Notes under the pieces: generated by a model | Database searches by the model: none | What the model was told of the DNA's origin: nothing | The model's input: only the letters and a program-made list of their open reading frames with translations | Shown: one piece after another, positions 1-64,000 of the stretch | How the letters are laid out: every line of letters begins with the position of its first letter | Position numbering within the stretch: position 1 is the stretch's first letter | Made by a program: the position numbers and the translations under genes | From: Rhizobium sp. FY34 | GTDB lineage: Bacteria > Pseudomonadota > Alphaproteobacteria > Rhizobiales > Rhizobiaceae | Reading direction: 5' to 3' | Length of the DNA stretch: 64,000 nucleotides | Assembly (NCBI RefSeq): GCF_005222845.1 | Contig: NZ_STFZ01000001.1 | Location: forward strand, 1-64,000

Positions 1-160
1 CTCCGGTTTGCAGTTCGCACCAGAGATTCTGATTCATTGCCGTTTGGGAAGCCCAAGAGTCGCAGTCAATGAGGACGCGTATTAGAGCACAATTTCAAAG
101 GTTGCGTATATCAAGGGCCTGACGCAAGACTTCAGTCCGATCTTTTGATAAGGAAGACTC

Positions 161-1654
161 ATGCTGACCGCCGCTGCCCCAGACCTTGCTACCCGTGTCA
201 AGGCATTGACCTATTCGAGGGTCCTTTGTGTCGGCGATGTCATGATGGACCGCTATGTTGAGGGCCATGTCTCGCGCATATCGCCAGAAAGCGCAGCGCC
301 CGTCTTTATCTATCGCGCGGAACATGTGCTGCCCGGCGGTGCTGCCAACGTAGCGCGCAATATCAGCGCCTTGGGTGGGCAATGCACCTTGATCGGCGTG
401 ATCGGTGATGATGTGGCTGCAACCACTTTGGTCGATTGCATCTCGAAATACGGCGACGTCAATTCGGTTATGGTGGTTAGTGATGACCGACCGACGACCG
501 TGAAAACCCGATATGAAGTGCGGGGCCACCATTTACTGCGCGTCGATCACGAAGCCACATTCCCTGTTCCCAAAGCGTGTGAAGATGCCTGTATCGCAGC
601 CATTGTCGAACATCTGCCCGCGCATGATGTCGTTGTTCTGTCGGATTATGACAAGGGTGTGCTCACCGAGCGATTGCTTGGCGAAGTCATGAAACGAGCA
701 CAGGCACTGAACAAACCAGTCATTGTGGATCCGAAATCATCCAATCTTGGCAAATATGCCGGTGCAAGCATCATGACTCCCAATGCCAATGAAACCAGGC
801 AGGCTTGCGGAATCTATCCGGATACAGACGAAAAGGCAGAAGCTGCCGCCACGCTTTACATGGATGCCAGCCAGGCGCAGGCCGTGCTGATCACCCGTGG
901 TGAACAAGGCATGACGCTCGTTTCGCGTGGCAAACCTGCCGTTCACATTTGCAGTCAGGTCAGCGAGGTTTTCGATGTGGTCGGCGCTGGTGACACAGTC
1001 GTGGCAACGCTGGGGGCCGCCATCGCGTGTGGCCATGATATCGGGACCGCGGCACAGTTTGCCAATGCAGCCGCAGGCATTGTTGTTGGCAAACGCGGAA
1101 CAGCCACGACCTCGCCCGACGAACTTATGCTTGCACTGGAAAACCAGGGCGAACATCCTTCCCGTAAGGGAACGCCGATCATGCTGAAACGAGAGGAAGC
1201 TGCCCGCTATGCGCGGATCCGGCGGATGGAGGGTAAGATCGTCGGTTTCACAAACGGCTGCTTCGACATTCTGCACCCAGGCCATATCTCGCTGTTAAAG
1301 TTTGCCCGCGCCCATTGCGATTGCTTGATTGTCGGCTTGAACAGCGATGCCTCCGTCACGCGGCTGAAGGGGCCAAGCCGCCCCATCAACGTCGAATCAG
1401 ACCGCTCTATCGTACTTTCCGCGCTGGGTACGGTGGATGCGGTGGTCATTTTTGAAGAGGAGACCCCCCTCGACCTCGTTAAGGCCGTCATGCCTGACAT
1501 ACTCATCAAAGGTGCAGATTACACCATTGAAACCGTCGTCGGTGCGGATGTCGTTTTGGCCAATGGTGGCAAGGTTTTGCTTGCGCCGCTCGTTCCCGGC
1601 AAGAACTCGACAACCACGATCGAAAGGCTGAAGCTTGCCCAATCGGATGCCTGA
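161..1654 (+). CDS. hldE: Bifunctional heptose 7-phosphate kinase / heptose 1-phosphate adenylyltransferase (HldE/RfaE)
   Basis: This enzyme makes ADP-heptose precursor in the cytoplasm: it phosphorylates D-glycero-D-manno-heptose 7-phosphate at C1 and later transfers AMP to the heptose 1-phosphate. The 497-residue length fits the fused two-domain form. Residues 1 to about 330 are a ribokinase-like (PfkB) domain with the GAGD catalytic motif at about 275-278. Residues 355-497 are a nucleotidyltransferase domain with GCFDILHPGH at 366-375. The ATG has a good Shine-Dalgarno, AAGGAAG at 150-156. It overlaps gmhB by 8 bases. ADP-heptose feeds LPS core synthesis and also protein heptosylation, which matters because an autotransporter and a TPR-glycosyltransferase lie downstream. 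Confidence 0.95.
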   Translation: MLTAAAPDLATRVKALTYSRVLCVGDVMMDRYVEGHVSRISPESAAPVFIYRAEHVLPGGAANVARNISALGGQCTLIGVIGDDVAATTLVDCISKYGDVNSVMVVSDDRPTTVKTRYEVRGHHLLRVDHEATFPVPKACEDACIAAIVEHLPAHDVVVLSDYDKGVLTERLLGEVMKRAQALNKPVIVDPKSSNLGKYAGASIMTPNANETRQACGIYPDTDEKAEAAATLYMDASQAQAVLITRGEQGMTLVSRGKPAVHICSQVSEVFDVVGAGDTVVATLGAAIACGHDIGTAAQFANAAAGIVVGKRGTATTSPDELMLALENQGEHPSRKGTPIMLKREEAARYARIRRMEGKIVGFTNGCFDILHPGHISLLKFARAHCDCLIVGLNSDASVTRLKGPSRPINVESDRSIVLSALGTVDAVVIFEEETPLDLVKAVMPDILIKGADYTIETVVGADVVLANGGKVLLAPLVPGKNSTTTIERLKLAQSDA

Positions 1655-2180
1655 AGCAAGACCATGTGCCTTTCTCGATCGCGATGGGACGTTAATCGAG
1701 GAGTGCAACTATCTGTCTGACCCCGATCAGGTCGTACTCCTGCCCGGCGTCGTCGACGGCCTGAAGGCGCTGATGGAAAAAGGATTTCTTCTCGTCATAC
1801 TCACCAATCAATCCGGCATAGGCCGTGGTTATTTCCCAGAAGCGGCGGCCCATGATGTAAACCAACGCATCATCGAGATGCTTGCGCTTGAGGGAATTGC
1901 CATTGCAGCCTGCTACATGTGCCCGCATGCGCCTGATGCGCAATGCCTGTGCCGCAAGCCGCTTGCGGGTTTGATAGACGAAGCCTTAAGCCGGTTCTCT
2001 GTCAACCTGACGTCTTCTATCGTCATAGGCGATAAGGACATTGACCTGCAGCTGGCGGGCAACCGAGGCCTGCGCGGGTTTCTGGTTACCACAGGGCACG
2101 CATCGGAGCACATTGACTGGGCACAAGACAACGGCTTTCCAGTCTTCCCGGATATTCTATCGATCGCCCGGCAATTGTGA
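1647..2180 (+). CDS. gmhB: D-glycero-beta-D-manno-heptose 1,7-bisphosphate 7-phosphatase (HAD family)
   Basis: GmhB removes the 7-phosphate between the two HldE reactions. The protein has the HAD nucleophile motif FLDRDGT near its N-terminus (D11 and D13), the ILTNQSGIGRGYF motif typical of the HisB/GmhB subfamily, and a Cys/His cluster (CPHAPDAQCLC) that matches the zinc-binding loop of GmhB. About 177 residues is the usual length. The ATG at 1647 gives the common ATGCCTGA 8-base overlap with hldE; a TTG at 1635 is open but less likely. Translational coupling with hldE is inferred. The sedoheptulose isomerase (gmhA) and epimerase (hldD) are not in the window. Confidence 0.92.
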   Translation: MPEARPCAFLDRDGTLIEECNYLSDPDQVVLLPGVVDGLKALMEKGFLLVILTNQSGIGRGYFPEAAAHDVNQRIIEMLALEGIAIAACYMCPHAPDAQCLCRKPLAGLIDEALSRFSVNLTSSIVIGDKDIDLQLAGNRGLRGFLVTTGHASEHIDWAQDNGFPVFPDILSIARQL

Positions 2181-2198
2181 GAATGCAGTGAGTGTCTT

Positions 2199-2720
2199 CT
2201 ATTTGTCGTTCAGCGCTTTATAGGCATCGCGGATACCTTTCAGCGAGAGCGAGATTGATACGGGCGTCTGATTTGCGTCCTTGAAAACAAATGTCGCGGT
2301 TGTTGCCGAAAATAGCGCTTCGCGTTGCGGGTCGGTTAGCGGCGCACTGGCGAAACAGGATTGCAGGCAGCGTTTGAAGGTCAGGGCTGCGAAGTCTTTG
2401 TCGGCAATTTTGACTGAAACGCCGTCTGGCAGCCATACTCCTGCCGGCAGCTCGACGAGAACCCGATCCACTTTTTCGCCCTGTGGACGTCCGATCACGA
2501 TCTGAGCAATATTGCCCTGCCCATTGCCGCCAGCGAAAGTCTGGGCCATTTCACAGGATCTGACATTCTCTTCACCACGCTTGGCACTCTCGCATCGTGC
2601 GACCCAATCTCCGTAATTCGCCGTCGTCCGGCTTGGCTCGGGTGCATTTTGCGCCTGAACAGCCGATAGGGGCGCGAAACCAATCAGTGTGGCTAGGAGA
2701 AGGATGCGACCAGACGTCAA
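2199..2720 (-). CDS. Invasion-associated locus B (IalB) family periplasmic protein
   Basis: This is a 173-residue exported protein with an N-terminal signal peptide (hydrophobic residues 5-22, cleavage near VQA-Q) followed by an IalB-type domain. Visible family features are the NYGDWVARCE motif after the signal, paired cysteines in the first half, and the later KRCLQSCFAS segment. IalB was named from Bartonella erythrocyte invasion, but family members are common in free-living Rhizobiales and their biochemical role is unknown. It runs convergent to gmhB (18 bases between stops) and divergent from the giant autotransporter, so a shared regulatory region is possible. The family call is fairly secure; a specific function is not. 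Confidence 0.85.
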   Translation of the reverse strand: MTSGRILLLATLIGFAPLSAVQAQNAPEPSRTTANYGDWVARCESAKRGEENVRSCEMAQTFAGGNGQGNIAQIVIGRPQGEKVDRVLVELPAGVWLPDGVSVKIADKDFAALTFKRCLQSCFASAPLTDPQREALFSATTATFVFKDANQTPVSISLSLKGIRDAYKALNDK

Positions 2721-3180
2721 AGCTGTCTCTCACTTAAAAATCAATTGCAGTTTATTGCCAAAATTTCCTGCCATAATTGTAAGTGCTCCGCAAGGATGAA
2801 GCGGGCGCGACGCTTTGTCTATCTCTACGCAAGCATCGATACTTGGTAAAAGCCGCCGATGCGGATGTCGGGGCCATCCGTGTGTAAGTCCTCTCAGCGA
2901 GAATCCTTAAATTGTTGCTAAATCGGCCAGTTTCGTTCTTGGGCCAGGGCCTTGCATTTGCGCTGTACTGGAAAGATTTCGGTTACAGGTTGTCTGTCTG
3001 GCTTGCCTTTTTATGACCCTTGTCTAAACATCTTTGCTGCGGTCTCTAGTAAATCGATTCACGCATAAGGTGTTGCTTGATGCGCTGGTTTTGGACTGGC
3101 GTGTCGATGTGTAGGGGGCCTCGGCGCATATGGTTTCGGCTTGGTGCAGTTTTCTGGAATTTAGCACCCGGAAATAGGTT
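2721..3180. promoter_or_regulatory. Divergent intergenic region between the ialB-like gene and the giant autotransporter
   Basis: This 460-base gap separates two divergent genes and must hold both promoters. It is more AT-rich than its surroundings near 2735-2780. No ORF, RNA gene or strong hairpin was recognised, and no -35/-10 pair is convincing enough to call. The autotransporter TTG start at 3181 is preceded by GGAAATAGG. Confidence 0.5.
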
Positions 3181-6100
3181 TTGGCGGTAAAATTGAACAT
3201 TCAGAACATGCCTGTGGCCGAGTTTGAGCGCCGCCGATTGTCCAGCCTGCTTCTGAGCAGTTGTTCAACGCTTGCCCTGATGCTGACACCGGTGGCGGTG
3301 ACCTTGGGCGTTGCTCTGCCCAGCCCTACGCAGGCGCAGACCACAACGATCGGCAACACCAACTCAGGCTATGTGCTCGGGGCCTCGACCTCCGATAGCA
3401 GCTTCCTGGTTGTGAGTGGGACGACTATCAGCAATTCGGGCGTTGCCATCTCCGGCGATGGCTCGCGCTCCTGGACTGTTACTAATCAGGGAACCGTTGT
3501 CTCAACCGGGGGGGACACCGGCATTCTTGTGGACGACGGAACCGGCAATATCGGTTTGAATGTTATCAACAATGGCGATGCCAGCCACACCTCGGCCCTG
3601 ATTCAGGGCCGTTATGGTGTTTACGTGAAGTATGGCTCTGCCACGATCACGAATTACGGTCAGATTACCGGAACCAGCTCAAAGGCCGCTTACATCTATG
3701 GCGGCGGCGGCGTGATTATCAATGCTGTTTCCGGCGTCATGTCCGGGGTGGGCGGTGGGGCCAACATCGGTGGCTCCTTTTCGGGTAATGCCACGCTCAC
3801 CAACAGCGGCCGCATCATAACCACCGCAGGGTGGGGCGGTTCGATCAGCCAGGGGACGATCACCAATAACGCGCCGGGTACGGTTGCCGGCAGCGGGACC
3901 ATTTCGGGTGGTGGCGGCGTGCAGCTGAGTGGCGGCACCGTCATCAACAGCGGCCTGATCATCGGCACAGATGCCGCCGGCACCGCCGTATTCGGGTTCT
4001 CGCCCGGCCCCCTCGCCGTGATCAATAACGCATCCGGCACGATCGTCAGCGCCACTTATGGCATCAATTTCGCCGCGGGTGGCACGCTCACCAACGCCGG
4101 CACCGTGTCCGCCACCGGCACGGCCGGCGTCGCCGTCAGGGTGAACGGTGCTGCCGCAATCTCCAACACCGGGGCGATCCTGGGCGGATCGTCGGGCACC
4201 GGCGTCTTTCTCGCCAATGGCGGAACCGTAACCAACAGCGCAGCGGCGGCGACCATCTCGGGCGGTTCGACGGGCATCGCCATCACGGGCGCGGCCGGCA
4301 CGGTGGCCAATAGCGGCACGGTGAGCAGCAGTTCGGGCGTCGGCATCACCCTGTCGAATGGCGGTCGAGTGACCAATAGCGGCAGTGCCTCGGTCATTTC
4401 CGGCACCGTCGGCATCGTGAACTCCGGCGCCAGCGGCGCGGTGGTCAATTACGGTGCCATTATCGGTAACAGCGGCACCGCCATTCGCTTTGCCGGCAAC
4501 TTCAACGATTCCGTGCAATTGCGGTCGGGCGCTGTGGTCACAGGCGTCATGGATGCCGGCGCCGGAACGGACGTCTTGCAGTTCACCGGCACCATAGCCG
4601 GCACCATTGCTAACCTGACCGCTACCAATTTCGAAACAGGCACCATCGCGACTGGAACGAACTGGACCTTTACCGGCTCCACCTCGCTGGGGTCGATCAT
4701 CCTGACCAATTTAAGCCAGATGACGGTCGCTGGCACCTTCGCCAATAGCGGCACGCTGAACAATAGCGGCACCCTCACCGTGGCATCGGGCGGCCTGATC
4801 AACAACTCGGGCAGCTTTGCCAATGCTATCAGGCTCGTCATCGCCTCGGGCGGCTCGTTCACCAATACCGGAACCCTGACCAACAATACGACCCGGACGA
4901 TTGCCAATGCCGGCCTGCTGACGATTACGTCCGGCACTTTCACCAATAATGGTCTGCTGACCAATACCGGCAGCATTTCCGGCACGGTGACGCTGACCTC
5001 TACCGGAACCTTGGACAACCAGCTCAGCGGCCGGATCTCCGCCACCGGCGCGGCGGTGGTGAACAGCGGCACCGTGGCGCCGACGCTCACCAACCTGGGC
5101 ACCATCACCTCGTCCGGCGGCAGAGCCGTGACGCTGTCCAACGGCGGCAAGATCACCAACAGCGGCAGCGCCTCGTCCATCTCGGCCGCCATGTTCGGTG
5201 TGAACATCACCGGGGCCGTTGGGACGGTCATCAATGACGGCACCATCACCAGCACGGGCGGCTCTGCCTACGCCGCCGTCAACCTGGCGGGCGGCGGCAG
5301 CATCAGCAACACGGGCACCGCCAGCGTCATCGCCGGTGCCTATGGCATCTCTCTTAGCGGTGGCACGGGCACGCTGGTCAATCGCGGCACCATTTCGGGC
5401 ACCACGGGGAATGCGGTGTTCTTCTCTAGCGGCGGCGCGGTCGCCAACCTCACCAATTACGGCACCATCATCAGCACGGGAGCCTCGGCCCTCTATCTAC
5501 AGAGCGGCGGCGTGGTCACCAACGCGGCGGGTGCGACGATCGCTGGCAAGAGCGTCGGCGCCACCATCCTGAACGGTTATGGTGCCGGCTCCACCCTCAC
5601 CAATGCCGGCACCATCATCGCAACCGATACGGCGTCTGGCATCGGCGTTTTCATCGATGTGTTCGGCCAGAGCAATACGGTGATCAACAGCGGCACCATC
5701 ATCGGCAATGGTGGCACTGCGGTGCAGTTCGGCCGCAACACAGATGATGTGGTCAGGTTCCTGCCGGGCGGCGTCTTCACCGGCGTCGTGGATGGCGGCG
5801 GGGGCACCGACACGCTGGAGTTCGGCGGCACGGCGGCGACGAATTTCAACGGGCTCGGCGGCTCGGGCTTCGTCAATTTCGAGCGGGCCAGTGTGTTGTC
5901 CGGCGCCAACTGGACCTTCACGGGCGTCAATTCTGTTGCATCGTCCATGTCCATGACCAACAGCGGCAACATGATTGTTGCCGCTGCCGGCAGTTTCACC
6001 AATGCCGGCACCTTCATCAATGATGGCACGCTGACTGCCACTGGCACGATGCTCAACGCGGGCACCATGACCAATACCGGCAGCATTGCCGGCGCCGTGA

Positions 6101-9100
6101 CGATCACCGGCACCGGCGTGCTGACGAACAGCGCGACTGGGACCATCACCGGCCCCGCGACTGGCGTGGGTGTGTTTGGTTTTGCGGGCGCCTCAGGCCC
6201 CGTCCAGAATTACGGGACGATCACCGGATACGAAGCCGTTTGGATGGATGGCAGCGGCATCGTCAATAATTTGGGGACCGGGTCGCAGCTTATCGGCTCA
6301 TATATCGGTGTGGTCGGCTTCAGCGGCGCGGTCACCGTGACCAATGCCGGCACTATCCGGGCAACCACGCTGTCCTCTGTGGCCAGCCACGCCTACGGCA
6401 TCTATGCGCGCGTGGGCGCAACCATCACCAATTCCGGCAGCGCGTCGTTGATCGCGTCAGTGGACCGTGGCATTCAGATTGCCACCGGCATCGGCGTCGT
6501 GAGCAACGCCGGCCAGATCACGGGCGCAAATTATGGCGTGCTGTTCGCCAGCGGCTCCTACAACAATACGCTGACCAACAGCGGCACCATCTCCGGCGGA
6601 ACCAAGGCGGTGGCGTTCGGCTCCGGCAACGACCTCTTGACCCTGCGGGCGGGGGCCACCTTCATAGGCGTGGTGGATGGCGGCACCGGCACCAATACCA
6701 TGGCCTTCGACGGCACCGGCGGCAGCTTCACCGGCCTCGGCAGTTCCAGCTTCACCAATTTCGGCATCGTCTCGGTCAACAGCGGCGCCAGCTGGACCTT
6801 CACCGGCGCCAACACCATTGCCTCTGGCATCACGTTTACCAACAGTGGCACCCTGGCCAATAGCGGCACGCTGACCAACAGCAGCACGCTCACCAACGCC
6901 GGCCTGCTGTCCAACAGCGGCACGCTGAACAATACCGGCCTGTTGACGGTGACCTCGGGCACCTTCCTCAACGGCGGGCTGCTGACCAATAGCGGCAGTC
7001 TTTCCGGCACCGTGACTCTGGCCAGCGGTGGAACGCTGGACAACCAGCTTACCGGCATCATGTCGGCTACGTCTTCGGTGGTGGTGAATGCCAGCGGCTT
7101 TGCGCCGACCCTCACCAATGCCGGCACCATTTCCTCATCCGGCGGCAGTGGTGTGTTATTGTCCGCCGGCGGCATGGTAACCAATAGTGGCACTGGAGCC
7201 AGGGTCACGGGTCTTGGCGGCGTCAAGATTTCCGGCGGTCTGGGCACTGTCGTCAATAGCGGCACCATCATCGCGACGGGCGCGTCTCCTGAAGCCGGCG
7301 TGGGGCTGGAAGGCGGGGGCACCGTCAGCAATTTGGGCAGCGCGAGCTTGATATCTGGCGTTCAGTTCGGCGTCCATGGTGGTGGTAGCGGCGTCGTCGT
7401 CAATTCCGGTACGATTACTGCAAATACCCAGGGTGTTCTGTTTACCTCCGGTGGAAATTACGGAACCATCACCAATTACGGCACCATTTCTGGCACCGGC
7501 ACGTTCGGCACCGGCGTCTATCTGCAGAGCGGCGGCACCGTTACCAACGCTGTCGGCGCGGCGATGTCCGGCAAGCGTAATGGCATCTATGTGTATTCCG
7601 GCCCAGCGACCGGCAACACCATCACCAATGCGGGCACAATTTACGGCACGGATGCAGGATATGGCATCGGGATTGTCGTCAATGCGCCCGGCATTGCCAA
7701 TGCACTGACCAATAGTGGCACTATCATCGGCAATAGTGGCACGGCGGTGCGGTTCGACGGCACCAGCGACGACAAGGTGCAGCTGCTGGCAGGTGCGGCG
7801 TTTACAGGCGTGGTGGATGCAGGCGCGGGCACAGACACCCTGGAATTCGGTGGTGCCGCGGCGACCAGCATCACCGGGTTGGGTGGCTCTGGCTTCATCA
7901 ATTTCGAAGCGGCCAGCGTTGTAGCCGGGGCCAACTGGACCTTCACCGGCAGCAATACGGTGGTGTCCACGCTGTCCATGACCAACAGCGGCACCATGAC
8001 CATTGCCTCTGGCGGCACCTTCACCAATTCTGGCACCTTCACCAATGCCGGCACGCTGACCGCCACCGGGACGCTGATCAACGGCGCCACCATGACCAAT
8101 TCCGGCAGCATCGCGGGCACCGTGACCCTCACCGGTACCGGCGGGCTGACCAATCAGGCCGGCGGCATTATATCCGGCAGTGGTGTGGGCGTGATCGGTA
8201 CCTTGAGCACCGGTAGTACGATCTTCAATGCGGGCACTATCACGGGTGCAGGTGGCACGGCGGTGCAATTCGGCACCGGCAATGATGTGCTGCAACTGGC
8301 TTCCGGTGCAAGTTTCGTCGGCCTCGTTGATGGCGGTGCTGGTGTTGACGCCGTGGAACTGGTGTCCGGCAACAGCATATTGAGCGGCTTCACCAATTTC
8401 GAAGCCTTGCAGATCAATTTGGGTGCCAGTTGGACTGCGACCGGCACAGAGACCTTTGCGACCATCACCAATGCTGGCACGTTGATCAATAGCGGTACGC
8501 TCGGCAATCTCGATGCCGTTCTCAATAATGGCACACTGCAAAACACTGGGCAGATCCTCAACACTGTGACTTTGTCAGGCTCTGGTGTGCTGACCAATGC
8601 TGCGGGTGCGCTGATTGAGGGGGCTACAGACGGCGTCACAGGCACTGGAGCCGTTGCGCGCAGTTTCACCAATTTCGGCACCATCACGGGCGCGAATGGT
8701 CGCGGTATTTATCTGTCCGCTGGCGGTGCCATCACCAATTCCGGCAGCGCTTCGCGCATTGGCGGGAGCGCAAGCGGCGTGCAGATCGCCGGCGGTTCCG
8801 GTACTGTGACAAACGGCGGCACGATCAGCGGCACCATCGGCATTGCTCTTTCCGGTAGCTTCAACAGCACCGTGACCAATAGCGGAACGATCATCGGCAC
8901 TGGTGGCACGGCCGTGCAGCTTGGTGCTGGCAACGATGTGCTGAACGTGCTGTCAGGCGGTGTCTTCAACGGAGCCGCTGATGGTGGGGCCGGGACCAAC
9001 ACGCTGGCATTCGTGTCTGGCAGCGGCACATTGTCTGCGGCAAATTTCCAGTACGTGACCGTGGCGAGCGGCGCCGATTGGACGCTTGGCGGAAATCAGA

Positions 9101-12100
9101 ACCTTACTGCGCTGACCAACAGCGGTAGCCTGACCAATTCTGGCACGATGTCTGTCAGCGGGACGCTGAGCAGTTCCGGCCAGTTGACCAATGGCGGCAG
9201 CATTGCCGGCACTGTGACGCTGACCAGCACCGGTCGTGTCACCAACCAAGCCGGCGCCAGCATCACCGGCACTCTTGCCGGCATCACGGGCGGTGGCGCG
9301 TCCGTGAGCAATGCTGGAGCCATCACCGCTACCGGCACGAATGGCACTGCCATTGCGCTCACTGGTGCGGCAAGCGTGAGCAATACCGGTGCTGCGTCCG
9401 TGGTATCTGGCGGTCTCTCCGCCATCTCACTGGGCGGGTTTGGAACCATTATCAATGCCGGCAGTCTTATTGGCGGGCTGGGTTATGGCGTGGCGTTGGC
9501 TGCGGGTGGCAGCCTTTCCAACAGCGGCAGAATCAGCGGCGCTGTGGCAGGTGTGCAGGTTGCCGATGGCACAGCAACAATCACCAATACCGGTACCATT
9601 GCGGGCACTGGCACATCTGGTGTCGGCGTGCTGTTTGCCGGTAGCGCCTCCGGCACGATTGATAATTTCGGGTTGATTTCGGGGGCAAGTGGTACGGCAA
9701 TACAGTTTGCCGGCGGCACCAACCGCTTGATTCTACGAGGTGGCAGCACGCTCAGTGGCATTGCAGATGGCGTGCTCGGTGTGAACACGCTCGTGGTGCG
9801 CGACAATGCCATGCTTTCGGGTGTCAATGCGATTGGCTTCCAGTATGTCGGCTTTATCGATGCCACCAATGCGGTTGATGCCAATTCGACCATCACCAAT
9901 CCCACTGTGATTGCCGGTACGCTGACCAATCAGGGCGTGCTCAACGGTATTGTGACGGTGGACGCGGGCGCGGTCCTGAATAGCAGCGGCATCGTCTCTG
10001 CAGGCGATAGTTCGACCAATTCTGGCACGATCGCAAACACCGGATCATTCTCGGTTCTGGCGGGGATGCTCAATCAGGGTACGTTGATCAGCACGGCATT
10101 TCTGCAAAATGACGGACAGCTTCTTAACGCCGGCAGCCTGAGTGCATCGGGTACGCTGATCAATAGTGGCATATTGACGAACAGCGCCAGCATGTCCAAC
10201 AGCGGCAACATCAGCGGTTCAGGATCTTTTGCCAACAGCGGCAGCTTCACCAACAGCGGCAATGTCTCGATGACGGTGCATCTGAGCGGCTCCGGCAAGG
10301 TTGACAACCAGGTGAGTGGTCGTATCGGCGGTTTGCTTGCCGGAATCAGCGCCACCAGCGGCAGCAATGTCGTCACCAATGCGGGAACCATTGTTGCAAG
10401 CGGATCGACGGGGGCCGCTGTTTCTCTGAGCGCAGGCACAGTTGCAAATTCCAGCAGCACGGCGCTTATTCAGGGCGAGGTTGCTGGCGTCGCCATGACC
10501 TCAGCGGGCACCATTTCCAATTCAGGCACCATCACTGGCGTCAATGGTACAGGTCTGTTGCTCGGCGCTGGCGGTTCTGTCACCAATGCCGGGCTGCTCA
10601 CCGGTGCCACGTCAGGCATAACCATTTCCGGCGGCACAGGGACACTGATTACCAATACTGGCACGATCTCCGGGACCGGCACGTCCGGTGTCGGCGTGCT
10701 TTTCACCGGCACTGCCTCCGGCACGATAGACAATTTCGGAGTGATTTCAGGAAGTAGCGACACGGCGATACAGTTTGCTGGCGGCACAAATAGGCTGATC
10801 CTGCAAGACGGCAGCACTCTGATTGGTGTTGCCGACGGCCGACTTGGAACCAACACGCTGATTGTCACCGGCAGCGCACAGTTGCAAAATGCCCGTGTCC
10901 TTGGTTTCAGCTATGTGGCATTCAGGGATGCCACCCAAACGGTTGGTTCCAGCACAACTCTTGGCAATGTCGCGGTTGTCGCTGGTACTCTGACCAACCA
11001 GGGTACGTTGAATGGCTCGCTCAGCGTGGATTCTGGCACGACACTCATCAATGGCGGTGTGGTTCTGGTGACAGATACTGCCACCAATACCGGCAATATC
11101 GTATCCAGTGGCCTCTTCACCAGTACATCGACACTGACCAGCAGCGGCTCTATCGACAATAGCGGCACACTGAGCAATTCTGGATCTCTGCGCAACAATG
11201 GCACGCTTACCAATTCTGGCAGCATGACCAACACTGGCGCTTTCTCCAACGCCGGCACTCTTTCCAATACCGGGACCATCAGCGGTTCGGGCACGTTTGA
11301 AAACAGCGGCAGCTTTTCTAACAGCGGTTCCGTTCTGGCAACGGACGTCGGTGTGATTGGCACCGGCATTATCAACAATAGTGGTACCATTATCGGAACT
11401 GCGGACACCGGTGTTAATCTCGGATCCGGAGGTGTCCTGATAAACACCATCAGCGGCTTTATTCAGGGTGGTATTTACGGCGTTCAGGTGGGAACCGGCG
11501 GCACCGTCATCAATGCGGGCACCATTCTTGATGATGACATTGCCGGTCTGGCGCTTGGCAGCAGTGCGTCATTGACCAATTCTGGTTCAATTGGCGGGGT
11601 TTTTGGTCTCATTTTCACCGGAACCGGTGCCAGTGCCACCAACAGTGGCACGATCACGGGGACGGGTGGGGTCGCCATACAGTTTGGCGGCGGAGTGAAC
11701 AGTCTCACTCTGACCACGGGCTCGGTGCTGGACGGTGGCATCGACGGTGGATCAGGCGCCGGACGGATCACGCTTGATGGCACAGGTTCGCTCAACAGTA
11801 CGATCGCCAACTTTGGCGCCGGCAGCAGCCTCACCATCGCAGCGGGTGCTGTCTGGACTACAACGGGTAACTGGACGATCGGTTCAGTTCGCAATGCCGG
11901 CCAACTTCAGCCGGGTGCAGCGGGCAGCGCCTTGCGGATTGCAGGTAACTTCACGCAGACCGCCAGCGGCACCATGCAGGTCGCTATCAATTCTGCGGGT
12001 CAGAGTTCGCAGCTTCTGGTATCAGGAACAGCGAGTATCGACGGAACTCTCTCTGTTCTGGCCGGTTCCGGTGGTTATCAGGCATCCACGGCCTATTCGA

Positions 12101-13371
12101 TATTGACGAGCGATGCTCTTACCGGGCGGTTCAGCACGGTCACGACAGATCTTGCCTTCCTGACACCGGAAGTCAGCTATTCGACCCAGGGTGTTTCGTT
12201 AACATTCTCAACCGGGTCCCAACCGGTGAATTTCACCAGTGTGGCAGCGACGCCCAATCAATTTAACACTGCTTATGCTGTGCAAAGTGGCGGCGCTGGA
12301 TCGGCACTCTATCAGGCTGTGCTCAGCCAAGGCGTAAGCGGCGCCCAGACCGCGTTCGACATGCTTTCGGGAGAGGCCTATGCCAGCGCAAGAACGGTGT
12401 TGCTGGATGATAGCCGACAGGTGCCGACATCGCTGATGGGCCGGTTGCGACAACATAAATATGGTGAGATGGATGGTCCTGCCATAGCGCTGGGTACGGG
12501 CACAGAGGCCATGCGCAGTGTCGCTGTTGATGGCGATGCCACGGGTGTGGTCGTCTGGGGCAATGCGTTCGGTGGAACGATTGAGATTGACAGTGATGGG
12601 AATGCGGCATCAGCCAGTTACGATCGCACCGGTTTCATGGTTGGCGTGGATGGCTGGGTTGACGAGGATTGGCGTGTCGGTCTGGCAGGGGGCTTCACCA
12701 ATGCTAACCTCGCTATCTCGGATCGCGCCAGCTCTGCCGATATCATGACATACAGCTTTGGCCTTTATGCTGGTCGCACATTCGACAATTTCAATGTGCG
12801 GTTTGGGGCGGCCTATAGCTGGAGTGACGTGGACATGTACAGAAATGTGCTATTCCCCGGTTTTACGAACTCATTGACAAGCAGCTATCAAGCACAGACC
12901 ACGCAGGTATTTGCCGAGGTTGGCTACGGATTGACCTGGAACAGCTTTGCGCTGGAACCATTCGGGGGTGTGTCCTATGTCCATCTGAATTCCGGCGCCT
13001 CTCAGGAGACAGGGGGAGCGGCGGCGCTGAATGTGCAGAGCCTCGCAACCGATACAGTGTATTCCACGGTTGGATTGCGGATGGGCACCAGCCTGACGAT
13101 GGAGAATGGAACGACGGTCATGCCACGCATGATGGTGGGTTGGCAGCACGCTTTCGGAGACCTGAATCCGGCCATGCGCTCGACATTTGCCAGCACTGGT
13201 GTGAATTTTGATGTCTTTGGTGCACCGCTGGCAAGGGATGCTGCTTTGCTGGAACTGGGGGTGGACTGGAAGTTGACGGAGACCATGAAGTTGGGACTAT
13301 CCTATCAGGGTACACTATCCAGTGATGCCAAGGATAACGCAGTGAAAGGCGTATTCTCCCTGAAATTCTGA
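3181..13371 (+). CDS. Giant type Va autotransporter adhesin with NSGT-rich beta-helix passenger
   Basis: The protein is 3,396 residues. Residues 1-53 form an extended signal peptide (charged start, hydrophobic core, cleavage near TQAQ). Residues 54 to about 3,000 are a low-complexity passenger full of TNSGTI/TNAGTL repeats, as in AIDA/pertactin-like beta-helices. A junction resembling the autochaperone region lies near 2,965-3,015. Residues about 3,120-3,396 form a 12-strand outer-membrane beta-barrel domain ending in VFSLKF, with the terminal phenylalanine expected for BAM-dependent insertion. Nine copies of a GTAVQFGxGNDxLxLxxG module divide the passenger. The start is TTG at 3181; an in-frame ATG at 3208 is an alternative. 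The passenger is extremely rich in Ser, Thr, Asn and Gly and poor in Cys and Lys, which suits adhesion or biofilm roles and O-glycosylation. The ligand cannot be read from sequence. Confidence 0.95.
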   Translation: MAVKLNIQNMPVAEFERRRLSSLLLSSCSTLALMLTPVAVTLGVALPSPTQAQTTTIGNTNSGYVLGASTSDSSFLVVSGTTISNSGVAISGDGSRSWTVTNQGTVVSTGGDTGILVDDGTGNIGLNVINNGDASHTSALIQGRYGVYVKYGSATITNYGQITGTSSKAAYIYGGGGVIINAVSGVMSGVGGGANIGGSFSGNATLTNSGRIITTAGWGGSISQGTITNNAPGTVAGSGTISGGGGVQLSGGTVINSGLIIGTDAAGTAVFGFSPGPLAVINNASGTIVSATYGINFAAGGTLTNAGTVSATGTAGVAVRVNGAAAISNTGAILGGSSGTGVFLANGGTVTNSAAAATISGGSTGIAITGAAGTVANSGTVSSSSGVGITLSNGGRVTNSGSASVISGTVGIVNSGASGAVVNYGAIIGNSGTAIRFAGNFNDSVQLRSGAVVTGVMDAGAGTDVLQFTGTIAGTIANLTATNFETGTIATGTNWTFTGSTSLGSIILTNLSQMTVAGTFANSGTLNNSGTLTVASGGLINNSGSFANAIRLVIASGGSFTNTGTLTNNTTRTIANAGLLTITSGTFTNNGLLTNTGSISGTVTLTSTGTLDNQLSGRISATGAAVVNSGTVAPTLTNLGTITSSGGRAVTLSNGGKITNSGSASSISAAMFGVNITGAVGTVINDGTITSTGGSAYAAVNLAGGGSISNTGTASVIAGAYGISLSGGTGTLVNRGTISGTTGNAVFFSSGGAVANLTNYGTIISTGASALYLQSGGVVTNAAGATIAGKSVGATILNGYGAGSTLTNAGTIIATDTASGIGVFIDVFGQSNTVINSGTIIGNGGTAVQFGRNTDDVVRFLPGGVFTGVVDGGGGTDTLEFGGTAATNFNGLGGSGFVNFERASVLSGANWTFTGVNSVASSMSMTNSGNMIVAAAGSFTNAGTFINDGTLTATGTMLNAGTMTNTGSIAGAVTITGTGVLTNSATGTITGPATGVGVFGFAGASGPVQNYGTITGYEAVWMDGSGIVNNLGTGSQLIGSYIGVVGFSGAVTVTNAGTIRATTLSSVASHAYGIYARVGATITNSGSASLIASVDRGIQIATGIGVVSNAGQITGANYGVLFASGSYNNTLTNSGTISGGTKAVAFGSGNDLLTLRAGATFIGVVDGGTGTNTMAFDGTGGSFTGLGSSSFTNFGIVSVNSGASWTFTGANTIASGITFTNSGTLANSGTLTNSSTLTNAGLLSNSGTLNNTGLLTVTSGTFLNGGLLTNSGSLSGTVTLASGGTLDNQLTGIMSATSSVVVNASGFAPTLTNAGTISSSGGSGVLLSAGGMVTNSGTGARVTGLGGVKISGGLGTVVNSGTIIATGASPEAGVGLEGGGTVSNLGSASLISGVQFGVHGGGSGVVVNSGTITANTQGVLFTSGGNYGTITNYGTISGTGTFGTGVYLQSGGTVTNAVGAAMSGKRNGIYVYSGPATGNTITNAGTIYGTDAGYGIGIVVNAPGIANALTNSGTIIGNSGTAVRFDGTSDDKVQLLAGAAFTGVVDAGAGTDTLEFGGAAATSITGLGGSGFINFEAASVVAGANWTFTGSNTVVSTLSMTNSGTMTIASGGTFTNSGTFTNAGTLTATGTLINGATMTNSGSIAGTVTLTGTGGLTNQAGGIISGSGVGVIGTLSTGSTIFNAGTITGAGGTAVQFGTGNDVLQLASGASFVGLVDGGAGVDAVELVSGNSILSGFTNFEALQINLGASWTATGTETFATITNAGTLINSGTLGNLDAVLNNGTLQNTGQILNTVTLSGSGVLTNAAGALIEGATDGVTGTGAVARSFTNFGTITGANGRGIYLSAGGAITNSGSASRIGGSASGVQIAGGSGTVTNGGTISGTIGIALSGSFNSTVTNSGTIIGTGGTAVQLGAGNDVLNVLSGGVFNGAADGGAGTNTLAFVSGSGTLSAANFQYVTVASGADWTLGGNQNLTALTNSGSLTNSGTMSVSGTLSSSGQLTNGGSIAGTVTLTSTGRVTNQAGASITGTLAGITGGGASVSNAGAITATGTNGTAIALTGAASVSNTGAASVVSGGLSAISLGGFGTIINAGSLIGGLGYGVALAAGGSLSNSGRISGAVAGVQVADGTATITNTGTIAGTGTSGVGVLFAGSASGTIDNFGLISGASGTAIQFAGGTNRLILRGGSTLSGIADGVLGVNTLVVRDNAMLSGVNAIGFQYVGFIDATNAVDANSTITNPTVIAGTLTNQGVLNGIVTVDAGAVLNSSGIVSAGDSSTNSGTIANTGSFSVLAGMLNQGTLISTAFLQNDGQLLNAGSLSASGTLINSGILTNSASMSNSGNISGSGSFANSGSFTNSGNVSMTVHLSGSGKVDNQVSGRIGGLLAGISATSGSNVVTNAGTIVASGSTGAAVSLSAGTVANSSSTALIQGEVAGVAMTSAGTISNSGTITGVNGTGLLLGAGGSVTNAGLLTGATSGITISGGTGTLITNTGTISGTGTSGVGVLFTGTASGTIDNFGVISGSSDTAIQFAGGTNRLILQDGSTLIGVADGRLGTNTLIVTGSAQLQNARVLGFSYVAFRDATQTVGSSTTLGNVAVVAGTLTNQGTLNGSLSVDSGTTLINGGVVLVTDTATNTGNIVSSGLFTSTSTLTSSGSIDNSGTLSNSGSLRNNGTLTNSGSMTNTGAFSNAGTLSNTGTISGSGTFENSGSFSNSGSVLATDVGVIGTGIINNSGTIIGTADTGVNLGSGGVLINTISGFIQGGIYGVQVGTGGTVINAGTILDDDIAGLALGSSASLTNSGSIGGVFGLIFTGTGASATNSGTITGTGGVAIQFGGGVNSLTLTTGSVLDGGIDGGSGAGRITLDGTGSLNSTIANFGAGSSLTIAAGAVWTTTGNWTIGSVRNAGQLQPGAAGSALRIAGNFTQTASGTMQVAINSAGQSSQLLVSGTASIDGTLSVLAGSGGYQASTAYSILTSDALTGRFSTVTTDLAFLTPEVSYSTQGVSLTFSTGSQPVNFTSVAATPNQFNTAYAVQSGGAGSALYQAVLSQGVSGAQTAFDMLSGEAYASARTVLLDDSRQVPTSLMGRLRQHKYGEMDGPAIALGTGTEAMRSVAVDGDATGVVVWGNAFGGTIEIDSDGNAASASYDRTGFMVGVDGWVDEDWRVGLAGGFTNANLAISDRASSADIMTYSFGLYAGRTFDNFNVRFGAAYSWSDVDMYRNVLFPGFTNSLTSSYQAQTTQVFAEVGYGLTWNSFALEPFGGVSYVHLNSGASQETGGAAALNVQSLATDTVYSTVGLRMGTSLTMENGTTVMPRMMVGWQHAFGDLNPAMRSTFASTGVNFDVFGAPLARDAALLELGVDWKLTETMKLGLSYQGTLSSDAKDNAVKGVFSLKF
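4470..11880 (+). repeat. Nine imperfect passenger modules within the autotransporter
   Basis: A module of roughly 70-80 codons recurs at about 4470, 5710, 6600, 7730, 8250, 8900, 9690, 10750 and 11660. Each copy begins like GTAVQFGTGNDVLQLASG, continues with a VDGGxGTDTLxF stretch and ends near a SWTFTGxNT segment. Between copies lie variable numbers of TNSGTL repeats and GGxVTNSGSAS blocks. The longest repeated super-unit, beginning LDNQLSG or LDNQLTG, occurs near 5010 and 7040. Copies have diverged at the DNA level, so this is old tandem expansion and not a recent slip. Confidence 0.85.
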
Positions 13372-13573
13372 TGCTGCATAAACATCGGGCGCGCGGCGCA
13401 ATGTGAACACGCTCGCTCGTGTGTGATGACCGATGCGCATTGATAGATTGGTATAAGACGTAAATACATTGTCGATTATTGGCATGAGGCATGCGTGAAT
13501 GAACGGACTTCACCCCAGTTTTTGCACCTGTGGTAGCAGGCTTAGACCCGTGCGTTGCTGCCAACTGGACCTC

Positions 13574-15325
13574 ATGACGCTTGGCCCTGCGGCTGCCAGC
13601 CGCCACCTTTTGCCATTGGTGGATCAGGCCATTGCCTTCCATGCCCGCGGTGAACTTGCTGAGGCCCAGCGGATATGCCTTGAGGTTCTCGAATTGGCGC
13701 CGGGGCAGGGCGGCGCTCTGGCCGTACTATACCAGATTCGCAAGGCCGAAGGTGTATTGCCGGCCGCCGAGGCGCTGGTGCGCAGGCTTGTTGCAATTGA
13801 TCCGAACAATGTGTGGGCGACACAGGAACTTGCCTTGCTGCTTTTTGGCAAGGGGGATCATTTTGACGCTGAATTCCACGCCAGAAATGCCGTCCGTATT
13901 GCGCCGACAGATGCCCAGTCGCACAATCTGATGGGCATGATCATGACAGAGGCGAACCGACCGCAGATCGGTGAGTTTCATTATCGTAGAGCATTGGAAC
14001 TTCTGGGACATCGGCAGCCCATTCTTCTTGCCAATCTTGCCTGGAATTTGAAAAATCAAGGCAAGATGACAGAATCCCGCGCTCTTTACGAAGAGTCAGC
14101 GGAACTGGCGCCCGATGTGCTGCAAACCCTTTTGGGGTGGGCGCGCATGGAGGAGACCGATCGCGATTTTGTGCGCGCCGACGCTATTCTGGATCAGGCT
14201 GACGCCCTGTTTCCGGGACATCCCAGTATCCTTCTGCATCGTGCTGTCATACGCGGTCGCGCCAAGGATTACGCCTCGGCGCTGGCACTTCTGGACCAAC
14301 TGGAGCAACTGAATCAGGGCATGGGATTGGGGACCAATGAGCTTTTGGAAAAGGGGCGGTTACTCGACAAAATAGGCCGATATGACGAAGCATTTTCTGC
14401 CTTCACGGAAGGCAAGCGCAAAAATGTCGAGATGAGCGGCACGGTCTACATGTCTGATCATGCTGCGCAGCTTGCGCAAAGATTGAAAGCGTACTTCACG
14501 GCAAACCGGCTGCGTATTGTGCCGCGGGCAAAGCCGATAGAGAGCGGGCCTCGCCCCATTTTCATTCTCGGGTTTCCACGCTCTGGCACCACTATGGTGG
14601 AGCAGACCCTATCTGCCCATCCGAAGATTTCGGCGGGCGACGAACTGACATTCATTCACGATATTGCCAATTTGATGCCGCGCATGCTCAACAGCCCGCT
14701 GGCCTATCCGGAAGCGTTGGCGGACCTGTGGATGGGCGATCAATATGAAGGCCTCGACAATCTAAGGGATCATTACCTGCAGCGTGTGAAGCAACTGGGC
14801 ATCATTGAAACGGGCTCCACCCGCTTTACCGATAAAATGCCGCTCAACGAGACACATATGGGTTTGATTGCCCTGATGTTCCCTCAGGCACCGCTCATCC
14901 ATGTCCTGCGCCATCCGCTGGATATCGTGCTGTCAGTCTATTCCAATCATCTGACACACGGTTTCTACTGCGCCAATGCGTTGGAAACCATCGCCCAGCA
15001 CTATCTCCTGGTGATGGACCTCGTCGATCACTACAGACGGGAGATGACACTGAAATACATGGCGGTGCGTTACGAAGATATCGTTGACGATCAGGAGGCT
15101 CATGTCCGTCGTATATTGTCCTTTATCGATCTGCCGTTCGACAAGCGTTGCCTGAAGTTCCACGAGAACAAGCGCTATGCCCGGACAGCCAGCTATGCGC
15201 AGGTCACGGAAAAGCTCTATGATGGATCGCGTTATCGCTACCGTCATTATCTGGAGCACCTTAGGCCGGTGATCCCCGTACTTGCGCCGACTATTCACCG
15301 GCTGGGTTATTCTATCGATGACTGA
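13574..15325 (+). CDS. TPR-repeat sulfotransferase
   Basis: The N-terminal 300 residues are a string of tetratricopeptide repeats (for example QAIAFHARGELAEAQRICL and later ALALLDQLEQ units). The C-terminal half is a PAPS-dependent sulfotransferase: the 5'-phosphosulfate-binding loop PIFILGFPRSGTT lies at about 328-340 and the 3'-phosphate motif RHPLDIVLSVYSN near 446. TPR-sulfotransferases of this layout are common in Alphaproteobacteria and are thought to act on protein or glycan acceptors held by the TPR part. The frame is open back to an ATG at 13499, but residues before 13574 do not look like TPR; neither start has a strong Shine-Dalgarno. It lies 202 bases after the autotransporter and overlaps the next gene by 8 bases. 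The acceptor is unknown; the adhesin is the obvious candidate. Confidence 0.85.
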   Translation: MTLGPAAASRHLLPLVDQAIAFHARGELAEAQRICLEVLELAPGQGGALAVLYQIRKAEGVLPAAEALVRRLVAIDPNNVWATQELALLLFGKGDHFDAEFHARNAVRIAPTDAQSHNLMGMIMTEANRPQIGEFHYRRALELLGHRQPILLANLAWNLKNQGKMTESRALYEESAELAPDVLQTLLGWARMEETDRDFVRADAILDQADALFPGHPSILLHRAVIRGRAKDYASALALLDQLEQLNQGMGLGTNELLEKGRLLDKIGRYDEAFSAFTEGKRKNVEMSGTVYMSDHAAQLAQRLKAYFTANRLRIVPRAKPIESGPRPIFILGFPRSGTTMVEQTLSAHPKISAGDELTFIHDIANLMPRMLNSPLAYPEALADLWMGDQYEGLDNLRDHYLQRVKQLGIIETGSTRFTDKMPLNETHMGLIALMFPQAPLIHVLRHPLDIVLSVYSNHLTHGFYCANALETIAQHYLLVMDLVDHYRREMTLKYMAVRYEDIVDDQEAHVRRILSFIDLPFDKRCLKFHENKRYARTASYAQVTEKLYDGSRYRYRHYLEHLRPVIPVLAPTIHRLGYSIDD

Positions 15326-16748
15326 ATATCTGCCGCTGAAATCCGGATCTGACCAGCCAGCCGTGACACTCAGTGTGGATGAGTGGATCGCTGAAGCGGT
15401 TGCGCATGAGCAGTCTGGCCGCCCCGATGAGGCGGAACAGATCATCGCATTTGTGATCGCTGAAAAACCCGATTACGTCCCGGCACTGTTTCAGGCGTCT
15501 ATCCTGTCATACAAAAGAAAGCAGATGCAGGAAGCTATCGAGCGTCTGGAGCGGGCGCTGGCGCTTGCTCCAGACGAGCCGCTTCTTCATCGCAACATGT
15601 GTGAGCTTTGTCGCAGCCAATGGATGCTGGATAAGGCTGTCTTTCACGGAAGACGTGCTGTGGAGCTGGCGCCGGATGATGCCGCCGCCCACTACAATCT
15701 GGGTGTCCTGCATTATGACCGGATGGAAATCGAGGAGGCGATTGCCCATGCAAGGCGCGCTCTGGCTCTCGAACCAGCCATGGCATCAGCGCATTTCGAA
15801 CTTGCTGAAGCTCTGCTCCTGAACGGTGAATTTGCGGAGGGTTGGCGAGAATACGAATGGCGGTTTGACATGCCCAATTCGCCTCGCCTTCTTCCGCCGA
15901 CAGATCGGCCAGCATGGGACGGAAAACCGATGCCAAACGGTACCGTGATGCTGATTGGTGATCAGGGCTTTGGTGATACGATTCAATTTTGCCGCTACAT
16001 TCCGGAGGTGGCGCGACGATGCCAGAATATCGTCATGGCCTGCAGTTCCGAAATGAAGCCAATCGTAATGCAGCAAAACAGTGCGATGCAGTATTTTGAT
16101 CGCTGGGATCAGGTACCGGCATTTGATGCCTACTGCCCGCTTTCGGGTCTGCCACGCCTATTCCAGACTGATCTGAACTCGATTCCGGCGCCGATACCTT
16201 ATGTCAGGCCTGATCCGGCCAAGCTCGCCTACTGGCGCAAGCGCCTGGAAGACCTCATACCGCGTGGGTATCAGTCCATTGGCATTGCCTGGGCGGGCAG
16301 ACCAACCCATGGCAATGACTTTAACCGTTCGATGGCTTTGCGCGATCTTGCGCCACTCAGCCAGTTGCAGAACACGGTACTGGTGTCATTGCAAATGGGG
16401 CCCGCCATGGCCCAGATTTCGGACTATTATGGTGCCGCACCGCTGATCAATCTGGGCGCTGAGATTGCCGATTTTGCGGATACAACAGCAATCCTTGCGC
16501 TTATCGATCACGTTGTGGCTGTGGATACGTCGATTGTTCATCTGGCCGGTGCCATGGGGTGCCCCGTGTCGGTGCTCCTGCCTTTTGCGCCGGACTGGCG
16601 GTGGCTGCGGGACCGCAAAGATAGTCCTTGGTATCCCAGTGTTCAGTTGTTTCGTCAGACCAGAAGTGGTGTCTGGACCCAGCCGGTCAGTGCGGTTGCT
16701 TCAAATAGATCTTCTGTGGTTGAGCGACGAGCGCACTTGCGCACCTGA
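15318..16748 (+). CDS. TPR-repeat glycosyltransferase with GT9 (heptosyltransferase)-like C-terminal domain
   Basis: Start at 15318 gives ATGACTGA, an 8-base overlap with the sulfotransferase. Residues 1 to about 190 contain TPR units (AIERLERALALAPDEPLLH, HYNLGVLHYDRMEIEEAIAH). The C-terminal part is GT-B-like: GDQGFGDTIQF near 214 corresponds to the N-terminal glycine loop, and VDTSIVHLAGAMGCPV near 402 matches the nucleotide-sugar-binding signature of GT9 heptosyltransferases, followed by a WYPSVQLFRQ segment usual in TPR-linked members. It could transfer heptose from ADP-heptose to a protein substrate, given hldE and gmhB nearby, but a different sugar donor cannot be excluded. The TPR fusion suggests a protein acceptor, by analogy with OGT-type enzymes. 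Confidence 0.82.
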   Translation: MTEYLPLKSGSDQPAVTLSVDEWIAEAVAHEQSGRPDEAEQIIAFVIAEKPDYVPALFQASILSYKRKQMQEAIERLERALALAPDEPLLHRNMCELCRSQWMLDKAVFHGRRAVELAPDDAAAHYNLGVLHYDRMEIEEAIAHARRALALEPAMASAHFELAEALLLNGEFAEGWREYEWRFDMPNSPRLLPPTDRPAWDGKPMPNGTVMLIGDQGFGDTIQFCRYIPEVARRCQNIVMACSSEMKPIVMQQNSAMQYFDRWDQVPAFDAYCPLSGLPRLFQTDLNSIPAPIPYVRPDPAKLAYWRKRLEDLIPRGYQSIGIAWAGRPTHGNDFNRSMALRDLAPLSQLQNTVLVSLQMGPAMAQISDYYGAAPLINLGAEIADFADTTAILALIDHVVAVDTSIVHLAGAMGCPVSVLLPFAPDWRWLRDRKDSPWYPSVQLFRQTRSGVWTQPVSAVASNRSSVVERRAHLRT

Positions 16749-16868
16749 GTGTGTCTAGTCCATATTGTGCCACCAGTAATTGGGGCGATTGGCGTACATT
16801 GCTGCCCACGGCAAATCTGCGGTAGTGGGCGGCACGCATTTGCGTTCACTATCATGCACCGAGGTCTA

Positions 16869-17681
16869 ATGATGCCCCCGCAAATCTCGATTGTTCCAGA
16901 TAACATCCTGCGTTCGTCAGATCGGCAATCGCTTAATCGTATACCGAGCACATTCGACTGGGAAATCTGGGGGCCTATGTCCAATGTCATCGGAGAACTG
17001 CGAGATTCGCACGGCCTTCATCGAAAAGCCTGGGAATATGGGACTTGTGTGCTGGGGCTGAACAAGCTGGCCTCGCTGGATGAAGGATCATCCATTCTGG
17101 CCACAGGCGCCGGGTCTGACCGTCCGCTCTTCTACTACGCCAATCGTTGCAAGGCGGTTTTTGCAACTGATTTGTACGATGAATCTCAGTCCGAGGGCGC
17201 ATCTCGGATGTTGACTGAGCCTCAGCGGTTTGCCCCATTCCCCTATGCCGAAGATCGTCTTCATGTCGAACGCATGTCTCCGTTAGATCTGAGATTTGAA
17301 GACAACAGCTTTCAGGCGGCATTCTGTTTGTCATCGATTGAGCAATTCGGCTCGCGCGATAACCAGAGATTGGCCATGCAGGAAATGGCCAGAGTTCTGA
17401 AGCCGGGAGGGATTGTCTGTATTGTTGTCGAACTGATATTGAACAATGAAAAACATCCAAAATATTTCCGGTTGGATGGGTTGGAAAAGGTGTTCTTTAC
17501 CCATAAAAACCTGAAGCTTGTTGGCGGTGAGCTTGATCTGCGTGTTCAGAAAAGTCTATTTGACTACCCCTGCGATTTGAGAGATCCGAAGGGCCGAGAC
17601 AAAAGTCCCCATATCGTGCTGACAGACGGATCAGTCATATGGACCTCTCTCTCAATGTTCTTGCAAAAGACAGGTGTCTGA
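16869..17681 (+). CDS. Class I SAM-dependent methyltransferase
   Basis: This is about 270 residues with the Methyltransf_11 pattern: motif I ILATGAGSDRPLFYY near residue 75, the FQAAFCLSSIEQFG segment near 147 and the post-motif LKPGGIVCIVVE near 177. The frame is open to an ATG at 16749, but the first 40 codons of that version look non-coding. The start at 16869 follows ACCGAGG and is preferred. It sits 120 bases after the TPR-glycosyltransferase on the same strand. Methyltransferases of this type often methylate sugars or cap glycan chains in surface polysaccharide clusters; the substrate here is unknown. Confidence 0.8.
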   Translation: MMPPQISIVPDNILRSSDRQSLNRIPSTFDWEIWGPMSNVIGELRDSHGLHRKAWEYGTCVLGLNKLASLDEGSSILATGAGSDRPLFYYANRCKAVFATDLYDESQSEGASRMLTEPQRFAPFPYAEDRLHVERMSPLDLRFEDNSFQAAFCLSSIEQFGSRDNQRLAMQEMARVLKPGGIVCIVVELILNNEKHPKYFRLDGLEKVFFTHKNLKLVGGELDLRVQKSLFDYPCDLRDPKGRDKSPHIVLTDGSVIWTSLSMFLQKTGV

Positions 17682-18034
17682 GAGGCTAGACTTGCATAGC
17701 AAAAGTGCAAAGGTGCTTTCAGTTGAAGCGGCCAGTTTGTGGTGTTGTGCTGGCCTGGAATTGCCGGATGTCTGTGTTTCGATCGCGGATCGAATGTTCA
17801 TACATAACGTGTCGGGCGTCATGGCAAAGAAAACCTTCACGCCGGAGACGGGATGATTGACGGGAGGCGTTTCCATGCGTCATCCTCACAGTCTAGAGTG
17901 GTATATAAAGAATTTGGGCGGGCAAGCTACCTAGTGGAATGAATTTGACATTTGATCGAAGAGCGTTCCGCAAACGGGTGTCAAATGTCAAATTGGTTCC
18001 ACTAAGTCTCACCGACAGAGGCAGACTGAAGAAT
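17682..18034 (+). other. Intergenic stretch before the glycosyltransferase-like trio
   Basis: No convincing gene is seen between the methyltransferase stop and the preferred start of the next gene. Its main content is a long inverted repeat at 17929-18007. A 60-codon frame at 17674-17856 has no recognisable protein features. If the next gene starts at 17939, the last 96 bases are coding. Confidence 0.5.
17929..18007. repeat. Long imperfect inverted repeat (27-base arms, 25-base loop)
   Basis: The left arm (17929-17955) and right arm (17981-18007) are complementary at 24 of 27 positions, including an unbroken 14-base core, AATTTGACATTTGA pairing with TCAAATGTCAAATT. Transcribed, it would form a very stable stem with a 25-base loop just upstream of, or at the very start of, the next gene. 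There is no T-run directly after it. It could be an attenuator, an mRNA-stabilising hairpin, a regulator site or a miniature mobile-element remnant. Confidence 0.85.
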
Positions 18035-19426
18035 ATGACATTTGATGCAGACGCTACGAAACTCGGGCGCATACTCTGGCTGGGAAACCGGCCGAATTCG
18101 ACAGGGAATGAGCCCGCCCGCCTCCGTCACCTGGGTTTTGCCGTGACCGAATTGGCAGACGACGCGCTGGGTCAGTTCATGGTGGGAGGAGCGATGAGCG
18201 GTTCAGATCGCGCCTCTGTTCTGCCTTCGTCGGAAAAGCCGCAAGTGTCTACTGATGGTGCCCGCATACTGAACACCCGATTCGACACGATTGTCGTGGC
18301 CAATGATGCTGTTCGCACCAATGAAATACTGCGCGTTTTTGACGGGCGCGTGATCATCCGGGCGCATGGATGGCGGCGACCCATCGGTTCGGAACTCTTT
18401 CACCTGGGATGCTATCCAATCATCCAGCGACGTCACCAGACTTATCATGTCGTCACTGACGCGCAGACCGCCAAAGACGATCTTGCTATCGGAACACTGG
18501 CGATAGCTCCAGCCTGGCTCGATGAACGTCTCGATCGACTGAAGGGAACGTGGAACGGCATCGCATCGAAAGGTGCGGGGAAAGTTGTCGTCAGTCTGCC
18601 GGCAACGGATGTCGATCCTATCGATAGAAACTATTCCCTGTTCATCCGGCAACACTTCCCGGACACGATCTGTAACCATATGATCCATTTGGGCCTTCGC
18701 GACAGCGACAACTGGCAACGACAAAGGCAACGCATTGTCACGCTCCAGACGGCGGCCGCCTATCTGTATCCATATGTCGACAAGAATCACGTGGATATAA
18801 CGCCGTTGGAAATGATGCTGATCGGCGGGCCGGTCGTATTCTTCGATGGCGGCTATCTGTCGGCTTTAATGCCGGCGGGGGCGCCCGGCCGCGCCCGGAC
18901 AGTTGATGAGGCTCATCAGCTTTGCGACCGCCTACGTACGGGAGATCGCGTGCTTATCCGCGATATTCTGGCTTCGCAAGCTGCCTTGCTTGCCCGTTAC
19001 GATGTGCGGGTAGCCGGCCCGCAATTTGACAGCACGTTTTCTGCTATCCTCAGTGAGCCCCAGATGAACCGTCCGGGTGTTTCGCGCTCAGGCATCACTT
19101 ATACATGCGACCTTGCGGATCGTCAGATGCGCCGTTTGATGACGGCACTGACGTTCCAGCCAAGCGATGATGCGGTGGCTGCGGACTGGACGTCGAGGGA
19201 TGTGATTACCGTCTTTTACCGAACGGTATTGGATTCGGCCCCGGATCCCGAAAATTCAAACGCGTATGTCGCCGCACTCGATGCCGGAGTGCGGCCCATT
19301 GAAGTGTTGAGGTTGATGATGAATCACAATTTGCATCTGCTCAGTGATCATCGAAACCGGTTCATTCGTACACTTCGTGTCGCCCCGAATGGGACGTCAT
19401 CTCGTTTCAACCGGCCTTTGATATGA
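18035..19426 (+). CDS. Glycosyltransferase-like (GT-B fold) protein, first of three
   Basis: I do not recognise a named family. The protein opens with GRILWLGNRPNSTGNE, like the start of a GT-B Rossmann domain, and has an ITPLEMMLIGGPVVFFDGG segment near 255-275, which resembles the glycine/glutamate donor-site region of GT4-type enzymes. That segment is matched by IEMMAYGGPVIYLKG in the 22077-23831 gene, so these two are paralogues. The frame is open to an ATG at 17939; that start would place the inverted repeat inside the coding region, and neither start has an ideal Shine-Dalgarno. The stop overlaps the next start (ATGA). Function in glycan assembly is inferred from fold signals and neighbours. 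Confidence 0.65.
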   Translation: MTFDADATKLGRILWLGNRPNSTGNEPARLRHLGFAVTELADDALGQFMVGGAMSGSDRASVLPSSEKPQVSTDGARILNTRFDTIVVANDAVRTNEILRVFDGRVIIRAHGWRRPIGSELFHLGCYPIIQRRHQTYHVVTDAQTAKDDLAIGTLAIAPAWLDERLDRLKGTWNGIASKGAGKVVVSLPATDVDPIDRNYSLFIRQHFPDTICNHMIHLGLRDSDNWQRQRQRIVTLQTAAAYLYPYVDKNHVDITPLEMMLIGGPVVFFDGGYLSALMPAGAPGRARTVDEAHQLCDRLRTGDRVLIRDILASQAALLARYDVRVAGPQFDSTFSAILSEPQMNRPGVSRSGITYTCDLADRQMRRLMTALTFQPSDDAVAADWTSRDVITVFYRTVLDSAPDPENSNAYVAALDAGVRPIEVLRLMMNHNLHLLSDHRNRFIRTLRVAPNGTSSRFNRPLI

Positions 19427-22071
19427 GATCAAGAATGAATATGATGCCATCCGCTGCTATAACGCAGAAGCCACTTCGCGGTCTTTTCATCAATACGGCC
19501 AAAGAGCAATGCAGCATCCACGAAAGCGGCAATATGGCGCTCAGTGCGCTCTTGGACGAGCCACGCATCCGGCTCGACTATGTGGAAATCCGGCGCGAAG
19601 ATTATCATAGCCTCGATTCAAAGGATTTCCTGAAAAAGATCTCCAAGGATTACGGGACTGAAATCGATAGCGGAAGTTACGACTTCACTGTCGTCAACTA
19701 TCACCATTTTACAATGGTTCCGTTCGTGGGAAAGCGCCAACTGGATGGCCTTCCGGGTGCAAAATACGCAATCGTGCTCGAGGTGGAACCGCATGATTGT
19801 CTGTCCTTCTGCCCCTACGGATGGTTCGACGGTTACATCGTTCTCGACCCCTCGGTCCGAGACGATCGACCCGAAGTCTTTGCATTCCCTCGGCCTATCG
19901 AAGACATGTTGCCAGGTAATCTTGAGCGGGTCGATGAGATACCCATCATCGGATCGTTTGGATTCGGAACACCGGGCAAGGGCTTCGAATTGCTTGTTGA
20001 CGCGGTGAACCGGGAATTTGATCGTGCGCTTGTGCGCATCAATATCCCCTCGAACATCTACGCGGATGACGCGATGGCAAGTGTGCATGGCGAAAACTAT
20101 GCGCGCTATCTTGCGAAAATCTGCAAACGCATTGCAAAGCCTGGCATTGACGTCGAGTTCACTTACGATTTTATGTCGAAGGATGAATTGATTGAATGGT
20201 GCGGTCGAAACACTCTGAACTGCTTCATGTACACGAGAAAGCAGTCGGGATTGGCGGCAACCACGGATCAGGCGATTGCCTCGGGGCGGCCATTGCTTGT
20301 ATCGGGCAATCAAACCTTCCGCCACATCCATGATTACATGCGGCCGTATCCCGGCACGACGCTGCGTCAAGCGATTGAACATTCGGGACATGTCGTGAAG
20401 ACTATCCAGAAGGATTGGAGTCCTCAGAGTTTCCGTGACCAGTTTATCAGGATGCTGAAACTGACGACCGGTGAAACCGAAAGCAAGGTTGATGTTTCCG
20501 TCAGCGGTTCCGGGGCGCCGCAGAAATCCAAACCGAAACCGGTCATGCTGGTCATTTCACCGACCATCATCGCCCGCAACGCCATCGATACTCTTGCTGC
20601 ACGCGCCGTTTCTGCATTGAGTGACGCGTCACAGTTCCAGGTGATCAAGAGCGTTGCACAGACCGCTGATGGGTATGCCCGGACATGTTTCTGGTTGAGA
20701 CCGGAAGTCGCTTGTTTTGTTGGCTGGACAACTGACCGAGTGCAGTCGGAAATCGCCAAGTTCCGCAGCGCTTATCCCGATTGCAAGATCGTGCTTCTTC
20801 CAGCGCCCGAAGCCGGGCAGGCGGAAGCCTGCATGCAGTCTCTCGCGCTTTTGGGGGCCGACGCCCGCTACATTCTGTCTGGCATCGCTCCTTTCAACAC
20901 GCAATTGGTTGCGAAACAGCCGGGCCCGGCCTGGGTCGGTTTATATGGCTATGATGCGGAACTCGAGGCGGGAGAACTCGGCGCGCTCCTGGCGAAGATG
21001 GAGCGGGAAATCGGGGCCGCGCGGGTGTTCATCTACCAAACTAGGTCGGACGATTCTCTCACGCAGATTGCGTTGTCGGATCGCATTCGCATGCTGAAGA
21101 GACAGGTTTCGGCTTCGATAAACTTCGAGGTGAAGCCGCTTCCCTTGTCGGCGGCCGAACGAATTGATTGCCTGGCAAAGAATGCGTTGAATATCATTCG
21201 TTACCGAGCAGGCGATGCAGACACCCTCTTCGATATACGCGATCTGTCACTGACGACGGAACGGCCGCTGGTCTTCACGCGTTACGGAAAGTTCCCTGGC
21301 CAGCCTGATGGCAGCGTTTACGTCGAAGATGAGCGCCTGACCCATTTCATGCAGGCGGGCAACGGTGCCCATATAGCGGTCTTCAATACACTCGCCGAAG
21401 GTCGTTTTGTCGCGGAGGTCGAAGATCTTGCGCACAAGCTGATTGCCGGCAAGGACGAGGTTCCGTCACCCTCGCTCCGCGATGTCGTCAATGGGGAGGG
21501 ATGGATTTCGCTCGATGCAAAGCCCGCCTTGCTCGTGGATCTTCACGATGACGCACCACGGGAAAAGTCTGCAACCGATGTAACTCAACGCGAAATACCG
21601 GTTGAGCAAACATGGCTGTATGACGCAGTTCGCACGACAATCGGATCCCGAAAGGATGCCCGGATCGCGGTCCTAGGCGATACGGAACTCCAGGCTGCGG
21701 CTAGTCTTCAAAAGGACGGCGTCGCATTCGAGATGACGAGCACGGCAGATATTGCATTCGTCTCCAATGTGATCGCGGGCAAGAAAGACCTGGAACTGAA
21801 ACTGTCGCAGCTTTCGCGGCAACTCAATCCTGGTGGAACTGGGCTATTCCTCTGCTACCACGCGGAAAACTATCAAACTCCGTTCGTTCAGGAGGATGCA
21901 GATTTCAAGGTTGTGACGCCGGAGGAGTTCGACCAAGCGATGAGCGGGGACTTGAGCCTCACATGCATATTGAGGCCAGCCATCACATGCCGTCCCGTAT
22001 GTATTTTTCCACCTGCCTTCACGTCACCACCCGTCGGTTTATACGTAGTTGAAAAACGCGAAGGAATTTGA
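19423..22071 (+). CDS. Large glycosyltransferase-like multidomain protein, second of three
   Basis: The protein has 882 residues and starts in an ATGA overlap with the previous gene. Residues 20-340 look like a GT-B glycosyltransferase: IIGSFGFGTPGKGFELLVDA in the middle and LAATTDQAIASGRPLLVSGN in the second Rossmann half are typical of a donor-binding domain. Residues 360-620 form a second alpha/beta region I cannot assign. Residues about 730-850 end with LSRQLNPGGTGLFLC, which recalls the strand-5 region of class I methyltransferases, although no clear motif I glycine loop is visible. It may be a bifunctional glycan-modifying enzyme or carry a degenerate methyltransferase domain. Confidence 0.6.
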   Translation: MRSRMNMMPSAAITQKPLRGLFINTAKEQCSIHESGNMALSALLDEPRIRLDYVEIRREDYHSLDSKDFLKKISKDYGTEIDSGSYDFTVVNYHHFTMVPFVGKRQLDGLPGAKYAIVLEVEPHDCLSFCPYGWFDGYIVLDPSVRDDRPEVFAFPRPIEDMLPGNLERVDEIPIIGSFGFGTPGKGFELLVDAVNREFDRALVRINIPSNIYADDAMASVHGENYARYLAKICKRIAKPGIDVEFTYDFMSKDELIEWCGRNTLNCFMYTRKQSGLAATTDQAIASGRPLLVSGNQTFRHIHDYMRPYPGTTLRQAIEHSGHVVKTIQKDWSPQSFRDQFIRMLKLTTGETESKVDVSVSGSGAPQKSKPKPVMLVISPTIIARNAIDTLAARAVSALSDASQFQVIKSVAQTADGYARTCFWLRPEVACFVGWTTDRVQSEIAKFRSAYPDCKIVLLPAPEAGQAEACMQSLALLGADARYILSGIAPFNTQLVAKQPGPAWVGLYGYDAELEAGELGALLAKMEREIGAARVFIYQTRSDDSLTQIALSDRIRMLKRQVSASINFEVKPLPLSAAERIDCLAKNALNIIRYRAGDADTLFDIRDLSLTTERPLVFTRYGKFPGQPDGSVYVEDERLTHFMQAGNGAHIAVFNTLAEGRFVAEVEDLAHKLIAGKDEVPSPSLRDVVNGEGWISLDAKPALLVDLHDDAPREKSATDVTQREIPVEQTWLYDAVRTTIGSRKDARIAVLGDTELQAAASLQKDGVAFEMTSTADIAFVSNVIAGKKDLELKLSQLSRQLNPGGTGLFLCYHAENYQTPFVQEDADFKVVTPEEFDQAMSGDLSLTCILRPAITCRPVCIFPPAFTSPPVGLYVVEKREGI

Positions 22072-22076
22072 CCTCA

Positions 22077-23831
22077 ATGTCTATCGTCGAAGGTCTTCTG
22101 GAATCAAAGCCGATGAACGAGAAAAATACCGGCCGAAAGCGTAGAATTTTCTGGCTAGGCGCGCATAAAATTCTGATCAAGACTGAATTGAAGCTTCTTC
22201 GTGACCTGGGATACGAGGTCTTTGTGCCATCGTACCTTTCCAATGTTGACGATCAGAGCGCGGTAACACAACTGCAGTCTGCAGACGCAAGTACATTGCC
22301 GAAGGACATCATCCTGAAGCTGTCCGAGTACAATTTCTTCTATAATTCTGTTGATCAGGAAATAGCCGAAATCTTGAACACCTATTTCGATGGGGCGATC
22401 GTCACGATCGTAGGCCGCTGGTGTGCGGAATTTCTGCGTGCCTTCGAAGGTCCGGTCCTATTTCGCGCCTACGGCCAGACAAGCCTTCTGTCCGAGGATT
22501 TCGAGCGGCTTGGCATGCGAGGCCTGCTGGAGGACAGACATAATGTTCACTTTCTGCCACATGCCGAGGAAACGGGAGAGTTCGAGGGTGAATGGCTGAA
22601 GCGGAAAATGCGCGTGGTGCCATACTCAATTGCGCCCGACATATTTGACCGTGAGGGAAGCTGGCGAGGCTCGACCGGCAATGATGGTTATATTCTGATT
22701 TCCGCACCCAACATCGCGAATATATTTCACCGCTTTCACTATCGCTTCCTGAAGAAGCATTTTTATCAAAGCCATTATCGCTATGTCGGCGTGCAGACCA
22801 AGCCGATCGACGATCCCCAAGTGCTGGGCACCTTGTCGCTTGACGAAGTCAAGGAGCAGTTCACGCGCGCAAGCGGCTACCTCTATACATATAGTGACCC
22901 CAGAGTGTGCTATCTTCCACCTATCGAGATGATGGCATATGGTGGCCCAGTGATCTATCTGAAGGGGTCTCTGCTCGCACGGTATTTCAACAATTGTGGG
23001 CCCGGCGAATGCCAGACCATTGAGGACGCTTACGATAAAAGCCAACTGCTTCTCCGGAACGACACGGCATTCGTCAGCGAACTGCAATCTGCTCAGGCCT
23101 CTGTGGTCGAACGATATCGGCCATCGCAGGTGGCACCTCGTGTGGAAGCCGCTGTCCGGGACCTGATCGGACCGCCGATGGCAACTGCGGAACCATTGCG
23201 CGCGCCCCATGCCTTGGCCGTCACGCGCTCGGCGATGACCCACAGCATCGGGAGGAGCATTATCGAGGCCCTGCTGCAAAACGAAGATCCCGAACGGGCA
23301 TTGGCCATCGACAATCTTATTGACCAGGTCAGCACCGAATATTGCGATCAGTCCGGTACCTCGGCGAACAAGCACGCGCTGTCGGCATGGTGGCGCGAGG
23401 CGCCACCTGCTGAACTGGATGTCCAGTGGGGCGCGGTGGATGTCCTCAACCATCCTCAGGCAAGTGGTCTGATCGGGCGCTGGGTTATCGATCCTGGCAC
23501 AGAGGAATATGCCCGTGAAGCGTCGGCTGGCGAAGCTGGCTATCTGACCTTCGGTCCTTATCTATCCGTGCAGTCAGGGCGGTATGCAGCGCGCTTCGCA
23601 TTGGAAATCGAAGCATTCGACACGCCGGTCACTGTCACGGTCGACGTGGCGGACGCCGGCATTCAACATGCATCGCGTACGATCACCGTGGGCGAGGGAT
23701 GCGTATCCAGCGTCGAGAGTCTGGATTGGTTGGTCGCGACAGGCATGAACTCGGTCGAATTCCGGGTCCTCACCAACGGCACTGGACGTGTACGGCTGAC
23801 CTCCCTGACTTACGATCGGAAACCAGATTAA
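22077..23831 (+). CDS. Glycosyltransferase-like protein with C-terminal beta-rich domain, third of three
   Basis: The N-terminal 390 residues are paralogous to the 18035-19426 protein: RRIFWLGAHKILIKTELK at the start and PIEMMAYGGPVIYLKGS near 280-296. The last 120 residues are rich in beta-strand-forming sequence (SGRYAARFALEIEAFDTPVT) and resemble a carbohydrate-binding or jelly-roll add-on; this is a structural impression only. The preferred start is ATG 22077, 11 bases after GAAGGA; a TTG at 22068 would overlap the previous stop. It is the last plus-strand gene of the surface-modification group, and a LysR gene converges on it from the right. Confidence 0.62.
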   Translation: MSIVEGLLESKPMNEKNTGRKRRIFWLGAHKILIKTELKLLRDLGYEVFVPSYLSNVDDQSAVTQLQSADASTLPKDIILKLSEYNFFYNSVDQEIAEILNTYFDGAIVTIVGRWCAEFLRAFEGPVLFRAYGQTSLLSEDFERLGMRGLLEDRHNVHFLPHAEETGEFEGEWLKRKMRVVPYSIAPDIFDREGSWRGSTGNDGYILISAPNIANIFHRFHYRFLKKHFYQSHYRYVGVQTKPIDDPQVLGTLSLDEVKEQFTRASGYLYTYSDPRVCYLPPIEMMAYGGPVIYLKGSLLARYFNNCGPGECQTIEDAYDKSQLLLRNDTAFVSELQSAQASVVERYRPSQVAPRVEAAVRDLIGPPMATAEPLRAPHALAVTRSAMTHSIGRSIIEALLQNEDPERALAIDNLIDQVSTEYCDQSGTSANKHALSAWWREAPPAELDVQWGAVDVLNHPQASGLIGRWVIDPGTEEYAREASAGEAGYLTFGPYLSVQSGRYAARFALEIEAFDTPVTVTVDVADAGIQHASRTITVGEGCVSSVESLDWLVATGMNSVEFRVLTNGTGRVRLTSLTYDRKPD

Positions 23832-23913
23832 CATTGGCGCAGCCTTTGCCTCTTTCTCTCGATCGAGTTGGAAGGCGGGTCCCTTCATAAGAAAAGGCTA
23901 TAGATATAGTCGA

Positions 23914-25128
23914 TCAATCTTGCTGCCGGGTGCCATCTTGTCCAGCTTGAAGGCCGAAAAAGCGGATATCCTCCATAAATTCCGCTTGTGCTTTTGTCGG
24001 AATCCAGGCTTTGCGGCAGGTCAGCCCGATCGGGCGGCTGGTTTCCTCTAGCGGGTGTGTCAGCGTCACCAGGAGCCCTGCCTGACGATCGGCACGAACC
24101 TGCAGGGCGGAGATGAAACCCAGATGGTCCGAATGGCGCAAGATTTCTCGCATCAGTACCAAGGAACCAGTTTCGACCAGGCTGTTCGGTGGCTCAACGC
24201 CATGTCGGGCAAACAGCGTATCAAAGAAGTGTCGTGCCGGTGACCCTTGTCCGGACACGACCCAGGGAAACTCGGCAAGGGATTGCAGGCACGGCTGCTG
24301 CTTGCCATGGAGCGGATGTCCGGGCCGGCACACCACGACCATCCTGTCGTGGAAGATTTCCTCTTGGGCGAAATCGGCCACGCTGTCGGGCGCGCGCAAT
24401 GCACCAATCAGAAAATCGATGTCTCCGCGACGCATGCCGAGCGCCATGTCTTCGTAGGGTCCCTCGACGATCCGTAGGGCAAGGGTAGGCCTGCGCATAC
24501 GGAAGCGGGCAATCGCTGGTCCAAGCAGAAAGGCGCGCGACAGCGGCATGGCACCGATAACGATCCGGCCCACTTCACGGCCGGCAATTTCTCCCAGATC
24601 AGCCCGCGCCTGCTCAAGCTCGGCAAAGGCCAGACGCGCTGCCACTGCCAGCGAGCGGGTCGGCCGTGAGGCTATCATTCCATGCGACGTGCGCTCAAAC
24701 AGCGCCTGTCCCACCTCCTTTTCCATCTGGCTAATGGCCCGATGAACGGTGGGTTGCGAAAGGTTGAGACGGCGAGCTGCTTCCGAAAAGCTCTCGGCTT
24801 CCACAACGGCGATCAATGCATGAAGCTGTGCGCTGGTGACCGTCAGCTTGAGGCGCGGCGCGAGCTCGGCCATGGCCGGATCCAATAGGGCCAGCGCCCG
24901 CTCTATGCGGCGGCAGAGAACATCGCCCTCCGGGGTTACGAAGAAGCCCTGTGGTGTCCGCTCGAAGAGGGGTGTGCCAGCGGAGCGCTCCATCTTGCCA
25001 AGTGCCAGGGTCACAGCCGGCTGCGATACATGGCAACGTTCAGACGCCTTCGTCACGGATCGTGTTTCCTGAAGAGCCAGCAAGATCCGCAGATGCCTGA
25101 GATTACCGATCATTCCACGCGTTTCCAT
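23914..25128 (-). CDS. LysR-type transcriptional regulator with two N-terminal HTH domains
   Basis: At 404 residues this is about 100 longer than a usual LysR protein. Two LysR-type winged HTH segments stand in tandem: residues about 9-68 (SVTKASERCHVSQPAVTLAL) and about 97-156 (SFSEAARRLNLSQPTVHRAI), each followed by the usual PLFERT or ALFERT wing. Residues about 180-390 form a LysR effector-binding domain. It is divergent from galB-galC-galD with a 220-base gap, the standard arrangement for a LysR activator of a catabolic operon, so it probably controls them (a GalR-like role). The effector may be a ring-cleavage product; that is inference. Confidence 0.88.
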   Translation of the reverse strand: METRGMIGNLRHLRILLALQETRSVTKASERCHVSQPAVTLALGKMERSAGTPLFERTPQGFFVTPEGDVLCRRIERALALLDPAMAELAPRLKLTVTSAQLHALIAVVEAESFSEAARRLNLSQPTVHRAISQMEKEVGQALFERTSHGMIASRPTRSLAVAARLAFAELEQARADLGEIAGREVGRIVIGAMPLSRAFLLGPAIARFRMRRPTLALRIVEGPYEDMALGMRRGDIDFLIGALRAPDSVADFAQEEIFHDRMVVVCRPGHPLHGKQQPCLQSLAEFPWVVSGQGSPARHFFDTLFARHGVEPPNSLVETGSLVLMREILRHSDHLGFISALQVRADRQAGLLVTLTHPLEETSRPIGLTCRKAWIPTKAQAEFMEDIRFFGLQAGQDGTRQQD

Positions 25129-25348
25129 TGAGCGAAAGTGCCCGCTGCGTGCAGGACGGCAGATGCTGCCCTTTCAAAGCTCACCAATCCCGCCGTCATG
25201 ACACCCTCCTGTTGTGTCGGTCCAGCATGTGGCGGAATGGACAGGCACGCCACCATCTATAGCATAAACTAATGACATGGACGGACTAGTGAATTGGCTG
25301 GGGGCGTGTTGGGGGTAATCATTCTGGTGAACGAGACAGGAGATCCAG
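25129..25348. promoter_or_regulatory. Divergent promoter region, LysR regulator / galBCD
   Basis: The region between the divergent LysR and gal genes should carry a T-N11-A LysR box and both promoters. A TATAGCATAAACTAATGA stretch around 25257-25274 is AT-rich and partly symmetrical (TAG/CTA) and is the best candidate. galB has the Shine-Dalgarno ACAGGAGA ending 6 bases before its ATG. Confidence 0.4.
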
Positions 25349-26095
25349 ATGTCCAGCCCGACGCCCGACGCAAAAACCGCACTTGTTATTTCCGCCCATG
25401 CCGCCGATTTCGTCTGGCGCTGCGGCGGCGCGATCGCGCTTCATGCCGCCTTGGGATACAAGGTCACAGTCGTTTGTCTGTCCTTTGGCGAACGGGGTGA
25501 ATCGGCCAAGCTGTGGAAACAGCCCGGCATGACCCTTGAGCGGGTGAAGTCCGCACGCCGCGCAGAGGCTGAGAGGGCGGCGCAGGCGCTGGACGTGCAT
25601 GACCTGATCAGCTTCGATCTCGGTGACTATCCCCTGCGTCTGAACGACGACGACAAGTATCGCCTTGTCGATGTCATTCGCGCTGTGCAGCCGTCTTTCA
25701 TGCTCAGCCACTCGCAATATGACCCCTATAATACCGACCACATGTATGCCACGCAGGTTGCCCTCGAAGCGCGCATGATTGCCCAGGCCTGGGGACATAA
25801 TCCCGGCCAGAAGGTGCTTGGTGCGCCGCAACTCTATTTATTTGAGCCGCATCAGACCGAGCAGATGGGCTGGAAGCCCGATGTCTTTCTCGACATTACA
25901 TCTGTCTGGGACAAGAAGCGTGCCGCGATCGAGTGCATGGAAGGCCAGGAGCATCTCTGGGAGTTCTATAGCCGTGTCGCGGAAAATCGCGCCAATCACT
26001 TCATGCGCAATTCCGGTGGCCAATCGGGCGGTCGTGCGGCGAAATATGCGGAGGGTTTCCAGTCCGTCTTTCCGCGCACCGTCGATGAGCTTTGA
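25349..26095 (+). CDS. galB: 4-oxalomesaconate hydratase (PIG-L/LmbE family, GalB type)
   Basis: GalB hydrates 4-oxalomesaconate to 4-carboxy-4-hydroxy-2-oxoadipate in gallate and protocatechuate 4,5-cleavage pathways. The protein (248 residues) has the LmbE/PIG-L fold pattern in the GalB variant: VISAHAADFVWRCGG replaces the usual AHPDD motif, followed by VVCLSFGERGESAKLW, LSHSQYDPYNTDH and the late FLDITSVWDKK and AEGFQSVFPR segments. These segments match what I remember of Pseudomonas putida GalB closely. It is the first gene of a three-enzyme operon with galC and galD. Confidence 0.88.
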   Translation: MSSPTPDAKTALVISAHAADFVWRCGGAIALHAALGYKVTVVCLSFGERGESAKLWKQPGMTLERVKSARRAEAERAAQALDVHDLISFDLGDYPLRLNDDDKYRLVDVIRAVQPSFMLSHSQYDPYNTDHMYATQVALEARMIAQAWGHNPGQKVLGAPQLYLFEPHQTEQMGWKPDVFLDITSVWDKKRAAIECMEGQEHLWEFYSRVAENRANHFMRNSGGQSGGRAAKYAEGFQSVFPRTVDEL

Positions 26096-26195
26096 CATCG
26101 AGTGGGGCGGCCTTCCGGTTTCTCCGAGCCAGAAACCGAAAATCCCTCCGGCGCAACCGGTCTCTATCATCGATACTTGGTATGAGGAGCATTGA
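26085..26195 (+). CDS. Possible small protein between galB and galC (36 codons)
   Basis: An ATG inside the end of galB (ATGAGCTTTGA) opens a 36-codon frame that fills almost the whole galB-galC gap and ends two bases before the preferred galC ATG. The product begins MSFDIEWGG, is proline-rich in the middle and ends IIDTWYEEH. The galC Shine-Dalgarno GAGGAG lies inside it. The near-perfect fit to the gap suggests it may be translated and couple galB to galC, but it could also be chance. No function is known to me. Confidence 0.35.
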
Positions 26196-26197
26196 AT

Positions 26198-26869
26198 ATG
26201 GCTGTCGTCGTTCAGAGTATTGCACGCGTTTCGCAAGAGGTGATCGACAGGCTCGCCGCAGCCGGCGTTGCCACCGTGCATGAGGCGCAAGGCCGCAAGG
26301 GCATGCTGGCCAGCTATATGCGGCCGATCTTTGCCGGTGCCCAGATTGCCGGGTCGGCCGTCACCATCTCGGCGCCGCCCGGCGACAATTGGATGCTGCA
26401 TGTGGCGATCGAGCAGCTCAAGACCGGTGACATCCTGGTTCTGGCGCCGACCAGCCCCTGTGACAACGGCTATTTCGGGGATCTTCTCGCCACATCGGCC
26501 AAGGCGCGTGGATGCCGGGGGCTGGTGATCGATGCCGGTGTGCGCGATATCCGCGATCTGACGGCGATGGGCTTTCCCGTCTGGTCCAAGGCGATCTCGG
26601 CGCAGGGCACAGTCAAGGAAACGCTTGGCTCGGTGAACATAGCGGTGGTCTGTGCCGGTTGCCATGTCGAGGCTGGGGATGTGATCGTCGCGGACGATGA
26701 CGGTGTCTGCGTGGTCAAGCGTGACGAGGCCGAAACCGTTCTTGCTGCGGCGGAAAAGCGTCTCGCCAACGAGGATGCCAAACGGCAAAGGCTCGCAGCC
26801 GGCGAACTTGGCCTCGATATCTATGACATGCGGGGGGCTCTGGCGGCCAAGGGGCTGAAATATGTCTGA
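26198..26869 (+). CDS. galC: 4-carboxy-4-hydroxy-2-oxoadipate aldolase / oxaloacetate decarboxylase
   Basis: This class II pyruvate aldolase (RraA-like fold) splits 4-carboxy-4-hydroxy-2-oxoadipate into pyruvate and oxaloacetate. The 223-residue sequence shows the family signature: GDLL at about 94-97, then [10 protein letters not shown] with the catalytic Arg116 and metal-binding Asp117. [13 protein letters not shown] near the C-terminus is also typical. The ATG at 26198 sits 8 bases after GAGGAG; a TTG at 26192 is too close to that site. It overlaps galD by 8 bases (ATGTCTGA). The gene is also known as ligK or proA in other pathways. Confidence 0.9.
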
Positions 26870-27926
26870 CGAAAGCGGAATTCGCTGCCTTTGGATGCGG
26901 GGTGGCTCCTCAAAGGGGGCCTATTTTCTAAAGGAGGATCTGCCGGGCGATCCGGCCGAGCGGGATGACCTTTTGCTGCGGATCATGGGCTCTCCCGATC
27001 CACGCCAGATCGACGGTATCGGGGGCGCCGATCCCCTAACGTCAAAGGTTGCCATCCTGTCTCGATCGACTAGAGCAGACGCAGATGTCGACTACCTGTT
27101 CCTTCAGGTGTTTGTCGATCAGGCGCTGGTGAGTGATGCTCAGGGTTGCGGCAATATTCTTGCCGGTGTTGGCCCGGCCGCCATCGAGCGTGACCTGGTT
27201 TCCGTGGCAGGTCAGGAGACGGCTGTGCGCATCCATATGGTCAATACGGGCGAGGTGGCGCTCGCCAGGGTGCAGACGCCTGCGGGACGCGTATCCTATA
27301 GTGGTTCGAGTGAGATTGCAGGTGTTCCAGGCCGGCACGCGCCGGTGCCTCTGTTGTTCATGAATATTGCCGGCTCGATGTGTGGAGCCCTGCTGCCGAC
27401 TGGGAACGCCATCGACCTGATCGATGGGGTCGAGGCCACCATGATCGACAATGGCATGCCCTGCGTGATCCTCAGAGCATCGGATTTTGGGCTGACTGGC
27501 AAGGAAAGCCGCGAGGAAATCGAGGCAGATCAGGGTCTCAAAGCCCGGATCGAGGCAATCCGCCTCAAGGCCGGCCCGCTGATGAACCTGGGTGATGTTG
27601 AAGAGGCTTCGGTGCCCAAGATGACGCTTGTATCGCCGCCGACAAGCGGTGGAGCGATCTCGACGCGCAGTTTCATTCCGCATCGCGTCCACGCATCCAT
27701 TGGCGTGTTTGCCGCCATCACGGTTGCCACGGCAACAAGGCTCGGGCAGGGGCCGGCGGCGGCTATGGCGGACCCGCCAGGCGATGGTCAATATCTGATC
27801 GAGCATCCGACAGGCATGATGGACGTGTTTCTCGATATCGGCGAGGATGGTGCGATCAAGGGCGCCGGTTCCGTGCGCACAGCGCGTAAGCTGTTTGACG
27901 GGCTGGTTTTTCCAAAGGATTGCTGA
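26862..27926 (+). CDS. galD: 4-oxalomesaconate tautomerase (PrpF family, GalD type)
   Basis: GalD interconverts the keto and enol forms of 4-oxalomesaconate before hydration by GalB. The protein has 354 residues and opens with [15 protein letters not shown], the PrpF-family substrate-binding start, with [16 protein letters not shown] and [10 protein letters not shown] further on; the latter holds the conserved cysteine region of the DAP-epimerase-like fold. Context with galB and galC distinguishes it from propionate-pathway PrpF. The ring-opening dioxygenase that feeds it is not in this window. Confidence 0.88.
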
Positions 27927-28000
27927 GGCGCTGTTGTCTACACGCTGACCGGGCCGACAGCACAGGCAGCCAATGGCATTGCCAACCCAAAGGGAAACGA

Positions 28001-28029
28001 AGCCTGCTTTCGATTTACAAAGGCAGGCT
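28001..28029. terminator. Hairpin between convergent galD and the outer-membrane gene
   Basis: AGCCTGC (28001-28007) pairs with GCAGGCT (28023-28029), with partial extension of the stem by TTT/AAA. Read on the minus strand it is followed by a T-rich stretch (TTCGTTTCCCTTT), so it may end transcription coming from the outer-membrane gene. Confidence 0.5.
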
Positions 28030-28067
28030 CTCGCGGGACAGCAATACGATAGTCTCGCCTTGATCAT

Positions 28068-28108
28068 ACCGCGCACCTCCGAAGGTTCGGCTTCGGCTGG
28101 TGCGCGGT
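28068..28108. terminator. Strong hairpin between convergent galD and the outer-membrane gene
   Basis: ACCGCGCACC (28068-28077) pairs perfectly with GGTGCGCGGT (28099-28108). The stem continues as CCGAAG with CTTCGG after a small bulge. No T-run follows on either strand. It is probably a bidirectional barrier between converging transcripts. Confidence 0.6.
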
Positions 28109-28178
28109 TGAACGGGGATGAAGCCTCCCGGCTTCCGGGCCGGATGGTCGTTTTGCAAGCCGGGCGGCTTGCCGCCAT

Positions 28179-29087
28179 TTAGAAGATCTTCAAGACGCGG
28201 ATCTGGGCAACGAGGTCCTGTTTGAAGCCACCTTCCACATTGATGTCCGTACCGACCATGCCCTGCAACTGAACGCTTTGGCTGACAAATGTATTGGCAA
28301 AGACGCGCAATTGGTCAGAGCGGGTCTTCAGGCCCGTCGCAACGTCATTGACCTGGTTGGTGCCACCGAAGATTCCGGCATAACCGAAGGATAGAGATGT
28401 TTTGTCGCTGACCTGATAGCGCAGATAGGTTTGCAGTTCAGTCGAAGGGTCGCGTGAAAAGGACAGGCCATCCTCCTTGTGATCTTTCCGGAATGCGACA
28501 TCCAAGGCGGCATCGAGGAAAAAGCCGTTGCCCAGTCCCTGGATCAGACCGATCTGCGGTGTGAATGTCCAGGTGCCGGATCCGAGACTGACCCCGGTCG
28601 CATCGAAATTGCCCGTAGGCGCGGTCAGGAAGTTGGTGAGAGCGAGTGTCGTTCCGTAGTCCTTGTCGCTGGTGTTGATGGGCGTGACAGTAAAGCCGAG
28701 GGTAAGGTCACCAAGACCGTCAGAGGTCTGCTGGTCGATCCCGCCGATCCGCGCATTCGGAAGTGTGCCTATCGGCAGAATAGCCTGCATGGAGATCGGC
28801 ACACCGGCAATGCTGTTATAATAGACACTGCGCAGCAAGGTCACGCCGAGATCCAGGCGGGAGCCGGGAATATCGCCAACTCCATCGAGATTCAGGCGGT
28901 CACTGGTGCTATACTGGAAATAGGTCAGAGCTAGGACCGTACCGTCCGGCAGAACGGCAAAATCACCCGGCGATATGTCGATTGCACTGGCACTGCCCGA
29001 CGACAGGAGGACGCCAGCAAAGGCAGCCAGTCCGGCAATCGCGGCCTTGACCGTGGAAAGACGGCGACGTTCATTCATCTTTTTCAT
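28179..29087 (-). CDS. Outer-membrane channel-like protein (phenol-degradation MetA type)
   Basis: The protein has 302 residues with a clear signal peptide (hydrophobic AAIAGLAAFAGVLLS, cleavage after ASA) and a body of alternating beta-strand sequence ending in a strand with a terminal phenylalanine (RVLKIF), as in outer-membrane barrels. It resembles the family called transporter / MetA-pathway of phenol degradation, thought to help uptake of hydrophobic aromatics. The frame is open to 29231, but the ATG at 29087 follows AAGGGGAAC and starts the signal peptide. It converges on galD; a role in aromatic uptake is inferred from family and neighbours. Confidence 0.75.
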   Translation of the reverse strand: MKKMNERRRLSTVKAAIAGLAAFAGVLLSSGSASAIDISPGDFAVLPDGTVLALTYFQYSTSDRLNLDGVGDIPGSRLDLGVTLLRSVYYNSIAGVPISMQAILPIGTLPNARIGGIDQQTSDGLGDLTLGFTVTPINTSDKDYGTTLALTNFLTAPTGNFDATGVSLGSGTWTFTPQIGLIQGLGNGFFLDAALDVAFRKDHKEDGLSFSRDPSTELQTYLRYQVSDKTSLSFGYAGIFGGTNQVNDVATGLKTRSDQLRVFANTFVSQSVQLQGMVGTDINVEGGFKQDLVAQIRVLKIF

Positions 29088-29400
29088 AAAGTTCCCCTTT
29101 TTTGATGGAATTCTGGATTGTGGCGCTGACAGCCTTTCGGCTGCCAGAAGTCTCCGGCATCGGCAGAAATGCCGACGCCGGAACACGGCAAAGCTGGCCC
29201 GCTGGGCCCCTTCAATGTTGGTATCCTGCAACAGCTTCCTTCCGCGCCTCGGTCCGATTGGCGATGAAGGCCGGCAAGACTATGATTTAATGAATTTTTC
29301 TTGATCCTTTGGTGCCGCTAAGAACGGCAAGAACTGTGCGCCCTGACCGGTGTGGCCCGCCCTGTCACGGGCCACACCATTGCGGTCAGTGCCCCGCCTA
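29088..29400. other. Intergenic stretch upstream of the outer-membrane gene
   Basis: No gene is seen. The right part holds the terminator of the monooxygenase operon (29343-29389), and a small stem CAGCC-TTTC-GGCTG lies at 29130-29143. The left part should hold the outer-membrane gene promoter; no clear -35/-10 pair was found. Confidence 0.5.
29343..29389 (-). terminator. Terminator-like hairpin after the monooxygenase operon
   Basis: GGTGTGGCCCG (29349-29359) pairs perfectly with CGGGCCACACC (29368-29378). An outer stem, CTGACCG with CGGTCAG (29343-29349 and 29383-29389), extends it. On the minus strand it follows the StyA-like stop by about 12 bases and is followed by a moderately T-rich stretch. 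Confidence 0.7.
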
Positions 29401-30636
29401 TCAGGCGGCGAGCCTCTTCAAATAAGCGTCTGCCTCTTCCGGTACGGCAAACCAGGGGAAGAAGTCGCGCGGGTCGTCGAAGCCGTTGGCAATGCGCTTG
29501 GCAAGCTCGGGAAAGCCTTGGGCCGAGCCCATGATGTTGAGCACGTGCGGCGGCGGCGGCATCAGCAGTGCATTGGTCCAGCCCACGACGAACTGGGCAT
29601 AGGACCAGTAGGTCTCGAAGGTGGCGACCATGAACTCCTCATCAAAGGCGCGGTCACCATGGGCGATGATTGCGTCGAGATAATATTTCGCCGCCTTCGA
29701 GGCATTGTTGGAGCCCTGGCCGGTCAGCGGATCGTTGAGGCAGACCGCATCGGCAAGGCCAAGGACCACGGCACCGGACGGCAGGCGGCCAATCGGCTTG
29801 CGCACCGTTGGCGCAAAGGCACCGGCCAGCCGGCCATTGTCATCCGTCAGCGCTATGTCGGTGCAGCGCTCGGCCTCCCAGGGCAGGAAGGTGTCGAGGA
29901 TCCATTTCGATTTCGCCAGATGCTCGTCAGGTGTTTTCACATCCTTCCAGCAGTCCATCGCGCCGCCGGGAATGCCTTCAAACACCATGATATCGCAGGC
30001 CCCCGTGGTGGTCAGCGCCGGGAAGGTGAAATATTCGCCGACTGTCGGGATCAGGTTGAAATTGACCGCCGAATGGTCCGGGCGCTGCTTCATACCGGTC
30101 ACATAGGTGAGTGCCAGTGCCCGTTGCGGCGCATCAAAGGCCGAGCGTACAGCGTCACGCTCGAACATCTTGGCGATTTCGCCTTTGCCGGCTGCCACGA
30201 TGACGAGATCGCTCTCTCGCGCATAGGTCTCAAGGTCGGAAATGCCAGCATCCTGGATCGTCAGGCGGCCGCCGCGGCGTTCGAACTCCGCCATCCAGCG
30301 CGGAATCTTCACCCGCTGATCGACACTCATGGCGATCCTGTCGAGCTTGCCGTTCCAGTCGATCGCCTTGCCGGAGCCATCCGGCGCCGGGACCGTAAAG
30401 TTGATCGAGTCGGTGGTCGGGCAGTTGTCTTCCCAGAAGTTGAGGCCGAGGTCGCGTTCGTTCTCCAGGGCCTGGTCGAACATGCATTGGCTCGACATGA
30501 CCCGGCCGGCGGCAATGTCGTCTGCGGTGCGGTTTTGCACCACATGCACCGCATGGCCTTCCGCGAGCAGGCCGCAGGCGAGTTGCAGGCCGGACTGGCC
30601 GCCGCCGACAATGGTGAAACGTCTTTCTGTGCTCAT
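29401..30636 (-). CDS. StyA-like FAD-dependent monooxygenase (styrene/indole monooxygenase type)
   Basis: This is a group E flavoprotein monooxygenase of 411 residues. It has the Rossmann start FTIVGGGQSGLQLACGLL and the late flavin-binding region GLADAVCLNDPLTGQGSNNA, a hallmark of StyA-type enzymes, and no NAD(P)H-binding domain of its own. Such enzymes use FADH2 from a partner reductase to epoxidise styrene or hydroxylate indole. The partner is very likely the flavin reductase at 31485-32024. The second ATG (30636) has GGGGA at the right distance, so it is preferred to 30642. In this setting an indole-type substrate is more likely than styrene. Confidence 0.85.
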   Translation of the reverse strand: MSTERRFTIVGGGQSGLQLACGLLAEGHAVHVVQNRTADDIAAGRVMSSQCMFDQALENERDLGLNFWEDNCPTTDSINFTVPAPDGSGKAIDWNGKLDRIAMSVDQRVKIPRWMAEFERRGGRLTIQDAGISDLETYARESDLVIVAAGKGEIAKMFERDAVRSAFDAPQRALALTYVTGMKQRPDHSAVNFNLIPTVGEYFTFPALTTTGACDIMVFEGIPGGAMDCWKDVKTPDEHLAKSKWILDTFLPWEAERCTDIALTDDNGRLAGAFAPTVRKPIGRLPSGAVVLGLADAVCLNDPLTGQGSNNASKAAKYYLDAIIAHGDRAFDEEFMVATFETYWSYAQFVVGWTNALLMPPPPHVLNIMGSAQGFPELAKRIANGFDDPRDFFPWFAVPEEADAYLKRLAA

Positions 30637-30668
30637 CGTCATTCCCCTTTTTTTAAGTATTGACGTTG

Positions 30669-31448
30669 TTAGTCCATCAGTTGCGGGATGGCCGAAATGG
30701 CCCTTTCAGGGCCCATCGCTGTGTAGCCGCCGTCAACGCAGAGATCGGTTCCGGTGACAAAGCTGGCATTGTCGGAAAGCAGGAAGGCAATCGCCTCGCC
30801 GACTTCTGCCGGATCGCCGGTGCGCCCGAGCATATGGAAAGGCTCGGCGACCTTGTCTGCCTTGGCGCGGGTGTCGTTGGTCAGCTGCAGCATGATGTTC
30901 GACCAGGTCCAGCCGGGCGACACCGCGTTGACGCGGATGCCGTCTGGCGCCAGATCCATGGCCTGGTTACGGGTCAGTTGCAGGATAGCGGCCTTGGACA
31001 CAGGATAGACCCAACGGCCGATCTGGGCGACACGGGCGGAAATCGAGCCGAAATTGACGATGGCGCCCTTGTTCTTCGCCAGATGCGGTCGTGCCGCCTG
31101 CATCAGCATTACAGAGGAGACGATGTTGATATCGAGAGCCGTCAGCCAGTCGGCGCGGCTCGTTTCGGCGCCATTGTCCAGATAGGTGCAGGCGACGTTG
31201 ACGATGAAATCGAGCCGCCCGGTCTTGTCGACTGCGGCCTTCACCAGCTCGGCAATCTCCTGGTCCTTGGTGATGTCGGTTTTGACGAAAATTGCGCCGC
31301 TGCGCGTTGCTGCGGCGTGCCCGGCCTCGTCGGCAATGTCGGCAATCACCACCTTCACGCCGTAACCGACAAGGATCTTTGCCGTCTCTTCGCCGATCAG
31401 CGTTGCGCCGCCCGAAATGATTGCTGTCTTGCCGTCCAGTCCACGCAT
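30669..31448 (-). CDS. SDR-family oxidoreductase
   Basis: A 259-residue short-chain dehydrogenase with catalytic Ser (135 or 137), Tyr148 and Lys152 (WVYPVSKAA), and the cofactor loop SGGATLIGE at 12-20. The usual NNAG motif is replaced by NVAC (84-87), which is uncommon. Asp37 after the second strand suggests NAD preference. It lies between the StyA-like and StyB-like genes on the same strand. In indole-degrading clusters an SDR in this position oxidises the dihydrodiol or hydroxylated product on the way to isatin; by analogy this enzyme may do the same. Confidence 0.85.
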   Translation of the reverse strand: MRGLDGKTAIISGGATLIGEETAKILVGYGVKVVIADIADEAGHAAATRSGAIFVKTDITKDQEIAELVKAAVDKTGRLDFIVNVACTYLDNGAETSRADWLTALDINIVSSVMLMQAARPHLAKNKGAIVNFGSISARVAQIGRWVYPVSKAAILQLTRNQAMDLAPDGIRVNAVSPGWTWSNIMLQLTNDTRAKADKVAEPFHMLGRTGDPAEVGEAIAFLLSDNASFVTGTDLCVDGGYTAMGPERAISAIPQLMD

Positions 31449-31484
31449 GTTTGCGGTTCCCTCTTTTTTGTTGGAGTTTCGGTG

Positions 31485-32024
31485 TCAGGCCGTGGCGGAA
31501 CGTGAGGCCTGATGGTCTCTTGCGAGATCCGCCATCAGGGGCCGGCTGCCTTTGAAGGCGCCGTTGCCATACAGCAGCGGACTGTCGGTTGAGCTGCCCA
31601 GATGGGTTTTGACGACGTCGCCGATCAGGATTAGGTGGGTGCCGAAAGGGCGCGCCTCGAGCAGCCTGCATTCGAAACTGGCGGCTGCGTCTGAAAGCAC
31701 TGGCGCGCCGGTGAGCGATGTCATCCAAGAGCCGACGGTGAAACGGTCTTCGCGTGCCAAGCCTGCACGACCCGCAAAAGCCTCGGCCAGGGCGCGATGC
31801 GTGTCGGTGAGAACGTTGACGGCAAATACGGCCGAGTGCTCGATGAAGCGGGAGATGGAGGAGTTGAGGTTGACGCAGGCAATCAGCGCCGGGGGCTCTG
31901 TGGTCAGCGAGCAGACCGCCGTTGCCGTCAGGCCATAGCGTATGCCGTCGCCATCGATTGTGGTGATGATGTTGACGCCCGCTGTCAGCCGCCGCATCCC
32001 ATCGCGGAATTGCTCATTGTCCAT
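31485..32024 (-). CDS. NADH:flavin reductase (StyB/HpaC type)
   Basis: The 179-residue protein has the flavin reductase-like split-barrel pattern: TAGVNIITTIDGDGIRYGLT, then ATAVCSLTTEPPALIACVN, FAVNVL and the C-terminal LIGDVVKTHLG segment. It should reduce FAD for the StyA-like monooxygenase two genes downstream. It is the first gene of the minus-strand group flavin reductase, SDR, monooxygenase, and is divergent from an AraC-type regulator. The ATG follows GGGAAC. Confidence 0.85.
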   Translation of the reverse strand: MDNEQFRDGMRRLTAGVNIITTIDGDGIRYGLTATAVCSLTTEPPALIACVNLNSSISRFIEHSAVFAVNVLTDTHRALAEAFAGRAGLAREDRFTVGSWMTSLTGAPVLSDAAASFECRLLEARPFGTHLILIGDVVKTHLGSSTDSPLLYGNGAFKGSRPLMADLARDHQASRSATA

Positions 32025-32204
32025 TTCAATGTTCCCGTGAGAATGGACGTGCCATTCATTTTATGTTTAAATTAATGTCATGTTCCGTCCGAACCGGAAT
32101 GCCGGCAATCCGCATTGCGCAGCCGATTGTCCAGTTTCGGCAGGCGACGCGGAAATTTGCGTTTTGTCATGTTTTGCAGGATGATCTTTTTTGAGAGGTG
32201 AGCG
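32025..32204. promoter_or_regulatory. Divergent promoter region between the flavin reductase operon and araC-type gene
   Basis: This 180-base gap contains an AT-rich segment at 32057-32082 (ATTTTATGTTTAAATTAATG), the likely promoter core, and possibly the site of the adjacent AraC-type regulator. The regulator has the Shine-Dalgarno GAGAGGTGA. Confidence 0.45.
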
Positions 32205-33194
32205 ATGCCGCATGCCCAGCCTGCTCCGCTTGAAAAATCCAGTCTGGTGGATACGCCGGATGTTGATGAAGCCCGCGATGCGATCGGTCGGATCTTCTGT
32301 CCGCATTTCCTGACTATGCGAGGGGGAGATCGAGGGCGGTTCCATGCCCGGCACAATAGCGTGCGCGAGCCTGGTTACTCGGTGAATTTTGTCTCCTATG
32401 GCGCCGAGGTGGAGATTGATCCGGGCGAATTATCCGGTTTCTTCCTGCTCCAAATTCCAACAGCCGGATCGGCGCAGGTCCGCTGCGGCTCGCTGGCTGT
32501 CGAGGCTGAGGCCGGGCGGATGGCAAGCCTTCTCTCCCCGACGCTTGCGACCCGCATGCGCTGGGCGGAAGGGTGCGAAAAGTTGATCGTGCTCCTGCGC
32601 CGGGATGCCATGGAACGGCTTGCGACCCAGATCCTCGACGATGTCGCACCGCTCGAGTTCGATACCGGCGTGGATCTGACCAGTCCGGTCGGGCAGGTGC
32701 TGCAGGCCCATGCGGGTCTGATGCTCGCCGGCGCGGAAAGCGAGCGGCCGCTGCCGGACGCCTACAAGGTCTCGCTTCGAGATGCGATCTCCACGCTGAT
32801 GATCACTGGCCTGCGCCATAACCGGTCGGGCCGGCTGTCTTCGGCAATTCCCGAAGCAGGTCCACCGGCGGTTCGTCGTGCCCGTGCTTTCATCATGGAG
32901 AATGCCGACAAGCCGCTCTCCATGGCTGATATTTCCGAGGCGGCAGGGGTTCCGCTGCGCACGCTTCAGGACAGTTATCGCCGGGTCCATGGTATCACGC
33001 TGTCGGATGCCCTGACGCTTGCGCGCCTTGATCTCCTGCGTCTCAGTCTTCTCAATTCACACCACGATATTCATGTGGCGGATGCGGTCCTTGCGGCTGG
33101 CTTCGGGCATCTGGGCCGCGCTGCCGCCGCCTATCGGACACGCTTCGGCGAAAGCCCCTCCGAGACGCTTCGTCGTGCACAGCGCAAGAACTGA
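32205..33194 (+). CDS. AraC-family transcriptional regulator
   Basis: The 329-residue protein has an N-terminal AraC-binding-like domain of the FeaR/AraC_binding_2 type (FLLQIPTAGSAQVRCG and similar) and a C-terminal double HTH at about 230-325 (SMADISEAAGVPLRTLQDSY and HVADAVLAAGFGHLGRAAAA). It is divergent from the flavin reductase-SDR-monooxygenase operon and probably activates it in response to an aromatic compound; FeaR-type relatives respond to aromatic amines or aldehydes. It converges on a CrtI-like gene. Confidence 0.88.
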   Translation: MPHAQPAPLEKSSLVDTPDVDEARDAIGRIFCPHFLTMRGGDRGRFHARHNSVREPGYSVNFVSYGAEVEIDPGELSGFFLLQIPTAGSAQVRCGSLAVEAEAGRMASLLSPTLATRMRWAEGCEKLIVLLRRDAMERLATQILDDVAPLEFDTGVDLTSPVGQVLQAHAGLMLAGAESERPLPDAYKVSLRDAISTLMITGLRHNRSGRLSSAIPEAGPPAVRRARAFIMENADKPLSMADISEAAGVPLRTLQDSYRRVHGITLSDALTLARLDLLRLSLLNSHHDIHVADAVLAAGFGHLGRAAAAYRTRFGESPSETLRRAQRKN

Positions 33195-33266
33195 CGCGGG
33201 GAAGCGGGCCTGCACCGCTTGTGGCCTGTGCCGGCTGCCAGGCAGGAGAGGCGTCACCGAACCGGT

Positions 33267-34838
33267 TCAGCGTGCCAGCATTTTTGCCAGAAGGAAGCCG
33301 GATCCGGCGCCCGTTCCAGCCCCCGGCCAGGTGGCTGCACCGCAGAGATAAAGGTTCTTCACTGGCATCTTGTAGCGCGACCAGCCGGGGAGCGGACGGA
33401 AAAGGAAGTTCTGGTCGAGTTGGTGTGAGCCGGAAAGCGAATCTCCGCCGATAAGGCTGGGGTTTTCCCGCTCAAGATCCAGCGGCGAATGCACGGTGCG
33501 GGCGCGGATCTTTTGCCTTGTGCCCGGCGCATAGGTTTCGATCAGCTCAATGACGCGATCGGCATAAGCCTCTTTTGCGCTATCCCAGTCACGCGCCGTA
33601 ATTATGCCTGCGGCATCGCCGCGGATCTGCGCGGGCAGCACGCGCACCTGCACCCAGAGCACATGCTTGCCCTCGGGCGCGCGGCCTGGATCGAGCGCTG
33701 TGGGCTGGCCGACGACAAGCGCCGGCTCCACGGGCAGCAGGCCATCCTTTGCCTCGGCATAGACACGCGACATCATCTGCATGTCCGGGGCGATATGCAC
33801 ATAGGCATAGTGTTTCAAATGTGCGCCGGCGGTCCAGTCGGGCAGGGCATCCATCGACAGATGGATCATCATCGCACCCGGTCCGGGCCGGAAATCTTCG
33901 ACGCCACGATTGAAGGCCTGCGGTGTCGCGCTTTCGGCCAGAAGCTTGCCGAAGACAAGCTTGGGATTGAGATTGGCAATCACTGCCTTGCGAGCGTAGA
34001 ATCTGCGCCCATCCGCCAGTTCGACACCTTGCGCCACGCCGTTTTCGGTGATGATGCGGGCAACCTTTGCGCCGGTCAAAACTGTGCCGCCACGGGCGGA
34101 CAGCAGCCCGGTCATCGCTGTAATGATTGTGTCGGCGCCGCCTTTGCCGATCACCATGCCGAAGGCCTGGTTGGCCATGGATTCAAGATAGGGGAACAGC
34201 GCGCCACCGGAAATGTCGGGGGCGAAATCCAGATGCAGGCCCCAGGCGGCCATCATCGCCTTCAGCTTGTCGCTTTCGAAATGTCCGTCGAGAAAGCCGC
34301 GCGGCGAGGCGACCAGCAGACGCGCCAGCGCGTAAAAGCGTGTGGTTCCCAGCGCGCGCCAGGCCCGCCAGACGGTGCGGACGGCTGAAAGCGAGGGCAT
34401 CGGTGCGCCGAGAAGGGCAAAAAGATGCGGCGCCGTGTCGGAAAACTCCTTCAGCATTGCCTGCCAGGCCGCTGCATCCGTCTGCGAAAGGGCGGCGATG
34501 GCGGCGCTCGTCTCGGCAAGATCGGTCGATACACCAAGTGCGCTGCCATCCCGGAAGACGGAAGCAAAACAGTGTTTGGCCGGCACGAAGGACAGGCCAT
34601 GGGCGGCAAGGTCTGCGCCATAGGTCTTGTGGAAGGCTGAGCCTGCAAACATCGAGAGGTTCATCGCCGCCAGATCGTGGCGGAAGCCGGGTTCGGTCAA
34701 TTCGAGCGTCTTGACGGCGCCACCGGCTGTGGCGGCGGCTTCCGTGACCAGCACCTTCCAGCCGCGGCTTGCCAGATGCACGCCCGCTGCAAGGCCGTTA
34801 TGCCCGGCACCGACGATGATCGCATCATAGGTGGTCAT
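33267..34838 (-). CDS. CrtI/phytoene dehydrogenase-like FAD oxidoreductase, copy 1
   Basis: A 523-residue member of the NAD(P)/FAD-dependent amine oxidase/CrtI superfamily: dinucleotide-binding IVGAGHNGLAAGVHLASRG at the N-terminus with EAAATAGGAVKT after it, and the C-terminal FAD motif GAATWPGAGTGAGSGFLLA. True carotenoid desaturases sit in carotenoid clusters, and none of those genes is here. Instead it is followed upstream by a VOC protein and an ABC importer, and a second member lies at 45197-46783. It probably oxidises a ring or side chain in the catabolic pathway. Substrate unknown. Confidence 0.8.
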   Translation of the reverse strand: MTTYDAIIVGAGHNGLAAGVHLASRGWKVLVTEAAATAGGAVKTLELTEPGFRHDLAAMNLSMFAGSAFHKTYGADLAAHGLSFVPAKHCFASVFRDGSALGVSTDLAETSAAIAALSQTDAAAWQAMLKEFSDTAPHLFALLGAPMPSLSAVRTVWRAWRALGTTRFYALARLLVASPRGFLDGHFESDKLKAMMAAWGLHLDFAPDISGGALFPYLESMANQAFGMVIGKGGADTIITAMTGLLSARGGTVLTGAKVARIITENGVAQGVELADGRRFYARKAVIANLNPKLVFGKLLAESATPQAFNRGVEDFRPGPGAMMIHLSMDALPDWTAGAHLKHYAYVHIAPDMQMMSRVYAEAKDGLLPVEPALVVGQPTALDPGRAPEGKHVLWVQVRVLPAQIRGDAAGIITARDWDSAKEAYADRVIELIETYAPGTRQKIRARTVHSPLDLERENPSLIGGDSLSGSHQLDQNFLFRPLPGWSRYKMPVKNLYLCGAATWPGAGTGAGSGFLLAKMLAR

Positions 34839-34847
34839 TGTGTTTCC

Positions 34848-35402
34848 TTACGCCGACGGCTTGTTCGGGTTCCACAGGATGGTTGTGGCGGTCTTTTCAT
34901 AGGCCATGCCGCCCGGATAGCTGATCAGTTCCATGTCAAGGCCCCATGGCGCCTGGAAATAGAGGATCGACTGGCCGGCATTCGGTCCTTCACCGATCGG
35001 GATCGGCCCCAGACGGCAGGCGATCTGGTGGCTTTCCAGATAGGCCTTGGCTGCGTCAATATCGGTCACATACAGCGCCAGATGAAAGGCGCCGATGTCT
35101 GAATTCTTCGGCTGAAAGCGCTGCTGGTCGGGCGCTGCATATTCGAAAAGCTCGACATTCGAGCCGAAACCAATGCGCACGAGTGCGGCGCGCCGGATTT
35201 CGGCGCGCGGATGCACGCCAAGCGCCGCCGTCATGAAATCACCATCCGGATCGCGGATCGGCCCGAAACTATAGGCATGGCCGCAACCCAGCACGTTGAC
35301 GAAAAAGTCGAGCGCCTGATCGAGATCCGGCACGGTGAGCCCGATATGGTCCTGGCCGACGAGGCCCGGCAATCCTGTGCCGTGAAGCTGTGTCTGGCTC
35401 AT
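34848..35402 (-). CDS. VOC-family protein (glyoxalase/extradiol dioxygenase superfamily)
   Basis: The 184-residue protein has two beta-alpha-beta-beta-beta modules with candidate metal ligands His19 (GQDHIGLTV), Glu84 or Glu87, His107 (FHLALYV) and Glu158 (GLDMELI), so a metal centre is plausible. It could be a glyoxalase-like isomerase, an epimerase or a small ring-cleavage dioxygenase. It lies 9 bases from the CrtI-like gene and overlaps the ABC ATPase gene before it by 4 bases, so it is co-transcribed with the importer. Confidence 0.75.
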   Translation of the reverse strand: MSQTQLHGTGLPGLVGQDHIGLTVPDLDQALDFFVNVLGCGHAYSFGPIRDPDGDFMTAALGVHPRAEIRRAALVRIGFGSNVELFEYAAPDQQRFQPKNSDIGAFHLALYVTDIDAAKAYLESHQIACRLGPIPIGEGPNAGQSILYFQAPWGLDMELISYPGGMAYEKTATTILWNPNKPSA

Positions 35403-36253
35403 GCTCTCTCTCCTCGTTTCATGGTGCTGTCCTGACCACGGGCAAGCCAGCCCGGATCGATGTCCGGCAGCGGGATCGCGTCGAGCAGCAGTTTTGTATA
35501 ATCCGATCTCGGCTGTTCGAAGAGGCTCGCGGATGGCCCTTCTTCCTCGATACGGCCAAGACGCATGACGTAGACGCGGTCGCAGACGGCGCGGATTACC
35601 GAGAGATCGTGGCTGATGAAGGCAACCGACAGGCCCATTTCGCGGCTGAGGTCCTTCAGAAGGGTCAAAGCCATGGCTTGGGTCGAAACGTCGAGGCCCG
35701 AGACAATCTCATCGGCCAGCACGAAATCGGGCTTTAGCAGAGCCGCACGGGCGATGCCGATGCGCTGGCGCTGGCCGCCGGAGAGTTCATGTGCAGAGCG
35801 GTCCAGCACAGTCTCCGGCAGCGAGACGCGGGCGAGAATGGCCGCTGCCTGCTCGTCCGCTTCACGCCGCGAGCTGGCAAGCCCGTGCAGGAAAAGCGGA
35901 GCCGTCAGGATGGTGCGGATCGACTGGCGCGGATTGAGCGAGGCCATCGGGTCCTGAAAGATCATCTGCATGCGCCGGCGCACCGGCCGCATCGCCTCAT
36001 CCGACAGGGCGGAGATATCGCGTCCGTCAAAGCGGATCGAACCGGAAGAGATCGGCACCAGTTTGAGGAGCGCCCGGCCGAGCGTGGTTTTTCCAGACCC
36101 GGATTCGCCAACAATGCCGATGGTTTCGCCACGCTTTACCACAATATCGACGCCGTGCAGCACGCGAAGGGCAGGCTTGAGAGGCCCGAGCAGGCTGCGT
36201 CCGCCGCCATAGCTGACCTCTATGCCGCGGGCTTCGAGAAGGATGTCAGACAT
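35399..36253 (-). CDS. Peptide/nickel-type ABC importer ATPase (OppF/DppF-like)
   Basis: About 284 residues. It has Walker A GIVGESGSGKTTLG, Q-loop region MQMIFQDPMASLNP, signature LSGGQRQRIGIARA and Walker B FVLADEIVSGLD. The first ABC half-transporter of the OppD/OppF pair is encoded upstream. The ATG at 36253 gives the ATGTCTGA overlap with that gene; the frame is open to 36295. The C-terminus is short, with most of the oligopeptide-type extension missing. In Walker B the usual catalytic region reads ADEIVSGLD, in which the expected P of the DEPTS motif is replaced. Confidence 0.88.
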   Translation of the reverse strand: MSDILLEARGIEVSYGGGRSLLGPLKPALRVLHGVDIVVKRGETIGIVGESGSGKTTLGRALLKLVPISSGSIRFDGRDISALSDEAMRPVRRRMQMIFQDPMASLNPRQSIRTILTAPLFLHGLASSRREADEQAAAILARVSLPETVLDRSAHELSGGQRQRIGIARAALLKPDFVLADEIVSGLDVSTQAMALTLLKDLSREMGLSVAFISHDLSVIRAVCDRVYVMRLGRIEEEGPSASLFEQPRSDYTKLLLDAIPLPDIDPGWLARGQDSTMKRGERA

Positions 36254-37118
36254 CGGCAGTCTCCCGTTGACCGATCTCTTTCCGCAGATCGGCAAAGACC
36301 CTCTCCGGCACCGGTTGAAGACCTTGTCCCGGACGGTCGTAACGGGGCCCGGCTGCGATCAGGGCACGGGTATAGGCATGGCGTGGCCGCTCGATCAGAT
36401 CGGCTGTGGCGCCCTGTTCGATCACATGGCCGGAATAGAGCAGCGTGACACTGTCGCAGATCTTGGCCACCACGCCGAGATCATGGGTGACGAAGATCAC
36501 TGCCGTGCCATGGGCCTCCTGCATGCGGCGCACCAGCCGCAGGATCTCCTTCTGCACGGTGACATCGAGCGCTGTCGTCGGTTCGTCGGCAATCACCAGC
36601 TTGGGATTGGGTGCGAAGGCCTGGGCGATCAGGATACGCTGGCGCATGCCGCCGGAAAGCTGATGCGGAAAACTGTCGAACACGCGGGCGGGATCGCGGA
36701 TCTGCACCTCGTCCATCAGCTGGAAGGCGCGGGCGCGTGCGGATGCCGCGTTCATGCCAAGCTTCAGCCGCAGCCCGTCGGTCAGTTGCGCGCCGATCCG
36801 GCGCGCCGGGTTCAATGCCGTCTGCGGGTCTTGCGGGATCAGCGTGATGTCACGGCCGAGCAGGTTGCGCAGCACGGAGGGGCGTGCGGTCAAAAGATCG
36901 TCGCCCTCAAAGCGGATCCAGCCGCCGGCAATGCGAATGGTCGAGGGCAGGATGCCGAGCACGGCCTTGGCGATGGTCGATTTGCCGGCACCAGATTCAC
37001 CGACCAGCCCGCGCACTTCGCCCGGCTGTAGCGTCAGGCTGACATCACTCAGCACATAGGTGCCGTTGCGGGCAGACAGCGCTGACAGGGCTTCCACGGA
37101 GAGAACGGGTTTTGTCAT
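36246..37118 (-). CDS. Peptide/nickel-type ABC importer ATPase (OppD/DppD-like)
   Basis: About 290 residues with Walker A GLVGESGAGKSTIAK, Q-loop LIPQDPQTALNP, signature LSGGMRQRILIAQA and Walker B LVIADEPTTALD. The C-terminal segment has the YTRALIAAGPR stretch usual in OppD. The start at 37118 overlaps the stop of the permease gene (ATGA type); longer starts up to 37220 lie inside that permease. It pairs with the OppF-like ATPase. Confidence 0.9.
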   Translation of the reverse strand: MTKPVLSVEALSALSARNGTYVLSDVSLTLQPGEVRGLVGESGAGKSTIAKAVLGILPSTIRIAGGWIRFEGDDLLTARPSVLRNLLGRDITLIPQDPQTALNPARRIGAQLTDGLRLKLGMNAASARARAFQLMDEVQIRDPARVFDSFPHQLSGGMRQRILIAQAFAPNPKLVIADEPTTALDVTVQKEILRLVRRMQEAHGTAVIFVTHDLGVVAKICDSVTLLYSGHVIEQGATADLIERPRHAYTRALIAAGPRYDRPGQGLQPVPERVFADLRKEIGQRETADV

Positions 37119-37972
37119 CGGCGCATCACCGGATCGAGGGCGCGGCGCAGGCCAGCGCCAAGCAGGTTGAAGGCAAGAACGGTGAGAAAGAGGGCAATCA
37201 GCGGAAAGACCAGCACCCACCAGCTTTCGTTGATCAACTGGCGGCCAGAGGCGATCATGCCGCCCCAGGTGGCGATATCGGAGGAAACCGACAGGCCGAC
37301 AAAGGACAGGATCGCCTCGACGATGACGGAAATGCCCATTTGCAGGCTGATGAGGGCGATGATCACCGGTGCGACATTGGGCAGGATTTCACGCATCAGG
37401 ATCTGGCCCTGCGGAAAGCCGATGGCGCGGGCGGACGTGACATAATCGAGCCCTGCCTGGGCCTGTGTTTCGGCCCTGACGACGCGGGCAAAGCGGGTCC
37501 AGTCGATGATGGCGATGGCGACGATCACCGAGGTGAGGCCCGAGCCGAGCACGGCGACCAGAAGCACCGAGAGCAGGACGGGCGGAAATGCCATCCATAC
37601 ATCGATCAGCCGCGAGATGATCCTGTCTGCCCATCCGCCATACCAGCCGGCGATCAGCCCGAGAGCCGAACCGATGGCAGCGGCAAAGAACGAGGCTGCG
37701 ACGGCGACGATGAGCGCGATACGGGCGCCGAAGATGACGCGGGAGAAGATGTCGCGGCCAAGATCATCCGTGCCGAGCAGGAAGCCAGGCTCGGCACCGT
37801 CTATCCATGCCGGCGGTAGGGCAGATAGCATCAGGTCCTGTTCCAGCGGATCGCGAGGCGCCAGAGCGGGCGCGAAAATGGCCAGTGTCACAAGCAGGAG
37901 CAGAAAGCAGCAGGAGGTGGCGGCACGCGGTTCGCGCAGGATGGCGTTCAGGGTTTTTGACAGGTCAGCCAT
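37115..37972 (-). CDS. Peptide/nickel-type ABC importer permease (OppC/DppC-like)
   Basis: About 285 residues with roughly six membrane segments, an N-terminal hydrophobic helix (CCFLLLLVTLAIFAPALA), the GTDDLGRDIFSRVIFGARIA motif found at the start of the DppC membrane domain and an EAA loop region (ARAIGFPQGQILMREILPN). It overlaps the upstream permease by 8 bases (ATGGCTGA). The start at 37972 is chosen for this reason. Confidence 0.9.
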   Translation of the reverse strand: MADLSKTLNAILREPRAATSCCFLLLLVTLAIFAPALAPRDPLEQDLMLSALPPAWIDGAEPGFLLGTDDLGRDIFSRVIFGARIALIVAVAASFFAAAIGSALGLIAGWYGGWADRIISRLIDVWMAFPPVLLSVLLVAVLGSGLTSVIVAIAIIDWTRFARVVRAETQAQAGLDYVTSARAIGFPQGQILMREILPNVAPVIIALISLQMGISVIVEAILSFVGLSVSSDIATWGGMIASGRQLINESWWVLVFPLIALFLTVLAFNLLGAGLRRALDPVMRR

Positions 37973-38972
37973 GGGTCTGCCTTGGGTTGAGCCGGTTGGA
38001 CAGCGCATCGACGATAATGTTGATGGCGATGAACAGCGTGCCGAAGGCAAGGATGATGCCCTGGATCAGGGGCAGGTCCCGGTTGATCACCGCATCAATG
38101 GCCATCGAGCCAATGCCGGGAAACGAGAAGATGCGCTCGACGATCACGGTGCCGCCGATCATGAAGGTGAACTGTACGCCGGTGAGCGACAGCGTCGGGC
38201 CGACGGCGTTGCGCAGCGCTTCGCCCAGCACCAGGCGCATTTCCGACATGCCCTTCAGCCGGCCGAGCAGCACATAATCCTGCACCATGGCCTCGTTCAG
38301 CGCTTCCTTCAGTGTGCGGGCAATGATGGAGGCGAGCGGCAGTCCAAGCGCAAGAACGGGCATCGCCATATGGCCGAGAATGTCGAGCATGACGGCAAGG
38401 TTCAGCCGTATCATGCTCTCGATGAGGTAGAAGGGGGTGGCGAAATCGGTGGACACCGATGGGTCCATGCGGCCCGACAGCGGAAAGACCGGCCAGAGCA
38501 CGCCAAACAGCAGGACAAGCGCCAGGGCCCAGATGAAATCAGGCACCGCAAGGAAAAGGCCGTTGATCAGATCGAGCAAGGGTTCAACTGGTGTCTTGCG
38601 CGACAGCGTACCGGCAACGGCGATCAGGCCGCCCGAGACCACGCCGAAGATCAGCGCTGCGAAGACAAGCTCAAGGCTTGCCGGCAGCCGCTCGCCGACC
38701 AATTCGACGACCGGGCGTTTCAGCGAGATCGACCGGCCGAAATCGCCTTGGGCAACATCACCGATCCAGATCACGAACTGCTCGAAGATGGACCGGTCAA
38801 GGCCGTAATGGGCGCGCAGCGCGGTAATATCGGCGGGCGTGGCGCTTGGCGAAATCATCATGGCGATGGGGTCGCCCGGCACCACGCGCAGAAGACAGAA
38901 GATCACCACGCCGACGCCAAACAGCGTCAGGAGTGCTGCCAAAAGGCGGCTTAGAAAGTCCGAGGCCGTCAT
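37965..38972 (-). CDS. Peptide/nickel-type ABC importer permease (OppB/DppB-like)
   Basis: About 335 residues. The N-terminal helix FGVGVVIFCLLRVVPGDPIA is the standard DppB opening, followed by a periplasmic segment (LRAHYGLDRSIFEQF) and further membrane helices with an EAA loop (LLGRLKGMSEMRLVLGEALR). The second ATG (38972) follows GGAGG at 5 bases and is preferred to 38984. Its partner permease follows with an 8-base overlap. Confidence 0.9.
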   Translation of the reverse strand: MTASDFLSRLLAALLTLFGVGVVIFCLLRVVPGDPIAMMISPSATPADITALRAHYGLDRSIFEQFVIWIGDVAQGDFGRSISLKRPVVELVGERLPASLELVFAALIFGVVSGGLIAVAGTLSRKTPVEPLLDLINGLFLAVPDFIWALALVLLFGVLWPVFPLSGRMDPSVSTDFATPFYLIESMIRLNLAVMLDILGHMAMPVLALGLPLASIIARTLKEALNEAMVQDYVLLGRLKGMSEMRLVLGEALRNAVGPTLSLTGVQFTFMIGGTVIVERIFSFPGIGSMAIDAVINRDLPLIQGIILAFGTLFIAINIIVDALSNRLNPRQTHG

Positions 38973-39056
38973 GAACGCCTCCATTTATGCGAAATGGGAA
39001 AGGATGCGCCGGGCAACTGCCGCCGCCCGGATCTTGCGAGTGCTGGTCGTGGCCGA

Positions 39057-40592
39057 TCAGGCCTTCGAGACCAGCGTCGGCTGAAGTGCGCTCGAGACGT
39101 TCGGCTGAACCTTCAGCGAGGACTTGAAGACGATCGGCTGCACATATTGCAGGAGCGGGATCACATAGCCCTGTTCGGCTATGTATTTGTCCGCGGCCTT
39201 CCAGCCGGCAATGCGCTTGGCCTCATCTTTTTCGCCCCAGAGCGGGCCGATCAGGGCGTCCACGTCATCGGATTTCCAACCCGAATGCGGTGACTTGCTG
39301 AACATGGCAAAGCCGGTCGAAGTGGTCGGATCGCCGATCGCATTGCCCCAGTTGTAAAAGGCGGCGGGTGCCAGTTTGTGGCCGGCGCGCAGTTCGAAAT
39401 GCTTGGCGACCTCGTAGACTTCGATCTCGGCCTCGATGCCGACCTTGCGCCACATGCCGACGATCGCCTGGACCATCTCATAGTCCTTCGGCTTCAGGCC
39501 GCGCGTTGTCTGGATCTTGAAGGCAACCGGCTTGTCCTTGGAGTAACCGGAGGCGGCAAGCAGCTTCACGGCCTTGTCCGGGTCGTAGCCGACCCTGATC
39601 GAGGCGTCATAAGCGTCGTATTGCGGTGCCTCCAGCGTGTCGATCGGCACGCCATAGCCGCGCAGCAGTTTCTTGACGATGCCGGCCTTGTCGATGGCGT
39701 GATGGGCAGCAAGGCGGACATTCTTGTCCAGCATCGGCCCGACATTGGTGATGAAGATCATGCCGATATCGGAAATCGGGGTGGTGACGCCGGCCAGGCC
39801 CTTCTTCTTCGACAGGCGGTCATACTCCTCATAGGGAATTTCGAGCGTCACGTCGGACGAGCCGCTTTCGATTTCGGCCACGCGGCTTGTCGCATCGGTG
39901 ACGAATTTGAAGACGACGGTGTCAAAGGCTGGCTTGCCGCCCCAATAGTCGGGATTGGCCTTCAGTCGCAGGAAGGAATTGCCCTCATAGGCATCAAACA
40001 TGTAAGGGCCGGTGCCGATGGGCTGCTTTTCGAAGCCTTCCGCACCGACTTTTTCATAGTAAGCCTTGGGCAGCACATAGCCGGTCAGGAATGCCATCCA
40101 CTTGAAGATGGTCGGATCGAAATTCTTGACGTCGCCTGTCACCTTGTTGCCGGAAACGGTGAAATTGCCGATGCTGGCCCAGACGCTGGCGACGGGATTG
40201 CCGGTTTCGGGCTTTGCAGCGCGCTCCAGAGACCAGATGACATCGCCCGGTGTCAGCGGCGTGCCGTCGTGCCATTTAACCCCTTCGCGCACGTCGAACC
40301 AGACCTTGGTCTTGTCGTCGTTCCAGCCCCAGGCGGTGATCAACCCCGGCTCTAGCGAAAGATCGGTCTTCTGGCCGATATACTGGTCGTAGATCGAACG
40401 ATAGATGGCTTGGATGGCAGGGTTGACGCCGGAAAGCCCCGTTGTGCCATCGAAAGACGGAAGATTGGCGTTGAAGGCGATGGTGAGCGTGGAGGTGTCT
40501 GTACCCGCCAAGCTGACCTTGCCGGCCAGAATTGCGGACAGGAAGGCGCTAGCGCCGAGGCCCATGGCCTGGCGGCGTTTCAGTTCCATCAT
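39057..40592 (-). CDS. Family 5 extracellular solute-binding protein (peptide/aromatic-type ABC importer)
   Basis: The 511-residue protein is an SBP_bac_5 lipocalin-like binding protein with a Tat-like signal (KRRQAMGLGASAFLS). Family segments include the EPGLITAWGWNDDKTKVWF stretch, VREGVKWHDGTPLTPGDVIW, GTGPYMF and KANPDYWGG. The family imports oligopeptides, nickel or other organic ligands. In this island the likely ligand is an indole or aromatic compound, perhaps as an amino acid conjugate; this is inference. First gene of the importer operon, divergent from iorA. Confidence 0.88.
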   Translation of the reverse strand: MMELKRRQAMGLGASAFLSAILAGKVSLAGTDTSTLTIAFNANLPSFDGTTGLSGVNPAIQAIYRSIYDQYIGQKTDLSLEPGLITAWGWNDDKTKVWFDVREGVKWHDGTPLTPGDVIWSLERAAKPETGNPVASVWASIGNFTVSGNKVTGDVKNFDPTIFKWMAFLTGYVLPKAYYEKVGAEGFEKQPIGTGPYMFDAYEGNSFLRLKANPDYWGGKPAFDTVVFKFVTDATSRVAEIESGSSDVTLEIPYEEYDRLSKKKGLAGVTTPISDIGMIFITNVGPMLDKNVRLAAHHAIDKAGIVKKLLRGYGVPIDTLEAPQYDAYDASIRVGYDPDKAVKLLAASGYSKDKPVAFKIQTTRGLKPKDYEMVQAIVGMWRKVGIEAEIEVYEVAKHFELRAGHKLAPAAFYNWGNAIGDPTTSTGFAMFSKSPHSGWKSDDVDALIGPLWGEKDEAKRIAGWKAADKYIAEQGYVIPLLQYVQPIVFKSSLKVQPNVSSALQPTLVSKA

Positions 40593-40895
40593 GATCTTGC
40601 TCCGTTGTTCCCCTGCCTCTTACCCAACACGGGGCGAGGTCTTTCTGGAATGATTGAAGTATAAATAAATCGGGATGGCCGACAAGATGGGTCTCGGTGA
40701 TTTTCGCCAGAATTCGGGTGCTCAATCCGTTAAGTCCATGAAAATGCATCTTCATGTCGTTGCAAATTTTTATGCGAAGCTTTGTTAAGATGCCCTATAA
40801 TGCAGAGGGTATAGAAATTGGTTGACAGATATTTTGAGCCTAAAGTATGCATATGCATATAATGCACCGGATCAACCGGGCACAGGGGAACGAAT
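40593..40895. promoter_or_regulatory. Divergent promoter region between the importer operon and iorAB
   Basis: No gene is seen. A -35-like TTGACA lies at 40822-40827, and TATGCA at 40846-40851 would be the -10 with an 18-base spacer. A 14-base palindrome overlaps that -10. Closer to the importer, AATGCATCTTCATG at 40743-40756 matches 10 of 14 palindrome positions and may be a second site. Confidence 0.55.
40846..40859. promoter_or_regulatory. Perfect 14-base palindrome, candidate MarR operator of iorAB
   Basis: TATGCATATGCATA is its own reverse complement and overlaps the predicted -10 of iorAB. A near-copy occurs upstream of the isatin hydrolase-like gene (47858-47871). A MarR repressor gene lies between these two operons, so repression of both by it is a plausible reading. 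Confidence 0.6.
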
Positions 40896-43049
40896 ATGGC
40901 TGAACGATCTTTCGCCCGTGAGGTCGAAGACCTCAAGCTCGGGCAGGGTGATGTCTTCGTCGGTGAGGGCATCCTCGCCATCACCAAGGCTTTGCTGCAA
41001 TCGGGTGTCTCCTATGTCGGCGGATACCAGGGTTCGCCGATCTCCCATCTGATGGATGTTCTGGCCGACGCCAAGGATGTGATGGAGGATCTCGGGATCC
41101 ATTTCGAGACATCCGCTTCGGAGGCTGCCGCTGCCGCCATGCTTTCGGCCTCGGTCATGTATCCTGTGCGCGGAGCCGTCACCTGGAAGTCGACGGCCGG
41201 CACCAATGTTGCGTCCGACGCGCTCTCCAACCTGTCGTCTGGTGGCGTCACCGGCGGCGCGCTGATCATCATTGGCGAGGATTACGGCGAAGGCTCCTCG
41301 ATCATGCAGGAGCGTAGCCACGCCTTTGCGATGAAATCGCAGATCTGGCTGCTGACGCCGCGCCCCGATCTGCCCTCGATCGTGGAAGCGGTGGAAAAGG
41401 GGTTCGAACTGTCGGAAGCCTCCTCCACGCCGGTCATGCTTCAGGTCGGCATCCGCAGCTGTCACGTGCATGGGCATTTCAACGCCAAGGACAACAAGCG
41501 ACCGGATTATACCCTGCGCGAGGCGATGGAAAATCCGCGCCGCGATCTGAACCGCATCGTCCTGCCGCCGGCCTCCTTCCTGCATGAGAAGGACAAGCTG
41601 GAACGCCGCTGGCCTGCAGCCGTCGAGTTCGTCAAGCAGAACCGGCTGAACGAGTTTTTCGGCCCGGATGAGGGCGAGGTTGGCATCATCTTGCAGGGCG
41701 GCATCTATAATGGTGCCATGCGCGCGCTCGCCCAGCTCGGGCTTGCCGATATCTATGGCAATGCGCGGGTGCCGATCTATGTGATGAATGTCGCCTATCC
41801 GATGATCGACGATGAGGTGCTGGCCTTTGCTGAGGGCAAGAAGGCGCTTTTGATGGTGGAAGAAGGCGCACCGGAATATATCGAGCAGGCGCTGCACACG
41901 CTGTTTCGGCGTCGTGGCATCGAGACCGCATTGAACGGCAAGGACGTGCTGCCGCTTGGCGGGGAATATACGACACCGGTGCTGGTTAAGGGTCTTTCAG
42001 CATTCTTCGAGGCGCATGCGCCGCATCTGCTTGGCAACCGGCGCCCGGCGCCCGATCCGAGCGCGGTGCTGGCCGATGACCGCGTCAAGGCCCTGGCACA
42101 GGTCGTGCCGCCGCGCCCGGCCGGCTTTTGCACCGGCTGTCCGGAGCGGCCAATCTTTGCCGCCATGAAACTGGTGGAAAAGGAACTGGGCGTCCATCAC
42201 GTCTCGGCAGATATCGGCTGCCACCTGTTTTCGATCCTGCCGCCCTTCAATATCGGCGGTACGACCATGGGTTATGGCCTCGGGCCGGCCTCGGCATCCG
42301 CCTTCAATGTCGAGGCAGACAAGCGCGCCATTTCGGTGATGGGCGATGGCGGCTTCTGGCACAATGGCCTTACCAGTTCGGTTGGCAATGCCGTCTTCAA
42401 CAAGCAGGACGGTGTCACCATCATCGTCGACAATTTCTATTCCGCAGCGACGGGCGGGCAGGACATTCTGTCCTCGCGGGCAAGGAACGCGCGGCGCAAG
42501 ACGAACAATTCGATCGTCAATGCCGTGAAGGGCATTGGCGCCGAATGGGTGCGTCAGATCGATCGCACCTATGATGTGGCAAAGATGCGCGACACATTGA
42601 GGGAGGCTTTGACCACCGACGCCAAGGGGCCAAAGATCATCGTCGCCTCCTCCGAATGCATGCTGAACAAGCAGCGACGGGTCAAACCTGAATTTGCCAA
42701 GGCGGTGAAGAGTGGCCAGCGCATGGTGAAGGAGCGTTTCGGCGTCGATGAAGATATCTGCACCGGCGACCACGCCTGCATCCGCTTGTCGGGATGTCCC
42801 TCGCTCTCGGTCAAGCATAGCGCGGATCCGCTGAAGGATGATCCGGTGGCGGCGATCGACAATTCCTGTGTCGGCTGCGGCAATTGCGGCGAGGTATCGG
42901 AGGCGGCCGTGCTCTGTCCGTCCTTCTACCGCGCCGATGTGATTTTCAATCCAACGGCCATGGACAGGCTGCTCAATCGTTTCCGCGCCGCCGTCATCGG
43001 CTGGTTGCAGGCGCGCCGGACCCGTTCGCGCATCGCCTTTGGCGCGTAA
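40896..43049 (+). CDS. iorA: Indolepyruvate ferredoxin oxidoreductase, alpha subunit (IorA)
   Basis: The alpha subunit of the thiamine-diphosphate enzyme that oxidatively decarboxylates indole-3-pyruvate (and other aryl pyruvates) to the acyl-CoA. Its 717 residues contain the pyrimidine-binding region (SYVGGYQGSPISHLMDVL), the pyrophosphate-binding region with MGDGGFWHNGLTSSVGNAVF and a C-terminal ferredoxin-type domain with cysteines in CTGDHACIRLSGCPSL and NSCVGCGNCGEV for two 4Fe-4S clusters. It lies 12 bases upstream of iorB. Bacterial IorA can act on phenylpyruvate-type substrates too, so the substrate is only probable. Upstream lies a candidate MarR-controlled promoter. Confidence 0.93.
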   Translation: MAERSFAREVEDLKLGQGDVFVGEGILAITKALLQSGVSYVGGYQGSPISHLMDVLADAKDVMEDLGIHFETSASEAAAAAMLSASVMYPVRGAVTWKSTAGTNVASDALSNLSSGGVTGGALIIIGEDYGEGSSIMQERSHAFAMKSQIWLLTPRPDLPSIVEAVEKGFELSEASSTPVMLQVGIRSCHVHGHFNAKDNKRPDYTLREAMENPRRDLNRIVLPPASFLHEKDKLERRWPAAVEFVKQNRLNEFFGPDEGEVGIILQGGIYNGAMRALAQLGLADIYGNARVPIYVMNVAYPMIDDEVLAFAEGKKALLMVEEGAPEYIEQALHTLFRRRGIETALNGKDVLPLGGEYTTPVLVKGLSAFFEAHAPHLLGNRRPAPDPSAVLADDRVKALAQVVPPRPAGFCTGCPERPIFAAMKLVEKELGVHHVSADIGCHLFSILPPFNIGGTTMGYGLGPASASAFNVEADKRAISVMGDGGFWHNGLTSSVGNAVFNKQDGVTIIVDNFYSAATGGQDILSSRARNARRKTNNSIVNAVKGIGAEWVRQIDRTYDVAKMRDTLREALTTDAKGPKIIVASSECMLNKQRRVKPEFAKAVKSGQRMVKERFGVDEDICTGDHACIRLSGCPSLSVKHSADPLKDDPVAAIDNSCVGCGNCGEVSEAAVLCPSFYRADVIFNPTAMDRLLNRFRAAVIGWLQARRTRSRIAFGA

Positions 43050-43061
43050 GGGAGAAAGGAC

Positions 43062-44612
43062 ATGAACAGCATGACCATTTCTCACACCCATATCCTGTCG
43101 GACGATCGGCCGATCTGCATCGCCATTCTTGCCATGGGCGGGCAGGGCGGCGGCGTTCTTGCCGACTGGATCGTGGCGCTGGCTGAAAACCAGGGCTGGG
43201 TGGCCCAGTCCACCTCTGTGCCCGGCGTTGCCCAGCGCACCGGTGCGACGATCTACTATATCGAAATCATCCGTGCGCCCAGCGGCGTACACCCGATCCT
43301 GGCCTTGATGCCGACACCCGGCGATGTGGATATCGTCATTGCGGCCGAACTGATGGAAGCGGGTCGCTCGGTCCTGCGCGGCCTTGTGACGCCGGACAAG
43401 ACGGCACTGATTGCCTCCACCCACCGCGCCTATGCGGTGGGCGAGAAGGAGAAGCCCGGCGACGGCACGGGCAATCCGGTCACCGTCATCGACGCCACCG
43501 ATTTTGCCGCCCGCAAGACCGTGGCCTTCGACATGGAACGGTTGGCAACCCGCAACGGCTCGGTGGTTTCCTCGGCACTCTTCGGTGCGCTGGCGGCATC
43601 CGGTGCGCTGCCTTTCGAAAAATCGGCCTATGAGGCCACCATTCGCTCCGGCGGCAAGGGTGTCGAGGCAAGCGTCAAGGCCTTCGATGCCGCCTTCGAG
43701 CGGACGCTGAAGGGCGAGAACGACAAGCTCTCTGCGCAGCCGGCCAAGAGTTTCGAGCCGCTGCCGGTGAAAGCCGGCCATCCGAAGCTTGATGCGCTCG
43801 TGGCGCGCATCCGCAATGAATTTCCCATCGATTGCCATGCCATGCTGTTTGCCGGTGTCAAAAAGGCTACGGATTTCCAGGATGCCGACTATGGCGACGA
43901 ATACCTGACCCGCATGGCGGCGCTCCACAGGCTCGACCGTGCTGCCGGCGGCGAGGCACACGACTTTGCCTTCACCACCGAGGCGGCCAAGCATGTCGCG
44001 AACGCTTTCACCTATGATGATGTGATGCGGGTTGCCGATCTCAAGGTGCGGTCCAGCCGCTTCGAGCGCATCCGCAGCGAAGTGGGGGTGCGCGATGGCC
44101 AGATCCTGACGATGACCGAATATATGCATCCGCGTATGGAAGAAGTGTGCGGTACCCTGCCCAGCGGTCTCGGGGCCTGGATTGAAAACCACCCCTCGGT
44201 GTTTCATTGGCTTGATCTGCGCGTCAACAAGGGGCGGCGGGTGAAGACCGCGACGCTCGGCTGGTTCCTGATGCTTTACATGCTGTCAGGCTTGAAGGGC
44301 ATTCGTCGCAAGAGCCTTCGCCACGGTCGCGAAATCGCGCATCGCGAGGATTGGCTTTTGAAGGCACAGAAGGCGCTGACGGAAAATTACGATCTCGCCG
44401 TCGAGGTGATCCGCTGTCGCCGGCTGGTCAAGGGATATTCCGATACCCATGCGCGCGGGCTGTCGAAGTTCGACCGAACGCTGGGGGCTCTGCCTCTGCT
44501 TTCCGGTCGCGATGATGCCGCCGATTGGCTGCGCCGGCTGCGCACGGCAGCCTTGGCCGACGAAGCAGGCGATGTCCTGGATGGGGCGATCATGACGGTC
44601 AAAAGCCTTTGA
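43062..44612 (+). CDS. iorB: Indolepyruvate ferredoxin oxidoreductase, beta subunit (IorB, long form)
   Basis: The N-terminal 200 residues are the gamma-type domain of 2-oxoacid:ferredoxin oxidoreductases (IAILAMGGQGGGVLADWI, TSVPGVAQRTGATIYYIE). The rest is the long C-terminal domain seen in alpha- and betaproteobacterial IorB (DUF6537-like); archaeal IorB lacks it. At 516 residues it fits that long form. The ATG follows AAAGGA at 5 bases and the gene is 12 bases after iorA, so they form one operon. It converges on the MarR gene with a 9-base gap. Confidence 0.9.
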   Translation: MNSMTISHTHILSDDRPICIAILAMGGQGGGVLADWIVALAENQGWVAQSTSVPGVAQRTGATIYYIEIIRAPSGVHPILALMPTPGDVDIVIAAELMEAGRSVLRGLVTPDKTALIASTHRAYAVGEKEKPGDGTGNPVTVIDATDFAARKTVAFDMERLATRNGSVVSSALFGALAASGALPFEKSAYEATIRSGGKGVEASVKAFDAAFERTLKGENDKLSAQPAKSFEPLPVKAGHPKLDALVARIRNEFPIDCHAMLFAGVKKATDFQDADYGDEYLTRMAALHRLDRAAGGEAHDFAFTTEAAKHVANAFTYDDVMRVADLKVRSSRFERIRSEVGVRDGQILTMTEYMHPRMEEVCGTLPSGLGAWIENHPSVFHWLDLRVNKGRRVKTATLGWFLMLYMLSGLKGIRRKSLRHGREIAHREDWLLKAQKALTENYDLAVEVIRCRRLVKGYSDTHARGLSKFDRTLGALPLLSGRDDAADWLRRLRTAALADEAGDVLDGAIMTVKSL

Positions 44613-44621
44613 TACTCTGTC

Positions 44622-45125
44622 TCAGAGGTCGTTCTGGCGGATGTTGCGCAGCATTTTCTGCAAGGTGGCGATGAAGCGGCGCTGTTCGTCCTCGCTGATG
44701 TCGCGGAACATCTGCTGCAAATGCAGATGCATGGTGGGCCAGATCTTGTCGAGCACGGCGCGCCCTTCGGCGGTGATGGAGATGTCGCGGATGCGCATGT
44801 CCTCTGCCCGCGACTGGCGCTGGATGAACCCCTGTTCCTCCAGTGAATCGAGTGTCCGGCTCATCGTCGATTGCTCGGTGACCGTATAGATCGACAGTTC
44901 GTTGACGGTGAGAGAGGAAAACACCGACAGCACGGCGAGCGCGCGCATCTTTGCCGTGGTGATGTCCTGTCGCTTCATGTCCTCGGCAAGATCGATATTC
45001 CAGCGCGCCATCACCCGGTTCATCAGATAGGGCGCGAAATTGTTGAGCCCGACCTCACCAAGGCTTGGAATCCGGCTTTCGGCTGAGGGCCGCTTTTCCG
45101 GTTCTGCGCTTTGCGCGTCTTTCAT
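44622..45125 (-). CDS. MarR-family transcriptional regulator
   Basis: A 167-residue MarR protein with a winged HTH (LTVNELSIYTVTEQSTMSRT recognition helix, then SLEEQGFIQRQ and the wing ITAEGRAVLDKIW). A basic and acidic N-terminal extension of about 25 residues precedes the domain. MarR proteins usually repress catabolic genes until an aromatic ligand binds. Its target is probably the palindrome found before iorAB and the isatin hydrolase-like gene. MarR repressors also control auxin degradation loci in plant-associated bacteria, which fits the neighbours. Confidence 0.9.
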   Translation of the reverse strand: MKDAQSAEPEKRPSAESRIPSLGEVGLNNFAPYLMNRVMARWNIDLAEDMKRQDITTAKMRALAVLSVFSSLTVNELSIYTVTEQSTMSRTLDSLEEQGFIQRQSRAEDMRIRDISITAEGRAVLDKIWPTMHLHLQQMFRDISEDEQRRFIATLQKMLRNIRQNDL

Positions 45126-45196
45126 GCATCCTCACTCGTCGTTCGCGTGTCTGTCGCAGCGGTTGCCCATGCGACATTGCTCCCGGCGTCTTTTCT

Positions 45197-46783
45197 TCAC
45201 AGCGACGAGGCCAGAAGATAGCCCGACCCGCCGCCCAGGCCCGGACCGGGATGGGTGGACGCGCCGATATGGTAGAGGCCGGGAATATGCGTCCCGTGAT
45301 TATGGCTATTCTTGAAGGGACGCCAGATGAAAAACTGGTCCAGTCCACAAAAACCGCCATAGGGATCGCCACCAACCAGGTTTATGTTCATAGCTTCAAG
45401 GTCGGCGGGTGAATAGGTGCGGCGCTTGACGATGATATTGCGAAAGCCCGCAATGTGCCGGCAAAGCACGGCCTCGATGCGCTCGGCAAAGGCCTCGCGT
45501 GTTGCCTCGTCCCACTGTCCATCGGCCGGCGTATCGATGAGACCGGCGGCATCGCCTTTGAGGATGCGCGGCGCATCGGGGATCTGCAGCCAGAGAAGAC
45601 CTGCGCCATCCGGCGCGCGGGATGGATCGAAGGAGGCCGGCTGGCCGACGCAGATCGTCGGTTCGGCCGGCAGGAGCCCGCGCTCGGCCTCGTTTGCCGA
45701 GCGTGACACGCCGTCAAGCCCCGGCGTCAGATGCAGGAGGGCAACCTTGGCAAGCTCGGGCGAGGCATGCCAGCGGGCCGGCTCCTTCAGCGCGTAATGG
45801 ATCTGCATATTGCCTTTGCCGTAGCGATAGGAAGAGAGCCCCTGGGTGACAGTCTCCGGCAGGGCCGTCGGCCAGTTGCGCAACAGCCGGCCATAGAGCT
45901 GGTGCGGCGCAACCGAGGCGATGACGCCTCTGGACGCCGTGAAGCTGCGGCCATCGGCAAGCCGTATCCCCGAAGCACTGCCTTTTGCGCCGGCGATGAT
46001 CTCGTCCACATCGGCACCCGTGACGATCTCGCCGCCCTGGTCGCGGATGAGCTTTTCGAAGGCTTTCACCAGGTTTTCCGCGCCGCCCTTGACGATGGGG
46101 CAGCCGGCCGCCTCGATGGCGAAACCGATCACGCGGGTCATTTCGGCCGAATAGGCGGCCTCCGGCGACAGGCCGCAATGCAGTGCCCAGGGCGCCCAGA
46201 GAGCCCGCATGGTTTCCGATTGATAGCGTGTCTCGAGATAGCCGCGGGCAGGCGCAAGCGCCTCGCCGAAAAAGGCTGCCATGCCCTTGATGCCGCGCTG
46301 CCAGGTCTGTTTGGCGAGAAGCTTCAGTGTTGCAGACGACCAGAGATGCCCGCCAAGCAGCCCGAAGACGAAACCGGCATTGCCGCCAAACCGGTTCATC
46401 TCGGCATCAAAGCGGTCGCCATCGCCGGCGCCAAGACTGTTGAACTGCGCAATATTGCGGGCACGGTCCATGGAGAGGACTGCGTTGCGTCCATCCGGCT
46501 GCAGGACGCCGGTCGGCGTCGGGCTGTGGCAGAATTCAAGCCCGCGGGCGGCAAGATCGCCACCGAGCGCTGCAAAGGCAGGCGAGGTGATGAACAGAAC
46601 CATGGTGGTTGCCATCACATCATGGCGAAAGCCCGGTGCGGTGATCTCTTCGGTGCGCAGGCAGCCGCCAAGGCTGTCGTTTCGGTCCACGAGCAGGACT
46701 TTGCGGCCCTTCCTGCCGAGCATTGCAGCGGCCACCAGACCGTTGATGCCGCCGCCGATGATGATGTGATCATGAACCGACAT
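45197..46783 (-). CDS. CrtI/phytoene dehydrogenase-like FAD oxidoreductase, copy 2
   Basis: A 528-residue second member of the family at 33267-34838: IIIGGGINGLVAAAMLGRKG and DRNDSLGGCLRT at the N-terminus and GASTHPGPGLGGGSGYLLA at the C-terminus. The frame is open to 46897, but the ATG at 46783 follows GGGGGA and starts the Rossmann motif as expected. It is probably expressed with the isatin hydrolase-like gene 213 bases upstream. Two such enzymes in one island suggests two oxidation steps or a heteromeric pair; their substrates are unknown. Confidence 0.8.
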   Translation of the reverse strand: MSVHDHIIIGGGINGLVAAAMLGRKGRKVLLVDRNDSLGGCLRTEEITAPGFRHDVMATTMVLFITSPAFAALGGDLAARGLEFCHSPTPTGVLQPDGRNAVLSMDRARNIAQFNSLGAGDGDRFDAEMNRFGGNAGFVFGLLGGHLWSSATLKLLAKQTWQRGIKGMAAFFGEALAPARGYLETRYQSETMRALWAPWALHCGLSPEAAYSAEMTRVIGFAIEAAGCPIVKGGAENLVKAFEKLIRDQGGEIVTGADVDEIIAGAKGSASGIRLADGRSFTASRGVIASVAPHQLYGRLLRNWPTALPETVTQGLSSYRYGKGNMQIHYALKEPARWHASPELAKVALLHLTPGLDGVSRSANEAERGLLPAEPTICVGQPASFDPSRAPDGAGLLWLQIPDAPRILKGDAAGLIDTPADGQWDEATREAFAERIEAVLCRHIAGFRNIIVKRRTYSPADLEAMNINLVGGDPYGGFCGLDQFFIWRPFKNSHNHGTHIPGLYHIGASTHPGPGLGGGSGYLLASSL

Positions 46784-46996
46784 GATAATCCCCCAACGCC
46801 AGCACGCGGCGCTTCTATCCTGCTTGCGTTTTTCAAAGAGGAGCAGGAGGCAGGAATGGTTGGGATCCCTGCCTCCAGGCGGGCCCTGCGTTTTCAAAAA
46901 ACGCCCGGCAACGCGGTCATGTGTCCGTCTGGCGGGCTAAACGAACGCCGGGATGGGCCGGGTTCAGCGCGTCAAGCCGCCATTGTCAGGCGGATT

Positions 46997-47779
46997 TCAG
47001 CCGCCGATGAGTGCCAGTGCCCGAACCGGAGACCCGGTGCCCTTGACGAGTTTCAGCGGTGCGGCGATCAGGATTGCTCCCTTGGCCGGCAACTGGTCGA
47101 GGTTGGACAGGCTGGCAAGGCCATATTTATTGGCCTTGTGCATCAGGTTGTGGGCAGGGAAGGGCGGGTTCATGCCACCGGCGGAGCCGGCATCGGTGCC
47201 GATGGTTTCCTGGCCCCAGCCGATAATGCCCTTGCTCAGGAGATATTCGATGGCTTCCACCGTCGGACCCGGCGAATGCGGGCCGTTCTCGTCGGCATTG
47301 AGGAAGGTGTCGGTCGCGCCGTTGCGCTTGTACCAGTCGGTGCGCATCAAGACCCAGCTGCCGGCTCCGATTTCGCCGTGCTCGGCCTCCCAGGCCTTGA
47401 TACTGTCGACGGTCAGGAGATAGTCCGGATCGGCATCGGCCTCCTTTGAGCGGTCGATGACATTGACGGGCGCGACGAAATTTTGCGGGGGGATCGTGTC
47501 GGTCGTGTTGCCCGGATGATCCTTGCCGGTAATCCAGTGGCAGGGTGCATCGAAATGCGTGCCGGTATGTTCACCAAGCTCCAGCCAGTTCCAGGCCCAG
47601 AAAGGACCGTCCTGATCATAGGCGGAGATGGTGTGGACCTTGACCTGCGGCGTGTTCTTGCCGAACTGTGGCGGCAGGTAGAGCACCGGTGTTTCAGGGC
47701 CAAGTGGTGCGGTCAGATCAACGACCTTTACGGCACCGGAAAGAAGCCCTGTTGCGAGCTTTGCAATAGCGTCAGACAT
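46997..47779 (-). CDS. Cyclase-family metal hydrolase, probable isatin hydrolase
   Basis: About 260 residues of the kynurenine formamidase/isatin hydrolase superfamily, with the metal-binding motif HTGTHFDAPCHW (HxGTHxDxPxH). Later segments DTIPPQNF, SWVLMRTDWY and GIIGWGQETIGTDAGS are also family-like, as is PFPAHNLMHK. Isatin hydrolase opens isatin to isatinate with a Mn ion; kynurenine formamidase and arylformamidase are alternatives. The setting (StyA-like, SDR, IorAB) favours isatin. The ATG at 47779 follows GGGGA; the ATG at 47791 lies upstream of that site. Confidence 0.72.
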   Translation of the reverse strand: MSDAIAKLATGLLSGAVKVVDLTAPLGPETPVLYLPPQFGKNTPQVKVHTISAYDQDGPFWAWNWLELGEHTGTHFDAPCHWITGKDHPGNTTDTIPPQNFVAPVNVIDRSKEADADPDYLLTVDSIKAWEAEHGEIGAGSWVLMRTDWYKRNGATDTFLNADENGPHSPGPTVEAIEYLLSKGIIGWGQETIGTDAGSAGGMNPPFPAHNLMHKANKYGLASLSNLDQLPAKGAILIAAPLKLVKGTGSPVRALALIGG

Positions 47780-48080
47780 GGAGTTCCCCATACGTTTCGG
47801 ATGGATTTGGGCGCTGGTTTCTGCCGCGCCTCTTTGGGAAACATCTTAAGCTTCGAAATATGCATTTGCAAGTTTTTTCCAGAATCCGACCACGAGCGAT
47901 GGTTTGGCTACCTCACGATCTGCGGCTTTGATCGACACCCTGAATTACCCGGTAGCGTATGATCTTTCCATGGACCGAACGTCTGCCGCATGGATTAGGT
48001 TACGTATCGACACTAATGCCGATGGCAATGCTGCTCGTCGCCTCTAAACTGGAGATGAGAGTTCTCCGATCCGGAATGCC
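47780..48080. promoter_or_regulatory. Divergent promoter region, isatin hydrolase-like gene / amidase gene
   Basis: No gene is seen. On the minus strand TTGCAA (-35 like) overlaps the ATATGCATTTGCAA palindrome half at 47858-47871, and TTAAGAT lies 16 bases downstream as a -10. The amidase promoter side shows no clear signal. Confidence 0.45.
47858..47871 (-). promoter_or_regulatory. Second copy of the candidate MarR operator
   Basis: ATATGCATTTGCAA shares TATGCAT and TGCA with the perfect palindrome at 40846-40859 and lies at the predicted -35 of the isatin hydrolase-like gene, 79 bases upstream of its start codon. Confidence 0.5.
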
Positions 48081-49436
48081 ATGATGCAGATCTTACCCAG
48101 GGCCGCTTTGACGCTGGCCGTTGCGCGAAACATTATCGAGAGCGATGGGCCTGAGGCCTTGCATGCGCTTGTACTGGAACGGGCAGGGAGCAGTGACGAC
48201 AATTCCATTATCGGCGTGGATGCCGATGCAGGCTGGTCGATCGAGGGACCCTTGAGTGGCATTCCATTTGGCGTCAAGGACAATATCGACAGCCTGCCCT
48301 TTGCGACGACCGGCGGCTCGCCCGGCCTTACCGACTATTTTCCCGCCACCGATGCCCCGGCTGTGGCGCGGTTGAAAGCTGCTGGCGGTTATGTGCCGGT
48401 CAAGCTCAGCCTTCACGAACTTGCGTTCGGGATCACGTCCAATAACAGCCATGCCGGTCCAGTCAGAAATCCCTATGATCCTAAGCGGGTCGCCGGAGGG
48501 TCTTCCGGAGGGAATGCTGCGGCTGTGGCCCGGTCCGTCATCCCCTTTGCGCTGGGAACCGATACCGGCGGATCGACGCGTATCCCTGCTGCCTTTTGCG
48601 GTATTGCCGGCTTCCGTCCCTCCACCGGGCGCTATCCTTCAGGCGGGGTTCTGACCCTATCCACCACGCGCGATACGATCGGCCCGATGGCCGTCGATTG
48701 CTCCGATCTTCTGGAGATTGACGGGCTGATCGTGCCCGAAGAACAGGGCGTGCCCGTCATCGCACGACGCCTGCGGATAGGTCTCCTGAATGCGTCCGCC
48801 GGGCTGTCATTGCAAACCGATGCAGCTTTCGGCAAGGCCATCCTGGCCCTTGAAGCGGCAGGCGTCGCGGACTTCGTCCCCCTCGATGTGCCCGCATTCG
48901 CCGATCTCGATGAGCGGATGGGCCATGCCATCGTCTTCAACGAAGCGGCAGATGTCTGGGAACGCTTTTGTCGGGAAAAACGCGGTCTCTCTCTTTCCGC
49001 CTTTGCCGAACTGATTGCCAGCCCGGACGTGCGCCATGTCTTCGGCTCGCTGGAGCACCTGGCGCTAGAGACCCGGCCTGCCTTCGAGAGGGCCGTGCAC
49101 GGCGGCCTGCTGGGTGCACTTCGCAAGGACTATGCCGATCTCTTTTCGGCAAATGGTCTCGACCTGATCGCCATGCCGACCAGTCCCGTACCGCCGCCAT
49201 TCATCGGCGAGGACATGACCATGGCGACGGATCTGGGGCTGAAGTCCACGTTCGACACTGTGGCCCGAAATACCGCGCTCGCGACACTGACCGGCGCGCC
49301 ATCGCTATCGATCCCTGCAGGCCTCGATGCGGGCGGTCTTCCCGTGGGTCTGATGATCGAGGGGCGTCCTGGAGAGGATCGTTTCGTGCTTGCTGCTGGT
49401 GCGCGTATCGAAAGCGTGTTGAAAGGCCTGATCTGA
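48081..49436 (+). CDS. Amidase signature enzyme, indoleacetamide hydrolase-like
   Basis: The 451-residue protein has the amidase Ser-cisSer-Lys triad: Lys66 (GVKDNID), Ser141 (AGGSSGGNAAAVA) and nucleophile Ser165 (GTDTGGSTRIPAAFCG). The segment GFRPSTGRYPSGGV and the following TTRDTIGPMAV are typical of IaaH/mandelamide-type amidases. IaaH releases indole-3-acetate from indoleacetamide, which would suit the neighbouring indole-type genes, but amidases are easily misassigned. Two start codons, 48081 and 48084, are in frame. It is followed 102 bases later by a LuxR-type regulator. Confidence 0.8.
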   Translation: MMQILPRAALTLAVARNIIESDGPEALHALVLERAGSSDDNSIIGVDADAGWSIEGPLSGIPFGVKDNIDSLPFATTGGSPGLTDYFPATDAPAVARLKAAGGYVPVKLSLHELAFGITSNNSHAGPVRNPYDPKRVAGGSSGGNAAAVARSVIPFALGTDTGGSTRIPAAFCGIAGFRPSTGRYPSGGVLTLSTTRDTIGPMAVDCSDLLEIDGLIVPEEQGVPVIARRLRIGLLNASAGLSLQTDAAFGKAILALEAAGVADFVPLDVPAFADLDERMGHAIVFNEAADVWERFCREKRGLSLSAFAELIASPDVRHVFGSLEHLALETRPAFERAVHGGLLGALRKDYADLFSANGLDLIAMPTSPVPPPFIGEDMTMATDLGLKSTFDTVARNTALATLTGAPSLSIPAGLDAGGLPVGLMIEGRPGEDRFVLAAGARIESVLKGLI

Positions 49437-49538
49437 TGCCAGTTGGTGCGAGTTTCAGCCTATCATGAAGACAAAACAACCTTTCTTCTTGTCAAACAAC
49501 AAATAGCCCCTTTTACTCTCCCAAGAGGGAAAAAGACC

Positions 49539-50279
49539 ATGGGAACCCAGGTTCGCGACATGACAGGCTCCGAGATCGAGATGCTCGCCGGCGTCGTGCG
49601 CGATCTTTGTTTGGGGCAAACGCGTGCGGACCCCCGGCCTTTCGTCGCCGACAGATTGAGGCGGTTGCTGCGGGCCGATACACTGGCCTCTTACACCTGG
49701 GATCCAAGACAGGAACGCTACGAACAGCCGGTGATCGTCAATCAGGATCCCACCAATGTCGCGCGCTATCTGGACAGTTTGCAGTTTGACGATCCCTTGA
49801 CTGCGCGCATGCGATGCTATGAGCAGGCGACGATTGTGGAAACTGCCTTCCCCATGGCGGAATTGGGGAGCACCGGTTTCTACCAGGATTTTCTGAGGCC
49901 GGACGGCATGTATCACGGCATCAACATCTATCGCCCCGTGCGTGTCGGGCGCGTTATCGATTTTCGCATATGGCGACACAGGAGCCGTGAGGCATTCGAA
50001 GATCGTGACGTTGATCTGCTCAACACGATCATGACATTTGTTGTTTCAGCAAGCGATACGTTCTGCGCGACCACCGATCAGGATATCTTGACCGCCAGGG
50101 AGGTGGAAATTGCCCGCCTCGTGGCCCGTGGTTGCACCGACCGCGATATCGCCCGGATTCTGGGTATCAGCTTTTCCACCGTGCGCACCCATGTGAACCG
50201 GTGTTTCGAAAAACTCGGTTGCGCCAACCGCGCCGAGCTTGGTGCGCGCTTTTATGCCTCCTTGTCCAGCCAGGCCTGA
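49539..50279 (+). CDS. LuxR-family transcriptional regulator
   Basis: A 246-residue regulator with an N-terminal sensory domain resembling the autoinducer-binding or GAF-like fold (YTWDPRQERYEQPV; GFYQDFLRPDGMYHG) and a C-terminal LuxR HTH at about 185-240 (LTAREVEIARLVARGCTDRD and ILGISFSTVRTHVNRCFEKL). The preferred ATG at 49539 follows AGAGGGAAAA; the frame is open to 49443. It is not an obvious quorum-sensing regulator because the acyl-homoserine-lactone residues are not recognisable. It could control the amidase upstream or the nitronate operon downstream. Confidence 0.82.
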   Translation: MGTQVRDMTGSEIEMLAGVVRDLCLGQTRADPRPFVADRLRRLLRADTLASYTWDPRQERYEQPVIVNQDPTNVARYLDSLQFDDPLTARMRCYEQATIVETAFPMAELGSTGFYQDFLRPDGMYHGINIYRPVRVGRVIDFRIWRHRSREAFEDRDVDLLNTIMTFVVSASDTFCATTDQDILTAREVEIARLVARGCTDRDIARILGISFSTVRTHVNRCFEKLGCANRAELGARFYASLSSQA

Positions 50280-50391
50280 GCAGGGCTGATCGTATCGGCA
50301 TTACTGTCGATATCGGTTTCCTCCCGACTTCGCCACAATGAAGTCAAGAAACTGTCTCGGGCAAAGCCCGAGTGAAAAAAGGGAACCGACA

Positions 50392-51438
50392 ATGCCGACC
50401 ATCAAGACTCGTTTCACCGAGACATTCGCAACTCATCATCCCTTTGCGCAAGCGGGCATGGCCTTCGCTGGCGAGAAGAAGGAACTCGCCATTGCTGTCA
50501 GTCGTGCGGGCGGTGTCGGTGCGATCGGCGTTGGTTTCATGCCGCCGGAAATCCTGCGCCAGACCATCCGCGAGATACGCGAGGCGGGTGTCGAGATGTT
50601 CAATATCAACTTCATCACCTGTTTTGGCAACGAAGATCAGGTGAAGGTCGCGGCTGAAGAAAAGGTTCCGGTGGTCTCGTTTCACTGGGGCCATCCTCCC
50701 GCCCATCAGGTGTCCCTGCTGAAGGAGGCCGGGTGTTCGCTATGGGTGCAGATCGGTTCGGTGGCCGATGCGCTGACGGCCGTCGGCTATGGTGCCGACG
50801 TGATCATCGCACAGGGTCAGGAGGCAGGCGGTCACAATTATCAGGGTATTGGTGGCCTGAATCAGGCCGGGATGGGCGGGATCGCCTTGATCCCCGTCAT
50901 TGTCGATGCGGTGGGAGACAAGGCGCTGGTGCTCGCCGCCGGCGGGATTGCCGATGGACGCGGGGTGGCTGCTGCGCTGGCGCTTGGCGCCGACGGCGTT
51001 TGGGTTGGTACACGGCTGGTTGCCTCTGAGGAGGCCTATGTTCATCCGGACCACCACCGTCGCCTCGTCGAGGCAGAAGGCACGGACACCATGTTTTCCG
51101 CTGTTTTCGGACCCGAAATGCCCTTCTTCAATCCGATGCGCCTTCACAAGAGCCGGGTTGTGGCGGAATGGACCGATCGGCTTGCCGAGGTGCCGACGGA
51201 GCGCGGTGATCTCGAGGTGATCGGTGAGACGGTGTTTCTGGGTCAGCCGCATACCAAGCGCAAGTTCGATGTGATCCTGCCGACGCCAGAGACCTCCGGG
51301 GACCTGGAAGAGATGGCCTGGCTGATGGGGCAGGGTGTCGGGCTTATCAAGTCTATCCGTCCGGCAGCTGCGATTGTCAGCGAGATGATGGATGAAGCGG
51401 CGGCAATCATTCGCAGCAAAGCTCAACGGATATCCTGA
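50392..51438 (+). CDS. Nitronate monooxygenase
   Basis: The 348-residue FMN-dependent TIM-barrel enzyme oxidises alkyl nitronates (such as propionate-3-nitronate or 2-nitropropane) to carbonyl compounds and nitrite. It shows NFITCFG, SFHWGHPP and QGQEAGGHNYQGI, and phosphate-binding LAAGGIADGRGVAAAL. The ATG at 50392 follows AAAAAAGGGAACC; the frame is open to 50338. A 1-base overlap (TGATG) couples it to the MOSC gene. Some relatives act as dioxygenases or isomerases, so substrate is not certain. Confidence 0.85.
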   Translation: MPTIKTRFTETFATHHPFAQAGMAFAGEKKELAIAVSRAGGVGAIGVGFMPPEILRQTIREIREAGVEMFNINFITCFGNEDQVKVAAEEKVPVVSFHWGHPPAHQVSLLKEAGCSLWVQIGSVADALTAVGYGADVIIAQGQEAGGHNYQGIGGLNQAGMGGIALIPVIVDAVGDKALVLAAGGIADGRGVAAALALGADGVWVGTRLVASEEAYVHPDHHRRLVEAEGTDTMFSAVFGPEMPFFNPMRLHKSRVVAEWTDRLAEVPTERGDLEVIGETVFLGQPHTKRKFDVILPTPETSGDLEEMAWLMGQGVGLIKSIRPAAAIVSEMMDEAAAIIRSKAQRIS

Positions 51439-52226
51439 TGATTGAGGGACGTATCGACAGCCTGTACCGCTATCCGGTCAAGGGGCTGACAGGCGAAATG
51501 CTGCAGCGGGTCTCACTCGTTGCGGGAGAAGGTTTTCCTGCCGACCGCCTCTTCGGCTTCGTCCGTCATGGCAGCGGGTTTGATCCGGCGCGGCCTCAGC
51601 CTCTGCCGAAGGATCGTTTCCTGATGCTGATGAAGGATGAGAGATTGGCGGGCCTTGAGGCCAGTTTCGATCCGGCAAACTGGCATTTTGATGTGCGCGT
51701 GCAGGGACATCTGGTGCATCGGGCCGATCTCTCGCGGCAGGATGGGCGTGATGCGACAGAGGCCTTCTTTGCCACGATGTTCGATATTCCACATGAGGAA
51801 ATGCCGCGCTTCGTTCATGCCGCACCCCATCGATTTACCGATGTCTCTGTCGTCTCGTCCGGTCTGATGAACGCGGTGTCGCTCATCAACCTGGAAAGCC
51901 TGCGTGATTTCGAGATGCGCCTGGGCAAGGAGGTTTTGCCCGCACGGTTTCGAGCGAATATCTATTTCGACGGATGGCCCGCATTCAGTGAACTCGAACT
52001 GGTGGGACGGGAGATCATGATCGGTGAAGCCCGTGCGATCGTGACCCTGCGGACCCGCCGCTGCGCTGCAACCGAGGTCAATCCGCGAACCGCCCGGCGC
52101 GACATCCCGGTTCCACGGCTGCTGATGCAGCATTATGGCCATTCTGACCTTGGAATCTATGCGGAGATCCAGGATGACGCGGTGATCGAGCCAGGCAGCC
52201 GCATTTCCGTCATGGGGGCAAACTGA
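51438..52226 (+). CDS. MOSC domain-containing protein
   Basis: The 262-residue protein has a beta-barrel MOSC N domain at the start (GRIDSLYRYPVKGLTGE) and the MOSC domain with its conserved cysteine near the end (LRTRRCAATEVNPRTARR). The cysteine is expected to bind molybdenum cofactor. Family members such as YcbX and mARC reduce N-hydroxylated compounds, with electrons from a partner. The reductase gene immediately downstream (1-base overlap, TGATG) is the natural electron donor. This suggests an N-oxide or N-hydroxyl reductase pair. Confidence 0.85.
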   Translation: MIEGRIDSLYRYPVKGLTGEMLQRVSLVAGEGFPADRLFGFVRHGSGFDPARPQPLPKDRFLMLMKDERLAGLEASFDPANWHFDVRVQGHLVHRADLSRQDGRDATEAFFATMFDIPHEEMPRFVHAAPHRFTDVSVVSSGLMNAVSLINLESLRDFEMRLGKEVLPARFRANIYFDGWPAFSELELVGREIMIGEARAIVTLRTRRCAATEVNPRTARRDIPVPRLLMQHYGHSDLGIYAEIQDDAVIEPGSRISVMGAN

Positions 52227-53170
52227 TGCAGGCAAATCTTTCCCTGAGATTGTCGCAAAAGCGCGATCTGACGGCGGATATTTGTGAATTCACATTCGTC
52301 GCGGCCGATGGCGCGCCCTTGCCGCGCTTCGAAGCCGGCGCGCATCTGACGATCGAGACCCCGTCTGGGGCGTGGCGCAGCTATTCGCTGAACAATGACG
52401 ATGGTGAAACCTCGCGATATGTAATTGCCGTCAAGCGTGAGGAGCAGGGGCGCGGGGGATCGCTGTCTTTGCACCGGCAACTTCACGTCGATCAGCTCGT
52501 GCACGCACGTGCGCCGCACAACGGCTTTGCCCTTGTATCGGCGCCCCGCTACCTGCTGATCGCGGGCGGGATAGGCATCACGCCGATGCTGTCCATGTTG
52601 CGACGGCTGCGACGGCAGGGTTGTGATGTCCACATGGTCTATCTGACGCGTTCTCGCGACATGGCTGCCTATGCGGATCTTCTGGAATCTCCTGAATTCA
52701 GTGGCCTTGTGACGCTACACCATGACCATGGCGATCCGAAGCGGACCTATGACTTCTGGCCGTTGTTTGCGACACCCGATGATCGACATATCTATTTTTG
52801 CGGCCCTCCCGCCTTGATGAATGCAATCTATCTGCGCACCATCCATTGGCCGCGCCGGCAGATCCATTCGGAATCCTTCTCCGGTGTGGATGCGCAAGAT
52901 GGGCAGGCAAGTGCCTTCCGATTGCGGCGAGCCTCCACGGGCGAAACTTTCGACATTGCCGCCGACAAGAGCATTCTCGATGTCCTGCGCGATCGCAGGA
53001 TCGCCTTTGCGAGCTCTTGTGAAAGCGGTACATGTGGGACCTGCAAAGTGCCCCTCGTGGCCGGCGAGCCGGATCACCGCGACCTGTGTCTCAGCGAGGA
53101 GGAACGGCAATCCGCGTTCATCCCTTGTGTCTCCCGTGCGCTTTCGGATGAAATCACGCTGGATATCTGA
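52226..53170 (+). CDS. Three-domain flavin/NAD/2Fe-2S oxidoreductase (phthalate dioxygenase reductase type)
   Basis: 314 residues with a flavin-binding barrel (GAHLTIETPSGAWRSYSLN), an NAD-binding domain (LLIAGGIGITPMLSML) and a C-terminal plant-type 2Fe-2S domain with Cys265, Cys270, Cys273 and Cys301 (SCESGTCGTCKVPL). Such reductases donate electrons to Rieske oxygenases, but no oxygenase is in this operon and a MOSC protein precedes it with a 1-base overlap. It is therefore probably the electron donor of the MOSC protein. In some bacteria these two proteins are one fused polypeptide. Confidence 0.88.
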   Translation: MQANLSLRLSQKRDLTADICEFTFVAADGAPLPRFEAGAHLTIETPSGAWRSYSLNNDDGETSRYVIAVKREEQGRGGSLSLHRQLHVDQLVHARAPHNGFALVSAPRYLLIAGGIGITPMLSMLRRLRRQGCDVHMVYLTRSRDMAAYADLLESPEFSGLVTLHHDHGDPKRTYDFWPLFATPDDRHIYFCGPPALMNAIYLRTIHWPRRQIHSESFSGVDAQDGQASAFRLRRASTGETFDIAADKSILDVLRDRRIAFASSCESGTCGTCKVPLVAGEPDHRDLCLSEEERQSAFIPCVSRALSDEITLDI

Positions 53171-53196
53171 CGCGAGAGGACCGACAGCGCATTCTC

Positions 53197-53535
53197 ATGA
53201 ACCTGATCGATCAATGGGTGGGTGCGATCAATCGAAGCGATGCAGGAGCTGTTGCCGCGCTGTTTGGTGCAAACGCCTTGTTCATGGGTTCGCAGCCGGC
53301 ACCACTTGTTTCACGGGCTTCGATTGAGGACTATTATCTTGGCATTCCGCGAGGATTGAAGGTCAAGGCCACTTTGGTCGAGGCGCAGGCTCCATCGCCT
53401 GACCTGATCGTTGCCACGATCGCCGCGACCTTTTCCGTTCCGGATCAGGACGAGAGGATCGCAATGATCGCACTTGCCGTTCGGCGTGACGACGAGGATT
53501 GGTTGATCGCGCTTTACCAGTTGCGATGGATGTGA
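53197..53535 (+). CDS. SnoaL-like / NTF2-fold protein
   Basis: A 112-residue protein of the NTF2-like superfamily: LIDQWVGAINRSDAGAVAAL start, ANALFMGSQPAPLVSRASIE in the middle and WLIALYQLRWM at the end, matching the pattern of small SnoaL-like domain proteins. Its role is unknown; in an operon with a nitronate monooxygenase and MOSC reductase it may bind a small organic substrate. The gene is 26 bases after the reductase. Confidence 0.65.
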   Translation: MNLIDQWVGAINRSDAGAVAALFGANALFMGSQPAPLVSRASIEDYYLGIPRGLKVKATLVEAQAPSPDLIVATIAATFSVPDQDERIAMIALAVRRDDEDWLIALYQLRWM

Positions 53536-53596
53536 TGCACCCAGGGTCAAGGGGAGGCATAGAGGTCACGCAGGCGGTCGTCTTGTTCAATCGTCT

Positions 53597-54013
53597 TCAT
53601 TCATCGCGATTGAGGAATGACCGTCCACCGTCGGCGACAACATCCGCCAGCGTGTAGCGCTCCAGCACATCGAAGAAGGCCGACAAGGCAAGATCCAATG
53701 GTCCTGGAAGCCTGCAAAATCCAAGCAGCTTGCAATTTGCGCATTCCACCAGATCTATCTTGCCTTCCGTCTGGCGAATGAGACGCCCGATATTGATCTC
53801 CTCTGGCTGCAATGCCAGCCGGATCCCGCCATTTCGACCGCGCAGGGCTGTTACATAGCCGCGCGCCGAGAGCTCGCTGACAACCTTCATAAGGTGGTTC
53901 TGCGATATCTCATAGGTGGTGGCAATTTCTCCGATCGAGCTGATCCGATCCCTGTGCGTTGCCAGGAAGAGGAGAACACGAATGGAATAGTCTGAAAAAC
54001 GGCTCAATCGCAT
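53597..54013 (-). CDS. nsrR: Nitric-oxide-sensing Rrf2-family repressor NsrR
   Basis: The 138-residue protein has a winged HTH (SSIGEIATTYEISQNHLMKV) and cysteines at 91, 94 and 100 (CANCKLLGFC), matching the NsrR iron-sulfur ligand pattern. NsrR releases DNA when NO attacks the cluster and commonly represses hmp, which is divergent from it here. Two sites resembling the NsrR operator lie just upstream of its start (54021-54043, 54059-54081). Other Rrf2 proteins (RirA, IscR) are less consistent with this context. Confidence 0.92.
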   Translation of the reverse strand: MRLSRFSDYSIRVLLFLATHRDRISSIGEIATTYEISQNHLMKVVSELSARGYVTALRGRNGGIRLALQPEEINIGRLIRQTEGKIDLVECANCKLLGFCRLPGPLDLALSAFFDVLERYTLADVVADGGRSFLNRDE

Positions 54014-54020
54014 GGCTTAA

Positions 54021-54043
54021 AAGATGTATTTCATTTGCACATT
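54021..54043. promoter_or_regulatory. Candidate NsrR operator 1
   Basis: AAGATGTATTTCATTTGCAC (from 54021) resembles the dyad NsrR consensus AAGATGCATTT-N-AAATGCATCTT, with the left half nearly perfect. It lies 8 bases upstream of the nsrR start codon. Confidence 0.6.
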
Positions 54044-54058
54044 ATGTCGGTTGGCGAT

Positions 54059-54081
54059 ATATAGCATTTCAGATGCATGTT
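54059..54081. promoter_or_regulatory. Candidate NsrR operator 2
   Basis: The core GCATTTCAGATGCAT fits the central part of the NsrR dyad (ATTT-N-AAATGCAT), and 17 of 22 informative positions agree in my count. It is 45 bases from the nsrR start. Confidence 0.6.
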
Positions 54082-54402
54082 TCGAAGCGAATTAATCGGC
54101 TCGAATGGCAAGCTGGTGCTCTCTACCGGGCTGACGAGGTCTCAGGTGAAGGTTTCATCTGAGAACTGGGCCAGGCTTTGCCCTTCGCGCTACGCATTCC
54201 TGCGCGGCATCTGGCGCTGTTGGAAACCGGGTCGGCCTTCTGGGCTTTGACCCATCCACTCCACGGCGCACATCAGCTGGCAACGACGCCGGCCGATGCT
54301 CAGCCATACACATCAGGGTGAAGCACGGATGCCCGCATGCCGTGGCATCTTCATGCGCCCTGCGTGTTTCACTTAAACTCGTTTGCACGAAAGGCAGGCT
54401 CA

Positions 54403-55572
54403 ATGTTGACGCCGGAACAGACCCGCATCGTTAAAGCTACGGTCCCAATTCTCGAGACTGGTGGCGAGGCCCTGACGACGCATTTTTACAAGATCATGCT
54501 TGATGAGTATCCCGAAGTTCGGCCGCTCTTCAATCAGGCGCATCAGATCCACGGTTCGCAACCGAGGGCTCTTGCCAATGCGATTCTGCAATATGCACGT
54601 CATATCGACGATCTGGGCGCGCTTGGTAGCCTGCCGGCACGCATCATCCAAAAGCATGTCGCGCTGCAAATTCTGCCGGAACACTATCCCGTCGTCGGGA
54701 CCTGCTTATTGCGTGCCATCCGCGAGGTGCTCGGTGCGGAAACTGCAACCGATGCGGTCCTGGATGCCTGGGGGGAAGCCTATTGGCAACTCGCCAACAT
54801 CCTGATTGGTGCGGAAGGCTCTGAATACAATCGTTTGGCAGAGACGCATGGCGGTTGGCGTGGTGGTCGCCTCTTTCGCGTTGCAGACAAGTGTATCGAG
54901 AGTGCAGAGATCGTGTCGCTCTACCTGTCTCCTGTTGATGGCGCTGCTGTCCTTTCGCACGAGCCGGGCCAATATCTGGGCCTTAAGCTGCTCATCGACG
55001 GGCAGGAGGTGCGTCGCAACTATTCCATCTCGCAGGCCGCCAATGGCGAGCAGTTACGCATCAGTGTCAAGCGCGAGCCTGGCGGTTTGGTTTCGAACCA
55101 TCTGCACGACAAGGTGCAGATCGGCAGCGAACTGGAAATCTTCCCGCCTGCTGGCCTGTTCGTCTTGAAGAAAGGTGCAGGGCCTCTGGCGCTGATCAGT
55201 GGTGGTGTTGGTATTACGCCTTTGCTGGCCATGGCAGAAGCCGCGCTTGCCGAGGGTATGCGCGACATTGTCTTCATTCACTATGCTCGCAATCGGGATG
55301 TCCATGCCTTTGCCGGTACGGTGGAAAACTGGGCTCGCGACTATCCAAACTTTACCGCGCATATCGTCTACGAAGAGGCAGGGCAGGGCGACGCCTACTC
55401 TGGCCGTCCGTCGCTTGAGCACTTGCGAAACTGGGTGCCCGCAAATGCAGACGCGTATTTTCTGGGGCCAAAGCCATTTATGTCATTCATTGACAAGGCG
55501 CTGACCGAAATCGGCATCCCGGCTGAGCGTCGAGAATTCGAGTTTTTCGGTCCAACAGAAGCACTGGATTGA
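54403..55572 (+). CDS. hmp: Flavohemoprotein, nitric oxide dioxygenase
   Basis: Hmp oxidises NO to nitrate with oxygen and NAD(P)H. The 389-residue protein has a globin domain (residues 1-140) with Tyr29, Phe43, Gln53 and proximal His85 at the same positions as in E. coli Hmp. A ferredoxin reductase-like FAD domain (GQYLGLKLLIDG, RRNYSIS) and an NAD domain (LISGGVGITPLLAM) follow. The preferred ATG at 54403 starts the classic MLTPEQT; the frame is open to 54337. It is divergent from nsrR, which probably represses it. Confidence 0.95.
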   Translation: MLTPEQTRIVKATVPILETGGEALTTHFYKIMLDEYPEVRPLFNQAHQIHGSQPRALANAILQYARHIDDLGALGSLPARIIQKHVALQILPEHYPVVGTCLLRAIREVLGAETATDAVLDAWGEAYWQLANILIGAEGSEYNRLAETHGGWRGGRLFRVADKCIESAEIVSLYLSPVDGAAVLSHEPGQYLGLKLLIDGQEVRRNYSISQAANGEQLRISVKREPGGLVSNHLHDKVQIGSELEIFPPAGLFVLKKGAGPLALISGGVGITPLLAMAEAALAEGMRDIVFIHYARNRDVHAFAGTVENWARDYPNFTAHIVYEEAGQGDAYSGRPSLEHLRNWVPANADAYFLGPKPFMSFIDKALTEIGIPAERREFEFFGPTEALD

Positions 55573-55668
55573 ATGTCGATTCGTGCCAGGCAGGCAGCGG
55601 AGGAAATCCCTCTCAGCACGACGTGCCGATAACGCCAAGAATATTTACGCTACAAAGGACGCCAAACG

Positions 55669-55896
55669 ATGACAGAGCCATGGCTCAAGACATTGATCAC
55701 CGCGACGCCCCAAGAAGGCTTCGAGCTTGCCGTCACCTTGAGCAGGCGTGGCGTGAGGACCACGCAACCTGACGTCAATGTGCTGAAGGAATTGCGGCCC
55801 GTCTATGCAAATGATGCAGATTCCTTGACGGCTGCGTCGCATGTGGTCGCGGTTAACTTTCAGACGGTCGCGGCTGCAAACAACTACTGGCGCTGA
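55669..55896 (+). CDS. Small protein of unknown function (75 aa)
   Basis: The ATG is preceded by AAAGGA at a usable distance. The product has no signal peptide or membrane segment. It starts MTEPWLKTLITATPQEGF and is of mixed composition. No homologue is recognised. It follows hmp and precedes a decayed ABC gene on the other strand, so it could itself be a remnant. Confidence 0.4.
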   Translation: MTEPWLKTLITATPQEGFELAVTLSRRGVRTTQPDVNVLKELRPVYANDADSLTAASHVVAVNFQTVAAANNYWR

Positions 55897-55897
55897 G

Positions 55898-56313
55898 CTA
55901 TCGATCGATCTGACGAGACGACTTGTCCCCCCTCCGGCAGAGCGACTGGTCGATGAAGGATCGTACGAAGGCGGTGGGTGACTGAGGGTAGAGTGTGTGC
56001 GGATCGGCGAGCGGGTCGATCCGCGCATGGTGCATGTCCGCCACTCCGTCGGACATGGTCAGCGCTTCTTCTTGGTCGTGCGTTAGAAAGAACGTTGTCG
56101 CGCCGATCTGTGACAACCGATGGCGAAGCTTGATTTGTATTGCCTCGCAAGGCTTGCGATCCAACATGGACAGGGCCTCTTCGAAGTGGATGTTGCCCGG
56201 CTCGACGGCAAGGGCGCACGCGAGGTCCCATTCAATGGCTTCCTGTCATCCATACACGGTACCAGCCGACAGGGTTGTGGGAGCAACAGGCGCCGCCTGG
56301 CACGTAAGGGCAA
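55898..56313 (-). pseudogene. Remnant of a PotA-type ABC transporter ATPase
   Basis: Translated on the minus strand, the region keeps recognisable ABC ATPase C-half features: LAVEPGNIHFEEALSMLDRK in place of Walker B with D-loop, ATTFFLTHDQEEALTMSDG for the switch region and SPTAFVRSFI afterwards. Walker A is missing, the signature region is broken and there is an in-frame stop at 56246-56248. DRK and DQEEALTMSD recall spermidine/putrescine-type (PotA) ATPases. It lies between hmp and the DUF1868-type gene and is probably non-functional. Confidence 0.7.
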
Positions 56314-56329
56314 GATTTTGAGACGGTCT

Positions 56330-57061
56330 TCAGACCAGTTCCCTCAATGGCTCGAAATGATGCATGGTGTCGAAGCGGCAGAATTCCACGGGACCGAGCG
56401 TGATCTCGCCGATCAGCGGACGGTAATGATCGCTCAGCTGCGCGCTATAGGCCACTATTTCGCGGGCTAGCGGCTCGGATACCCAATCGATCTGATAGGC
56501 GAGCGAGATGTGGAAGACATAGCTGTCAAAATCGGCCTGCGGCATGCGCGTTGCACCGCCAAGGACCCGTCGCTCAGCGCGCAATGCGTCTTCTTCCGGC
56601 TCTGTTGCTCCTGCCACTGTCAGACTATGGGCGGCGAAGAGGTCGATGACGCGGATGCGATGTGTTTGAGACAGCTTGACATGCTCGATACGGTTGAGGA
56701 TTTCTGCGGAAACCGTGTCGCGTTCCATTGGCCAGGCTATGCCGTCCGGCCAGCCTTCACCGGGCCGCGTGGCCGGTGAGATGCCCTGGAAGACGGTCAT
56801 GTGGAAGCTGGAAGGCGGCAGGAAGGTAAAGAAGCGATTGAACTGGCTGCGCTTGATCTCTTCCTGCAATGCCCGGATTGCCTCGAAAGCCCGAGAGCCG
56901 CGGTCGATATGGCATATGAATGTATTGCCCGGCCAATGTTGAACACTACCATCGGAATGAAACTTGCCGCCGCCGCCTGGCAGCGAAATACCGCCGGGGC
57001 GCGGTTGGTCGGAAAGCTTGCCGGTCAGGTGGGCAACGGCGTCTGGACGGGTCGGTGTCAT
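56330..57061 (-). CDS. 2H-phosphoesterase-like protein (DUF1868 type)
   Basis: The 243-residue protein has two HxT/S motifs spaced as in 2H phosphoesterases: His87-Met-Thr89 (SSFHMTVFQG) and His184-Ile-Ser186 (VFHISLAYQ). This fits the DUF1868 group, so it may hydrolyse a cyclic or linear phosphodiester. The ATG at 57061 starts MTPTRPDAV; the frame is open to 57160. It is the last gene of the ugp-like operon, 10 bases after the ATPase, where ugp operons often have the glycerophosphodiesterase UgpQ. A phosphodiester substrate is thus plausible. Confidence 0.78.
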   Translation of the reverse strand: MTPTRPDAVAHLTGKLSDQPRPGGISLPGGGGKFHSDGSVQHWPGNTFICHIDRGSRAFEAIRALQEEIKRSQFNRFFTFLPPSSFHMTVFQGISPATRPGEGWPDGIAWPMERDTVSAEILNRIEHVKLSQTHRIRVIDLFAAHSLTVAGATEPEEDALRAERRVLGGATRMPQADFDSYVFHISLAYQIDWVSEPLAREIVAYSAQLSDHYRPLIGEITLGPVEFCRFDTMHHFEPLRELV

Positions 57062-57071
57062 GAATGTTCTT

Positions 57072-58121
57072 TCAGGTATCGGCGCGATGGCCGGTCTTTT
57101 GATCGAAGAGATGGATCTGGTCGGCGGGGAAATCAAAACGGATTTCATCCAGAGCGCCAATTTCAGTGCCGAAGGGCGAGGCGATCTGGATTGTCTGGCC
57201 GCCTGGAAGCCGAACCAGAAGCGACGAATGCGAGCCCAGGTCCTCTCGGTAGAGGAGCTTTGCCGTGAGCGCGCCGCGACCGGTTGCTATCTTTTCCGGC
57301 CGGATACCAAGTGTTACGGGACCCCGGTGCGCATGGTGTGCCAGCACGGTTCCATCCGGCAGGCAAAGCGTGGCTCCGTCGCCTTCCACGGCCATCAGGT
57401 TCATCGGCGGGGCGCCGATGAAGCCGGCGACGAAGGTGGTGGCCGGCCGGTGATAGAGATCATGCGGCGTGGCAAACTGCTCGATCCGCCCTGCATTCAG
57501 CAGCATCACCCGGTCGGCCAGGGTCATCGCTTCGATCTGGTCATGGGTGACGAAGATGCTTGTTGCCCCGATACGGCGATGCAATTGGCTCAGTTCCATG
57601 CGCATGCCGTGGCGAAGCTTGGCATCGAGATTGGAAAGCGGCTCGTCGAACAGCAGCACTTTCGGCTCGCGCACAATGGCACGGGCAATCGCCACGCGCT
57701 GGCGCTGGCCGCCGGACAGGGCCGACGGGCGGCGATCAAGATAATCGCCGAGCTCCACGATTCTTGCCGCTTCGACGATCCGCCGCTCGCGCTCCAGCTT
57801 CGGCACACCCGCCACCTTGAGCGCATAGCCGATATTGTCCCTGACCGCCATATGCGGATAGAGCGCATAATTCTGGAACACCATCGCGCAGCCACGATCC
57901 TTGGGGGGGCTATCCTGCACCTGCGCGCCGCCGATCAGAATGCGTCCGGCGCTAACGCGCTCCAGACCGGCGATCATGTTCAGCATCGTGGATTTGCCGC
58001 AGCCGGATGGCCCGAGAATTGCGACGAATTCACCATCTTCGAAGGCTGCCGATAGGCTATCAATAACGGTTTTCCCGTCAAAGGCTTTGCTGACCTGATC
58101 GAGTTCGATCGTATTGCCCAT
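57072..58121 (-). CDS. ugpC: ABC importer ATPase, UgpC/MalK type
   Basis: 349 residues with Walker A GPSGCGKSTMLN, the Q-loop MVFQNYALYPHM, signature LSGGQRQRVAIARA and Walker B VLLFDEPLSNLD, then a C-terminal TOBE/OB region (LGIRPEKIA). It powers the importer with the two permeases. UgpC and MalK ATPases are interchangeable by sequence alone; the gene symbol rests on the ugp-type permeases and binding protein. The operon order is binding protein, UgpA, UgpE, UgpC, 2H phosphoesterase. Confidence 0.88.
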   Translation of the reverse strand: MGNTIELDQVSKAFDGKTVIDSLSAAFEDGEFVAILGPSGCGKSTMLNMIAGLERVSAGRILIGGAQVQDSPPKDRGCAMVFQNYALYPHMAVRDNIGYALKVAGVPKLERERRIVEAARIVELGDYLDRRPSALSGGQRQRVAIARAIVREPKVLLFDEPLSNLDAKLRHGMRMELSQLHRRIGATSIFVTHDQIEAMTLADRVMLLNAGRIEQFATPHDLYHRPATTFVAGFIGAPPMNLMAVEGDGATLCLPDGTVLAHHAHRGPVTLGIRPEKIATGRGALTAKLLYREDLGSHSSLLVRLPGGQTIQIASPFGTEIGALDEIRFDFPADQIHLFDQKTGHRADT

Positions 58122-58127
58122 TGTGGT

Positions 58128-59048
58128 TCACTTCTCTGATAGATTGAGGCCCTTGACGATACGCCTCTGCATGACGGCGATCAGAACAACGGGGAGGAAA
58201 GAGACAAACAGCGCACCTGCCATCAGCATCGGCACTTCGGGAATGCGGTCCTGTTCACTGGTGGCCAGACGCGAAAGCCCTACAATGGCCGGCTGCATGT
58301 CGCTGGACGAGGCTGCCACCAGCGGCCAGAGGTAGCTTGTCCAGCCGCCGATGAACCAGAAGATGAAGGTAGCAATCAGTGGCGTCTTGGACAGCGGCAG
58401 AAGGATGTCGATGAGGAAGCGGATCGGGCCTGCGCCATCCATGGCGGCGGCCCGCGGCAGGTCGCGCGGCAGGCTTAGGAAAAACTGCCGATAGATGAAG
58501 ACGGATGTCGATGACGTGGCAATGGGTGCCGCGATGCCGACATAGGTGTCGAGTAGGTTCCATTCCAGATGCGGCGCAACCCCGCCAAGCCTCTCCATCA
58601 GAAATCCAAGGCCGGTGAGATCGACCAGCCAGTTGAACGGCATGGCGACATTGGCGACCACTTGATAGGTCGTGACAACAATCAGTTCGAGCGGCAGCAT
58701 GACGGTGGCAATTGTCAGCGCGAAGATGAGCTTGCTCCAGCGGCAATCGAAGAAGACCAGCGCGAAAGTTGCCGTAAATGCAAAGGCGCATTTGATTGCG
58801 GAAACGCTGGTTGCGATGATGATGGAACTCAGCACTTGGCGCGGCAGGTTCGTTTCCAATGCGATATGGGCGATATTGTCTATGAGGTGCCGGCCGGGTA
58901 TCAGGCTGATGCCGCCCGCAGCCACGAAATCCTCATAGGACTGAGTCGCGACAAGCAGCGCGATCGCCAGTGGCGAAAGAATGAAGATTATTCCGGCAAT
59001 CAGGATGATGCTTGCCGTGCGGTTTATGCCGCCGTTGGTTTCGATCAT
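58128..59048 (-). CDS. ugpE: ABC importer permease, UgpE type
   Basis: About 306 residues with six predicted membrane segments. It starts MIETNGG, close to E. coli UgpE, and has the PGRHLIDNIAHI segment, the EAA loop (PRAAAMDGAGPIRFLIDILL) and ends MQRRIVKGLNLSEK as UgpE does. I prefer the ATG at 59048; an ATG at 59063 would overlap the previous gene by 11 bases. Seven bases separate it from ugpC. Confidence 0.88.
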   Translation of the reverse strand: MIETNGGINRTASIILIAGIIFILSPLAIALLVATQSYEDFVAAGGISLIPGRHLIDNIAHIALETNLPRQVLSSIIIATSVSAIKCAFAFTATFALVFFDCRWSKLIFALTIATVMLPLELIVVTTYQVVANVAMPFNWLVDLTGLGFLMERLGGVAPHLEWNLLDTYVGIAAPIATSSTSVFIYRQFFLSLPRDLPRAAAMDGAGPIRFLIDILLPLSKTPLIATFIFWFIGGWTSYLWPLVAASSSDMQPAIVGLSRLATSEQDRIPEVPMLMAGALFVSFLPVVLIAVMQRRIVKGLNLSEK

Positions 59049-59052
59049 GGCA

Positions 59053-59934
59053 TCACCGCTCATATTTCACACGTTTTTCCAGACGGAACTGCACCAGAAC
59101 CATGCCGATCACAAAGAGCATCAGCAGCACTGTCTGGCTGGCGGCGCCTGAAAGGTCATAGGCTTGAAAGCCGTCGGTATAGATTTTGTAGATCAGCAGC
59201 GTCGTTGAATCCCCAGGTCCGCCGCCGGTCATCGTGTCGATCAGGCCGAAGGGATCCACTGCCGTGCCGACGAATTCCAGGATGAATGTCAGAAACAGCT
59301 GCGGGGTGAGGAGCGGCAGCTGGATATCCCGAATACGCCGCCAGGGGCCGGCGCCATCCATGGCCGCCGCCTTGACCAGGGTATCGGGAATGGTCTGCAG
59401 GCCCGACAGGAGAATGATGAAATTAAAGGGAATTCCGTTCCAAACCTGCGCAATCACCACGGTCGCAAACGCATGCATGCCGTCGATGCGCGGGTTCCAG
59501 ATGCCGGGAACGAGATCGTTCAGCGGCGCGAAAATGCCCAGGAACGGGTTGAAGATGAAGGTAAAGACAATGCCGATCGAAGCGCCCGCTATGGCTTTTG
59601 GCCAGATCAGCACATTGCGGGCAATCCGGCTTGTGCGGATGCCACGATCGGCGGCCAGCGCCAGGATCAGCGCCAGAAAAATGCCGAAGCCTGCCGCCAG
59701 CACCATGAACAGGAATGTGCGCCCGATCGACGACCAGAAAGCGGCATCGGAGAGGATGCGTGCAAAGTTCTCAAAGCCGACGAATTGGGATCCGCCGCCG
59801 AAAGGCTGTTCCAGAAAGAACGACCAGTAGAAGGCAAGCCCGACCGGCAGGTAGAAGAAAATGCCAATGAGGATAAGGATCGGTGCCACCAGCGCGGCAT
59901 AGAGCCATCCTGCGGAATAAAAAGTCTGTCGCAT
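59053..59934 (-). CDS. ugpA: ABC importer permease, UgpA type
   Basis: 293 residues with about six membrane helices: APILILIGIFFYLPVGLAFY near the start, and an EAA loop at LVKAAAMDGAGPWRRIRDIQ. The WPKAIAGASIGIVFTF segment is UgpA-like. It forms the channel with UgpE. It follows the binding protein gene after a 71-base gap, which may include translational control; there is a GC-rich stretch near 59960-59990. Confidence 0.87.
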   Translation of the reverse strand: MRQTFYSAGWLYAALVAPILILIGIFFYLPVGLAFYWSFFLEQPFGGGSQFVGFENFARILSDAAFWSSIGRTFLFMVLAAGFGIFLALILALAADRGIRTSRIARNVLIWPKAIAGASIGIVFTFIFNPFLGIFAPLNDLVPGIWNPRIDGMHAFATVVIAQVWNGIPFNFIILLSGLQTIPDTLVKAAAMDGAGPWRRIRDIQLPLLTPQLFLTFILEFVGTAVDPFGLIDTMTGGGPGDSTTLLIYKIYTDGFQAYDLSGAASQTVLLMLFVIGMVLVQFRLEKRVKYER

Positions 59935-60005
59935 CTCGGCTTCCAGAAAGCGTGAAGGGAGCCGGGCAGGCTGCCCGGCTCTGCGGTTCTGCGTCTGTGC
60001 CGCGC

Positions 60006-61310
60006 TTACTGGTTGGCCGCGCCGTTATAGGTTTTCTCGAAGCGGCGCAGCAGTTCATTGCCCTGGGAGGCCGCATCATCCAGCGCCTGCTGCATGGGTT
60101 TTTCGCCGTTGAAGGCCTTTTGGGTCTCCTTCATGAAGATATCGCGGAACTGCACATAGAAGCCGAGCCTGACGCCACGGCTATCCTCATTGGCGGGTTG
60201 ATTGAGAGAGGCGACGCCGAGTTCAGCCGTTGCAAACTGCGGATCATTTGCCTTGGCCGATGCCTTGAGGGCTAGAAGTGCGGTTTCTGTCATCGGCAGA
60301 TAGCCGGTCTTGCCGGCAAATTCGATCTGTTGGTCGTCGCGACGCAGGAAGTCCAGAAACGCCTTGGCCGCCGCCACTTCGTCTTTGCTGTGACCCTTCA
60401 TGATCCAGATCGAGGCGCCGCCGATCAGCGTGTTATGGCGCGTCTGGCCTTCATACATCGGCGCCAAGCCGACCATCACCTTGTCGCCCAGCGCCTTGTA
60501 AGCGGCTCCGTAGCCGGCGCTAGAGTTTTCCATCATCGCGCATTCAGCCGTGTTGAATGCGGCGTCAAACTTGCCGGCTTTCGTATCCTGCGCCAGGCGC
60601 AGCAAGCCATCGTCGCGCCAGGTCTTCAGGTTCTGCATATGCGTGGCGACCGGCCCCTTGTTGAAGCTATAGATCGCATCCAGCCCGTCATAGCCATTGT
60701 GTCGGGTGGCGATGGCCGTTCCATGGCGTGCCGCGAACTGCTCCAAAACACGCCAGGGATGACCGTCGGTCGTAAAGGGGCACTCGATGCCGGCGGCCTT
60801 CAGCTGCTTGGCATCGGCGACCAGTTCTTCATAGGTGGTCGGAAGCTTGTCGATGCCGGCCTTGGCAAGCATGTCCCGGTTTCCATACATCAGCAGTGTG
60901 GAGCCGTTATAGGGTTGCGACAAAAGCTCGCCCTTGGCTGTTTCATAATATGAACGCGCACCCTGGAGATAGTCCTTCCAGTTGACCTGCGGAAGAACGG
61001 CGCTCACAGGCTCGGCCGCACCTGACAGCATCAGGTCCAGTGTGCCTGCATCGAAAAACTGCATGAGTACTGGCGCCTTCTTGGCGCGATAGGCAGCGAT
61101 TGCCTTTTGCATGGCGACTTCATAGCTGCCCTGACCAAGGCAGTTGACCTTGTTCTGTGTCTGGCTGGCATTGAAAGTACTGCAGGCATCCTGGATGGCC
61201 GTTTCGATGACACCGGTATTGCCATACCAGAAATCGATCTCGGCGGCCCTGGCTGCCGGGACGGCGCTTGCCATGGCAAGGGCAGATGCAATCAGGTACT
61301 TCACTTTCAT
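60006..61310 (-). CDS. ugpB: ABC importer extracellular solute-binding protein, UgpB type
   Basis: The 434-residue protein has a signal peptide (IASALAMASAVPAARA, cleavage after ARA) and an SBP_bac_1 body. UgpB-like segments include PVLMQFFDAGTLDLMLSG, YNGSTLLMYGNRDMLAKAG and TTYEELVADAKQLKAAGIEC. It captures glycerol-3-phosphate or glycerophosphodiesters in classic ugp systems; a sugar ligand is possible. The ATG at 61310 has GAGGA just before it; the open frame to 61619 is not likely coding. It is divergent from the ROK regulator. Confidence 0.87.
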   Translation of the reverse strand: MKVKYLIASALAMASAVPAARAAEIDFWYGNTGVIETAIQDACSTFNASQTQNKVNCLGQGSYEVAMQKAIAAYRAKKAPVLMQFFDAGTLDLMLSGAAEPVSAVLPQVNWKDYLQGARSYYETAKGELLSQPYNGSTLLMYGNRDMLAKAGIDKLPTTYEELVADAKQLKAAGIECPFTTDGHPWRVLEQFAARHGTAIATRHNGYDGLDAIYSFNKGPVATHMQNLKTWRDDGLLRLAQDTKAGKFDAAFNTAECAMMENSSAGYGAAYKALGDKVMVGLAPMYEGQTRHNTLIGGASIWIMKGHSKDEVAAAKAFLDFLRRDDQQIEFAGKTGYLPMTETALLALKASAKANDPQFATAELGVASLNQPANEDSRGVRLGFYVQFRDIFMKETQKAFNGEKPMQQALDDAASQGNELLRRFEKTYNGAANQ

Positions 61311-61496
61311 GGCAGTCCTCGTTTGGGTTCGGGAGCGTGTGAAGTAATTTATACACTTTAAGTGTGACATGTATTTAAAGGCCTGTTGCCTTTCGTTTTG
61401 AGGGTTCAAGCCATTGATTTTCCGTGGAGTGACCGACAAGATGGTCAATGTTGCACACCGTTGAGGTCCGCTCCCGCCTGCCATTTGAAGATTGCC
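61311..61496. promoter_or_regulatory. Divergent promoter of the ugp-type operon and ROK regulator
   Basis: A 13-base palindrome, ACACTTTAAGTGT (61353-61365), sits in the AT-rich middle of the gap and is a good candidate operator for the ROK regulator. No PhoB box was recognised, so phosphate control as in E. coli ugp is not evident. Confidence 0.55.
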
Positions 61497-62657
61497 ATGC
61501 CCGCCGAATATGATCCCCATTTGCTGATCGATGACCGTTATCGTCGCGAAGGACCGGCAACGCCGGTGGTCTCCAGCAATGAGCGCGCCATTCTCTCCAT
61601 GCTGTGGGACCGCCGACAATTGACGCGCTCTGCGCTCGGATCAAGGCTCGATCTCACGCAACAGTCGATCCATCGCATCGTCACGCAGTTGGAGGGGCGC
61701 GGTCTCATCCGTCTGGGGCCGCTCGAGCCGCCAAGCTACAAGGGCAAGCCAAGCCCGCAACTGTTGCTCAATGCGCGTCACGCCTGCACTATCGGCATTG
61801 CGATCAATACCGATAGCGCCGGTGTCTGCGTCATGGATTTTGCCGGCGCCTTCGAGACCATGTCGCTGCCCATTGATGGCTTGGCGATGGAAACTGTCCT
61901 TTGCAATATCGAGGCAGTCATTCCATCCCTTCTCGGCCGGATGGGGTTTCGCTTGGCCGATGTTTTCGCCATCGGTTTTGCCATATCCGGCTTCCTGGTG
62001 GGGGGTACGCGCTACAATCCGCCCGAACCATTGATCGAGTGGTCGGAACTGCAATTGGGACCTTATCTAGCCGAGCGATTTGGGCGTCCGGTCTGGACTG
62101 AAAACGGCGCGAACATGAGCACGCTGTGCGAGCGGATGCTGGGCGTTGGGCGTAGTGTTGCCAACTTCGCCTATCTTTCGTTCAACTATGGTTTTGGCGG
62201 CGGCATCGTGTTGAACGGCAATCTGGTGCGCGGCGGCTTCGGCAATGCCGGCGAATTCAGCGGTGCCTTTCGCGAGGACGAAATGGCCAATCGCCCGACC
62301 TTGGCGGGGCTCTTGCGGATCCTTGCGGGCCATGGCGTCAAGGTCACCACGATCTCGGAACTTGGTCGCAAGTTTGATCCCGCCTGGCCGGGTGTGGAGG
62401 AGTGGATAGATCTCGTCGCGCCAAACCACACCCGTATCATCAACGTGCTCTCTGCCGTGATTGATCCGGAAGTTGTAGTTCTGGGTGGGCAAATACCGAC
62501 ACAGCTTGCTGAAGCGCTGATTGAGCGCACGACATTTTATAGCAAACCTCGGCATGGAATCATGCGCCGCATGCCTCGCCTTGCACCATCGCAGATCACG
62601 GGTGAAACCTCCGCCATCGGCGCAGCCAGCCTGCCGCTGAAGGAAACCTACTTCTGA
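61497..62657 (+). CDS. ROK-family transcriptional regulator
   Basis: The 386-residue protein has an N-terminal winged HTH (LTRSALGSRLDLTQQSIHRI) and a C-terminal ROK domain (IGIAINTDSAGVCVMDFAG and AYLSFNYGFGGGIVLNGNLV). The CxCGxxGC zinc motif of ROK kinases is not seen, so it is a regulator. It is divergent from ugpB and probably controls the importer in response to a sugar or sugar phosphate. The ATG at 61497 starts MPAEYDPHLL; the frame is open to 61386. Confidence 0.85.
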   Translation: MPAEYDPHLLIDDRYRREGPATPVVSSNERAILSMLWDRRQLTRSALGSRLDLTQQSIHRIVTQLEGRGLIRLGPLEPPSYKGKPSPQLLLNARHACTIGIAINTDSAGVCVMDFAGAFETMSLPIDGLAMETVLCNIEAVIPSLLGRMGFRLADVFAIGFAISGFLVGGTRYNPPEPLIEWSELQLGPYLAERFGRPVWTENGANMSTLCERMLGVGRSVANFAYLSFNYGFGGGIVLNGNLVRGGFGNAGEFSGAFREDEMANRPTLAGLLRILAGHGVKVTTISELGRKFDPAWPGVEEWIDLVAPNHTRIINVLSAVIDPEVVVLGGQIPTQLAEALIERTTFYSKPRHGIMRRMPRLAPSQITGETSAIGAASLPLKETYF

Positions 62658-63322
62658 AACTGCCGGCTAGAGCGTGTTTCGACCTGATTGGATCAGTTCT
62701 GTTGGCCCAAACCCGCTCTAAACAAAATATGGTTCGGTTTGCGGCCTGGGGGTGCAAGTCGATCCGGTAGCCAACCGGCCTTGGCGATGAAATACGTTTC
62801 GTGCCGGGCGCGAGATTCGTCGAATGACTTGAACATCGAGGGCCGTTTGCAGAGCGCCCCTTGAATAAATTTTGCACGTGAAAAACCAATGAAATCATAA
62901 TCCTGATCGTGTTTTCTATAGAGCCGTGACCCCGCGGGCTGCGCTAAGACCTGCCAAGATCGCAATTGGGCATGAGAATGGCGATCACTCATCGGCCGAT
63001 GTGGCGGAAACTCTAACTGGACCCGCAAGGGCTTGCTAAAATAAACATTGCTTGGGTGGTTGCGATTTATTAATTTTTAGTAAATAATACTCGTAATGAG
63101 GGTGTCGAAGTATTTTCCTGCGTATGTATCTACGATTTTTCCTATTTTTCCAGCTGCGTGAGGAAGTTTTAAATAATATCGCCTTGAAACAGCAACATAT
63201 TGTGGTGCTGTAAAATATTTTATTGGCGATTTTTTGATTTATTTTCAAATCGATGCCTCCAGAATTGATTGCGTTTGGTGATGCTGTCTTGATCGAAAAC
63301 CTATCAAAGGGGAGTGATATCG
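62658..63322. other. Gene-poor stretch, partly AT-rich
   Basis: A palindromic repeat lies at 62667-62720. The part from about 63030 to 63260 is clearly more AT-rich than the neighbours (long A/T runs such as TTATTAATTTTTAGTAAATA). No credible ORF is seen. The AT-rich end probably contains the promoter of the Tat-peptide gene and may mark a transferred segment boundary. Confidence 0.55.
62667..62720. repeat. Palindromic intergenic repeat (rhizobial type)
   Basis: TAGAGCG at 62668-62674 is the reverse complement of CGCTCTA at 62714-62720, and a small inner palindrome CTGAT-TGG-ATCAG lies at 62684-62696. The AGAGCGTGTTTCGACCTGAT opening resembles dispersed intergenic palindromes I know from Rhizobiaceae (RIME-like). 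Genome-wide copies would confirm it. Confidence 0.5.
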
Positions 63323-63814
63323 ATGAATGAACAATTCAATCGCCGCAAATTCTTGAAAACGGTCGGCTTCGGCGCGGTGGTGACCTCGGCCGGGTCGGCC
63401 ATTGTGACATCGGCGGCGCATGCGCAGACGAAGATGAACTTGGCAGATGCGAAACTGCTGAAAATCGACCCGAAGATGCTTGAACTAAAGCTTAGCGATC
63501 CGCGAGCAGTGAAGGTTATCAAGCTTGATGCGCGGCTGCCCACGACGACGCCGATCACGCAGATGGGCCTCGACAGATCGGGGATGGCGGCGCTCACGCC
63601 GGCTGCCAAGGAACTGACCAAAGCCGACCTCCAGGCCATGGCCGAGGGGAAAATCCCGGCGCGCGCCCAGAACCTGACTGTCGCTGACATCAGTTCCATC
63701 AAGGTTGCCTTCGGATCCGGCTACAAGGTTCCCGGCAATTTGGCGGCAGATATTTCCTGCTGTTGCTGCACGCCATGCTGCTGTGCGGCAGCGGTCGAGT
63801 CGATCGCCGCCTAA
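63323..63814 (+). CDS. Tat-signal small protein with Cys-rich C-terminus (RiPP precursor-like)
   Basis: The 163-residue protein starts MNEQFNRRKFLKTVGFGA, a twin-arginine signal (Arg7, Arg8) with cleavage near AHA at 34-35. The middle is charged and helical. The C-terminus holds a cysteine block, CCCCTPCCC at 146-154 (seven Cys in nine residues), then a short AAAV tail. The ATG at 63323 has AAGGGGAG at about 8 bases; a GTG at 63314 is possible. Cys-dense C-terminal cores in small leader-like proteins suggest a RiPP precursor or a metal-binding protein. The next gene looks like a radical SAM enzyme. No homologue is recognised with confidence. Confidence 0.75.
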   Translation: MNEQFNRRKFLKTVGFGAVVTSAGSAIVTSAAHAQTKMNLADAKLLKIDPKMLELKLSDPRAVKVIKLDARLPTTTPITQMGLDRSGMAALTPAAKELTKADLQAMAEGKIPARAQNLTVADISSIKVAFGSGYKVPGNLAADISCCCCTPCCCAAAVESIAA

Positions 63815-63816
63815 CG

Positions 63817-63864
63817 GTCAGTCAAATGCACCCGCTCATTGATCGGGCGGGTGCTGCGACTGAC
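63817..63864 (+). terminator. Nested hairpin between Tat-peptide gene and next gene
   Basis: GCACCCGC (63828-63835) pairs with GCGGGTGC (63847-63854), and an outer stem GTCAGTC (63817-63823) pairs with GACTGAC (63858-63864). A short T-containing tail follows (ACTTCTTATG). It may partly terminate transcription, giving more precursor than enzyme mRNA. Confidence 0.7.
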
Positions 63865-63923
63865 ACTTCTTATGCCTCGTCCAGATCCGGATTTCTCGGT
63901 TCCTTGAAAAGGGAGGCAGGACT

Positions 63924-64000
63924 TTGCCTATTCGCTGCTTATTGATCTGGCCAAACTCGCGCAACGAGGTTTTGGGCTGGGGGGATCTGGGCGCCATCGC
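63924..64000 (+). CDS. Start of a gene, possibly a B12-binding radical SAM protein (partial)
   Basis: A TTG start is preceded by GGGAGG at 7 bases (63911-63916) and opens a frame running off the window end. The visible residues include RCLLIWPNSRNEVLGWGD and GDLGAIA. This pattern (hydrophobic strand, then PxSRNE and GDLGA) resembles the N-terminus of B12-binding domain radical SAM enzymes, which modify RiPP precursors and natural products. Only 25 residues are seen, so the assignment is tentative. Confidence 0.45.
   Translation, partial: MPIRCLLIWPNSRNEVLGWGDLGAI

What the first reader, a model, noticed from the sequence alone, without database searches (positions are those of the whole stretch)
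63323..64000. Tat-exported Cys-block peptide followed by a probable radical SAM enzyme: possible new RiPP-like or metal-binding system
Seen: a 163-aa Tat protein ending in CCCCTPCCC, a strong hairpin, then a strong Shine-Dalgarno and the first residues of a gene resembling B12-binding radical SAM proteins. Precursor, attenuator and maturase order is classic for RiPP cassettes. A twin-arginine leader of this kind on a Cys-rich core is unusual: it suggests modification in the cytoplasm followed by export in folded form.
Basis: partly seen in the sequence, partly recalled or inferred. Interest (0 to 1): 0.8.

Follow-up and report, generated by a model that had tools for sequence, protein, structure and literature searches.

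The report
Tat-tagged precursor of azole peptide cluster
The window ends at the start of a gene cluster that probably makes a ring-modified, cysteine-block peptide, and its precursor unusually carries a signal for export in already folded form, a combination that recurs in distant bacteria and for which we found no report.

Summary
A 163-aa precursor (Tat-type signal, conserved leader, core CCCCTPCCC) is followed by a B12-binding radical SAM protein, then SagC/E1-like, YcaO (SagD) and SagB proteins, a TPR-like protein, a Rieske oxygenase, an alpha/beta hydrolase and an M50-like membrane protein. This is a thiazole/oxazole (LAP/TOMM) cluster: the radical SAM enzyme is tailoring, not the main maturase. 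Homologous Cys-block precursors lie beside the same core enzymes in Tistrella, a second alphaproteobacterial family and four genomes of acidobacterial lineage; the radical SAM gene is in 5 of these 7 kinds of cluster. Three of eight precursors begin with a twin-arginine signal, five do not; no exporter gene was seen inside a cluster. Best reading: modification in the cytoplasm, then export by Tat. Azoles, methylation and export are inferred, not shown; the curated Tat model scores the window signal just below cut-off and misses the other two. New variant of a known kind; function open (cytolysin/bacteriocin-like or metal-buffering).

The parts
63308..63314 (+). Shine-Dalgarno-like AGGGGAG of the precursor gene
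   Evidence: sequence
63323..63814 (+). precursor gene, 163 aa plus stop
   Evidence: homologues
63323..63427 (+). Tat-type signal peptide, residues 1-35 (NRRKFLK, hydrophobic stretch, AHA-Q); absent from 5 of 8 family precursors
   Evidence: motif test; TIGR01409 15.4 bits, cut-off 16.7
63530..63733 (+). conserved leader module, about residues 70-137, shared with Tat-less relatives; residues about 71-130 modelled with helices at pLDDT about 70-80
   Evidence: alignments; model
63758..63784 (+). core block CCCCTPCCC, residues 146-154
63817..63864 (+). strong hairpin between precursor and radical SAM gene
63910..63916 (+). Shine-Dalgarno-like AGGGAGG of the radical SAM gene
63924..64000 (+). 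start of B12-binding radical SAM gene; it and seven more cluster genes continue on the same contig (numbering unchanged): 63924-65345 radical SAM; 65342-66421 SagC/E1-like; 66423-67760 YcaO; 67780-68583 SagB; 68580-70742 TPR-like; 70688-71605 Rieske oxygenase; 71602-72423 alpha/beta hydrolase; 72413-73201 M50-like

Best explanation
A LAP/TOMM-type RiPP pathway whose precursor is a Tat substrate. The SagC/E1-like protein binds the conserved leader module (residues about 70-137), YcaO and SagB turn Cys of CCCCTPCCC into thiazol(in)es, and the B12 radical SAM enzyme and the Rieske oxygenase add methyl or hydroxyl groups, all in the cytoplasm. The Tat signal then carries the finished, leader-bearing protein across the inner membrane, doing the work that an ABC exporter does in other TOMM clusters; signal peptidase and perhaps the M50-like protein or the hydrolase release it. 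Shown here: gene content, motifs, a precursor family across phyla, recurrence of the Tat-type N-terminus. Inferred: every reaction, the order of events, Tat export, protease roles.
For: YcaO TIGR03604 279.7 bits (cut-off 219.25), SagB TIGR03605 148.7 (78.4), SagC/E1 domain TIGR03882 48.3 (36.9). B12-binding 80.8 (32.1) and Radical_SAM 68.6 (29.5); Rieske 59.9 (20.3) and KshA_C 30.2 (23.3); CxxxCxxC, CxH...CxxH and DxxHxxxxH present, YcaO ends in a PxPxP-like NPFPHPYP. Nearest solved relative of the radical SAM protein is the methyltransferase TokK. Precursor homologues with Cys blocks beside the same enzymes in 7 kinds of cluster; radical SAM about 55% identical in four of them besides the window, the G1307 copy being broken; Rieske (34%) and hydrolase (38%) also in G1082. 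Tat-type N-termini by an explicit motif test in 3 of 8 precursors, passed by 194, 268 and 407 of 100000 shuffles of the same residues. TatC in 6 of 6 genomes. A Walker A plus ABC-signature scan of 14 loci hit none of the clusters' own genes.
Against: NCBIfam's Tat model gives the window protein 15.4 bits against a cut-off of 16.7 and does not list the G1339 and G1791 precursors; Pfam gives no Tat hit for the three. The nearest precursor (G1331, 51% over the leader and core) has no Tat signal, and five of eight lack one, so export cannot depend on Tat family-wide. The M50 match is below cut-off (15.6 against 27.2). The exporter could be encoded elsewhere; the scan used two short motifs only. 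One precursor without any known product.
Confidence: 0.6

Rival explanations
1. LAP/TOMM pathway as above, but the twin-arginine N-terminus is not a Tat export signal for the product: it is a membrane anchor or extra recognition element, and the product leaves by a transporter encoded elsewhere or stays in the cell.
For: Curated Tat models do not pass; five of eight precursors do without the signal; PMC12452194 (passages) reports that a signal peptide can be part of what the modifying enzymes recognise.
Against: RRxFLK, h-region and AHA-Q together in the window, RR + hydrophobic stretch + AxA also in G1339 and G1791, all three joined to the same leader module.
Confidence: 0.22
2. Function: the product is a streptolysin-S-like or bacteriocin-like membrane-active polyazole.
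For: SagB/C/D-type enzymes and blocks of contiguous heterocyclizable residues, which PMC4513790 and PMC4603692 (passages) describe for TOMM cytolysins.
Against: The window block is 6 contiguous residues (SCCCCT), then Pro and 3 Cys, not the 9-10 or more after Gly of that family; no ABC transporter or CaaX-like protease in the cluster, which those papers report for the cytolysin clusters; leader not recognised by any Pfam or NCBIfam model.
Confidence: 0.25
3. Function: a periplasmic metal-buffering or redox modified protein, as bufferins are, made by azole chemistry rather than by MNIO enzymes.
For: Signal-bearing Cys-motif precursors modified in the cytoplasm and exported are what PMC12452194 reports for copper-binding bufferins (passages); long precursor, no dedicated exporter.
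Against: No MNIO gene among the nine cluster genes by Pfam; no metal-resistance gene recognised there; pure inference from likeness.
Confidence: 0.25
4. The Tat protein is an unmodified Cys-rich metal-binding protein, next to an unrelated RiPP cluster.
For: A Cys block can bind metals without modification (general knowledge).
Against: The leader-core module lies beside YcaO, SagC and SagB genes in seven kinds of cluster across two phyla.
Confidence: 0.05

Closest known systems
Linear azol(in)e-containing peptides / thiazole-oxazole-modified microcins (TOMM)
   Same: YcaO (D), SagC/E1-like (C), SagB (B) and a neighbouring precursor with a Cys-block core
   Different: B12 radical SAM, Rieske oxygenase and TPR-like protein in the cluster; long unrecognised leader; Tat-type signal; no ABC exporter seen
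Streptolysin-S-like TOMM cytolysins
   Same: B, C, D enzymes, contiguous Cys in the core
   Different: Pro-interrupted shorter block, unrelated leader, no ABC transporter or CaaX-like protease
Bufferins and oxazolins (MNIO-modified RiPPs)
   Same: precursors with an N-terminal export signal and Cys motifs
   Different: those carry Sec signals and MNIO enzymes; here Tat-type signal and YcaO
HpnR / TokK-type B12-dependent radical SAM methyltransferases
   Same: domain order B12-binding then Radical_SAM; HpnR model 239 bits, TokK nearest solved
   Different: far below the HpnR cut-off (650); RiPP setting

Membership tests
LAP/TOMM | YcaO-type D protein | tested here: met
   TIGR03604 279.7 bits, cut-off 219.25; nearest solved TruD
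LAP/TOMM | C protein (E1-like, leader-binding) | tested here: met
   TIGR03882 48.3, cut-off 36.9; the narrower SagC subfamily model TIGR03603 gives 72.8, below 187.65
LAP/TOMM | FMN dehydrogenase B protein (frequent, not universal) | tested here: met
   TIGR03605 148.7, cut-off 78.4
LAP/TOMM | adjacent precursor with heterocyclizable core, conserved with the cluster | tested here: met
   7 kinds of cluster
LAP/TOMM | azoles or azolines in the product | not testable with these tools
   needs mass spectrometry
Streptolysin-S-like cytolysins | Gly followed by 9-10 or more contiguous heterocyclizable residues | tested here: not met
   window block SCCCCT, Pro, CCC, no Gly before it; definition from passages of PMC4513790 and PMC4603692
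Streptolysin-S-like cytolysins | ABC transporters and CaaX-like protease in the cluster | tested here: not met
   none among the nine genes by Pfam and NCBIfam
NHLP / Nif11 leader TOMMs | nitrile-hydratase-like or Nif11 leader | tested here: not met
   no such hit at E up to 1 for the window precursor in Pfam and NCBIfam; none for G1339 and G1791; none for G1331 in NCBIfam, G1082, Tistrella in Pfam
Tat substrates | twin-arginine motif, hydrophobic region, AxA site | tested here: met
   explicit motif test
Tat substrates | curated Tat signal model over its cut-off | tested here: not met
   TIGR01409 15.4 against 16.7
Tat substrates | TatC-dependent export | not testable with these tools
   TatC is present in 6 of 6 genomes, no more
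Bufferins | MNIO enzyme in the cluster | tested here: not met
   no such Pfam hit among the nine proteins
B12-dependent radical SAM methyltransferases | B12-binding domain, Radical_SAM domain, CxxxCxxC | tested here: met

The most novel reading that the evidence does not exclude
A cross-phylum LAP subfamily, tailored by a B12 radical SAM and a Rieske enzyme, in which several lineages export the modified precursor through the Tat pathway: the first natural Tat-exported RiPP, solving the problem of premature export that Sec-signal RiPPs face.
Probability: 0.5. Interest if true: 0.82.

Novelty: new variant of a known kind. Interest (0 to 1): 0.66.

Why it matters
PMC12452194 (passages) calls N-terminal Sec signals on bacterial RiPP precursors highly unusual and asks how premature export before modification is avoided; PMC5686179 (passages) only speculates that Tat might give modifying enzymes time. 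A natural precursor with a Tat-type signal would answer that question by using a pathway that moves proteins already folded in the cytoplasm. It would also show an exporter-free layout of azole peptide clusters and make it testable with an ordinary tatC deletion. I found no paper that reports a Tat-exported RiPP (searches, in an open-access library only).

Tried and rejected
Rejected: radical SAM enzyme as sole maturase (YcaO, SagC and SagB follow it); stand-alone metal-binding protein (see rivals); streptolysin-S-like membership (two defining features not met); NHLP/Nif11 leader (no hits). A second precursor-like match in the window genome (G000:C31, E 0.05) lies in what reads as a transporter permease gene and has a stop inside: chance. 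No precursor was found for the four Bauldia clusters, either near the cluster or in their genomes (0 of 4). Viral contigs: 177 pattern matches, none a relative. Plasmids: no match for the precursor; the radical SAM protein matched 4 records at under 60% identity. The TPR-like protein was folded through a Bauldia homologue: pLDDT 59.5, pTM 0.49, and Foldseek gave no match at E 0.001 or better, the top rows being TPR proteins: only TPR-like is claimed. The precursor model is weak (pLDDT 48.2), with only about residues 68-130 above 70. YcaO trees: the family of 15 rows is firm (100/99) and the window groups with Bauldia (95/96), but the deeper forks are open; one clade of Tat-bearing rows is neither found nor rejected (p-AU 0.111, 13 rows, Bauldia and the first modules of G1082 and G1307 left out). 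So one gain with losses or several gains cannot be told apart. The tree used YcaO rows from 19 loci that I chose, not all fetched loci; G1331 and one G1307 row are partial.

Sampling, misses included: YcaO in 1 of 57 genomes of the genus (own only), 4 of 397 of the order (own, two that equal Bauldia records, one distant), 4 of 398 of the phylum (own and three distant), 15 of 250 of the order of G1082 at E 1e-40 (only G1082, G1307 and G1331 close). Precursor in 1 of 297 of the family (own), 2 of 287 of the phylum of G1082, 5 of 279 of the class (own, three Tistrella-genus genomes, G1791).

Full report
What is there. The window is bases 1-64000 of contig C9 (249050 bases) of a 5.04 Mb genome, so the sequence beyond 64000 could be read. 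The genes that follow, all on the same strand and mostly overlapping or a few bases apart, are radical SAM, SagC/E1-like, YcaO, SagB, a 720-aa TPR-like protein, a Rieske oxygenase, an alpha/beta hydrolase and an M50-like membrane protein with HELGH. The next gene lies on the other strand.

What kind of cluster. YcaO, SagB and the leader-binding E1-like domain pass NCBIfam's curated cut-offs. These three are the B, C and D proteins of TOMM clusters, so the cluster is of the linear azole (LAP/TOMM) kind. The radical SAM protein has B12-binding and Radical_SAM domains over Pfam's cut-offs; its best NCBIfam model is HpnR, far below that model's cut-off, and its nearest solved relative is the methyltransferase TokK. 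C-methylation of the precursor is therefore the natural guess, and it is a guess. The Rieske protein keeps the cluster-binding and mononuclear-iron motifs and no solved relative was found at E 1e-8.

The family. Starting from the YcaO protein, relatives of 40-51% identity were found in Bauldia (four clusters), Tistrella mobilis plasmid pTM3, an Acidobacteriaceae MAG (G1082) and two genomes drawn from the order of G1082 (G1307, G1331). A profile of the precursors then found G1339 (drawn from the phylum of G1082), two more genomes of the Tistrella genus and G1791, another alphaproteobacterial family. Precursors were found in 7 kinds of cluster, 8 precursors in all (G1791 has two; near-identical Tistrella copies counted once). 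Seven share a leader of the form LT-x-x-DL ... LT-x-x-D-(I/L)-x-x-I/L-x-x-x-(F/Y) before a Cys block, in six of them with a Pro inside it: CCCCTPCCC, CCCCCCPCCC, CCCCSPCCTC, CCCTCTPACCC, CCCCCTPCCSCC (two); the Tat-bearing G1791 block has no Pro and its second precursor has only the block. The radical SAM gene is in the window, G1331, G1082, G1339 and, broken into two frames, G1307; it is absent from the Tistrella genome and two Bauldia genomes searched, from the other two Bauldia loci and from the 14-kb G1791 contig. G1082 also has the Rieske (34%) and hydrolase (38%) genes. In a YcaO tree the 15 family rows form one group (100/99) apart from six other TOMM-type rows.

The Tat signal. The window precursor is this leader-core module with about 66 residues added in front: NRRKFLKTVGFGAVVTSAGSAIVTSAAHA-Q and a linker. 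G1331, the nearest precursor (51% over the shared part), starts 13 residues or so before the shared module behind its own AAGGAGG, with an in-frame stop upstream. G1339 (GGRRQFVSAAITAAGMAVAATALAA) and G1791 (TSRRALLIGAAGLTGIAATLVAKPAVA) carry different twin-arginine N-termini on the same module. An explicit test (RR-x-hydrophobic pair in the first 50 residues, hydrophobic stretch, AxA-like site) passes for these 3 of 8 and for 0.2-0.4% of shuffles of their own N-termini. Against it: NCBIfam's Tat model gives the window protein 15.4 bits, cut-off 16.7, and nothing for the other two; Pfam gives nothing. TatC is present in 6 of 6 of these genomes, as expected of most bacteria.

Export. Calling genes by codon composition and by Pfam, I recognised no exporter among the cluster genes. 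A scan for Walker A plus ABC signature in 14 loci hit three: L002 1.7 kb past the last cluster gene, L013 and L015 away from the YcaO operon. So the usual ABC exporter of TOMM clusters was not seen in the members with or without the Tat signal. How the Tat-less members export, if they do, is open; Tistrella has a papain-like protease-like protein after the TPR-like gene (18.3 bits, cut-off 19).

Mechanism, step by step. Shown: gene content, order, motifs, conserved precursor family, Tat-type N-terminus in three lineages, strong hairpin after the precursor. Inferred: hairpin raises precursor over enzyme message; E1-like protein binds the leader module, which is modelled as a small helical unit at modest confidence; YcaO and SagB make thiazoles; radical SAM and Rieske enzymes tailor; Tat exports the folded product; proteolysis follows.

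Known context. PMC4603692 (passages; zero occurrences of twin-arginine, radical SAM, Rieske or signal peptide in its main text) and PMC4513790 (section 6 and passages) describe TOMM and cytolysin clusters. PMC12452194 (abstract and passages) states that Sec signals on RiPP precursors are rare and raises the timing problem. PMC5686179 (passages) speculates about Tat for lanthipeptides in phage display. PMC10885120 on leader proteases has no mention of Tat or twin-arginine. Searches that paired RiPP terms with twin-arginine or Tat gave no report of a Tat-exported RiPP among the rows listed; most rows came from the loose match of 'ripp' to other words, and I judged the 12 rows by title and abstract start, with one read by passages.

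Where it sits. The cluster is sporadic: YcaO in 1 of 57 genus members and the precursor in 1 of 297 family members, own genome each time. Relatives in another phylum suggest horizontal transfer; this was not tested further. The genome is of the same order as Bauldia (G311 and G594, 'same order', have contig lengths equal to the Bauldia records L015 and L013); the genus is not named by any search.

Verdict. A real and unusual RiPP cluster of a known kind, with a Tat-type signal on the precursor as its new feature. Interest 0.66.

Noticed in passing
L019 320-499 (+): Chloroflexi MAG: 59-aa ORF ending in ATYWCCCCCCWDGDVTIE just before SagC/E1-like, YcaO and SagB matches; looks like another Cys-block TOMM precursor.
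   Followed up: no
L050 1015-1380 (+): G1247: 121-aa ORF with a tail of alternating Cys (CVCVCPCNCVCNC...) about 2 kb before E1-like, YcaO and SagB matches; a possible different Cys-rich precursor.
   Followed up: no
L064 912-1079 (-): G1791 has a second, 55-aa precursor with core GCCCCCC and no Tat signal beside the Tat-bearing one.
   Followed up: partly
L016 5163-12100; L044 4667-11704: G1082 and G1307 each have two E1-like/YcaO/SagB sets but one precursor found, lying between the sets; G1082 also has a second, distant radical SAM gene.
   Followed up: partly
L063 299-3895: G1339 holds further pieces resembling the TPR-like protein downstream of its cluster, and a kumamolisin-like protease gene next to its radical SAM gene.
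   Followed up: no
window 55898-56167 (-): Short ORF with an ABC-ATPase-like stretch (FFLTHDQEEALTMSDG), apparently a gene remnant near a sugar-type ABC importer set.
   Followed up: no
window 54337-55572 (+): 411-aa ORF that reads like a flavohemoprotein (globin plus reductase); judged by eye only.
   Followed up: no
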